Source: Saprospiraceae bacterium (GTDB lineage Bacteria; Bacteroidota; Bacteroidia; Chitinophagales; Saprospiraceae). Taken from it: DNA of 38,491 nt. The notes beneath the pieces were generated by a model. That model saw nothing but the letters and a program-made list of their open reading frames with translations, made no database searches and was not told the origin of the DNA. Positions 1-38,491 of the stretch are shown in pieces; the first letter of the stretch is position 1; every line of letters begins with the position of its first letter. Position numbers and translations under genes: made by a program. The stretch is taken from assembly GCA_020629965.1 (NCBI GenBank), contig JAHDCG010000051.1:1-38491 (forward strand). Direction: 5' to 3'.

Positions 1-32
1 TAGGAATGGTTGTGTTGTGTTTTTGTTGATAG

Positions 33-67
33 CAAGTACGAGGCACTTTGAAAGTGCCCCGTACTTG
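33..67. repeat. Nested inverted repeat / hairpin near window start
   Basis: CAAGTACG (33-40) pairs with CGTACTTG (60-67), and inside it GGCACTTT (42-49) pairs with AAAGTGCC (51-58), with one A/C mismatch between the two stems. It is an almost perfect 35-base hairpin. It lies beyond the terminator of the response-regulator gene, so it may be a second terminator, or a REP-like palindrome with the same two-stem build as the one at 28988-29028. Confidence 0.6.
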
Positions 68-94
68 ACGTAAACTTTTTTCGGTTATCCGAAA

Positions 95-123
95 CAACAC
101 AGCCCGTTCATAACGAACGGGCT
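95..123 (-). terminator. Terminator of the response-regulator gene
   Basis: AGCCCGTTC (101-109) and GAACGGGCT (115-123) form a 9-bp perfect stem with a 5-base loop. On the minus strand it is followed by GTGTTGTTTC, which is T-rich but not a clean T run. It sits about 60 bases past the stop codon of the minus-strand regulator gene. Confidence 0.6.
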
Positions 124-181
124 GCGTATAAAGTTTACTTTGTCTGTGGGTCGGAGATTTTCGATATCCGCTGCCGAGCGT

Positions 182-1450
182 TTACTTTTTATAATTCGTA
201 AACTCTTGGTCGATAAACTCGTGCATCTCATCCGCGCTGCTAAACTTATCGAAAACCTCCTTGTACTTTTCCGAGCGACGAGGATTACTCGGTGAAACGT
301 ACTTGAGTACATCGTCGGCGGTAATTTCTTTATCGCTCAAAATAATCAAACGCTCTACGACATTGCGCAGTTCGCGGATATTTCCGGTCCAGTTTACGTT
401 TTTCAGAGCTTCCATAGCATCCGGTGTCACTTTTTTCGGAATGATACCGTACTCGCGGCAAATCACATCTACGAAGTGCTGTACCAAAAGCGGAATGTCG
501 TCGCGGCGTTCGTTGAGCGTCGGTACGTGTATCAAAATGACGGCGATACGGTGGTATAAATCCTCACGGAAACGACCCGATGCGATTTCTTTTCGCAAGT
601 CTTTGTTGGTCGCCGCTACGATGCGGACGTCTACGGAAATGGATTTGTCGCCACCCACGCGGGTGATGACGCTTTCCTGCAAAGCACGCAAAACTTTTGC
701 CTGCGCGGAGAGACTCATGTCGCCGATTTCATCCAAAAACAAAGTGCCGCCGTTGGCCTGCTCGAATTTTCCGATGCGCTGTTTATGCGCCGAAGTAAAC
801 GAACCTTTTTCGTGACCGAACAGCTCGGATTCAATCAATTCTGCGGGGATAGCCGCACAGTTGACCTCCACGAGTTGCCCTTTGCTGCGCTCGCTTTGCT
901 CGTGCAGCCAACGCGCCACGAGTTCTTTACCCGTACCGTTGGAGCCGGTAATCATGACGCGGGCTTCGGTGGGTGCCACGCGGGCGATGGTTTCTTTGAT
1001 ATGTGTAATTTCGGGAGACTCCCCGATGATTTGCTGCGTTTTGGACTTCGATACCTGACGGCTTAAATCCTTCTTTTCGGTAATCAGCGTGCTCTTATCC
1101 ATGGCGTTGCGGATAGTGATGAGCAGGCGATTGAGGTCGGGCGGCTTCGAGATAAAATCGAATGCGCCTTTTTTAACCGCATCGACGGCGGTGTCGATAT
1201 TGGCGTGTCCCGAAATCATAATAACGGGCGTGTCCGGTGCCAAAAGTTGGATGCGTTCGAGGGCTTCCATGCCGTCCATTTTCGGCATTTTGATGTCCAT
1301 GATAATGACATCGTACTTGTTCTTTTTAAGCTTTACGAGGCATTCGAGTCCGTCTTGCGCCTCGTCAACTTTGTATTTTTCAAATTCCAAGATGTCGCGG
1401 AGGGTTCTGCGGATGCTTTTTTCGTCATCTACGATGAGAATTTTTGCCAT
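182..1450 (-). CDS. Sigma-54-type response regulator without a DNA-binding domain
   Basis: This 422-residue NtrC-like protein has an N-terminal receiver domain (about 1-120) with phospho-acceptor Asp52 and conserved Lys102. A sigma-54 AAA+ domain follows (about 140-375), with Walker A GSNGTGKE (169-176), Walker B GGTLFLDEIGD (234-244) and the arginine-finger region RFREDLYHRI. Such proteins hydrolyse ATP to remodel sigma-54 RNA polymerase after phosphorylation by a histidine kinase. Two things are odd. The sigma-54-contacting loop, usually GAFTGA, reads GSFTSA (216-221). The protein also stops at FTNYKK, where relatives normally continue into a Fis-type helix-turn-helix; none is seen in any minus-strand frame of the 181 bases that follow. 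No kinase gene is adjacent. The class is certain; the regulon is unknown. Confidence 0.93.
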   Translation of the reverse strand: MAKILIVDDEKSIRRTLRDILEFEKYKVDEAQDGLECLVKLKKNKYDVIIMDIKMPKMDGMEALERIQLLAPDTPVIMISGHANIDTAVDAVKKGAFDFISKPPDLNRLLITIRNAMDKSTLITEKKDLSRQVSKSKTQQIIGESPEITHIKETIARVAPTEARVMITGSNGTGKELVARWLHEQSERSKGQLVEVNCAAIPAELIESELFGHEKGSFTSAHKQRIGKFEQANGGTLFLDEIGDMSLSAQAKVLRALQESVITRVGGDKSISVDVRIVAATNKDLRKEIASGRFREDLYHRIAVILIHVPTLNERRDDIPLLVQHFVDVICREYGIIPKKVTPDAMEALKNVNWTGNIRELRNVVERLIILSDKEITADDVLKYVSPSNPRRSEKYKEVFDKFSSADEMHEFIDQEFTNYKK

Positions 1451-1457
1451 AACTTAA

Positions 1458-2053
1458 TTGTGTCTTTTCGAAGTCTTGCTGTCGGCGGACTATAATGTTT
1501 TTTAAACGGAGAAAAAGGGCGTGAAAGAGTGTGAAGTTTTCACGGTAAAATTTACCGAATTATCCGAATAATAAATTTCTTGCTGCTCACGGGAGTAAGA
1601 GTAAGAGTTTCCGTAACGTCAAAAACCACGTAATTTAAAAATAGTGTTTCACTAAAAAATGCGCGTAAAATCTAAAATGCGCTCGTTTTCGTTGCTGCAA
1701 ATTATTTTGCATCGGTAAATATGCAAACATATTAAACAAATACAAAATATAAGCAAGCAATTTTCACACCGGAACAGCTCCGATGAAAACATTTTCAAAT
1801 ACAATTTATAAAAAATTGTTATAAGTAAAATATTGCTTGGCAGCAGGTTGTGTCATAACGCAACGAAAGCGAATTAGGTTACACCGTTTAAAATGAAAAA
1901 TCGAAGGGTATTCAAAAAAGTGCGGAAGGCGGGGAAGATGCTTATTCTTTTTTCCGCGTAAATGGGTGAACGCCGGGCGGGTATTTTTTTTTCACGGTTT
2001 ATTTGTGAGACAAAAATAAGGGAATTTTTGAATTGAAGGAAGTGCCGTCACTT
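1458..2053. other. AT-rich intergenic region, no gene seen
   Basis: About 600 bases separate the regulator start from the end of the next minus-strand gene. The stretch is AT-rich with no open frame that looks coding. It should hold the promoter of the regulator gene, but I could not assign a convincing TTG/TAnnTTTG pair. TAAAATCTAAAAT near 1665 resembles the TCTAAAA motifs found before the genes at 5974 and 27360. Confidence 0.5.
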
Positions 2054-3487
2054 TCAAAACAACACATCTATCGTCAATTCATTGTCAATCAAGGCTTGAC
2101 TGTATTGATTTTCGGTCACGCCGAAGGTCGTAATCATCGTCAGAAATATCTGCTTTTTGGTCTTGCTGACCTCGGCAAATACGGTGCGTTTTTGCATCAG
2201 TTTTTCCGCGTAGCTTTTATTGACGGTAAAGGTACTTTGATAAAATTTGATTTCGCACAGGTTTATTGTTTGGTCGTTGCGGTCGATGAGGAGGTCGATT
2301 TGCGCGCCCGGCAGCGTGTCGTCGCCGCGAAAAATAAAGCCGGAAGTTTCGGTATAAATACCGCTGATTTTCAGAGCTTCTTTGATTTTTGCGACGTGTT
2401 TGAGACACAAACTTTCAAAAGCATAACCGCTCCAACTTTTGAAAACCGACGATTGACTCAAGACTTGCCACGCATCCGAAACGTTGCGTTTTCTTTTTTC
2501 GATAAAATTCAAATAAAACAGCGAGTACTCATCCGTCAGCCGATAAAGCGTGTCTTTGCGCTTTTTTCCGAAGGGGTAATATTCCGAAATAAAACCCGAA
2601 TACAGCAGTTCGTTGAGTACTTTAGTCGTGCCGCCGCCGTTCGGCAGTTTCGCGTTTTTGACGATATCCGCTCGGGTCATACCCTTATTTTTAGCAGCTA
2701 AAACACGGATGACGGCAATATGGTTTTCGGATTTTTCGAAGAGAGCAGGGTACAGGTTTTCAAATTCATCGGTCAGCAGACCTTCGTTCGAAAAGCACAT
2801 TTCGTTGATGTTTTGCACAGCACTTTTGCCGGCTTTTACTTCTTTCAGATAATGCGGAATGCCGCCCGTAATCATGTACAGCAGCACGATGTGATAATGA
2901 TTGAGATTGATGCCGCGACTCTTTAAAAAAGTCTCGGACTCGGCGAGGGTAAAGGGTTTGAGGTTAACGCGCTTAGTAATACGATTGTGCAAACCGCCTT
3001 TGTCTTTGACAATTTTTTCAATAATCCACGACGCCGCCGAGCCGCAAATAACCACTACGATGTCGTTTTTTGTCGCCCAATTATTCCAAAAAAAGCCAAA
3101 GGCGCGGAGAAAGCCGGATTTTTTCGTCGCCAACCACGGTAACTCATCGAAGAACAAAATAATTTTTTCGTCGGATTTTTTTCGCTCTGCGCTGAGTACG
3201 GTGATGAGTTGATGAAAGGCAGTCAGCCAGGTTTTCGGCAGCGGTAAGTCTTGTTTTTCGCCGGCATATTGCCGCAAAAGGAAGTGAAAAGAACTGATTT
3301 GCTCGGCGCGGGGTGCATTTTGTACGCCCGTAAATTCTAAATCGATTTTGTTTTCATAAACCGAACGTACTAAGAATGTCTTACCGACTCTGCGTCGCCC
3401 GGTGACGGCAATCATTTCCGACTCATCCGACCGCAAAGCCTCTTCGAGTACTTCGATTTCCTTTTCTCTGCCGATTAGTTTTTTCAT
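2054..3487 (-). CDS. ATP-binding protein with C-terminal DUF234 / PD-(D/E)XK-like domain
   Basis: This 477-residue protein belongs to the archaeal-type ATPase family (ATPase_2 plus DUF234), widespread but poorly understood P-loop proteins of bacteria and archaea. The N-terminal ATPase has Walker A GRRRVGKT (30-37), Walker B ILFFDELPW (110-118) and a sensor-like VVVICGSAAS (144-152). A winged-helix-like segment (about 255-330) follows. The C-terminal domain has Glu358, Asp398 in AQIDLLIDR and Glu412-x-Lys414 in NLCEIKF, matching a PD-(D/E)XK nuclease core. Nuclease activity is inferred, not known for the family. An 18-bp perfect inverted repeat lies 8 bases before the start codon. No toxin, antitoxin or mobile-element gene is adjacent. 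Confidence 0.88.
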   Translation of the reverse strand: MKKLIGREKEIEVLEEALRSDESEMIAVTGRRRVGKTFLVRSVYENKIDLEFTGVQNAPRAEQISSFHFLLRQYAGEKQDLPLPKTWLTAFHQLITVLSAERKKSDEKIILFFDELPWLATKKSGFLRAFGFFWNNWATKNDIVVVICGSAASWIIEKIVKDKGGLHNRITKRVNLKPFTLAESETFLKSRGINLNHYHIVLLYMITGGIPHYLKEVKAGKSAVQNINEMCFSNEGLLTDEFENLYPALFEKSENHIAVIRVLAAKNKGMTRADIVKNAKLPNGGGTTKVLNELLYSGFISEYYPFGKKRKDTLYRLTDEYSLFYLNFIEKRKRNVSDAWQVLSQSSVFKSWSGYAFESLCLKHVAKIKEALKISGIYTETSGFIFRGDDTLPGAQIDLLIDRNDQTINLCEIKFYQSTFTVNKSYAEKLMQKRTVFAEVSKTKKQIFLTMITTFGVTENQYSQALIDNELTIDVLF

Positions 3488-3495
3488 AATTATTC

Positions 3496-3544
3496 CGATA
3501 GCTCGCTAAATGTGTCAAAAATACAGACATTTAGCGAGCTATCG
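3496..3544. repeat. 18-bp perfect inverted repeat at the ATPase gene start
   Basis: CGATAGCTCGCTAAATGT (3496-3513) and its exact complement (3527-3544) enclose a 13-base loop. It lies between the M20 gene end (3565) and the ATPase start codon (3485-3487), leaving only 8 bases to the ATG. In the minus-strand mRNA it would form a strong hairpin in the initiation region. It could end upstream transcription, act as an operator or control translation. No T run follows it. Confidence 0.85.
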
Positions 3545-3564
3545 AAATTTTATGCCCGAAACAA

Positions 3565-4752
3565 TCACCCCTTCAACTCTTCCAAAGCCAACCAAGTCAT
3601 CAAACCTACACCCGTTTCCAATGCCTTTTCGTCGATGTCGAAAGTCGGCGTATGTACGGGAGAAGTGATGCCCCGCGCCCGATTGCCCGTACCGAGGCGA
3701 TAAAAACAAGCGGGCATTTTTTGGGAATAGTAAGCAAAATCTTCGGCGGTCATGCGTATCGGCAAATCGACGACATTTTCCGCGCCCAAAAATGCAACGG
3801 CGGCATTTTTGGCGCGGGCGGTCAGGGCTTCGTCGTTGACTAAAAACGGATAGCCTTTCATTACTTCAAAGTCGCAGGTGCCCCCCATGCTTTCCGCAAT
3901 TCCTTCGGCAATGCGCACCATTTTTTCGTGTGCTTCGCTGCGCCAAGTCTCGTTCATGGTGCGAAAAGTGCCTTCTAATTTCACTTCATCGGGAATGATG
4001 TTAGTCGCGCCGCCCGTCGAGTTTATTTTTCCCAAAGTCAACACCGAAGGGATAGTCGGATCGGCATTACGACTCACGACCTGCTGCAATGCCGTGATAA
4101 TGTGCGCCGTGATGACAATCGGGTCGTTGCCGTTGTGCGGCATTGCGCCGTGTCCGCCTTTGCCGCGCACGGTAAGGAAAAGTTCGTCGGCACTCGCCAT
4201 GTACATGCCGCTGCGAAAACCGACCGTACCTGCCTCCAGCGGCGGATGTACGTGCTGCCCGTATATGCCTCCGGGCGCGGGATTTTCCAAAACGCCCTCG
4301 GCAATCATCAGCGAAGCACCGCCCGGCAGTTTCTCTTCGGCGGGCTGAAAAATGAGTTTTATCGTTCCTGCAAATTCATGCCGTAACTCCTGCAAAATCC
4401 GCGCGGTCCCCAGCAGCGAAGCCGTATGCACATCGTGCCCGCAAGCATGCATGACGCCCGGGTTTTCGGATTTATACACAACCTCATTCGCTTCTTCAAT
4501 CGGCAAGGCGTCAAAATCGGCGCGCAAAGCAATTACTTTTTCATCCGGATTTTTGCCCTTTATCAAACCCACGACGCCGTTATCGGCAATGCCGTGGCGG
4601 TGTTCAATACCGAGTTTTTCGAGTTGCGCGGCAATATATTTACCCGTTTTTACTTCCTGATAAGAAAGTTCCGGATGCCGGTGCAGGTGCCGACGGACGG
4701 CGACAATATCGGTGTGGTAGGCGGCGGCGAGGGTTTTTATTTTTTTTTGCAT
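3565..4752 (-). CDS. M20 family amidohydrolase (N-acyl-amino-acid / hippurate hydrolase type)
   Basis: This 395-residue, probably cytoplasmic, metal-dependent hydrolase belongs to the M20D group, which cleaves N-acyl amino acids or related amides. Visible motifs are RRHLHRHPELS (20-30), RADFDALPIEE (77-87), the metal site HACGHDVH (102-109), FQPAEE and the dimerisation-domain stretch GKGGHGAMPH. The C-terminal MTAEDFAYY motif is also conserved in the family. The length is normal. It lies downstream of the metallo-hydrolase gene on the same strand, with 123 bases carrying palindromic repeats between them, so co-transcription is possible. The exact substrate cannot be read from the sequence. 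Confidence 0.93.
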   Translation of the reverse strand: MQKKIKTLAAAYHTDIVAVRRHLHRHPELSYQEVKTGKYIAAQLEKLGIEHRHGIADNGVVGLIKGKNPDEKVIALRADFDALPIEEANEVVYKSENPGVMHACGHDVHTASLLGTARILQELRHEFAGTIKLIFQPAEEKLPGGASLMIAEGVLENPAPGGIYGQHVHPPLEAGTVGFRSGMYMASADELFLTVRGKGGHGAMPHNGNDPIVITAHIITALQQVVSRNADPTIPSVLTLGKINSTGGATNIIPDEVKLEGTFRTMNETWRSEAHEKMVRIAEGIAESMGGTCDFEVMKGYPFLVNDEALTARAKNAAVAFLGAENVVDLPIRMTAEDFAYYSQKMPACFYRLGTGNRARGITSPVHTPTFDIDEKALETGVGLMTWLALEELKG

Positions 4753-4762
4753 GAAGTGGTGT

Positions 4763-4880
4763 TTAGTAACTGCGACTTTTAAGTCGTCTGAAAAACGGTT
4801 TCAAATTGGTGAGTAGCCGTGACTTTTAATTCGTCTGAAAAAAAAACTTTTCCGACGACCTAAAGGTCGCAGTTACTAAA
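4763..4880. repeat. Three copies of a short palindromic repeat (TGCGAC..GTCGTCTG)
   Basis: Copy 1, TTTAGTAACTGCGACTTTTA (4762-4781), continues into AGTCGTCTGAAAA. Copy 2 is a degenerate direct copy at about 4812-4841 (AGTAGCCGTGACTTTTAATT then CGTCTGAAAA). Copy 3 is inverted at about 4849-4880 and reads TAGTAACTGCGACCTTTAGG on the minus strand. Each core is a small palindrome (CGACTTTTAAGTCG or CGACCTTTAGGTCG). Copy 3 overlaps the stop codon of the metallo-hydrolase gene. The copies face each other and could form a large hairpin that ends transcription. Confidence 0.75.
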
Positions 4881-5526
4881 TCGCTCCGTTTAAAAACGGA
4901 TTTTCCTTCCGCTCTTCTCCAACCGTCGTCGCGCGCCCGTGACCGGGATAAACCTTCACCTCGTCGCCCAAAGGAAAAAACTGCTCCCGGATACTTTGTA
5001 ATAAAACGGGCATACTGCCGCCCGGCAAATCCGTGCGTCCGATACTGCGTTCAAACAGCACATCGCCGGCAATGACAAATTTTTCGGCGGCACAGTAAAA
5101 CGAAATACTCGCCGGCGAGTGACCGGGCGTGAACAGCGTTTTCAAAGTCGTGTTTCCGAAAGTAATCTCTTCGCCCGCTTCGATAAACCGCCCGGGTGCC
5201 GGCGACTTTTCGGGATAAGCGATGCCGTACATCATAGCTACGCGCTCGACCGCATCCAAAACGGGAACTTCGCCGGCGTGAATTTCCAACTGCAAACCGT
5301 AGGTGTCCGCCACAAATTTATTTCCGAAAACGTGGTCGATGTGGCAATGCGTGTTGAGCAGCCGCACGGGCTTCAGTTCGTTTTTGGCAATGAAGTTGAC
5401 CAATTCTTGTTTTTCGGCGGCATCATAGCAGCCCGGGTCAACTATGACGCACTCTTTTGTGTCATCGTATAGCAAATAGGTATTTTCCTGAAAGGGGTTG
5501 AAGGTAAATCTTACAACATGCGTCAT
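4876..5526 (-). CDS. MBL-fold metallo-hydrolase (glyoxalase II-like)
   Basis: This 216-residue protein has the metallo-beta-lactamase fold of the small glyoxalase II-like hydrolases, which bind one or two metal ions and cleave thioesters or related substrates. The metal motif THCHIDH (59-65), the second-shell FTPGHSP, the bridging-Asp segment AGDVLFERSIGRTDLPGG and the C-terminal YPGHG are all present. The N-terminus FNPFQENTYLL is typical of the cytosolic Bacteroidota members. The stop codon overlaps a palindromic repeat. The physiological substrate is not certain; glyoxalase II or a persulfide-type relative are possibilities. Confidence 0.92.
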   Translation of the reverse strand: MTHVVRFTFNPFQENTYLLYDDTKECVIVDPGCYDAAEKQELVNFIAKNELKPVRLLNTHCHIDHVFGNKFVADTYGLQLEIHAGEVPVLDAVERVAMMYGIAYPEKSPAPGRFIEAGEEITFGNTTLKTLFTPGHSPASISFYCAAEKFVIAGDVLFERSIGRTDLPGGSMPVLLQSIREQFFPLGDEVKVYPGHGRATTVGEERKENPFLNGAI

Positions 5527-5561
5527 TTTAATGCGTTTTGTTTTTTGTAAATACTTAGGTA

Positions 5562-5740
5562 TCTGACACTTTTATCAGCAGAAAATACTGAATTTGAGAA
5601 AAATATTTGAAAATTAGGCGAAAAGTAGTGTCTGACACCGATTTCTTTGCATCGAAAAACCGGTGTCAGACACTCGCTGCTCTCAATATCTCGGTAAAGA
5701 TTAATTTTATCGCTCTCTTTTGCGTGAAGTGTCAGACACC
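5562..5740. repeat. Cluster of GTGTCWGACAC palindromes
   Basis: Four sites share an 11-base palindrome: TCTGACACT (about 5562-5570, partial), GTGTCTGACACCG (5628-5640), CGGTGTCAGACAC (5661-5673) and GTGTCAGACACC (5729-5740). The second and third form a 13-bp perfect stem around a 20-base loop (5628-5673). They lie in the divergent region between the metallo-hydrolase and the outer-membrane protein gene. They resemble REP-type palindromes or a set of operators. Confidence 0.8.
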
Positions 5741-5973
5741 TTAGCGGTAAATTTCAAAATTCCAAACCAAAACAAGGTCAAATTTCGTTGTTTCATACGA
5801 GAAAACCCGTTTTCGCTCGGCATTGTTGTCTAAGAGTGCTTAACTTGGTTTTCCGTTGCAAAATATTCAAGTGTAAAGACGTAATGATTTATTCTTTTCA
5901 AGAAAAACAGAAGGGCAAAAGTGTAAAGCGGAGCGGTCTAAAATTTAACGTCTAAAATCTAAAGTCTCACAAT
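5741..5973 (+). promoter_or_regulatory. Leader of the outer-membrane protein gene with TCTAAAA repeats
   Basis: No gene is seen here. Just before the start codon, 5947-5969 carries AACGTCTAAAATCTAAA followed by GTCTCA. This matches 27334-27356 before glyS with a single difference. It may act as an A-rich translation leader. No clear TAnnTTTG promoter element could be assigned. Confidence 0.5.
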
Positions 5974-8900
5974 ATGCGTCATATCCTCATCTTGCTCTGC
6001 ACCCTCGCCGCCCTCACCGTCGCCGCCCAAACCACGCAGGTAGAGTTCGGTAAAAATCGGGTGCAATTTCACCAAGACTATGACGAACGCTCGAAGTACG
6101 AGAGTCAAAATTTTATCACCTATTGGTACGGCGAAGGTCGCTACATCGGGCAGTTTGTGGTGCAAAGCGCGGAATACGACCACGACGAGATACAGGATAT
6201 TTTGGAGCACCGGATGAACGATAAAATCGAAATTATCGTCTATACCGACCTCACCGACCTCAAGCAGAGCAACATCGGCAGCGAAGAAACTTTTGTGAAT
6301 ACGGGCGGACAAACGAAAATAGCGGGCAATAAAATGTTCGTTTATTTTGACGGCAATCACCAAAATCTGCGCCGCGAGGTGCGCAAAGGTATTGCCACGG
6401 TTTACATGAATGCGATGCTTTTCGGCTCTAATTTGCAGGAAATTGTGCAGAATGCCGTGACACTCAATTTGCCTGTTTGGTTCAAAGAAGGCCTCATTTC
6501 TTACGTTGGCGAAGAGTGGAGCGTAGAAATCGACAATCAACTGCGCGACCTGATGCTCAGCGGCGAATATGAAACCTACGAAGACCTCGCGGAAGATTAT
6601 CCCGCGCTTGCCGGTCATTCGTTTTGGCACTACATCGGGCAAAATTACGGCAAAAGTAATTTGGCGAACTTGCTCTACCTGACCCGCATCAATCGCAGCG
6701 TGGAAAGCGGTTTTCTTTACGTCCTCGGCACGAGTTACAACAAGATGAAGGACTCTTGGAAGCTGTATTATCTCGACCGTTACAAAAAAGAAAAAGAAGG
6801 CATGACCGCGCCCGCCGGCGAAAATTTGGCAGTGAAAAATAAGCGGGAATTGCCTTTGTACAATTTTCGCCTCAGCCCCGACGGCACCAAAGCCGTGTAC
6901 GTCAGCAACGAAATCGGACGCTACAAAGTGCACCTCGTCGATTTGACGACGAACAAATCTAAGGTCATTCTGAAAGGAAATTTCCGCAATAATTTTCAGG
7001 CGACCGACTACAATTATCCGCTGCTCGCCTTTAATCCGAATAATCAGGAATTGGGCATTATTCACGAGCGACGCGACATTATCAAGTTGCTCAAAATCGA
7101 CCTCAATACCAACGACCGCGTCGAGGAAGACATGAGTACGCAGTATCAGCGGATTTACAGTATGGACTACGCCAATCCGATAAATTTAGTGCTGTCGGCG
7201 GCGGTGCGCGGGCAGTCCGACATTTTTATGTACTTCACCAATACGCGGCAGACGCAGCGGATTACGAGCGATTTTTGGGATGATTTGGATGCACGCGTCG
7301 TTAATCTGCGCGACAAAAAAGGTATTCTTTTCGCCTCCAATCGACAAGATTCTTTGTTGGTGAAAAACGAGAAATTAGACACCATTTTGCCCGTCGGCAA
7401 TTTTGACATTTTCTACTACGACCTCGAAAATAAAAGCTCCGAACTCGTACAAATTACCGATACGCCGACTGCAAATGAACGCATGCCCGCCGCCGTCGAT
7501 ACGACTTGGTTTACCTTTCTGACCGATGTGAGCGGTGTGTATAATCGCGCTTCCGGATTTTTGGAAGACTACATTCACCACTACGACAAAATCGTGCGTT
7601 TTGAAGACGAAACGGAAATCATCATGCACCCCGACTCCGCGCTGACTACGCTGTTGGACAGCACGGCTTTGGCGATGGTCGATACCACGGAAATCGTGCC
7701 CGTCATCAAGCAGCGAGCCGTCAATCACGCGATGACCAACTACCCCGCCAACATCGTCGAGCAGGCGACCGCGCCGCGCGTCGATAAGTACGCCGAGGTC
7801 ATCATCGAAAACGGTCAATCGCAGTTGTACATCGGCGACCTGAATGCCAAAGATTTGGCGGTACCGGTGCTGACGCGCTATCAGATACAACGCTTGCAGG
7901 AGAGCAAGGAACTGACCCTCGCACCGCCCGCCGTACCGCGCCCGCAGACACCGCAACCGCAGGAAGAAGAACCCGCACCGTCGGAAGAAGAAGTACCGAT
8001 TTTCGTCAGTCCTTTTGAGGAAGAAACCGCCGTCGAGCCGGACATCAGCGAAGAGGTCGCGCCGGACACGGGCAAGGTCGATATCGACAATTATTTTTTT
8101 CAAAGCGAGTTTAACGACGACGAAGAAGCACCGACCGTGACCATTGACGAAGAGGGCGAAACCGTCTCGATAGAACGCGCCGATGCCTACTACGAAGACC
8201 CAAACGCCGCGCCGCCGGAAAAAGAAGTGATGCGCTTTAAATCGGCGCGCATTACGCCGTATCGCCTGCAGTTTCGCACGGATTACGTGACGACGCAGTT
8301 GGACAACGAGCCGCTCTTCGGCGGGCTGAACAGTTTTGTCGGTACGCCGCAGGATTTTGGCTTTTTGCCGCCCGGCATTTTGATAAAAGGCAATTTTAAA
8401 GACCTCTTTGAAGACTACGAAATCGAAGGCGGGGTGCGCATTCCGACCTCTTTCAACGGCACGGAATTTTTCTTGGTTTTTGACGACAAAAAGAAACGCC
8501 TCGACAAGCGGTATGCGGTCTATCGCCGTGCGCTGCGCTTCAATGCGGAAGATGTGCCGACCGGCCCGAATCAAGTGCAACCCCGCGACGAAAACACGCT
8601 TTTTCTGACGCAATATCAAGTCCGCTATCCGCTCAATATTTTTATGTCATTGCGCGGTACGGCAACCCTGCGTTTCGACCAAAAAATCCCTTTGGCGACG
8701 GATTTGAACCGCTTGGAAGAACCGATAATCAGAGAGCAGCGCGTGGGTGTGAAGGGCGAATTTGTCTTTGATAATACCTTGCAGGTACAGACCAATATTC
8801 TCAACGGTTCGCGGTGGAAAGTCTTCGGCGAGGTGTTCAAACGCTTGGGCATCGACCTCAACGGTGACCCCGAGTTTTCTGTCGGAGAGGGCTTTATGGG

Positions 8901-9501
8901 CGTGGTGGGCGTGGATGCGCGACACTATCAGCGGGTGCTGAAATACTCGGTTTTGGCGGGCAGATTGGCGGCGCAGACTTCCTTCGGCAGCGAGCGCGTG
9001 CTGTATCAGGTCGGCGGGACGGACAATTGGCTGCTGCCCCGCTACAACAACGAAACCGAGATACAACCCAACCAAAATTACGCCTTCCAAACGGTGCAAA
9101 CCAACGTGCGCGGCTTCGATTTAAACATTAGAAACGGTAATTCTTTCGCCCTCGCCAACGTAGAATTGCGGATGCCGATATTCCGCTATTTGTCCAAAAA
9201 TATCCGCTCGAATTTCCTGCGTACCTTCCAAGTCGTCGGTTTTTTCGACGCGGGCACGGCGTGGACGGGTCTCAATCCTTTTGACGAAGAAAGTCCGCTG
9301 AACACGGCCATCATCGAGTCAGAAAACAACCCGATTACGCTCAAAGTCAACTACTTCCGCGACCCGATAGTCATGGGCTACGGCGCGGGCGTGCGCATGA
9401 CGCTGTTCGGTTACTTTTTGCGCATCGACTACGCGAAGGGCATCGAGACGCGGCAGGTGCAGCCGAGAAAGATTTATTTGAGTTTGGGGGTTGATTTTTA
9501 G
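5974..9501 (+). CDS. Outer-membrane protein: gluzincin-like, beta-propeller and barrel domains
   Basis: This 1175-residue secreted protein belongs to the large Bacteroidota proteins often labelled 'TolB-like' or 'surface antigen'. It has a signal peptide (1-18, ending AAQ). A peptidase-MA-like domain (about 25-290) contains WFKEGLISYVGEEW near residue 168 but lacks an HExxH zinc motif; the matching stretch reads RREVRKGIA, so it is probably not a protease. A PD40/WD40-like beta-propeller follows (about 290-540), starting at FRLSPDGTKAVYVSN, then an acidic proline/glutamate-rich linker (about 650-760). A C-terminal region of about 400 residues has alternating barrel-like strands and ends in YLSLGVDF, the aromatic end typical of outer-membrane barrels. 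Its function is unknown; roles in envelope assembly or proteolysis control are guesses. The gene ends at a strong bidirectional terminator. Confidence 0.85.
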   Translation: MRHILILLCTLAALTVAAQTTQVEFGKNRVQFHQDYDERSKYESQNFITYWYGEGRYIGQFVVQSAEYDHDEIQDILEHRMNDKIEIIVYTDLTDLKQSNIGSEETFVNTGGQTKIAGNKMFVYFDGNHQNLRREVRKGIATVYMNAMLFGSNLQEIVQNAVTLNLPVWFKEGLISYVGEEWSVEIDNQLRDLMLSGEYETYEDLAEDYPALAGHSFWHYIGQNYGKSNLANLLYLTRINRSVESGFLYVLGTSYNKMKDSWKLYYLDRYKKEKEGMTAPAGENLAVKNKRELPLYNFRLSPDGTKAVYVSNEIGRYKVHLVDLTTNKSKVILKGNFRNNFQATDYNYPLLAFNPNNQELGIIHERRDIIKLLKIDLNTNDRVEEDMSTQYQRIYSMDYANPINLVLSAAVRGQSDIFMYFTNTRQTQRITSDFWDDLDARVVNLRDKKGILFASNRQDSLLVKNEKLDTILPVGNFDIFYYDLENKSSELVQITDTPTANERMPAAVDTTWFTFLTDVSGVYNRASGFLEDYIHHYDKIVRFEDETEIIMHPDSALTTLLDSTALAMVDTTEIVPVIKQRAVNHAMTNYPANIVEQATAPRVDKYAEVIIENGQSQLYIGDLNAKDLAVPVLTRYQIQRLQESKELTLAPPAVPRPQTPQPQEEEPAPSEEEVPIFVSPFEEETAVEPDISEEVAPDTGKVDIDNYFFQSEFNDDEEAPTVTIDEEGETVSIERADAYYEDPNAAPPEKEVMRFKSARITPYRLQFRTDYVTTQLDNEPLFGGLNSFVGTPQDFGFLPPGILIKGNFKDLFEDYEIEGGVRIPTSFNGTEFFLVFDDKKKRLDKRYAVYRRALRFNAEDVPTGPNQVQPRDENTLFLTQYQVRYPLNIFMSLRGTATLRFDQKIPLATDLNRLEEPIIREQRVGVKGEFVFDNTLQVQTNILNGSRWKVFGEVFKRLGIDLNGDPEFSVGEGFMGVVGVDARHYQRVLKYSVLAGRLAAQTSFGSERVLYQVGGTDNWLLPRYNNETEIQPNQNYAFQTVQTNVRGFDLNIRNGNSFALANVELRMPIFRYLSKNIRSNFLRTFQVVGFFDAGTAWTGLNPFDEESPLNTAIIESENNPITLKVNYFRDPIVMGYGAGVRMTLFGYFLRIDYAKGIETRQVQPRKIYLSLGVDF

Positions 9502-9522
9502 AAATGTACCAAATCTCATCTC

Positions 9523-9566
9523 AAAAAAAGCAGCGCGGAATACTTAAATTCCGCGCTGCTTTTTTA
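9523..9566. terminator. Bidirectional terminator between convergent genes
   Basis: AGCAGCGCGGAAT (9529-9541) pairs with ATTCCGCGCTGCT (9548-9560), a 13-bp perfect stem with a 6-base loop. It has seven A's before it and a T run after it. It can end both the outer-membrane protein gene and the convergent glycoside-hydrolase-like gene. Confidence 0.93.
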
Positions 9567-9585
9567 ATTCTTGATGAAAGTATAT

Positions 9586-12500
9586 TTACTCCTCAATCGT
9601 TACAAACCTTTTTAGAATTACCCTTCCGTCTCCGACTTTTACGCGCAGCAAATATACGCCGGCGGGCAGAGTCGAAACATCGACAATACTCGTGCCTTTG
9701 CCGCTAAAGCGAGGTGCGCTTTTGAGATATTTGCCGTTGAGGTCGAAGATGTCGAGGGCTTGTACGCCTTCGATGTTGATTTCGATTTTCAGTTTTGCGG
9801 CGGCGGGAACAGGGTAGAGGAAGATGTCATCGGTATTTGACTGCTTACTTAACTTTTCATCTTGTTCATTAGTGCCGGGGTCGGGAACAGTATATGGAAA
9901 GGTCGGTTCGTCTCCTTCTTTTTTAATTTTACAAAAACAATCGAATTCGACTCTTGCATGAACTTCTCGTCTAAAATCAATTCCCTCCGTTTCGCTTGAA
10001 ACAATCATTGTCGAAGTTTCCTCGGTTATCGGTTTTTCAATTTCGAATTGCTTCGGATTTATTAATTCATTGTTTATATCGTCGTACTCATTGGATAAAG
10101 AAACAAGATACCTGACCTTATTATTCGGGTCAGTATTCAAGGAAGAGTAGTATGGATTAGTCCACTCCAACTCCTTATCGTTGTTTGGCGTGTCGGTGAT
10201 AGTTACTTGAGTTATGACGTTTTCTTCGTAGGCTTCCGCGCTTTCCGTGGGATTACTCGGGTCGGCGAGTTGGTCATCGCTCGATGAAAGTTCTCCCGAA
10301 TGGCAAACAAACACAATTTTCTTAATTCTTGCATTACTGCTGTTCCTTGTCACTCTAATCCCTGTAAAAGAAACAGGCGTACTGACAGTTCCGTAGGTAT
10401 ATCCTTCCGGAAAATTTGCAAAGGATACCCATTCTTCATTTCCTCTTGTGTCATACTCGACAAGAGGATAAAGATTTCCGCTTGCATCTATCCCGTCTAT
10501 CTTAAAAATGTCGTTGTCATTTTCATCATAAAGATAAACGGCATCTATTTGTTGCGATCCGTTTTTGAAAGGTACTGTAAATGTTTGTACAGGTTCTAAA
10601 GGCATTTCGGGCGTACCGTCACAGGTGAAACTAATCCAAGAGCTTTGACCGGCTAAGAATTGTTGGTTAGCGTTATTATCTAAATCGCATAAATCCAATC
10701 CGTCGTAGTCAAAAAGACTCTTTGCCGCATCTAAGTCATCACAATTTGCAACACTTATCATATCGACATCGACTTCGACTGTACAAATACAATTTTTACT
10801 TTTTACTTTCTTTCTACACCAATCAGACAGATATATTTCGCCGTTTCTTTCTTTAACTCCGCGAATATAAACGTGCCAAAATTCACAGAATTTATATTCC
10901 GCATCTTGAAAATCAGTAACCACAATTTCGTCTAATCTGCCATCGATTTGGTCGTCGTAAAGAGTTAATTCGCTGATTAAAGGGTTGTTAGAGTCAGCAA
11001 CATTCCCGAACGGAGCGTAGTAAACCATGTATCTGTCCCATTTTTCGTTTGTGCCGGGAACAGCTTCGCTGTTTACGGGAATTCTCACATGTTTACAGGT
11101 TTGATACTCTATTTCGGAAGTATAACCCTGACAAACCGAAGAATTAAAGCCGGGGTCTTGATAAGATTTATCTGCTGAAATAAATATCGGTTTATCTGAA
11201 ATTTGAAAAACCTGCCCCAAGGCACTTCGCTTTCCTGTCTCGTGCGGAGCTTCTAATTCTGTTTTGAGAGAATATATAGTTGTTCCGGGAAGAAACATAC
11301 TCATGTTTTCGAAACTATAATCTACTTCAATGATTTCATCGAATTTTGCTGTAGGAATCCATACAGCATAGACTTCTTTGTTACTGTTCGAGTCCTTAAA
11401 ATTGTAAATTTTTACGGTATGTCCTTGTATTGTTATTTCGTTTGTTGTTAATTGGTTTGTTCCCGACAAGACTTCTTTCAAGGTTTTGGTATAATAGTAG
11501 GAGGGTTTTGGCTGAAAGGCTTTAGACCGTCCTTCTAATAATCCGGAATTGACAAATCGGTAGCGTCCCGGATTATAATCAACGTTGCAAGGAAAACTTT
11601 GGTCTCGGGCAGGTCTGTCAAATTCTCCTTCATCTCTCAGGCAAAATTGCATGACCTTATCCCACTCTGCCTTACGCACTTCCATAAATCCTCTGACCAA
11701 CCATCTCGCCTGCGTTTCGTAAATGACATTCAGGATTTCTCTTTGATATTTTCTGTCTAATTCATCCCAAAATCTTCTGAGGTATAATATTTTAGATTGT
11801 GGCTGAACTACTATTCCACCGTTGTCCGGAGTAAAGTCCTGAAAATTTCCAAAATCTCTCAAATCAAAAGATGTAACTATGTTGCTTGATTGAATCATAG
11901 TTTCACAATTACTTTCCCCACCCGGTACAGCAATGTCATCACCTATATCAATTGCATCTTCACTATCTAAATTGAGAGTATAAATAGGTAACGCTACCCC
12001 GTCAGAGAAAGGATTGGTGTCATAACCAAATTCAGATAACCAAAATTCTTTATTGCTTAAACCCAAATTATTTTCTGCATAAGATTTCAAGGCATTCAGT
12101 TTTTCATACAATGTCTTATTACCCGTACCGTGTGCGTCCTCTTCTTCCGGAGCAAGTCCAAAACTGCGCGGCAAACCAAAATCCGAAAATCTATAATTAT
12201 GAAAATTTAATACATCGAAAACAAATTTATCATCGCTTCTGATGTCTTCAAAAGCGTCTTTGATGCCGTCGAGGTAACCACCCGGACCGTAAATTTTTAA
12301 TTCTCGATTGGCTGATATACCGTCTTCGTTGTAGTAGGTTGTGTTGTCAATGTCTAAAAGACCTGCCATGACAAATTTATTGCTGCTTGAACCGCCGTTT
12401 GCTGCATTGACAAACCCTATATCATCATAGAAAGAAGTCCCGGCAATATCTAAATCAGTTGCATCGTAATTTGCACTCGACATTGCAGCATATTCTCTCG

Positions 12501-13281
12501 GAGAAAAGGAAGGAATTGCCTCCGGGTCTAAATTGGACGGGCAATTACAAAACCACTTATCGGGTTCGTTCCAATTTTCCAAGTAAAGCGTTTTCCCCGC
12601 AAAGACATTCTCAGTCGGGTCATTCTCTTCAGGTTCGTTTGTATAAAATTCATTGTAATCTCCGTTAGTAAAGAAAGAAACTAAACTACTGATGTAACTC
12701 GTGTACCATCCGTAAGCATTCGGGTCGTCATAAGGTATATTTGAATAAACCCACTCACAATCATTATCAACGTTCGCGGTTTCATTGTTACAATCATCAT
12801 CATCGCCCGACATATCAGGGTCTATAATTGCATAGCCGTCTTCATCAAATCTCGGAGGTCTGTTACCGAAAGTATAGTCACAAAACTGATAGTCATTGTT
12901 CAACAATCTCAAACTACCTTTGAGCGTGATGCACATTTCTCGGTCATTATCAAGCAGTCTTTTGTAGTAATCGACAAAATCACTCTCGGTAGTACTTGGC
13001 GAAGCATTCAACCAATCATATATTTTCTCGCCGGTTCTGTAATCATTTGTATCGAAGATTCGATAGTTGCTACAGTAATCCCAAGTTCGTGTTTCATCCA
13101 AATCCCATAAATGGTATTCTCGTACAAATCCCACCGCATCCAAACGTCTTGTCGGGTCTTCTCTGCGTGTATTAGTACCTAAGAACCCCTCGAAAGGCGG
13201 TAGTTGGACTTGTGCTTTCACCGCTTCGGGAAAAAAAAGAACGGCAAGCAGGAAAATTATTGTTTTAAGGTAAAAGTTCAT
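9586..13281 (-). CDS. T9SS-exported clan-A glycoside-hydrolase-like protein
   Basis: This 1231-residue protein starts with a signal peptide (1-23, ending VKAQ). Residues about 28-640 look like a clan GH-A TIM barrel: LYLENWNEPD carries the NEP motif with probable acid/base Glu239, and EFWLSEFGYD carries probable nucleophile Glu417. The family could not be named, and the barrel has large Asp/Asn-rich insertions (for example 155-175). A discoidin-like and a fibronectin-III-like region follow (about 890-1140). The last 80 residues, from LYPVPAAAKLKIEI through DLNGKYLKS to VILKRFVTIEE, are a type A T9SS sorting domain. It should be exported and act on extracellular polysaccharide. Most of the gene is clearly more AT-rich than the genes around it, except for the segment coding the sorting domain. 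Confidence 0.82.
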   Translation of the reverse strand: MNFYLKTIIFLLAVLFFPEAVKAQVQLPPFEGFLGTNTRREDPTRRLDAVGFVREYHLWDLDETRTWDYCSNYRIFDTNDYRTGEKIYDWLNASPSTTESDFVDYYKRLLDNDREMCITLKGSLRLLNNDYQFCDYTFGNRPPRFDEDGYAIIDPDMSGDDDDCNNETANVDNDCEWVYSNIPYDDPNAYGWYTSYISSLVSFFTNGDYNEFYTNEPEENDPTENVFAGKTLYLENWNEPDKWFCNCPSNLDPEAIPSFSPREYAAMSSANYDATDLDIAGTSFYDDIGFVNAANGGSSSNKFVMAGLLDIDNTTYYNEDGISANRELKIYGPGGYLDGIKDAFEDIRSDDKFVFDVLNFHNYRFSDFGLPRSFGLAPEEEDAHGTGNKTLYEKLNALKSYAENNLGLSNKEFWLSEFGYDTNPFSDGVALPIYTLNLDSEDAIDIGDDIAVPGGESNCETMIQSSNIVTSFDLRDFGNFQDFTPDNGGIVVQPQSKILYLRRFWDELDRKYQREILNVIYETQARWLVRGFMEVRKAEWDKVMQFCLRDEGEFDRPARDQSFPCNVDYNPGRYRFVNSGLLEGRSKAFQPKPSYYYTKTLKEVLSGTNQLTTNEITIQGHTVKIYNFKDSNSNKEVYAVWIPTAKFDEIIEVDYSFENMSMFLPGTTIYSLKTELEAPHETGKRSALGQVFQISDKPIFISADKSYQDPGFNSSVCQGYTSEIEYQTCKHVRIPVNSEAVPGTNEKWDRYMVYYAPFGNVADSNNPLISELTLYDDQIDGRLDEIVVTDFQDAEYKFCEFWHVYIRGVKERNGEIYLSDWCRKKVKSKNCICTVEVDVDMISVANCDDLDAAKSLFDYDGLDLCDLDNNANQQFLAGQSSWISFTCDGTPEMPLEPVQTFTVPFKNGSQQIDAVYLYDENDNDIFKIDGIDASGNLYPLVEYDTRGNEEWVSFANFPEGYTYGTVSTPVSFTGIRVTRNSSNARIKKIVFVCHSGELSSSDDQLADPSNPTESAEAYEENVITQVTITDTPNNDKELEWTNPYYSSLNTDPNNKVRYLVSLSNEYDDINNELINPKQFEIEKPITEETSTMIVSSETEGIDFRREVHARVEFDCFCKIKKEGDEPTFPYTVPDPGTNEQDEKLSKQSNTDDIFLYPVPAAAKLKIEINIEGVQALDIFDLNGKYLKSAPRFSGKGTSIVDVSTLPAGVYLLRVKVGDGRVILKRFVTIEE

Positions 13282-13411
13282 AATCGGTAATCATTTTTGA
13301 GAAGTGAAAAAGAGGAACAAAAGACAGCTTATCCGATGCCGGGCGGCACGAATAAGTGTTGGATTATGAATTGTTAATTTGGAAAGAAATCCGGATTGGC
13401 TTGACAAAGTG

Positions 13412-13419
13412 TATCTTTG
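13412..13419 (+). promoter_or_regulatory. Bacteroidota -7 element (TATCTTTG) before the metalloprotease gene
   Basis: TATCTTTG fits the TAnnTTTG consensus. No TTG at the ideal spacing upstream was found, so the -33 part is uncertain. Transcription from about 13426 would give leaders of about 60 bases to the ATG at 13485 and 100 bases to the ATG at 13524. Confidence 0.45.
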
Positions 13420-13484
13420 CCTGTATCTTGACAGCAAATATGCACAAAAAATATCAGACAGACAACAAAATTTTAAATTTTATT

Positions 13485-13562
13485 ATGAAAAAGCTCCTAC
13501 ACTTATTTTTTTTTTTTATATAAATGCAAAAATTCAAAATTAAATTTCTTGTTTGTCTTTTT
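13485..13562 (+). other. Out-of-frame natural start(s) of the metalloprotease gene
   Basis: ATG 13524 opens MQKFKIKFLVCLF, a typical signal-peptide start, but this frame stops at TAG 13579-13581. The protease frame has LVILQIHSFAQ at the same place. Removing one T from the T5 run at 13558-13562 would join them into a canonical signal peptide. ATG 13485 opens MKKLLHLFFFFI and stops at TAA 13521, directly before ATG 13524. Removing one T from the T12 run at 13506-13517 would put this ATG in frame with the protease. As read, only a TTG codon (13549) with no basic N-terminus is available. Confidence 0.75.
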
Positions 13563-16500
13563 AGTGATTTTGCAAATTCATAGTTTTGCTCAATCCTGCG
13601 GCACATTTCTTCCTTCCGACAGTATTTCTCAATCTTTCGAAAAAAAATATGTTGCCGCTTTCCGACAAGGAAACGAAAAAGACCTTGAAGAATATACGCT
13701 GCCTGTGGTCGTTCACATTGTTCATGACGGCGGAACGGAACAATTATCAACTGCGCAAATTCAGCAAGGTATAGATTATCTGAATGCAGGTTTTGCCAAC
13801 GGGGGTGATTACGGTGCAGGTCCCGGTTGGGATACGAAGATAGAATTCTGTTTAGCACAACAAGACCCTGACGGCAATGCGACTGACGGCATCGTTTACA
13901 CGCAGTCCGAAGCGACTCACGGCGGAGTCAGTGCGGAAGATATTGTAAATTCCGGAGGTTGGGATAATGACTCTTATCTCAATATTTGGGTAGTGAAAGA
14001 ACTGTGTACCATAACGGGGGAAAACTGCACGGGAGTTGCCGGATATGCTTTGGTTTCGGAATGGGCAGGTTATCAAACCGAGGGTATATATGTAGAGGCA
14101 AATTATTTTGGTACGAGTGCTCAGCTTTCCTCTTTGCTGATTCACGAAGCCGGACATTACTTGGGCTTGCTGCATACTTTTTCCGGAGGCTGTACAAATG
14201 ATGATTGCCTGACAGACGGCGACCGTGTGTGCGATACGCCGCCCGATAACTCTACGGCTTACGTGCCCTGCGGAAGTTTTATCAATAGTTGCGATACGGA
14301 TACAAACAGTGGTTTGTTTGTCGATCAGGCTGACCGAACTTGGAATTTTATGGATTACGGTTGGTCGTGTTACTCGGAATTCACGTTGGGACAAGCTCAA
14401 CGCATGCAGTATAACATAGAAAATGTGCGCCCCGGATTGATGAACTCTATCGGTTGTCAACCGATTTGTCTGTCACCGTTAACCGCAAATTTTACGGTAT
14501 CCGCAGATTCTGTTCCGGTGGGCAGTACGATTTCTTTTAACAATACTTCGGTTAACGCTACGAACTTTCTATGGAAAATAAACGGTCTTGAAACCTTTGT
14601 AACCCAAGACTTGACCTATACTTTCGACACTCCGGGGTATTACAATATAGAGCTAACCGCAAATAACGCCGACATTTATTGTACGGAAACGCACCAGGAA
14701 ATTATTTATGTTTACTGTACAGTGGAAACGGAAATACTGTGGTCAGAAATACCTCCCGACCTCGGCGATACGATTACTTTTACTGCCCAAACCAACAGTG
14801 AAAACTTTATGTGGACTGTGAACGGAACAGAATATGCGGGCAGTGAAACATTTACAGTTATTTTAAACGAAGAACAGAGTTATCTAATCGGACTACGGGC
14901 ATTTGATGCTTATTGCGAAGATTTGAGTACGGAAATGATTGTTATACAAGGAACGGCGAGTTGCGAAGAAGAACCGGAAACTTTTGTTTATGAATACAGC
15001 AAAAATATACTTAGCGGAAGAATAGGTATCGATGATTTTGTTTATTCGGTAAGAGTACCAACAAATGATGATGCCGTTTTAGGATTGAATATAAGTCAAA
15101 GTTTCCGAATAACTAAATTCGACACATTCGGGAAGGTAGTAAAAGTCAGGGATTTTTACAGAGAAGATTATACGGAAAACCCGGTTCTCGCCCAACACCT
15201 TCGCAGTTATAAAGTGGGTAATGATATTGCAATACTCAGCAGATTATCCGATAACGGACTATTCGGCTTAGTAAACTTAACGGTAATAGATACAAGTTTA
15301 AATGTAAAATTTAGTCGAGTTATTTATCATGAGGCACCTAATGTGCGAAAATATAATATTATCAGAACTACCGCAGGTAATTATTTGGTAACAATAGTTC
15401 TCGAAAATTTTCAGGAACAAACCGCTATACTCGAATTAGACAGCGAAGGGAACAATTTGCGAACTAAAATTATTACTAACGAACCGGTGGACGGAAATTA
15501 TTATCTTCGAGGCGGTTTGCACGAAACAGACGAGGATAATTTTATACTCATAGAAGACCACACTATTACTGCTTTTAACTTAGATACGGGTGTACTATGG
15601 TACAGAAGATTTGAATTTTACGAAGAAGGATATTGGTTAAATTTTCACAGTTCATCCTCCGCTAACGAAAAAATATGCCTGACAACAGCAACAGGTTTAA
15701 ATCTTACTGTTTTGCTCGATAATGAGGGAGGTGTAGAATGGGTGAAAAAATTAAATTATTTGAATACAACTACCGATACTACGGCACTCCCTCAAGGGAT
15801 TACGACTTTTTTAGAGGATGACGAAATAATTTTTTCGAGCCTAAGTTATAACAGCAGTCCGACAGCACCTGAACTACATACAGCATATCATTTAACAAAA
15901 TTAGATTTATCAGGCGAATTAGTTTGGCATCGTTCTACTAACCTTTACGAACCTTCGAGTAATCAAGGTATAGGTTTTCCTGTTACGTTTTATAAAAAAG
16001 ACAATCATTACTATTCTTTCATAGGTTTATCTACATATCTAAAATTCGATAATAACGGTTATTTTCCCGATTGCACCCCACTCGACTATCAAGCTACGAT
16101 GGAAGACGTACCTTTTAACATCATAGAGTTAGAAGCCTCCATGCGTGACACTATTCTGCCCGAATATATTAACATTAATTTACTTTCTCAAAATACAACA
16201 GGCTACCGCCTCGACCCTTGTAACCTCCTCCGCGCCGACGCTTCCCTTGACATCCTCAACCAAAATAATTGTTCTAACAGCGTAGAAGTCACCGTCCGAA
16301 TATGCAATAACGGTCAAAAAACACTCGCGCCCGATACCCCCGTCCGCATCTATACCCAAGACCCTACCGCCTACGCCGCCGAGCCGCTTTACATTTTACA
16401 GACCGGTATGTGGTTGTCGGATAACACCTGCGATACCATTACACTCAATTTACCCGACATAACAGCGACTGACTCGCTGCTGCATTTTGTTATCAATGAT

Positions 16501-18465
16501 GACGGCTCTGCCGTGCCGCCTTACGATTTCGCCGCCGACTTCTTTTCCGCAGAGCAACAAGAGTGCATCTACACCAACAACCTCGACACTCTTCACCTCC
16601 CCGACTTCACCCCCCTCACTCTCGATTTCCCCAATGACACCGTATTTTGCGAAGCCGTCGCCATCACCCTCGTTGCTCCTCCCGGTTTCACCACCTACAC
16701 GTGGCAGGGCGACACCCTCGCCGGCACCTACTCCGTTACCGCCCCCGGAGTCTATACCGCCGCCGTCACCGACAACTGCGGGCTGATACAAACCGACTCC
16801 GTCGTCGTAGAGCAATACGAAAACGCCGCCGATTTGAATCTCGGCGCAGACCTTTCCCTCTGCACCGGCGGTACCGCTTCCCTCTCCCTTCCCGATTACC
16901 CTTCCGTGTTGTGGAGCGACGGGTCGAGCGGGTCTGACATCACTTTCTCCCTGCCCGGCAGCTACGCTGTCACCGTCACCGACCAATGCGGCAACGTCGA
17001 AAGCGACACGCTGCAAGTCCTCGAAAATTTCACCGCTTTTGATTTGGGCGATGATATGACCGTCTGCCCCGCCGAGCCGGTAGTCCTCACCTTACCTCCG
17101 GGCTACACTAATATAAATTGGTTTCCCGCCGCGCTCCCCTGCACCGATTGTTCTGAAATTATCATCGAACCCCTTGCCGATATGACCGTTGCCCTCATCG
17201 CCGAAAATGCCGAAGGCTGTCAGGTTTCCGATACGCTGCACATCGCCGTGCGCAACATTGAGCAGACTTTAGGCATCGTGCCGCCGACCTGCAGCTATTC
17301 CGCCGACGGTACCTTAACCGTACAAAGTCCGCTAAACCTAACGTATAGTCTCGACGGCATCGACTTTTCCGCCGTCGGCACTTTTAGCGGTTTACCTTCG
17401 GGAGATTATCAACTTACGACAGCAGACAGCGCGGACTGTCTTTACATCACAAACTTCTCCGTTCCGACCGTTCCCGAGTTCGTCCTTGACTTCGGTACGG
17501 ATACGGTCGTGTACGCCGGTTCGGTTTTTCCGCTTGTTGCGCCCGCCGGCTATGCCGAGTATATATGGTCGCCCGCTGCTGCGGTCGATTGTTTCGCCTG
17601 TCCGCAAACGACTTACAACGGCAACTACACCGGCATCTTAACCCTCACCGTAACCGACTCGACGGGCTGCACGGCGAGCAGTGGTTTTCAAATTACTTTT
17701 CCCGCAGGTTCTCCTGCTTTTACGACATCCGGCGTAAGTTGTCACGGAACAGCCGACGGCACGCTCTCTCTGACTCCCGCTCCCGACACCCGGTATAGTC
17801 TCGACGGTGTTAATTTTACGACGACGGCAGAATTCACCGGTTTATCGGCAGACAGTTATATCCTTTATTCGGAAGACGCGCTCGGAGATGTACACGAAGT
17901 AATTTTTAGCATCACCGAACCTGCTCCGCTGCTGTTGCAGGTTACCACCGACACCACAATCACCCGCGGCGCGGAAGTCACCCTCGCCGCCGAAGTTACC
18001 GGCGGCACACCACCTTACACCTACACGCGGCAACCTACTGACTTTTTAGATTGCCCCGAATGCGTTGCTACGCTTGCCGTGCCGCCTTATTCACTCGATT
18101 ATTCGGCAGGAGTTACCGACTCTGCGGGCTGTGCGGCAACCGCCCGCACCCGCATCACGGTAGAGAATGAATACCGAGTTTTTATTCCTAATTCTTTCTC
18201 GCCGAACGGAGACGGTATCAATGACTTTTTTTCCGTGTACGGCGGCGCAAATGTCGAGCAAGTTGTCTCTTTACAAGTTTACGCTCGCAAAGGCGATTTG
18301 GTATTTGAACAACAGGACTTTGCACCGAATGACGAAAGCATCGGTTGGAACGGTATTTTTCGCGGCGAGCCTTTAAACAGCGGCATTTACGTTTACGTCA
18401 CGACTGTTAGATTCTCGGACGGTACGGAAAAGATATTTGCGGGAGATGTGGGATTGGTGCGATAA
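13549..18465 (+). CDS. T9SS-exported M43 (pappalysin-like) metalloprotease with PKD and SprB-like repeats
   Basis: This 1638-residue protein (numbered from TTG 13549; the true start is probably 13524 or 13485, one base out of frame) ends its signal peptide at SFAQ. The M43-type zinc protease domain (about 45-300) has HEAGHYLGLLH at 199-209 and the Met-turn NFMDYGW around Met268, as in cytophagalysin-like enzymes. PKD-like domains (about 305-470), a region of unknown fold (about 480-880), a CARDB-like domain (about 900-1010), Ig-like repeats and two SprB-like repeats (YSLDGIDFS and YSLDGVNFT) follow. The last 90 residues, from FIPNSFSPNGDGINDFF, are a gliding-associated type B T9SS sorting domain. 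It should be secreted or surface-bound and cleave proteins. GC content steps up inside the gene near 16200. Confidence 0.88.
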   Translation: MFVFLVILQIHSFAQSCGTFLPSDSISQSFEKKYVAAFRQGNEKDLEEYTLPVVVHIVHDGGTEQLSTAQIQQGIDYLNAGFANGGDYGAGPGWDTKIEFCLAQQDPDGNATDGIVYTQSEATHGGVSAEDIVNSGGWDNDSYLNIWVVKELCTITGENCTGVAGYALVSEWAGYQTEGIYVEANYFGTSAQLSSLLIHEAGHYLGLLHTFSGGCTNDDCLTDGDRVCDTPPDNSTAYVPCGSFINSCDTDTNSGLFVDQADRTWNFMDYGWSCYSEFTLGQAQRMQYNIENVRPGLMNSIGCQPICLSPLTANFTVSADSVPVGSTISFNNTSVNATNFLWKINGLETFVTQDLTYTFDTPGYYNIELTANNADIYCTETHQEIIYVYCTVETEILWSEIPPDLGDTITFTAQTNSENFMWTVNGTEYAGSETFTVILNEEQSYLIGLRAFDAYCEDLSTEMIVIQGTASCEEEPETFVYEYSKNILSGRIGIDDFVYSVRVPTNDDAVLGLNISQSFRITKFDTFGKVVKVRDFYREDYTENPVLAQHLRSYKVGNDIAILSRLSDNGLFGLVNLTVIDTSLNVKFSRVIYHEAPNVRKYNIIRTTAGNYLVTIVLENFQEQTAILELDSEGNNLRTKIITNEPVDGNYYLRGGLHETDEDNFILIEDHTITAFNLDTGVLWYRRFEFYEEGYWLNFHSSSSANEKICLTTATGLNLTVLLDNEGGVEWVKKLNYLNTTTDTTALPQGITTFLEDDEIIFSSLSYNSSPTAPELHTAYHLTKLDLSGELVWHRSTNLYEPSSNQGIGFPVTFYKKDNHYYSFIGLSTYLKFDNNGYFPDCTPLDYQATMEDVPFNIIELEASMRDTILPEYININLLSQNTTGYRLDPCNLLRADASLDILNQNNCSNSVEVTVRICNNGQKTLAPDTPVRIYTQDPTAYAAEPLYILQTGMWLSDNTCDTITLNLPDITATDSLLHFVINDDGSAVPPYDFAADFFSAEQQECIYTNNLDTLHLPDFTPLTLDFPNDTVFCEAVAITLVAPPGFTTYTWQGDTLAGTYSVTAPGVYTAAVTDNCGLIQTDSVVVEQYENAADLNLGADLSLCTGGTASLSLPDYPSVLWSDGSSGSDITFSLPGSYAVTVTDQCGNVESDTLQVLENFTAFDLGDDMTVCPAEPVVLTLPPGYTNINWFPAALPCTDCSEIIIEPLADMTVALIAENAEGCQVSDTLHIAVRNIEQTLGIVPPTCSYSADGTLTVQSPLNLTYSLDGIDFSAVGTFSGLPSGDYQLTTADSADCLYITNFSVPTVPEFVLDFGTDTVVYAGSVFPLVAPAGYAEYIWSPAAAVDCFACPQTTYNGNYTGILTLTVTDSTGCTASSGFQITFPAGSPAFTTSGVSCHGTADGTLSLTPAPDTRYSLDGVNFTTTAEFTGLSADSYILYSEDALGDVHEVIFSITEPAPLLLQVTTDTTITRGAEVTLAAEVTGGTPPYTYTRQPTDFLDCPECVATLAVPPYSLDYSAGVTDSAGCAATARTRITVENEYRVFIPNSFSPNGDGINDFFSVYGGANVEQVVSLQVYARKGDLVFEQQDFAPNDESIGWNGIFRGEPLNSGIYVYVTTVRFSDGTEKIFAGDVGLVR

Positions 18466-18469
18466 AAGT

Positions 18470-18503
18470 AAAAAGCTACTGCCTTTTGAGAAAGACAGTA
18501 GCT
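18470..18503. terminator. Terminator between convergent metalloprotease and MORN-caspase genes
   Basis: AGCTACTG (18474-18481) pairs with CAGTAGCT (18496-18503), with an inner CTTT/AAAG stem. On the minus strand it is followed by TTTTTACTTTT, so it serves the minus-strand gene best. It lies directly after the stop codon of the plus-strand gene and may serve both. Confidence 0.8.
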
Positions 18504-18536
18504 GTGATAATCAAGCATCATGTCAACAAATCCCCC

Positions 18537-20216
18537 CTACTTCACAACAGCCACCGGCATATTCCTGTCGAAATTCCCCGTAATCGTAGGGTTTTGCGAC
18601 TCGAAAGTATAGCGGCGCACCTTCACCGAAACGTAGTCGAATAATTCCGTAATCGTCACGATTTCGTTTTGGTCGCGGTCGGCTTCGCCTTTCAGACCTT
18701 TTATCATGTAGTGACTGAAAACGCCCGAGCGCAGTCCGCCGTCTTCCAAAGAAACCTCCTCTTGCTTGGAAGACATCATCAGTGCCAAGCCGCCTTTGGT
18801 CGTCTCGAAAGCATCGCTGAACCGACGCAACGGCTCCCCGTTCGGAGACTTTGCGGCGAGCAAACCGCCCGAGTAGCAGGCATCCGCAAAGACCATTTTG
18901 TGCTTGGCTTTGCTTTCCTGTAAGACACTTTTAATCTCGTCGTAGCGAATGCGGTTGTTGTAACCGTCATAGTCCACCGGCAAAAACGAACCCTCCAAGC
19001 CGTGTCCCGAAAAGTAGAACAAGACCACGTCGTTTTCGTCGGCACGCAGAAAAACTTCGCGCATCGCCGAGAGGACATTTTTGCGGGTCGCGTCTTCATC
19101 GACCAAAAGGCGCAAACGCCGGTCGGGCAAAGAGCCGCCCTCCGGACTCTTCAAAAAGGCATTGATGCGGTAGGCGTCGTCGTCGGTAAAGTTGAGGACG
19201 GGCATGTGCGCGTATCTGCCCACGCCGACCACTACAGCCCAGATGCGCACCGCCGGGTCGCGGGCTACGGCGATGTTTTTTGCGTCACCGAAGGTTTCGT
19301 TCGGCTGTGTCTCGGCGAGTACCCGACCGTTTTGAAAAACCGCCCCGAGTACGCGCCCGTTGACGTAGCGCATCACGCCCTGCCCGTGCGGTGCGTGGTT
19401 GCGCCACATGCCCTCGTAGCGGTCGCCGTTGGCGTAGGTGACGGTGCCCTGACCCTCGGGGCTGCCGTTGCGAAACGAACCCTGATAGACCGAGCCGTCG
19501 CCGTAGCGAAAAGTACCCAAGCCGCCGTTACAAAATGCGGTGTTGCAGTTGCGTTGCATCTCTGCGGAGACCGCCGCCGAGCCTGCCGAGGGGCGACTGT
19601 TCACCACGGCGTTCACGATTTCGGCGTCGGGGGCGTCGGTGCGGTTGCCGTTGGTCCAGGTGCCGTATTGTACCGCGCCGTCGTAGAGAAAGAGCGTACC
19701 TCTGCCGTGTTTTTTACTTTCTTTCCAAAAGCCCTCATAGCGCGAGCCGTCGCCGTAGTGCATGGTGCCGTGCCCGTCGAAGCTGCCGTTGAGGAAATTA
19801 CCGACGTAGCGGTCGCCGTTTTGGAAGCGGTATTTTCCGCTGCCGTTGGGGCGGTCGTTTTCCCAGTTGCCGTCGTAAATGTCGCCGTTGGCGTAATTCA
19901 TAATGCCTTTGCCGCGCATTTTGCTCGACACAAAACCGCCGATATAGACATGCCCTTCGTTGAAGGCTAATTTGCCTTCGCCGTGGCGTTTGTCCTGTTG
20001 CCAGTCGCCGAGGTATTTATTGCCGTTGGAGAAGGTCAAAATGCCTTTGCCGTCGCATTTGCCGTTTTTGAAATTACCTTCGTAAACGGCACCGCTGCGG
20101 TACATTTTTTTGCCGTAGCCGTTGGTGCAGTCACCCGTCAGACATTGCGCATCGGCGGTGGTAAAGGTGAAAATCAGGAAGAAAACCGTAGTTGCATAAC
20201 TCAAATAATTTTTCAT
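18537..20216 (-). CDS. Secreted MORN-repeat protein with C-terminal caspase-like domain
   Basis: Starting at Met 20216 rather than 20252 gives 559 residues with a clean signal peptide (1-24, ending TADAQ). About nine MORN-type repeats (YxGxWxxGxxxGxGxxxYxNGxx) fill 40-195 and 232-300 in two blocks, each opening with a C-x4-C pair (25-30 and 224-229). A peptidase C14 (caspase/orthocaspase) domain covers about 322-559, with catalytic His405 in FYFSGHG and Cys447 in DACYSGG, both intact. Such enzymes usually cleave after basic residues; the specificity here is not known. No T9SS sorting domain is present, so the protein is likely periplasmic or in the outer envelope. MORN repeats may bind lipids or proteins. 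An immediate regulator or partner is not seen. Confidence 0.92.
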   Translation of the reverse strand: MKNYLSYATTVFFLIFTFTTADAQCLTGDCTNGYGKKMYRSGAVYEGNFKNGKCDGKGILTFSNGNKYLGDWQQDKRHGEGKLAFNEGHVYIGGFVSSKMRGKGIMNYANGDIYDGNWENDRPNGSGKYRFQNGDRYVGNFLNGSFDGHGTMHYGDGSRYEGFWKESKKHGRGTLFLYDGAVQYGTWTNGNRTDAPDAEIVNAVVNSRPSAGSAAVSAEMQRNCNTAFCNGGLGTFRYGDGSVYQGSFRNGSPEGQGTVTYANGDRYEGMWRNHAPHGQGVMRYVNGRVLGAVFQNGRVLAETQPNETFGDAKNIAVARDPAVRIWAVVVGVGRYAHMPVLNFTDDDAYRINAFLKSPEGGSLPDRRLRLLVDEDATRKNVLSAMREVFLRADENDVVLFYFSGHGLEGSFLPVDYDGYNNRIRYDEIKSVLQESKAKHKMVFADACYSGGLLAAKSPNGEPLRRFSDAFETTKGGLALMMSSKQEEVSLEDGGLRSGVFSHYMIKGLKGEADRDQNEIVTITELFDYVSVKVRRYTFESQNPTITGNFDRNMPVAVVK

Positions 20217-20812
20217 CAGTATGGATTTTGATGAAGCAGCGTGTCGTGTCATGTGTCAGTCAAGGTGAACGCCGTAGAACGCTTCGTAATTCGTAAATCA
20301 GGTTATGTAACTTTGGTACTTATAGGATGAGATTTTGAATAGTCAGAAAAGAAGAAGAAAAACCGGATTGCCGCCGTCTTTATTGCCTGCTAAAAGTTAA
20401 AAAGTGAGTGAAAAGAAAAAAAAGTGTCGTTTACTGTACTTTTTTCGGCACGAAAGCAAAAAAATACCGATATTTGCCACACATTTCCCACACTAACGAC
20501 ATCTTTTCTTTACTGACGGTTATTTTACACACAAAGTTACTTTTTCCTTATTTTAACTAACCTTCCCACTCGTTTTCCAAACATTTAGACCGTTCAAACT
20601 TTCTACTTAGACAATTTATATTTTTTGAAATATAACTGTGGAAACACAGCGCGGACAGCGTCATAACAACGTCCGTTTTTTTGTAATTAAAACGACACAT
20701 TCCCGCTCGGCTCAATCCGATAAGCGGTGCTGTTGCGTATTTGATTTTGATTTCCCTACACTCCCCAAGCGTACTTGAAACCTAATACTCCCGACTCTGA
20801 ACATATTTAAAA
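20217..20812. other. Divergent intergenic region with an orphan terminator-like hairpin
   Basis: About 600 bases separate the MORN-caspase gene from the divergent leucine-rich-repeat gene, and no coding frame is convincing. TAACTTTG (20308-20315, plus) and its reverse CAAAGTTA (20532-20539, minus) are possible -7 elements. CGGAC (20652-20656) and GTCCG (20671-20675) form a weak stem followed by a T7 run. It could end a small RNA or be an attenuator in the leader of the next gene. Confidence 0.35.
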
Positions 20813-23800
20813 ATGAGCAAAACAACACTAAACAAATTAATTATCCCGGCATTACTGTGCCTGTTCCTCATCGGGCAGTGCCAACTTAAAGCCGAAACCA
20901 AAAATTTCGCGGCGACCGCCTGCGCCTGCGACCCCGTTGCCGACAGCCTGCAACTTATCTCTTTGCGCACCGCTACCGGCGGCGATAATTGGACGACCGT
21001 TTGGGACGTCGATACGCCCGTCAGCACTTGGTTCGGCGTGACGCTCAACTCCGCCGGCTGCGTCGATAGACTTTACCTTTACTTAAATTTTAGTGCCTAC
21101 GTCGGTAATAATCTGACGGGTTCTTTACCCGCTTTGCAGTTGCCCGAACTAACCGAATTAGTGCTGCAAGGCAACGACATCGGCGGCACGCTGCCCGATT
21201 TTTCGGGTATGCCCAATCTCGAACGCCTTAATCTCAACGCCAACTCTATCGGCGGCACTTTTCCCGATTTTTCCGGAAACCCCGAACTGCGCACCGTGGC
21301 GATGGACGGCAATCCCGTCAGCGGCAGCTTACCCGACTTTCCGAACACGCCGCTGCTGAAGACTTTATCCTGCTATTTTTGTTCGCTGTCGGGCGAAATT
21401 CCCGATTTCAGCAATGTGCCGCTGTTGGAAAATGTCTATCTCGGCAGAAACTTTTTGGAGGGGGAAATTCCCGATTTTCAATTTGTGCCGCAGTTGCGCA
21501 TTTTAAATTTGACCATCAACAATCTCGAAGGCGATATTTTTGACTTCTCGAATACGCCCGTCTTGGAAGAACTTTTAATCGGCAGCAATAATTTGACCGG
21601 CGGCATTCCCGATTACCAAAACCTGCCGCTGCTGCGCACTTTGGAAATTTCCGACAATGATATTACGGGTACTATTCCCGATTTTTCCGGTCTGCCCGCT
21701 TTGCAAAATCTGCGTTTGGGTTTTAATCCTTTGTCCGGTACGATTCCGAATTTTTCGATGCTGCCCGCCCTCAAAGTGTTGGATATTTCACGGGCCAATA
21801 TGGAAGGCAATCTGCCCGCATTTTTCGCTTCCGTCGGTTTGGAAAAACTCAGCGTCATCGGTAATGAACTCGAAGGCAGCGTACCCGATTACAGCAGCAA
21901 ACCTCTTGTCACCCTGCGTATTCAGGAAAATAATCTGACCGATTTGCCCGACCTGACGGCATTAAACGATTGGGGGGATTTCATTTCCAACGGCTTTGTC
22001 GCTCATGACAACCGCTTTACTTTCGAGGATATTTTACCGAATATGTCAGCGGAAAATTCGGGCTTTTGGCAATACGCCCCGCAGGACAGCGTCGGCGAAA
22101 CCCGCACCGAAATTTTAGTACCGAACAGCGATTACACTATCGACCTCGAAATCGACGAAGACATTGCCGACAACGTCTATCAATGGTACAAAGACGGCGT
22201 TTTTCTGCAACAACTGACCGGCGAAAATGAACTGACGCTCACCGGCTTACAACCGAGCGACGAGGGCGTTTACACCTGCATCATCACGAATGCGGGCGCA
22301 CCGGCTTTGACGCTTTACAGCCGTCCCGTGACTTTGATTTTGTGCGTACAAGCCGCCGACGCCACGGCAACCGACTCGGGTTCTTACTGCACCGGCGATG
22401 CCATCGAACTCTTTGGTAATGTCAACGAAGCAGCCGCGACCGAAGTCAGCTACCAATGGACGGGACCGAACAATTACACCTCCGATGCGCAAAATCCGAC
22501 GGACGCAACCGCCGCCGGTACTTATACCTTTGTGGCTGTCTTAGACGGCTGCCCGAGTCTGCCCGCTGCGACTACCGTAGAAATTTTCGCTACGCCCGCA
22601 CAGCCGACGGCAAGTACGCCGAGTTCGGTTCTGTGCGCCGGCGAAACCTTACAACTCAATACCCCGACGGCTGCCGGTGTCAGCTACCAATGGACAGGCC
22701 CGAACGGCTTTTCCGCGACGACACAGAACCCTACGGTCAGCACCGCCGCCGCGCCGCCAATGAGCGGTACTTACAGTCTTATGCTGAATAACAACGGCTG
22801 TCTCAGCCCCGCAGCTACGGTCGATGTCACCGTCGATGCAGTTGCCGATGCAGGTTTTACCTACGCCGATATTTGTGACGGAGAGACGGGAAGTCCTTCA
22901 TTTATCAGCACAAACGGCGGTACTTTTACCTTTCAAAATACTCCGACCGACGGGGCGACTTTAGATGCCGCGACGGGTGAAGTAACAAACGCGACGGCGG
23001 GAAATTCTTACACGCTTGTTTATACCTTAAATGCCGACGCAGCCTGTCCTTCTTCGGAAACGCAAACTTTTTCCGTCATTTCTAACCCGACGGCGGAAAA
23101 CTTAACAACCGATTGCGCACCCGATTTGCTTACTTATCTCGTTGAATTTTCGACCACGGCAACGCAAGTCAATGCGACAGGCGGTAATGTGATAAATATC
23201 GGCGGCAACGCTTGGCAGATTACCGATGTGCCTGCAAATACGGACATCGACATCACGCTCGGCACGGTTGGCGCGGCGTTTTGCGAGACGACGGTTTCCG
23301 TCACCGCGCCTGACTGCGAATGCCCCGACCTCGACGCGCCGATGGCGGAATTTAATCCCGTAGAAGTCTGCGAAGACGACGCGGAAGCCACGCTGCGCAC
23401 CGAAGTAGCGGCGGGCTACACGGTCAACTGGTACGACGCCCCGACGGGCGGAAATCTGCTTGCCGCTAATGTTTTAAATTTTATTCCCGGTGTCAGCGGC
23501 ACTTATTACGCCGAGACTTTCGACCCGATTACGCAGTGTACGAGCGAGACGCGGACGCCGATTGTTTTCACCGTTTTTGAAAAACCGATTATCGACGTGC
23601 AGGCGGTGGAATGCAACGAAAATAATGCGACGTACAGCGTAGAATTTTACGCGGAGGGGGAAAACGTGACTTTGAGCGAAGGTGACCTGTTGACAATTTC
23701 CGAAAATATTTACCGTGCGGAAAATGTGCGGGATGTGGCGGATTTGACCGTTCGCACGGAAAACGGCGTCTGTGAAACGACGGAGTTTATTCCCGTACCC

Positions 23801-24601
23801 GACTGCTACTGTGCCCGCATTTCCTTTATAGAAACGCAGGCGGTGACTTGCTTTGCGGGCAATGACGGTGCGCTTTTCATCGAACCCGGAACAGCTTACG
23901 GAAGTCCCGTAAATATTTTGTTGAACGGCGAAAGAGTGCGGGAAAACGTCGCGTTGCCAACTGTCATTTCCAATCTGACGGGCGGCATTTACGACATCGA
24001 AATACGCGATGCGGACGGTTGCGTAAAAACCGAAAAAGCAAACATCAGACAACCCGCCGAACCGATTTTAGACCTCGACGGCAGCTACGAAATCAAACTC
24101 GGCGAGAGCTTGAAAATCGAGCCGCTGACGAACTGGACGGATATTGCGGAAATTTTCTGGACGGATAATTCGGGAACTTTGAGTTGTACCGATTGCCTCG
24201 AAACGGTTGCCGCACCGCAACAAACGGCGATTTACGAATTGACGCTGACCAACTTTGCAGGCTGCAAAATTTCGGAAACCGTACAGGTTTTCGTGAACAC
24301 GGAAATTCCGATTTTCGCCCCGACGGCTTTCTCACCGAATAACGACGGCGCGAATGATTATTTTATGCTCTTCGGCGAACCGGGAACGGTGATGAATATC
24401 GACCTTTTGCAGGTTTACGACCGTTGGGGCAATCAGGTTTTCTTGCAGGAAAATTTGAACATCAACGAAGAAAACAGCGGTTGGAACGGAGATTTTCGCG
24501 GACAAGACATGCCGAATGAGGTGTACGTTTGGTCGGCGAAGGTGACGCTGATTGACGGACGGACGGAGAGTTTGCGGGGTTCTGTGACTTTGTTGCGGTA
24601 G
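20813..24601 (+). CDS. T9SS-exported leucine-rich-repeat protein with Ig-like domains
   Basis: This 1262-residue protein has a signal peptide (1-28, ending LKAE). The segment DSLQLISLRTATGGDNW is the usual cap of bacterial plant-type leucine-rich repeats. About 13 repeats of some 22 residues follow (about 85-400), each with L..L.L..N.(I/L).G..PDF. An Ig-like domain (about 440-510, YQWYKDGVFLQQ to DEGVYTCII) follows, then PKD/Ig-like modules containing SYQWTGPN twice, and an SprB-like repeat. The last 95 residues, from FAPTAFSPNNDGANDYF, are a gliding-associated type B T9SS sorting domain. It is probably a surface adhesin or binding protein; the ligand is unknown. Confidence 0.9.
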   Translation: MSKTTLNKLIIPALLCLFLIGQCQLKAETKNFAATACACDPVADSLQLISLRTATGGDNWTTVWDVDTPVSTWFGVTLNSAGCVDRLYLYLNFSAYVGNNLTGSLPALQLPELTELVLQGNDIGGTLPDFSGMPNLERLNLNANSIGGTFPDFSGNPELRTVAMDGNPVSGSLPDFPNTPLLKTLSCYFCSLSGEIPDFSNVPLLENVYLGRNFLEGEIPDFQFVPQLRILNLTINNLEGDIFDFSNTPVLEELLIGSNNLTGGIPDYQNLPLLRTLEISDNDITGTIPDFSGLPALQNLRLGFNPLSGTIPNFSMLPALKVLDISRANMEGNLPAFFASVGLEKLSVIGNELEGSVPDYSSKPLVTLRIQENNLTDLPDLTALNDWGDFISNGFVAHDNRFTFEDILPNMSAENSGFWQYAPQDSVGETRTEILVPNSDYTIDLEIDEDIADNVYQWYKDGVFLQQLTGENELTLTGLQPSDEGVYTCIITNAGAPALTLYSRPVTLILCVQAADATATDSGSYCTGDAIELFGNVNEAAATEVSYQWTGPNNYTSDAQNPTDATAAGTYTFVAVLDGCPSLPAATTVEIFATPAQPTASTPSSVLCAGETLQLNTPTAAGVSYQWTGPNGFSATTQNPTVSTAAAPPMSGTYSLMLNNNGCLSPAATVDVTVDAVADAGFTYADICDGETGSPSFISTNGGTFTFQNTPTDGATLDAATGEVTNATAGNSYTLVYTLNADAACPSSETQTFSVISNPTAENLTTDCAPDLLTYLVEFSTTATQVNATGGNVINIGGNAWQITDVPANTDIDITLGTVGAAFCETTVSVTAPDCECPDLDAPMAEFNPVEVCEDDAEATLRTEVAAGYTVNWYDAPTGGNLLAANVLNFIPGVSGTYYAETFDPITQCTSETRTPIVFTVFEKPIIDVQAVECNENNATYSVEFYAEGENVTLSEGDLLTISENIYRAENVRDVADLTVRTENGVCETTEFIPVPDCYCARISFIETQAVTCFAGNDGALFIEPGTAYGSPVNILLNGERVRENVALPTVISNLTGGIYDIEIRDADGCVKTEKANIRQPAEPILDLDGSYEIKLGESLKIEPLTNWTDIAEIFWTDNSGTLSCTDCLETVAAPQQTAIYELTLTNFAGCKISETVQVFVNTEIPIFAPTAFSPNNDGANDYFMLFGEPGTVMNIDLLQVYDRWGNQVFLQENLNINEENSGWNGDFRGQDMPNEVYVWSAKVTLIDGRTESLRGSVTLLR

Positions 24602-24652
24602 GTTTTACAGGGGAGAGGAGAGAGGTATTTACTGCTTATGCAAGCGGTCGGT

Positions 24653-24727
24653 GAATTATAATTCGGCGATGCTGCTTTCAGGTGAAAAATTCAGGTAAAT
24701 TTTTGCTCTTTTCTTTTTGGAGCAAAA
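24653..24727. terminator. Probable terminator region between convergent genes
   Basis: TTTTGCTC (24701-24708) pairs with GAGCAAAA (24720-24727) around an 11-base T/C-rich loop. A separate 12-base palindrome GAATTATAATTC lies at 24653-24664. The genes on both sides point towards it. The stem is modest and has no strong T run, so it is only likely. Confidence 0.5.
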
Positions 24728-24757
24728 GAAGATTTGAGTAATTTTCTCGCCTCTCAC

Positions 24758-25927
24758 CTAAAACAAATCCGCCGCTTCCTCCCCCGTTAAACTACCGATA
24801 GCCACACCCATCCCGCCTAAGCGCACTGCAACGGCAGTGCGCTCCGAAATCTTTTTGACGATTGGATTTTTGCTTGTCCCTACGCCGAGGATGCCGCTCC
24901 AGCTTTGCTCGATTTGGTAGTCGGTTTTCGGTAATATGACGCGGCCGAGTAAATCGCGCAGGGCGTTTTGAATGAGTTCCGTTTCGCCGAAAGCGTCGGT
25001 TGTTTCTGCTGCTTCTGCTAAATTTCTGCCGCCGCCGAGCAAGACGCGGTTGCCGATATTTCTGAAATAAAAATAGCCTCGGTTGTAGTGAAAGCAACCT
25101 TGAAACGGGATTTTTTGCAGCGGCGCGGTAATGACGACTTGATTGCGGGCGGGCTGTAAATCAGTCTGCGGCAGCAGTCGATTCGCAAAACCGTTGACGG
25201 CGACGATGACTTTACCGACTTCGACAGTGCCATAATTTTTTAAGTGTAAAGACACAGCGTTTTTATTTTCTTTCAAACTTTCGATTTCCGCGCCGGTCAT
25301 GATTTCCACACCTTTAGCACGAGCAATGTCGAGCAGTCGCCGCATCATTTTTCCCGTGTCGATTTGACCTTCCGCCCGGTTGACTATCAGCTTTTCGACT
25401 TCCGCAAAGCTGTATTTTTTTATCCTTTCATCCGCCCGCACAAAAGTATTTTTCATACCCGTCACCTTTTGCAGTCGGTCATTGAACCACGGCATCAGTT
25501 CCGTGCACCGGTCGGCGATTGCTTTTTCTTCCGCGCGAAATATTTCCGTGCCGCCGTGATTTTGATAATCCAAAAAGTTATCGCCGCAGCGTTCGCGCAG
25601 CTTTTTCAGACCTGTCCACCGCTTTTTTATCAAGTCAAAAACCTCACTTTCCGAGTGTGTTTCCATGTCTGCCGCCAACTCGGTCAGACTGCCGAAGCAG
25701 GCAAAACCCGCATTGCGCGTACTTGCCCCTGCCGGCAACATTCCGCGCTCGAAAATCGTAACCTTTCGCGACGGATATTTTTCTTTTAAGCGAATTGCGG
25801 CGTTCAGTCCCGTAATACCGCTGCCGATAACGGCAAAGTCAATGCCCGCAAACCAAGTATCTATTTCCCAAAAACTAAAGCCGGTCATGTTGTCTGAATT
25901 TTGTAAAAACGGTAGTTGAAGTGACAT
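24758..25927 (-). CDS. FAD-dependent oxidoreductase (DAO family)
   Basis: This 389-residue flavoprotein belongs to the D-amino-acid-oxidase-like family, which oxidises amines or amino acids. The dinucleotide-binding motif GSGITG is at 35-40, followed by FERG, which binds the adenosine ribose. ASTRNAGFACFGS is typical of the gamma-glutamylputrescine oxidoreductase/PuuB-like subgroup. The C-terminal VRLGGMGVAIGSLTGEEAADLF closes the FAD site. A start at Met14 is also possible, because the first 13 residues add no known element. The gene faces the leucine-rich-repeat gene and diverges from the phosphoglycosyltransferase gene. The substrate is unknown. Confidence 0.88.
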   Translation of the reverse strand: MSLQLPFLQNSDNMTGFSFWEIDTWFAGIDFAVIGSGITGLNAAIRLKEKYPSRKVTIFERGMLPAGASTRNAGFACFGSLTELAADMETHSESEVFDLIKKRWTGLKKLRERCGDNFLDYQNHGGTEIFRAEEKAIADRCTELMPWFNDRLQKVTGMKNTFVRADERIKKYSFAEVEKLIVNRAEGQIDTGKMMRRLLDIARAKGVEIMTGAEIESLKENKNAVSLHLKNYGTVEVGKVIVAVNGFANRLLPQTDLQPARNQVVITAPLQKIPFQGCFHYNRGYFYFRNIGNRVLLGGGRNLAEAAETTDAFGETELIQNALRDLLGRVILPKTDYQIEQSWSGILGVGTSKNPIVKKISERTAVAVRLGGMGVAIGSLTGEEAADLF

Positions 25928-26014
25928 ATCTTTTTAATCGCGTCGAAAAAACACCGAAAATCTCTTTTCAAATCGTTGGTAATTAAACATCTTGCAAATA
26001 AACGACATCTAAAA

Positions 26015-26044
26015 TTGCCGGACGGTCACAGTCTCTTATCTTTG
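26015..26044 (+). promoter_or_regulatory. Promoter of the WecA-like gene (TTG-N19-TATCTTTG)
   Basis: TTG (26015-26017), a 19-base spacer and TATCTTTG (26037-26044) match the Bacteroidota consensus closely. Transcription from about 26051 gives a 40-base leader to the ATG at 26091. It is the best promoter in the window. Confidence 0.75.
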
Positions 26045-26090
26045 CGGCAAGAAAGCCCGAGAAATTGAAAACAGTCTCACTTACTGAATT

Positions 26091-27161
26091 ATGCCTGATA
26101 TTATTTTAGCATTTATTACAGCCTTTACGCTGACGTATTTTGCTATTCCTTCCATTATAAATATTTCTACGGTCAAACGACTGATGGACGAACCCGGTGA
26201 GCGTCGCTCGCATACCGTAAGTACGCCTTCACTGGGCGGCGTGGGCATTTTTGCGGGTATGATTTTCAGCATAGTACTGTGGACGCCGTTTATGCACTTC
26301 GGCGATTTGCAGTACATTCTCTGCGCTTTCATTATCATTTTTCTTATCGGGGTTAAAGACGACATTTTACCGATGAGTCCGCGCAATAAGATGATTGGCG
26401 AAGTCTTGGCGGCGTCTATTTTGGTTTTTAAATCGCACGTTAAATTGACGAGTTTTCACGGACTTTTCGGTATTTATGAATTGCCGGAGTTTGTCGCCGT
26501 TCCGCTTTCGATTTTTACCATTATTGTCATTATCAATGCTTTCAATCTGATAGACGGCATCAACGGTCTGAGCGGCAGTATCGGGGTTTTGATTTCGGCG
26601 ACGCTCGGTTATTGGTTCTTTTTGGTGACCCATTATGAGTTTGCGGTGACGGCATTTTCTTTAACGGGCGCGCTGATTGCTTTCTTAAAATATAACTACA
26701 CCCCCGCCAAAATTTTCATGGGCGACACCGGTTCGCTGCTGGTCGGTTTGGTATGTTCGATTTTGGCTATCAAATTTATCGAATTGCACAACCTGCTGCC
26801 GACCGAAAGTCCGTTTTATCTTAAATCGGTGCCCGCCGTGGCTATCGGTATTTTGATACTGCCTTTATTCGACACGCTGCGGGTTTTTACGACGCGCATT
26901 TATCAAGGAAAATCGCCGTTTTATCCGGATCGCTCGCACATTCATCATCTTTTGATTGACAGCGGATTGACGCACATGCAGGCGACTTATCTGTTGGTTG
27001 CGGTGAATATCCTTTTCATTCTCATGGTTTTCTCCCTGCAAAGTATCGGTACTCTACCGTTGCTCATTTTGACTTTGGGCTTGGCGGCTTTGCTGTCGGG
27101 TCTGCTCTATTTTTCCGTGCAGCGCAAAAAGGCAAGAGAGGCAAAATCCGCTTCTTCCTAA
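26091..27161 (+). CDS. WecA/MraY-type undecaprenyl-phosphate sugar-1-phosphate transferase
   Basis: This 356-residue polytopic inner-membrane protein moves a sugar-1-phosphate (probably GlcNAc-1-P) from UDP-sugar to undecaprenyl phosphate, the first step of a surface polysaccharide. It has about ten hydrophobic segments. Family motifs are DEPGERRSHTVSTPSLGGVG (34-53), the Asp pair in VKDDILPMS, NAFNLIDGINGLSG, FMGDTGSLLVG and the WecA-type C-terminal loop DRSHIHHLL. That His motif favours WecA/TagO over MraY. It stands alone with its own promoter. UDP-glucose dehydrogenase, 4.5 kb away, may feed the same surface-glycan metabolism. Confidence 0.93.
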   Translation: MPDIILAFITAFTLTYFAIPSIINISTVKRLMDEPGERRSHTVSTPSLGGVGIFAGMIFSIVLWTPFMHFGDLQYILCAFIIIFLIGVKDDILPMSPRNKMIGEVLAASILVFKSHVKLTSFHGLFGIYELPEFVAVPLSIFTIIVIINAFNLIDGINGLSGSIGVLISATLGYWFFLVTHYEFAVTAFSLTGALIAFLKYNYTPAKIFMGDTGSLLVGLVCSILAIKFIELHNLLPTESPFYLKSVPAVAIGILILPLFDTLRVFTTRIYQGKSPFYPDRSHIHHLLIDSGLTHMQATYLLVAVNILFILMVFSLQSIGTLPLLILTLGLAALLSGLLYFSVQRKKAREAKSASS

Positions 27162-27201
27162 ACTTTCCGAAATTTTTCCTTTCCGTATTGCTCTACTCCT
27201 T

Positions 27202-27359
27202 TACTTTTGCGGCTGCAAAGAAAGGAAAGGCACGCCTTTTCTGAACTTTCACGCTTCGATTTCCGTAGTGAAAAACGATGGATTTTTGTCAAGCAAAATT
27301 TCAGAAAAAGAGACGAAGAGCAGTCTAACATCTAACGTCTAAAATCTAAAATCTCAATC
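27202..27359 (+). promoter_or_regulatory. glyS promoter -7 element and long leader
   Basis: TACTTTTG (27202-27209) fits the Bacteroidota -7 consensus, though a TTG at proper spacing is missing. It would give a leader of about 145 bases with a small AAAGGC/GCCTTT hairpin near 27228-27240. The leader ends in TCTAACGTCTAAAATCTAAA (27331-27350), shared with the leader at 5947. No T-box pattern is evident. Confidence 0.45.
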
Positions 27360-28898
27360 ATGGACGATTTATTCAAAAAAATAACGGGACACTGTAAAGA
27401 ATACGGTTTTGTTTATCAATCGAGCGAAATTTACGACGGTCTGGCGGCGACTTATGACTACGGCGTGTACGGTTCTTTGCTCAAAAATAACATCAAAGAA
27501 TACTGGTGGAAGTCCATGGTGCAAATGCACGAAAACATCGTCGGTATCGACGCCGCCATTTTTATGCACCCCAAAACCTGGAAAGCCTCCGGTCACGTCG
27601 ATGCGTTTAACGACCCGATGATTGACAATAAGGACAGTAAAAAACGCTACCGTGCCGACCAACTCATCGAGGGTGCCATGGAAAAAATCGAGGCGAAAAT
27701 TATCAAAGACGTGGAAAAAGCCCGCAAGCGTTTCGGCGACGCTTTTGATGAAAATGAGTTTCGCAGCACCAACGGTCGCATTCTCGACCGACAAAAAAAT
27801 ATCGATGAAAACCTCAAGCGCATGAACAACGCGCTGCGCAACGAGGACATGGACGACCTCAAAGCGCAAATCGAAGAACTCGGCATCGCCTGCCCCGAAA
27901 GCGGTTCGAAAAACTGGACGGAGGTGCGTCAATTCAACCTGATGTTCAGCACCCAACTCGGTGCGGTCGCGGGCGACGACGGTAAAATTTACCTGCGCCC
28001 GGAAACGGCCCAAGGCATTTTTGTCAACTTCCTCAACGTACAAAAAACCTCGCGTCAAAAAATTCCTTTCGGCATCGCACAAATCGGTAAGGCCTTCCGG
28101 AATGAAATCGTGGCGCGTCAGTTCATTTTCCGGATGCGCGAATTCGAACAAATGGAAATGCAGTTTTTCGTCAAACCCGGTACGCAAAAAGAATGGTACG
28201 AAAAGTGGAAAGAGACCCGTATCAAATGGCACAAAGCCTTGCACCCGGACAGTTCCCTGCGCTTTCACGACCACGACAATCTCGCGCACTACGCGGATGC
28301 GGCGGTCGATATCGAGTTTCAGTTTCCCTTTGGCTTCCGGGAGTTGGAAGGTATTCACTCGCGCACCGATTTTGATTTAAGCAGCCACCAAGACTTATCG
28401 GGTAAAAAACTGCAATACTTCGACCCGGAAGAGAAGGAAAATTATGTGCCTTACGTGGTCGAGACCTCTATCGGTTGCGACCGCATGTTTCTCGCCGTCA
28501 TGTCACACGCCTACACCGAAGAGACTGTGCCCGACGCAAAGGGTAACGACTCGGAGCGCGTAGTTTTGAAATTTCACCCGGCCTTGGCACCGATTAAGTG
28601 CGCGGTTTTGCCTTTGCTCAAAAACAAAGAAGAACTGACGGACAAAGCGCGTGAAGTTTTCAACAAATTGAAAATGCACGTCAACTGCTACTACGAAGAA
28701 AAAGACAATATCGGCAAGCGTTACCGCCGGCAAGATGCCATCGGTACGCCGTATTGCGTGACGATTGACTTCGATACTTTGGAAGACAATACCGTCACTT
28801 TGCGCGACCGCGATACGATGGAGCAAACCCGTATTTCGGTGGATGAAGTGGTGGAAATCGTGAAAAAGAAATGCGATATGACACAGTTGTTTGCGTAG
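27360..28898 (+). CDS. glyS: Glycine--tRNA ligase
   Basis: This 512-residue class II synthetase charges tRNA-Gly with glycine in the cytoplasm. It is the single-chain dimeric (alpha2) type. It shows the N-terminal YGFVYQSSEIYDGLAATYDY, then the ENIVGIDAAIFMHPKTWKASGHV region and the core stretch LRPETAQGIFVNF. Also present are motif 2 (AFRNEIVARQFIFRMREFEQ), EGIHSRTDFDLSSHQ and the motif 3 region YVVETSIGCDRMFLAVM. A coiled insertion at about 100-165 is common in the family. The C-terminal anticodon-binding domain ends at QLFA. A strong terminator follows. Confidence 0.97.
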   Translation: MDDLFKKITGHCKEYGFVYQSSEIYDGLAATYDYGVYGSLLKNNIKEYWWKSMVQMHENIVGIDAAIFMHPKTWKASGHVDAFNDPMIDNKDSKKRYRADQLIEGAMEKIEAKIIKDVEKARKRFGDAFDENEFRSTNGRILDRQKNIDENLKRMNNALRNEDMDDLKAQIEELGIACPESGSKNWTEVRQFNLMFSTQLGAVAGDDGKIYLRPETAQGIFVNFLNVQKTSRQKIPFGIAQIGKAFRNEIVARQFIFRMREFEQMEMQFFVKPGTQKEWYEKWKETRIKWHKALHPDSSLRFHDHDNLAHYADAAVDIEFQFPFGFRELEGIHSRTDFDLSSHQDLSGKKLQYFDPEEKENYVPYVVETSIGCDRMFLAVMSHAYTEETVPDAKGNDSERVVLKFHPALAPIKCAVLPLLKNKEELTDKAREVFNKLKMHVNCYYEEKDNIGKRYRRQDAIGTPYCVTIDFDTLEDNTVTLRDRDTMEQTRISVDEVVEIVKKKCDMTQLFA

Positions 28899-28921
28899 AA
28901 TTTTGAAAAACGATTTATAAG

Positions 28922-28956
28922 AAAAGGGGAGCGATTTTTACATCGTTCCCCTTTTT
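28922..28956 (+). terminator. glyS terminator
   Basis: AAAAGGGGAGCGAT (28922-28935) pairs with ATCGTTCCCCTTTT (28942-28955), a 14-bp stem with one G-T pair and a 6-base loop ending in a T5 run. It is a textbook intrinsic terminator 24 bases after the stop codon. Confidence 0.95.
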
Positions 28957-28987
28957 GTTTGATTATTTATTTGTGGACAAAATCCGC

Positions 28988-29028
28988 GTTTACTCAAAAG
29001 GTGACTTTGAGTCACCCTGTGAGTAAAC
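28988..29028. repeat. Two-tier hairpin after the DUF4197 gene
   Basis: GTTTACTCA (28988-28996) pairs with TGAGTAAAC (29020-29028), and inside it GGTGAC (29000-29005) pairs with GTCACC (29011-29016). It lies just past the minus-strand stop codon and probably ends that gene, although no T run follows on the minus strand. The build matches the hairpin at 33-67. Confidence 0.75.
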
Positions 29029-29049
29029 ACAAATTTTACTTACGACCGG

Positions 29050-29766
29050 TTATTTATCCTGCTTCGCAAAAACTTTCTGCAAAAGTTCCGTCGTCCGTGC
29101 GTTCACATTCGTGCGAATATCCAGCTCTTTTTTCGCTACCATCGAAAACAAACCGTCCAATGCCTTAGTCGTCACGTAGTCGTCGAGGTCGGCGTTTACC
29201 TTATCGACCAGCGGTATTTTATTATATACATTCGCCGCATCCGCCCATACTTTTCGCGCTTTAAATTTATCCAAAGACTGCACGATGACGGGGTTAAATT
29301 CGCGGTACAGCTTCGTATTCGTCTTATTGTCCAGATAATTTGTCGCCGCATTATTAGAACCCATCAAAATGTCAAAAGCATCCGCGAAAGTCATTTGCGT
29401 GATGGCATCTTTGAAAATCGGTGCCGCTTTTTTAGCCGCATCTTCCGCCCCGCGATTGATTTTTTCCAACAGTTGCTGCTCCAAGTTAGAAAATCCGGGT
29501 ACGCTTTGCAGGCGACTCGTCACCTTTTGTACTTCGGGCGGCAGCAGGATTTTATACGGGCTTTTGAAATAACCGTCTTGTTTGGACAGCGACTGTGCGC
29601 CTTTCGTGATGCCGATTTCGAGCGCTTGTTTAAGACCGTTACCGACTTCCTGTTCTGTGAGCTGACCGGTGACGGTGCCGACCGAGTCGAGTACGGTTTG
29701 CAGAGATTGCGGGTCGCAGGCCGTAAGCGAAACGGTCAGGGAGAGCATGAGAAATATCTTTTTCAT
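29050..29766 (-). CDS. DUF4197 family lipoprotein
   Basis: This 238-residue protein has a lipoprotein signal peptide with lipobox LTAC (Cys17), so it should be acylated and held in the envelope. The rest matches DUF4197, a helical periplasmic domain of unknown function. Visible family stretches are EVGNGLKQALEIGITKGAQSL, YFKSPYKILLPPEVQKV, MTFADAFDILMGSNNAATNY and the C-terminal DYVTTKALDGLFSMVAKKE. It is transcribed away from recX. Members are common in Bacteroidota and Proteobacteria, but no activity is established. Confidence 0.9.
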   Translation of the reverse strand: MKKIFLMLSLTVSLTACDPQSLQTVLDSVGTVTGQLTEQEVGNGLKQALEIGITKGAQSLSKQDGYFKSPYKILLPPEVQKVTSRLQSVPGFSNLEQQLLEKINRGAEDAAKKAAPIFKDAITQMTFADAFDILMGSNNAATNYLDNKTNTKLYREFNPVIVQSLDKFKARKVWADAANVYNKIPLVDKVNADLDDYVTTKALDGLFSMVAKKELDIRTNVNARTTELLQKVFAKQDK

Positions 29767-29967
29767 AAAAATAATTTTTGGTTCTGCGTGAAAAATTTCG
29801 GAAAAATCCGATTTTCTCCAAAGAACGGATTTTTTTGTTTGTCGGCGAAAAAACAGATTGTCCGCCTGCGCTTTAGAGACGCGAAATGCGGGTCGAAGTT
29901 AGTTAGCAAAACGTTATTTTTGCAGAAAGGGTGCGGGCGTTTTTGCTTTCGGGCATCTTTTTTTGCG

Positions 29968-29975
29968 TACTTTTG
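29968..29975 (+). promoter_or_regulatory. -7 element of the recX promoter (TACTTTTG)
   Basis: TACTTTTG fits TAnnTTTG, with TTTG at 29942-29945 about 22 bases upstream as a possible -33 element. Transcription from about 29982 leaves a short leader of about 28 bases to the proposed TTG start at 30010, which supports that start. Confidence 0.55.
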
Positions 29976-30009
29976 TTTTACGGTCGAAACAAATAAATTC
30001 AAATAATTT

Positions 30010-30492
30010 TTGCAGGAAAAGAAAGAATACAAATATATCAGCAAAACCGATGCCCTAATTCGGTTGCAAAAATACTGCGCCTACCAAGACCGGTGCCACA
30101 GCGAGGTGCGCTCCAAACTCATCGAAATCGGCTGCTACGGCGATGACTTGGAAGATGTCATTTGTGACCTCATCGCCGAAAATTTTTTGAACGAAGAGCG
30201 TTTTGCCCGTTCGTATGCGGGCGGCAAATTTCGTCAAAAAAAGTGGGGACGCATCAAAATTAAGAAGGAACTGAAGTTCAAACGCATCTCGGCTTACTGC
30301 ATGAAAAAGGCGATGGAAGAAATCCCCGAAGAGGATTATCGGGACACCATGCACAGTCTGCTGACCAAAAAAAGTCGTACCGTGCGGGCAAAGAATCAAT
30401 TTGAGAAGAACGGAAAACTTGCAGCCTATTTAATGCAAAAAGGCTACGAGTCGTTTTTGGTTTGGGAGATTTTAAAGAGTGAGGATTTTTAG
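30010..30492 (+). CDS. recX: RecX-family regulatory protein
   Basis: This 160-residue protein resembles RecX, which binds RecA filaments and modulates recombination. It has the three-helix repeats of the family: ALIRLQKYCAYQDRCHSEVRSKL, then IAENFLNEERFARSYAGGKF and KKWGRIKIKKEL. No ATG is usable: a TAA lies at 30004-30006 and the first in-frame Met is about residue 97. Translation must therefore begin at TTG 30010 (or ATT 30007). recA is not in the window. The gene converges with the TPR gene, with only 5 bases between the stop codons and no terminator visible. Confidence 0.87.
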   Translation: MQEKKEYKYISKTDALIRLQKYCAYQDRCHSEVRSKLIEIGCYGDDLEDVICDLIAENFLNEERFARSYAGGKFRQKKWGRIKIKKELKFKRISAYCMKKAMEEIPEEDYRDTMHSLLTKKSRTVRAKNQFEKNGKLAAYLMQKGYESFLVWEILKSEDF

Positions 30493-30497
30493 GAAGA

Positions 30498-31373
30498 CTA
30501 CAACCGCACCAAATCCCGATAAGTTTCCAAAGTAATCACCTTCCAAGCGTACAAAATCTCCTCAATTTCAAAAGTGCTTTTTGCCGACAAGGCAATCAAA
30601 TTGTAGGCAGCCTCTTCGTGCGCCGCCGCAAAAATATCCGCGCCGTAAAACTCCGGCAGCACCTCTTTGTTTCTGCGCCAAAACTGCCGCGTCGCCTTCG
30701 ACCAATTATCAAAACCCACATCCGCGTCAGCGCACAGTCCGTCCAAAATATCGACGTGTTTTTTACTGCCGGTCTCCAAAATGACGGCGTAAGTTTGGTA
30801 GGGCGAGAGGCGCACCCGTTCCAGTTCCGCATAAATCGGCAGGCGTTTTCCGCGCAGGGTGCGGTGTGCCATCGGTTGGCGGTCTATCAGGATTTCTTCG
30901 CGGTAGCGGTGTTCGGAAGCGGGCTGCGGAATGCTTTCGATGCGGGCACGGGCAGGGTCGATTTGGCGCGCCCAAACAATTTCGGGTTTGGTCTTGACAT
31001 TGATGCAGACAGGTATTAAACCCAAATCCAAATCCAACGCCTTTTCCGTTTTTTTGAAAGCAAAGCCCAATTCATTCCAAGCCTCGCGGGCAATTTTCCA
31101 ACGCCGCAGCGCAGTTGCCGCCGTCGCTAAAATTTGCCAAGCGGTTTTGTCTTCCGGGTTGTATTCCACGGCTTTTTGGGAGTAGTGCAGAGATGGTTTC
31201 CACTCATTGCGCTCTCGATAAAAGAGGCTGAGAAAGTGATAAGGCAGCGACCATTCCGGGGCGATTTTGACCAATTTTTTATACAATTTCACGGCATTGT
31301 AGGCATCTCCGGCGCGGTCATACGCGAGTGCTTCTTCAAAGACGGATTGTATATTTTTAAAATTTTCGGACAA
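30498..31373 (-). CDS. TPR-repeat protein with an unknown C-terminal domain
   Basis: This 291-residue protein has about three tetratricopeptide repeats at the N-terminus (10-115): FEEALAYDRAGDAYNAVKLY, LPYHFLSLFYRERNEWKPSL and AWQILATAATALRRWKIARE. They usually form a protein-binding helical scaffold. The remaining part (about 125-291) has conserved-looking charged and aromatic stretches (MAHRTLRGKRLPIYAELERV, GADIFAAAHEEAAYNLIALS) that I cannot assign to a named family. There is no signal peptide, so it is probably cytoplasmic. Its function is unknown. It is separated from ugd by a terminator. Confidence 0.83.
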   Translation of the reverse strand: MSENFKNIQSVFEEALAYDRAGDAYNAVKLYKKLVKIAPEWSLPYHFLSLFYRERNEWKPSLHYSQKAVEYNPEDKTAWQILATAATALRRWKIAREAWNELGFAFKKTEKALDLDLGLIPVCINVKTKPEIVWARQIDPARARIESIPQPASEHRYREEILIDRQPMAHRTLRGKRLPIYAELERVRLSPYQTYAVILETGSKKHVDILDGLCADADVGFDNWSKATRQFWRRNKEVLPEFYGADIFAAAHEEAAYNLIALSAKSTFEIEEILYAWKVITLETYRDLVRL

Positions 31374-31485
31374 CTTTTTTATTGATTTTTATTGACTTTC
31401 AAGCAAAAATCAAAAAGGACAAAACCGAAAAACGGTTGCCCTTTCAATTTCAAATATACGACTTTTTTCCCTAACGAGTCGAAAT

Positions 31486-31530
31486 AAAAAAAAGCCCGAT
31501 TTCTCAAAACGAAAAATCGAGCTTTTTTTG
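31486..31530. terminator. Terminator of ugd
   Basis: AGCCCGATTT (31493-31502) pairs with AAATCGAGCT (31514-31523) with one mismatch. It has an A run before it and a T7 run after it. It ends the minus-strand ugd transcript and insulates the TPR gene. Confidence 0.9.
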
Positions 31531-31589
31531 AAGAACAGGTCTAAAGCGCAACTACTCAAACAACTCCAACCATTCAAACCTTTTCAAAC

Positions 31590-32906
31590 TTACTTCTCCA
31601 CCACATTACGACCGATAGAAGAATAGCGGAATCCTTTTTTCTCCATCAAATCGGTGGAGTATAAATTGCGACCGTCAAAAATAACCGGGTCTTTCAACAG
31701 GTTTTTGATGACATCGAAACTCGGGGTGCGGAACACACTCCACTCCGTGCAAATCGCCAGGCAATCCGCGTCGATGAGTGCCTCGTACTGGTCTTCGGTC
31801 ATTTGTACCGAGCCGTTGTATTGCTTGCTCACATTTTCCATCGCTTCCGGGTCAAATGCTTTCACTTTCGCGCCCGCCGCCAGTAATTCGTCGATGATGT
31901 AAAGTGCCGGTGCCTCGCGAATGTCGTCGGTATTCGGCTTAAATGCCAAGCCCCAAACCGCGATGGTTTTGCCTTGCAAATCATTGCCGTAGTGCTGCAT
32001 GATTTTTTGTGACAAGACCGTTTTTTGTCCGGTATTGACGTTCATCACCGAGTTCAAAATCTTGAAATCATAATCGTTTTCCGCCGCCGTTTTTGCCAGT
32101 GCCTGTACGTCTTTCGGAAAGCACGAGCCGCCGTAGCCGATGCCGGAAAAGAGAAAACGCTTACCGATACGGGTGTCGCTGCCCATGCCGATGCGCACGT
32201 TATCTACGTTTGCGCCGACTTTTTCGCAAAGATTGGCGATTTCGTTCATGAAAGAAATACGCGTCGCAAGATAAGAGTTGGCAGCGTACTTTGTCATTTC
32301 GGCACTGCGCTCGTCCATGAAATAAATCGGATTGCCCTGACGCACAAACGGCTCGTACAAACGACGCATTACTTCGCGCGCTTTTTCGCTCGTCGTACCG
32401 ATGACGACGCGGTCGGGCTTCAAAAAGTCCTCCACCGCTACGCCTTCGCGCAGAAACTCCGGATTGGAAACGACATCGAAAAGGTCTTCGCTGACGCCTT
32501 CCGCAATCGCCGCGTGTACGCGCTCGGCGGTGCCGACGGGTACGGTACTTTTATCGACGATGACTTTGTAATCCGTGATGATTTTAGAAAGGTCTTTGGC
32601 TACACCGAGGATGTAGCTGAGGTCAGCGGAGCCGTCTTCGCCCGGAGGGGTCGGCAGTGCCAAGAAGATGATTTCGGCATCTTTGACAGCCTCTTCGAGA
32701 TTGGTGGTAAATTTCAAACGTCCCTGTTTGGTATTTCTTTCGAAGAGAATTTCCAAACCCGGCTCGTAAATCGGCACTTCGCCGTTACGCATACGTTCTA
32801 CTTTGTTTTTGTCGATATCGACGCAAATGACGTTGTTACCGGTTTCGGCAAAACAAGTGCCTGAAACCAAACCGACGTATCCGGTGCCTACTACAGCTAT
32901 ATTCAT
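31590..32906 (-). CDS. ugd: UDP-glucose 6-dehydrogenase
   Basis: Starting at Met 32906 (MNIAVVGTGYVG), the protein is 438 residues, the normal family length. The longer frame to 32942 adds 12 residues that have no role in the fold and overlap a promoter element. It oxidises UDP-glucose to UDP-glucuronate with two NAD+. The NAD motif GTGYVG is at 7-12, the substrate loop FLREGVAVEDFLKPDRVVIG at 151-170 and the catalytic Cys262 in GYGGSCFPKD. The C-terminal domain has AVWGLAFKPNTDDIREAPA. The product feeds capsule or exopolysaccharide synthesis. No glycosyltransferase cluster is adjacent, so it stands as a single gene. Confidence 0.96.
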   Translation of the reverse strand: MNIAVVGTGYVGLVSGTCFAETGNNVICVDIDKNKVERMRNGEVPIYEPGLEILFERNTKQGRLKFTTNLEEAVKDAEIIFLALPTPPGEDGSADLSYILGVAKDLSKIITDYKVIVDKSTVPVGTAERVHAAIAEGVSEDLFDVVSNPEFLREGVAVEDFLKPDRVVIGTTSEKAREVMRRLYEPFVRQGNPIYFMDERSAEMTKYAANSYLATRISFMNEIANLCEKVGANVDNVRIGMGSDTRIGKRFLFSGIGYGGSCFPKDVQALAKTAAENDYDFKILNSVMNVNTGQKTVLSQKIMQHYGNDLQGKTIAVWGLAFKPNTDDIREAPALYIIDELLAAGAKVKAFDPEAMENVSKQYNGSVQMTEDQYEALIDADCLAICTEWSVFRTPSFDVIKNLLKDPVIFDGRNLYSTDLMEKKGFRYSSIGRNVVEK

Positions 32907-32939
32907 TTTTTGATGTTTGTGTGGTTCTTGAAACGAGCG

Positions 32940-32947
32940 CAAAAATA
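32940..32947 (-). promoter_or_regulatory. -7 element of the ugd promoter
   Basis: On the minus strand the bases read TATTTTTG, matching TAnnTTTG. A start point near 32934 gives a leader of about 28 bases to the ATG at 32906, which supports the shorter ugd start. A -33 TTG is not evident. Confidence 0.45.
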
Positions 32948-33290
32948 CAAATTTTGCCGCCTGTCAGATAATGATTTTATGTTTATGTCTAAATAAGACA
33001 GAGGTTTTACGTCTTAGTCCGTAAGACAAGCAAAACGAAAGTACCTTATTATAATAAGGTGAAGGGGAAAAAGCTGAGGAGGGATAGATATCTCGATTCG
33101 GTGACTGCCGCAGCAAATCGGGTGCAATTTTAAGTAAAAAATCGGAATTTTTAAAATACGACTTATTCTGCTGACAATCAATACATAAGTTACTCGCGGT
33201 AAAAGCAGTCATTTTCGCCGTCTGCATGTTTTGTATAAAAATGAAAAATATATAAGTAAAAAGGGGAATTAACCTGATTCGGGTATCAAT
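32948..33290. repeat. Intergenic region with a perfect 18-base palindrome
   Basis: ACCTTATTATAATAAGGT (33043-33060) is a perfect palindrome. GTCTTA/TAAGAC pairs occur nearby (33011-33026), as well as a GTCTAAATAAGAC motif at 32987-32999. These lie between the permease stop codon and the ugd promoter, so they could be terminators of the permease gene or operator sites. The open frame of 87 codons across this stretch has no coding features. Confidence 0.55.
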
Positions 33291-34529
33291 TTATTCGTAG
33301 CGCAGACTTTCAATCGGGTCGAGCTGTGCCGCCTTCAGTGCCGGATATAACCCCGAAAGCAGCCCGACAACCATACAGATACCAATCGCCATTGTAATCC
33401 ATGCCCACGGAATGACAAACGGACCGCTCATTGCCGCCGATACCGCAAAACCGATGAGGGTGCCGAAAATGATGCCGACAATTCCGCCCATCTGACAGAT
33501 AACGACGGCTTCCGTCAGAAACTGAATCAGAATGTTGCGCTTCGTCGCGCCGAGGGCTTTGGTGATACCGATTTCGCGGGTACGTTCCGTGACCGACACG
33601 AGCATAATGTTCATCAAACCGATGGCCGCCCCGAAGAGCGTAATGAGACCGATAGCCGCCGCACCCGCCCGCAGTTTGACGGTGTTGTCTTTGATAATCT
33701 CGACTAAACCGCCGCTTTTAAAAATCTGAAAATCGTTTTCCTGCGCGGCTTTCAGTCTGCGTACATTACGCAGCAGACCCGTAGCGGCAGCCACGCCGTT
33801 GTCGATGTCGGCGGTATTAGTGACGGCGACGGTGAGGTCGTAATTGCTGTCTGCATTGCCGTAATATCGCTTGCCGGTCAGCAGCGGAATGAGGACGATA
33901 TTGTCTTCGCTGCGCCCCATACTCGCCCCTTTCGTCTCTTGAATACCGATTATTTTGTAGCGGACATTGGCAACGGAAATATTTTTGCCCAATGCGGTTT
34001 CGGCATTGTCATCGAACAAATTTTTGATAATGTCCGTACCGACAATGGCTTTATTGCCGCCGTTGCGCGCTTCGGCAGCGGTAAAATTTCTGCCGTAGGC
34101 AAGCGCGTTACCTTTAACATCCAAATAATTCTCATCGACGGCAACGAGGCGCACCGTCGGGTTGGTTTTTTCGCTCTTATATTTGACAACCGCCCCTCGG
34201 TCACAAAACAGCGAACCCGATATTTTCGCCGGATACTCGAAGCGTTCTTTAAAATTCATCACCTGATCGAAGGAAATGCTTTCACCGGCTTTCGACTTGC
34301 GCCCGCCGCGATTTCCTTTCAGACTTTGCCCCGCCGGATAGACGCTGAAAGAATTGGCACCGAGCCGCGAAAAATTATCACTCAAAGAAAAAATCGCGCT
34401 GTCGATCGCCGTCAAAATACCGACCAAAGCCGTAATGCCGAAGGCAATAATCAGCAACGTCAAAATAGAGCGCAACAGATTCGAGCGCACGGCATTCAGG
34501 GCTTGCAGAATATTTTCGGTGAGATTCAT
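33291..34529 (-). CDS. ABC transporter permease (MacB/FtsX family)
   Basis: Met 34529 (MNLTENILQALNAVRSN) is the likely start, giving 412 residues; Met 34553 is also possible. The protein has one N-terminal membrane helix (LLRSILTLLIIAFGITALVG), a periplasmic MacB-type domain of about 230 residues and three C-terminal helices. The FtsX-domain signatures LMNIMLVSVTERTREIGITKALGATKRNI and the ending LYPALKAAQLDPIESLRYE are visible. Such permeases pair with a LolD/MacB-type ATPase in lipoprotein or peptide export and in mechanotransmission. No ATPase gene is beside it here, so the partner must be encoded elsewhere. Confidence 0.93.
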   Translation of the reverse strand: MNLTENILQALNAVRSNLLRSILTLLIIAFGITALVGILTAIDSAIFSLSDNFSRLGANSFSVYPAGQSLKGNRGGRKSKAGESISFDQVMNFKERFEYPAKISGSLFCDRGAVVKYKSEKTNPTVRLVAVDENYLDVKGNALAYGRNFTAAEARNGGNKAIVGTDIIKNLFDDNAETALGKNISVANVRYKIIGIQETKGASMGRSEDNIVLIPLLTGKRYYGNADSNYDLTVAVTNTADIDNGVAAATGLLRNVRRLKAAQENDFQIFKSGGLVEIIKDNTVKLRAGAAAIGLITLFGAAIGLMNIMLVSVTERTREIGITKALGATKRNILIQFLTEAVVICQMGGIVGIIFGTLIGFAVSAAMSGPFVIPWAWITMAIGICMVVGLLSGLYPALKAAQLDPIESLRYE

Positions 34530-34711
34530 GACTATATTATTGGTCTTTTCCAAATGTAAAAAGACGTTTGTAATTTAGGACGAAGATAGGAAAGCGCGCA
34601 CGGTTGTCGATTATTTGTTCGACAAAAGCAGAGAATATCAAGATGAGTAAAAAAAAATGAGGAATATATTTTTAGAAGAAAACGAGAACATAAGGCATAG
34701 CTTGAACCTAC

Positions 34712-34772
34712 AAGTGCCAACGGCACGAAGCACTTCAGCCCGGCTTGCCGCTCACGGTATGTAAATGCCGGG
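34712..34772. repeat. REP-like palindromic element
   Basis: AAGTGC (34712-34717) pairs with GCACTT (34730-34735) and overlaps GTGCC/GGCAC (34714-34726). Next to it CCCGGC (34739-34744) pairs with GCCGGG (34767-34772). The double-palindrome, GC-rich build inside an AT-rich gap resembles REP elements. It lies directly after the alpha/beta hydrolase gene, so terminator activity is possible. Confidence 0.5.
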
Positions 34773-34785
34773 ACGGAACAAAAGC

Positions 34786-35547
34786 CTAATTCACCTCCGC
34801 CAAAAACGCTCCCAGATAATCATTAAACAAATCCGGGTACTCCATCATCGGTGCGTGACCGCATTTTTCGACGGCAATCAGACGCGCGTTCGGAATGAGT
34901 TTCTCGAACTTTTCGCCGACAAAAAACGGCGTCACGTTGTCCTCTCTGCCCCAAATCAGCAGCGTCGGTACTTTGATTTGTTCGAGTTTGTCTTCTACGT
35001 TGTGGCGAATGGCGGACTTGGCGGTCATCACCACGCGAATGGCTTTGTTGCGGTCGTTAACGATGTCGAAAACTTCGTCGGTCAGTTCTTTGGTCGCTAC
35101 TTCTTTGTTGTAAAAGGTCGCTTCGGTTTTTTCTTTGATAAATTCGTAGTTGCCGCGCTTCGGAAAAGAGGAGCCGAAGGCATTTTCAAACAGACCGCTG
35201 CTGCCCGTCAGGATAAGCGAACTGACTTTCGGCTGCTGACTCAAAACGTACAAAAGGCTGATGTGACCGCCGAGCGAGTTACCCAAAACGTGAACTTTCT
35301 CATAACCTTTATGCTCGACAAACTCCGTGATATGCTCCAACAAACCGCCGATACCGACCTTGCGCAGCGGCATGTCATAGATAGGCAAAATCGGCACAAC
35401 CACGTTATATTGCTCGCCGAAACGGTCGATAATGCCGCCGAAATTACTCAACGCACCAAACAGCCCGTGCAGCAGCAGCAGCGTCTCGCCGGCCTCCGGA
35501 TTGGTTTCGATGTATTTGAATTTGCCTTCTTCTTTAAAATTTTGCAT
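34786..35547 (-). CDS. Alpha/beta hydrolase
   Basis: From Met 35547 (MQNFKEEGKFKYIE) the protein is 253 residues; the frame to 35592 adds 15 residues unlike the family. The fold shows the oxyanion segment LLLLHGLFG (23-31), nucleophile Ser91 in GNSLGGH, acid Asp203 in WGREDNVTP and His231 in CGHAPMMEYP. It resembles MhpC/BphD-type C-C or ester hydrolases, but the true substrate cannot be told. A TACTTTTG element at 35608-35615 on the minus strand gives a leader of about 55 bases. The enzyme is probably cytoplasmic. Confidence 0.92.
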   Translation of the reverse strand: MQNFKEEGKFKYIETNPEAGETLLLLHGLFGALSNFGGIIDRFGEQYNVVVPILPIYDMPLRKVGIGGLLEHITEFVEHKGYEKVHVLGNSLGGHISLLYVLSQQPKVSSLILTGSSGLFENAFGSSFPKRGNYEFIKEKTEATFYNKEVATKELTDEVFDIVNDRNKAIRVVMTAKSAIRHNVEDKLEQIKVPTLLIWGREDNVTPFFVGEKFEKLIPNARLIAVEKCGHAPMMEYPDLFNDYLGAFLAEVN

Positions 35548-35607
35548 CGTTGGTTTTGTATCAGACTCGTTGAAAATAATTGCGCAGCGCATTTATACAA
35601 TGAGCCG

Positions 35608-35615
35608 CAAAAGTA
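35608..35615 (-). promoter_or_regulatory. -7 element before the alpha/beta hydrolase gene
   Basis: The minus strand reads TACTTTTG, matching TAnnTTTG. It lies between the PBP1A stop codon and the hydrolase start, so the hydrolase is probably transcribed separately from PBP1A. Confidence 0.5.
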
Positions 35616-35647
35616 GGAAGTTCTACGCACAAAACGGCATTCGGGTT

Positions 35648-38143
35648 TTACTGCTGATTTTTAAAGATTCGTTTAAAGAACGGCTTCTTTTTCTTCTTGT
35701 TTTTTTCCTTTTCCCGCTTTCTGCGCAATGCCTCGTTGCGTTCTCTGATTTTGCGAGAATTTTCTCTCTGCTCCGCGCTGCGCTTTGCTTCCCGCCTACG
35801 CTGACCCTCTTCTCGTGTTCGCTTTTCAATGTTAAACAGGTCGCGCAGACGGTCGTTCATCGTCGGCTCTTTCGGCTCGAAGTCCGTGCTGTCTTGCAGC
35901 ATGTCTTCGCTTTCCAGATACATCGGGCAAGCGATGTCGAGTTGCTGCTCGGGCGTCAAAGGATAAAAAGTAGCTCGTTGCAGTTTTTTATATTTCGGGT
36001 CGGCGTACATCTTTTTGGCAAAAAGCCCCCAAATCGGCAGCGCCGTTGCTGCACCCTGCCCTTTGGCAAGCGACCGCCAGTGCGTCGTCGGATATTCCGC
36101 GCCGACCCAAGCCCCCGCCGCGAAGACCGGCGTGTAGCCCATAAACCAACCGTCGCCCTGGTCTTGTGTCGTACCGGTTTTTCCGGCAATATCATTCGGT
36201 AGGTTAAACTGATAACGGATGCGCCGCGCCGTACCGCTGTCCACCACTGCCTCCAGCATATTGGTGAGCAAAGCATTGTCTTCCTTCGTCAAAACTTCCG
36301 CAAAATCTTTCGGGTCGGGCGTGTCGGCAGACCAGATAATCTCGCCGCGACTGTTTTCAATGCGCGTTAAATAATACGGCTCGGGACGCACGCCGTTATT
36401 GGCAAAAGTCGCGTAGGCAAGTACCATTTCTCCTAAAGATAAATCGGCCGCGCCGAGGGCGATAGAAGGTAAGGCGGGAACGTCGTTTTCGATGCCTAAC
36501 TCCTGCGCCAATGCCCGTACACTGTCCACACCGACGCGCATCATCATATCGACGGTGACGGCGTTGACGGAGTTTGCCAAGCCGCCTTTCATGGAATACA
36601 AACCGCCGTATTTTCCGTCCGAGTTTTCGGGCGTCCAGTCTTGATATTCGGTGTAGGTGACGAGGCGATTGTACAAATATTCGCAAGGCGTGTAGCCCTG
36701 TCGCAGTGCCTCGGCATAGACCAAAGGCTTGAAAGTCGAGCCGACCTGTCGCGTGCCTTTGACGTGGTCGTACTGAAAATATTTTTGGTCGGCACCGCCT
36801 ACCCAAGCCTGTATTTTTCCGGTCTGCGGCTGCATCACCATAAAGCCCGCACGCAGAATGCCGAGGTAATAAGCGATGCTGTCGCGGGGTGACATTTCGC
36901 GGGTTTCTTCGCCGTCTTCATTCCACGCAAAAACCGTCATCCGCACGGGCGTGTCAAAGTTTTCTTTAATTTCCGCTTCGGTTTTTCCCGCTTTTTTCAG
37001 GCGTTCGTAACGGACGGATTTTTTTATGACATTTTCCACCAAATCACTGTCTTTACCGAAGGTTTTGTCTTTGTCAAATTCGGGTTGCAGTTTACTCAAA
37101 TGCTCGCGCACGGCTTCTTCCGCGTAGCGTTGAAAATCGGAATTGATGGTCGTAAAAATTTTCAGACCGTCGGTGTAGATATTGTAAGGCTGCCCGTTGG
37201 GCTTTTCGATTTCGCCGACGATGTCTTTCAGTTCGCCGCGCAGGTGCTCCCGAAAATAAGTTGCCGTACCCTGATTGTGTCCTTCGCGCGAGTATTTGAC
37301 GGTAATCGGCAACTGTTGCAGACTGTCTGCCTCGGCGCGGGTCAGGTAGTTGTATTTTACCATTTGCGCCATGACAGTGTTGCGGCGTTCGGTGGCGTGG
37401 GCGGGATTGCGGACGGGATTGTAGTAGGTGTTGGCTTTGAGCATTCCGACCAAAGCGGCGGCGTCTTCTACCGTTAAGTCTGCGGGTGAGACGTTGAAAA
37501 AACGCTGCGCCGCGACTTTTACACCGTATATATCATCGCCGAACGGGACGGTATTCAGATATAAATTCAGCAGTTCTTTTTTTGTATAAATTTTCTCCAA
37601 ACGCCGCGCGATAAACATCTCTTTAAACTTCGTCGAAGCCATCGCAACGATACCCGAACCGCGTCTGCCGTACAGGTTTTTGGCGAGTTGCTGACTGAGC
37701 GTACTGCCGCCGCCGGCACTTCTGTCTCCCATCAGCACCGTCTTAAAAACCACGCGCAGAGTTGCCCGAAAATCCACGCCGCGATGCTCGAAAAAACGGG
37801 CGTCTTCGGTGGCGACGAGGGCATTTATCAAATGCTCGGAAAGCTCGTCGTATTCGGCGTTCACGCGGTTTTCGATGTAATATTTACCGAGCAAAACTTC
37901 ATCTTCGGAATAAACCTCGGAAGCCGTATTGTTCTGAATGTTTTGCAACTCGCCGTAGGTCGGTATCGCGCCGAAAGCACCTTTGTAAGTCAGAAAAATA
38001 AAAAGACACACGGAAAAGACGAGCAAAAAAGAACCGATAACTCCGACGAGCGCAGCCCAAGACAGACGCGGATATTTTTGGTTGAAAGTCTGCCAACGGG
38101 AACGAACGAAAGCGGTAAATTTTTGAAAACGATTTTCGGGCAT
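35648..38143 (-). CDS. Penicillin-binding protein 1A (bifunctional transglycosylase/transpeptidase)
   Basis: From Met 38143 (MPENRFQKF) the protein is 831 residues; the longer frame to 38275 would include the promoter. It polymerises and cross-links peptidoglycan in the periplasm. One membrane helix lies at about 28-52. The GT51 domain (about 75-250) has catalytic Glu113 in TEDARFFEHRG and GGSTLSQQLAKNLYGR (145-160). The transpeptidase domain has Ser469 in STFK, SVN at 525-527 and KTGT at 655-658. The last 65 residues (about 765-831) are extremely rich in Arg, Lys and Glu, probably a long charged helix, ending KKKKKPFFKRIFKNQQ. Such tails occur in Bacteroidota PBP1A, but this one is striking. 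Confidence 0.96.
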   Translation of the reverse strand: MPENRFQKFTAFVRSRWQTFNQKYPRLSWAALVGVIGSFLLVFSVCLFIFLTYKGAFGAIPTYGELQNIQNNTASEVYSEDEVLLGKYYIENRVNAEYDELSEHLINALVATEDARFFEHRGVDFRATLRVVFKTVLMGDRSAGGGSTLSQQLAKNLYGRRGSGIVAMASTKFKEMFIARRLEKIYTKKELLNLYLNTVPFGDDIYGVKVAAQRFFNVSPADLTVEDAAALVGMLKANTYYNPVRNPAHATERRNTVMAQMVKYNYLTRAEADSLQQLPITVKYSREGHNQGTATYFREHLRGELKDIVGEIEKPNGQPYNIYTDGLKIFTTINSDFQRYAEEAVREHLSKLQPEFDKDKTFGKDSDLVENVIKKSVRYERLKKAGKTEAEIKENFDTPVRMTVFAWNEDGEETREMSPRDSIAYYLGILRAGFMVMQPQTGKIQAWVGGADQKYFQYDHVKGTRQVGSTFKPLVYAEALRQGYTPCEYLYNRLVTYTEYQDWTPENSDGKYGGLYSMKGGLANSVNAVTVDMMMRVGVDSVRALAQELGIENDVPALPSIALGAADLSLGEMVLAYATFANNGVRPEPYYLTRIENSRGEIIWSADTPDPKDFAEVLTKEDNALLTNMLEAVVDSGTARRIRYQFNLPNDIAGKTGTTQDQGDGWFMGYTPVFAAGAWVGAEYPTTHWRSLAKGQGAATALPIWGLFAKKMYADPKYKKLQRATFYPLTPEQQLDIACPMYLESEDMLQDSTDFEPKEPTMNDRLRDLFNIEKRTREEGQRRREAKRSAEQRENSRKIRERNEALRRKREKEKNKKKKKPFFKRIFKNQQ

Positions 38144-38187
38144 GAATTGGATTTGATGATGAAGCAGGATTTTATCCGAGAAAAGCG

Positions 38188-38195
38188 CAAAGATA
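38188..38195 (-). promoter_or_regulatory. -7 element of the PBP1A promoter (TATCTTTG)
   Basis: The minus strand reads TATCTTTG, an exact TAnnTTTG match. Transcription from about 38182 gives a leader of about 40 bases to the ATG at 38143. It decides the start, because the longer frame would begin upstream of it. No matching TTG was found at the right spacing. Confidence 0.55.
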
Positions 38196-38491
38196 AGATA
38201 CGAGGGCGTTATTCGCGGCAGCTTAAAAGTTCGCCTCGCACGCCGGGTTTGAAAATACCCGTGAGTAAACGACAAGTCGCCGGCGAATATTTTATTCGCA
38301 TGGTTTTCGAGTTCTCATTTAAAATCGAATTTTTTGCCGTGAGTATTCTGAGAAAGGCAATGATAATTGCCTTAAATCTGAAAAAGCAGCCACGGATATT
38401 ACGAAAAAACACTGATAATTTTATTGTTTTGTGAAATTACCGGAGAAAATATCTGACTTTAACAAAAAAATATAAAAGAATCGAGAATTAA
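38196..38491. other. Upstream region of PBP1A with a small inverted repeat
   Basis: No gene is seen between the PBP1A promoter and the window end. AAGGCAAT (38354-38361) and ATTGCCTT (38366-38373) form an 8-bp perfect inverted repeat with a 4-base spacer. It could be an operator or the hairpin of a gene beyond the window. Confidence 0.4.

Follow-up and report, generated by a model that had tools for sequence, protein, structure and literature searches.

For many Bacteroidota, large cargo proteins of type IX secretion (T9SS) are a main means of attacking polymers outside the cell. Within a Saprospiraceae contig of 38,491 nucleotides (the window, meaning this whole stretch), two divergent genes for such proteins share an AT-rich segment with GC-richer sides: GC is 35-47% in the 500-bp bins of 9501-16500, versus 48-62% in those of 6001-9500 and 16501-20000. 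A sequence-only reading had noticed this segment and proposed that a single event replaced the catalytic halves of both genes as a block while keeping their resident C-terminal ends. Do the core and the ends of these genes indeed differ in history, and if so, by what kind of exchange?

The two genes, one glycoside-hydrolase (GH)-like and the other encoding an M43 protease, form a divergent unit that is present in the genome as three dispersed copies: the window copy; C57; and C284+C72 (below, C72), whose GH gene is split across two contigs joined by inference. All three protease copies are full length, each adjoined by a divergent GH gene, and two of the three GH copies appear to be broken. 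Features of the window copy and its surroundings are collected in Table 1.

Table 1. Features of the gene pair and its flanks, in window positions. GC4f is GC at fourfold-degenerate third positions, a measure from which amino-acid bias is thereby removed.
Feature	Position	Strand	Remarks
Left flanking gene P0003	5974..9501	+	weak Omp85/TolB-propeller similarity, under curated cut-offs
GH39-like (clan GH-A-like) T9SS type A protein, 1231 aa	9586..13281	-	GC4f 0.42
T9SS type A sorting domain (Por_Secre_tail) of GH-like protein	9601..9819	-	GC4f 0.62
Relatedness break at edge of GH sorting domain	9869..9875	.	permutation p 0.002
Relatedness break inside GH-like gene	11978..12044	.	permutation p 0.0005
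Codon of E417 (WLSEFGYD)	12031..12033	-	invariant, 25 aligned sequences; candidate nucleophile (putative role)
Codon of E239 (NWNEPDKW)	12565..12567	-	invariant, 25 aligned sequences; candidate acid/base (putative role)
Divergent intergenic region	13282..13548	.	identity 79% for C57-C72, 68% and 71% for the window copy
M43 pappalysin-type metalloprotease, T9SS type B cargo, 1638 aa (putative TTG start)	13549..18465	+	
Zinc motif HEAGHYLGLLH, residues 199-209	14143..14175	+	fits HEXXHXXGXXH
Protease middle domain, residues 391-884	14719..16200	+	lowest GC4f
Compositional right edge	16158..16332 (2-nat set), best 16200	.	changepoint on fourfold sites
C-terminal half, rich in repeats, with type B sorting domain CHU_C (residues 1545-1623)	16201..18465	+	
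Relatedness break in protease gene	16595..16598	.	permutation p 0.0005
Right flanking MORN-caspase gene	18537..20252	-	linked to LRR gene in congener, not to P0003

The GH-like protein ends, as the sequence-only reading had it, in a type A sorting domain (residues 1155-1227; PF18962, 36.1 bits, cut-off 27; TIGR04183, 38.5 bits, cut-off 23). Its predicted model, of moderate confidence (pLDDT 63, pTM 0.73), has as its best VIA-align rows two enzymes, PslG (9g17; Z 25.3, rmsd 3.5, 382 aligned), which we take to be a GH39 member, and a GH39 enzyme of Bacteroides cellulosilyticus (5jvk; Z 24.6, rmsd 3.3, 367 aligned). This likeness is one of fold, accompanied by the two glutamates that are invariant in an alignment taking in 24 of 32 loci; clan GH-A enzymes are (beta/alpha) barrels in which two glutamates are catalytic. 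The protein differs from the GH39 enzymes in that identity is just 16-17%, no enzyme family matches it among Pfam or NCBIfam profiles, and Foldseek ranks GH30 enzymes first; its PDB profile matches are weak and also to GH30 (E 0.048), and GH1 and GH51 enzymes are matched by structure as well. It is probably a sugar-cutting enzyme.

The second protein, probably a protein-cutting enzyme, matches the M43 profile PF05572 at 75.3 bits (cut-off 23) and carries C-terminal matches to PF13585 (54 bits, cut-off 27) and TIGR04131 (43.7 bits, cut-off 35). In pappalysins, a Cys-Gly motif of the pro-segment is described as a cysteine switch (PMC6949598); candidates for it are C17-G18 in the window translation and a CG that follows a signal-like stretch in the C57 and C72 copies. 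Past its first ~150 residues, the middle domain has BLAST matches to the three local copies only, among 15 genes compared, and the PDB profiles yield no match for it (best E 0.68). A CARDB-like region had been suggested beyond the right edge of the AT-rich segment, and Pfam reports no CARDB in the window proteins at E <= 0.01. If both proteins have the predicted activities and are exported by T9SS, they may act on a polymer outside the cell.

The compositional step, which the sequence-only reading proposed to check at third codon positions, is present there. Fitted to 2010 fourfold sites from four genes, a model with two changepoints brings a gain of 137 nats, with mean GC4f of 0.834 in the left flank, 0.416 in the core, and 0.713 to the right. 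The remaining 16 called window genes have values of 0.63-0.83, and the background median is 0.71 (5th percentile 0.40) for 433 called genes in 837 kb of the same genome, a sample weighted towards contigs with T9SS genes. The right edge lies inside the protease coding sequence, at the position first suggested; a fit with this edge at the end of the gene is worse by 32.7 nats. Protease GC4f is 0.23-0.55 up to residue 871 (67-codon bins) and mostly 0.6-0.8 beyond, returning to 0.45-0.53 in the last ~100 codons. The left edge is best placed at 9489, within the last codons of P0003 (2-nat set 9465-9886). Since moving it to the end of the GH gene costs 1.3 nats and to 9900 costs 5.0 nats, the left edge need not, by composition, fall inside the GH gene; it is compatible with either the gene end or the sorting-domain boundary. 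Within that gene, the sorting domain is GC-richer at fourfold sites (n=40) than the body (0.40, n=402; Fisher p 0.007).

Because the step lies at fourfold sites and is continuous through coding DNA, amino-acid bias and AT-rich promoters, both offered earlier as possible causes, can be set aside. A step intrinsic to the protein architecture is likewise rejected. Among 75 homologous protease genes surveyed elsewhere, one of which was too short for comparison, the median C-minus-N difference is only 0.01; a step greater than 0.2 occurs in 2 of 74, both in other genera, and is absent from the other 72. When the 79 genes of at least 800 aa in the sample from the window's own genome are ordered by intragenic step, the protease copies take places 1, 2, and 4. 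As a separate observation, in 31 of 77 genes the best partner of the M43 part is also that of the last 700 residues, a comparison that is blurred by repeats.

The gene pair, including its ends, is flanked by convergent neighbours at three unrelated genomic places. To the left of the window copy, P0003 and an MBL gene (4876-5526) are kept together in relatives. In the congener, both MBL-P0003 from the left and MORN-LRR from the right are kept, on different contigs and beside other genes; P0003 and DUF6029 are on separate contigs in four other genera too. Neither a clean empty site nor a combination of the same C-terminal ends with different catalytic halves was found among the relatives examined (one congener, 89% complete). 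No GH-like match above thresholds was present in overlapping sets of 39, 397, and 395 other genomes, with the two best candidates per genome considered in the larger sets and up to 17 in the smallest. When 9 kb of the locus was searched against its own genome at the DNA level, the matches outside the paralogous copies numbered four, of 34-63 bases (40 of 118 candidates scored), so at this level the ends are not the generic local sequences suggested as homology arms.

Relatedness among the three copies was assessed with a three-way test that used 2741 aligned amino-acid triples, 1097 of them informative, columns being permuted as exchangeable. Three breaks result. The first falls, independently of composition, where the left edge had been placed (~9900), although composition is best fitted elsewhere; with the break at 16595, it bears out the claim that C-terminal ends and catalytic cores differ in history. 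At the right, the compositional and relatedness edges are ~400 bases apart. The GH sorting domain of the window copy is 66% identical to C57 versus 40% to C72, while its protease end is 72% identical to C72 versus 61% to C57; ends and core have different nearest partners, a pattern seen in three copies only and weak at fourfold sites. Between 12.0 and 16.6 kb, a block that spans parts of two genes plus the non-coding DNA between them separates the window copy from C57 and C72, and nowhere is the window copy more diverged from its paralogues than in the core. In the protease C half the three copies are close to equidistant. Since the intergenic region (compared from start points picked by eye in C57 and C72) agrees with this block, linkage explains the pattern and protein-specific selection does not.

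Fourfold sites bear this out only in part. In the protease, their identity rises from the N part to the C half for window-C72 (44/140 versus 116/233, p 0.0005) and window-C57 (50/140 versus 105/220, p 0.03) and is level for C57-C72 (108/240 versus 106/234, p 1.0). Restricted to such sites, the three-way test gives weak results (p 0.020 and 0.026); the GH sorting domain, with only 10 of them, leans to C57-C72, opposite to the amino-acid result.

We hold with moderate confidence that the three dispersed copies of the pair have recombined with one another and that the AT-rich segment is their older-diverged core. The pair of T9SS cargo genes, divergent and probably restricted to one lineage, is carried as three dispersed copies, and these would exchange stretches by gene conversion or ectopic homologous recombination. 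In the window copy, both the sorting domain of the GH gene and the protease C half are closer to the paralogues than the core is. These ends are also richer in synonymous GC, so the edges of the putative recombined tracts roughly coincide with the GC steps. Both recombination as the cause and its direction are suggested by sequence relationships among just three copies, one of which has its GH gene on two contigs. A general rule of GC-biased gene conversion (recombined equals GC-rich) does not find uniform support, since C57 and C72 are close over a block that in C72 is not GC-rich.

Alternatively, duplication of the pair may have been preceded by the fusion of an AT-rich catalytic and middle part with a GC-richer repeat/CHU_C part, so that the contrast was simply inherited and little recombination followed. 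The step does lie near the same domain junction in all three copies (residues 885, 959, and 1189 of the respective proteins), 2 of 74 homologues elsewhere have a comparable step, and no other relative yielded the GH-like gene at the search thresholds. However, the M43 plus C-terminal repeat arrangement exists in other genera without a step, and the differing relatedness of the segments is left unexplained. Moreover, at fourfold sites the N part of the window copy is close to saturation relative to the paralogues (window-C72 identity 0.31 observed, 0.26 expected), so that a composition dating from the fusion would be expected to fade if nothing maintained it. Such an old fusion or import is unlikely.

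We regard it as quite unlikely that there was no recombination, in which case domain-specific rate changes (heterotachy) and the low synonymous GC of accessory secreted genes would together mimic a mosaic. Low GC4f is indeed common among type A cargo genes of this genome (24 of 58, versus 22 of 375 other genes, with CTD (sorting-domain) genes recognised from the 150 candidates scored out of 404 and weaker CTDs counted among the others), and besides the weakness of the fourfold test, the tree topologies are without significant conflict. In favour of recombination, the M43 tree groups C57 with C72 (support 100/99; 14 of 75 available outgroups), and the C-half tree resolves no grouping of the copies (10 of 75 outgroups). 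Formally, the AU test does not reject window+C72 for the M43 part (p 0.084); for the C half, C57+C72 is likewise not rejected (p 0.36), so the conflict lies more in branch lengths than in topology. Nevertheless, rate changes do not account for a non-coding stretch that shares the pattern of the adjoining coding parts, for a pattern contiguous across two genes, or for protease fourfold identities that change from N to C part in comparisons with the window copy and not for C57-C72. The single block exchange of ~9.9-16.2 kb is very unlikely, for even with breaks near both proposed edges and a core that is the most diverged part, there is a further break at 12.0 kb inside the block, the two ends have different nearest partners, no relative of the expected kind was among those examined, and the protease step, being common to three paralogues, is not a local event. 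Repeated recombination among the copies fits better.

Gingipains and KLIKK proteases may, by analogy, serve as precedents for re-combined T9SS cargo. A study of Porphyromonas gingivalis (PMC5266723) reports that the adhesin variants of Kgp show no linkage with those of its catalytic domain, and infers recombination; Kgp/RgpA and HagA, which undergo domain rearrangement and allelic exchange, are T9SS cargo in which, like here, C-terminal modules (adhesins) follow catalytic domains. The gingipain variants are alleles between strains of one species, whereas here dispersed paralogous pairs share one genome, are far more diverged, show a synonymous-GC step, and belong to different enzyme families. 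The KLIKK proteases of Tannerella forsythia are T9SS proteins of high A/T content, and the authors of their description propose that catalytic domains were fused to shared C-terminal parts (PMC4404884). One of them, mirolysin, is a pappalysin like the window protease (PMC6949598). KLIKK proteases combine virtually identical CTDs with different catalytic domains; here, each copy has the same catalytic domains, and type A and type B CTDs stand side by side with no KLIKK end. KLIKK membership is rejected for the window proteins, which end in FVTIEE and DVGLVR and differ in CTD type, the CTDs of the copies being 37-73% identical.

These two oral pathogens are the published examples that we found of re-combined catalytic and export parts; open-access literature pairing type IX secretion with domain shuffling, or the gliding motility-associated C-terminal domain with recombination, was not found. 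The present case adds one genome with three two-gene cargo units whose pieces appear separately descended, with breaks at or near domain junctions. A wider and doubtful idea is that in this genome export ends form a recombining pool, in which AT-rich accessory catalytic bodies repeatedly gain, or are overwritten by, GC-richer ends; the secretome would then be put together anew from bodies and export adaptors that are inherited apart. If the sorting-domain pattern holds more widely, synonymous composition would be a cheap marker by which T9SS genomes could be screened for swapped export ends. Taken one by one, 6 of 21 AT-rich type A cargo genes have a sorting domain of higher synonymous GC, and 1 of 20 GC-rich ones differs significantly, downward (17 of the 58 type A genes are in neither group). 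Among paralogues, body and CTD identities are poorly coupled, for example 56% / 85% and 62% / 37%.

This genome comprises 6.52 Mb in 291 contigs, of which the window is C132. Here a conserved gene, weakly similar to Omp85/propeller proteins, and a MORN-caspase gene enclose two divergent genes, both coding for very large proteins. In the M43 metalloprotease, a PKD domain and a middle domain without assignment are accompanied by a C-terminal half rich in repeats and by a sorting domain of type B (CHU_C). For its type A neighbor, Pfam and NCBIfam searches gave no enzyme match. The N-terminal ~700 residues of the neighbor have distant relatives at 32 loci, mainly in Bacteroidota with some in Planctomycetota (24-39% identity in the best segment), and in an alignment of the window protein with 24 of these loci, two glutamates (contexts NWNEPDKW and WLSEFGYD) are invariant. 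For the neighbor, structure prediction gave a moderately confident model (pLDDT 63, pTM 0.73) that matches PslG (Z 25.3) and a Bacteroides GH39 (Z 24.6), and Foldseek ranks GH30 enzymes first; we call the protein, by prediction, GH39-like (GH). Distant GH-like genes also adjoin an M43 gene, or lie within ~4 kb of one, in a Saprospiraceae MAG and again in this genome at C8, a hint that the two gene types are recurrent partners.

Genes of the window, and loci in other stretches of DNA (L-numbers)
Feature	Stretch	Position	Strand	Remark
Conserved gene, weak Omp85/propeller similarity (P0003)	window	5974-9501	+	left neighbor of pair
T9SS type A protein, 1231 residues	window	9586-13281	-
M43 metalloprotease, 1638 residues, T9SS type B	window	13549-18465	+
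MORN-caspase gene	window	18537-20252	-	right neighbor of pair
GH copies that look broken	L050; L051	7305-10816; 7065-9619
GH-like gene with M43 gene	L055; L073	4706-12091; 1850-13468		two loci listed
M43 homologue with step	L116	1240-6957		genome G003
Cargo pair, alike in CTD	L155	10026-15263 + 16423-17628
Cargo pair, alike in CTD	L056	6769-7731 + 7792-9291
Repeated AT-rich cargo set	L131; L142; L157; L158	7886-12940; 7195-12333; 8127-13127; 5864-13401

Two further full-length proteases are present in the genome, on contigs C72 and C57 (50% and 48% identity), each with a GH gene divergently adjacent. The C57 GH gene contains an in-frame stop codon as well as a frame break. Of the other GH copy, one part lies where contig C284 ends and one where C72 starts; the parts meet at residue 376, a search for overlap between these contig ends found none, and we infer a single copy. 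Its frame is broken near residue 906. In all, two GH copies of the three look broken (sequencing errors are possible), and their protease partners have open frames. The three units lie at unrelated places, every one flanked by convergent neighbors. Among 40, 398, and 396 genomes (overlapping sets that include this one, with two candidates scored per genome in the larger two), GH was found only here at the thresholds used. A congener (G001, 89% complete) has Omp28 and DUF6029 genes after the left flank, and carries the right flank on a different contig, next to an 889-residue gene; thus, the pair sits at a synteny break. At its junctions (9501-9586 and 18465-18537), the pair meets an MBL-P0003 block and a MORN-LRR block; both blocks are conserved in the congener, though not side by side. 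Rearrangements might arise through the dispersed copies of the pair.

Relatedness among the copies changes along the unit. Within 2741 columns aligned in all three, two copies agree at 1097 sites, and a recursive maximum chi-square search with permutations yields four segments. Across the GH sorting domain the window agrees mostly with C57 (35 sites; window-C72 11, C57-C72 7); the next two thirds of the GH gene show little preference (93/115/80, same order). The segment from 12.04 to 16.60 kb, which takes in the N-terminal part of GH and the catalytic and middle domains of the protease, shows strong pairing of C57 with C72 (348 sites versus 88 and 76), consistent with the intergenic non-coding region within this block (79% identity between them, 68% and 71% to the window). 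In the protease C half the copies are near-equidistant, the window slightly closer to C72 (59/102/83). At fourfold-degenerate sites, protease identity to the window differs between N part and C half for C72 (44/140 vs 116/233, p 0.0005) and C57 (50/140 vs 105/220, p 0.03), and is level between C57 and C72 (108/240 vs 106/234, p 1.0). A stricter three-way count of fourfold sites reaches only p 0.020 and 0.026. Its 10 sites within the GH sorting domain lean in the opposite direction (6 C57-C72, 2 window-C57). The M43-part tree joins C57 and C72 with support 100/99; the C-half tree joins window and C72 at 64/51, a branching that is not settled. For the M43 part, AU tests reject window+C57 (p 0.034) but not window+C72 (p 0.084); for the C half, p values of 0.36 and 0.32 leave both alternatives standing. 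Taken together, amino acids and linkage give strong evidence for a mosaic, synonymous sites give moderate evidence, and formal conflict between topologies gives weak evidence.

Synonymous composition also changes within the unit. The GH gene has a fourfold GC of 0.42; values for the protease are 0.23-0.55 as far as residue 871, mostly 0.6-0.8 thereafter, and 0.45-0.53 over the last ~100 codons. The remaining 16 called genes of the window have 0.63-0.83, and 433 genes sampled over 837 kb of the genome have a median of 0.71. A two-changepoint model (gain 137 nats) places the edges at 9489 (9465-9886) and 16200 (16158-16332). For internal step, the three proteases rank first, second, and fourth when the 79 genes with 800 or more residues are compared.

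An effect of M43 protein architecture is ruled out as the source of the step: in homologues from 75 stretches of other genomes (15 + 60; 78 genes surveyed with the local copies), the C-minus-N difference has a median of 0.01 (5-95%, -0.067 to 0.127; n=74) and exceeds 0.2 in two of 74, compared with 0.28, 0.31, and 0.20 locally. A step above 10 nats occurs in 12 surveyed genes, 10 of which, including the local three, rise from lower to higher GC. The two homologues above 0.2, from other genera, step from 0.22 to 0.72 (L116) and from 0.45 to 0.73 (L214, genome G306), and in each the C part has a higher GC than neighboring or sampled genes from the respective genome. The N part of the window protease has fourfold sites near saturation relative to the paralogues, so its low GC probably does not reflect a recent import now fading. 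In its composition it is like other secreted genes here: low synonymous GC is frequent in the type A cargo recognised in this genome (below 0.5 in 24/58 genes versus 22/375 others).

One option in the sequence-only reading of the AT-rich segment was a single block exchange of catalytic halves between resident C-terminal ends. Its claim that ends and cores have different histories holds, as does its placing of the edges close to 9900 and 16200. However, a single swap leaves unexplained the 12.0 kb break, the fact that the ends have different partners, and the step in all copies, for which repeated recombination of the dispersed copies with one another would account. The different end partners favor separate events at the two ends, although three copies are too few to tell overwritten ends from a replaced core.

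Catalytic and C-terminal modules of Porphyromonas gingivalis Kgp are reported to be inherited separately (PMC5266723), and the Tannerella forsythia KLIKK proteases, one a pappalysin, carry different catalytic domains with common C-terminal sorting domains (CTDs) (PMC4404884, PMC6949598). Compared with what is described there, the genes here form divergent pairs at three sites of one genome, and their ends are far more diverged.

Across the genome, 21 AT-rich type A cargo genes as a group have CTDs richer in synonymous GC than the upstream body (+0.118, p 0.014), six of them individually. The 90 codons preceding the CTD rise more weakly (+0.064, p 0.09; CTD-minus-pre-CTD contrast, p 0.067); no rise is seen over the first 90 codons. 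Among paralogues, CTD and body identity are poorly coupled. Together these are suggestive of, but do not show, a wider separate history of sorting domains. Two neighboring cargo pairs have CTDs far more alike than their bodies: in one, CTD DNA is 89% identical over 92 bases, with a body match absent among the matches listed; in the other, identity is 85% in the CTD and 56% in the body. A further repeated AT-rich T9SS cargo set, ~1100-residue genes adjoining ~520-residue genes, occurs on contigs C133, C196, C254, and C170, and some of its genes have a GC-rich sorting domain on an AT-rich body.
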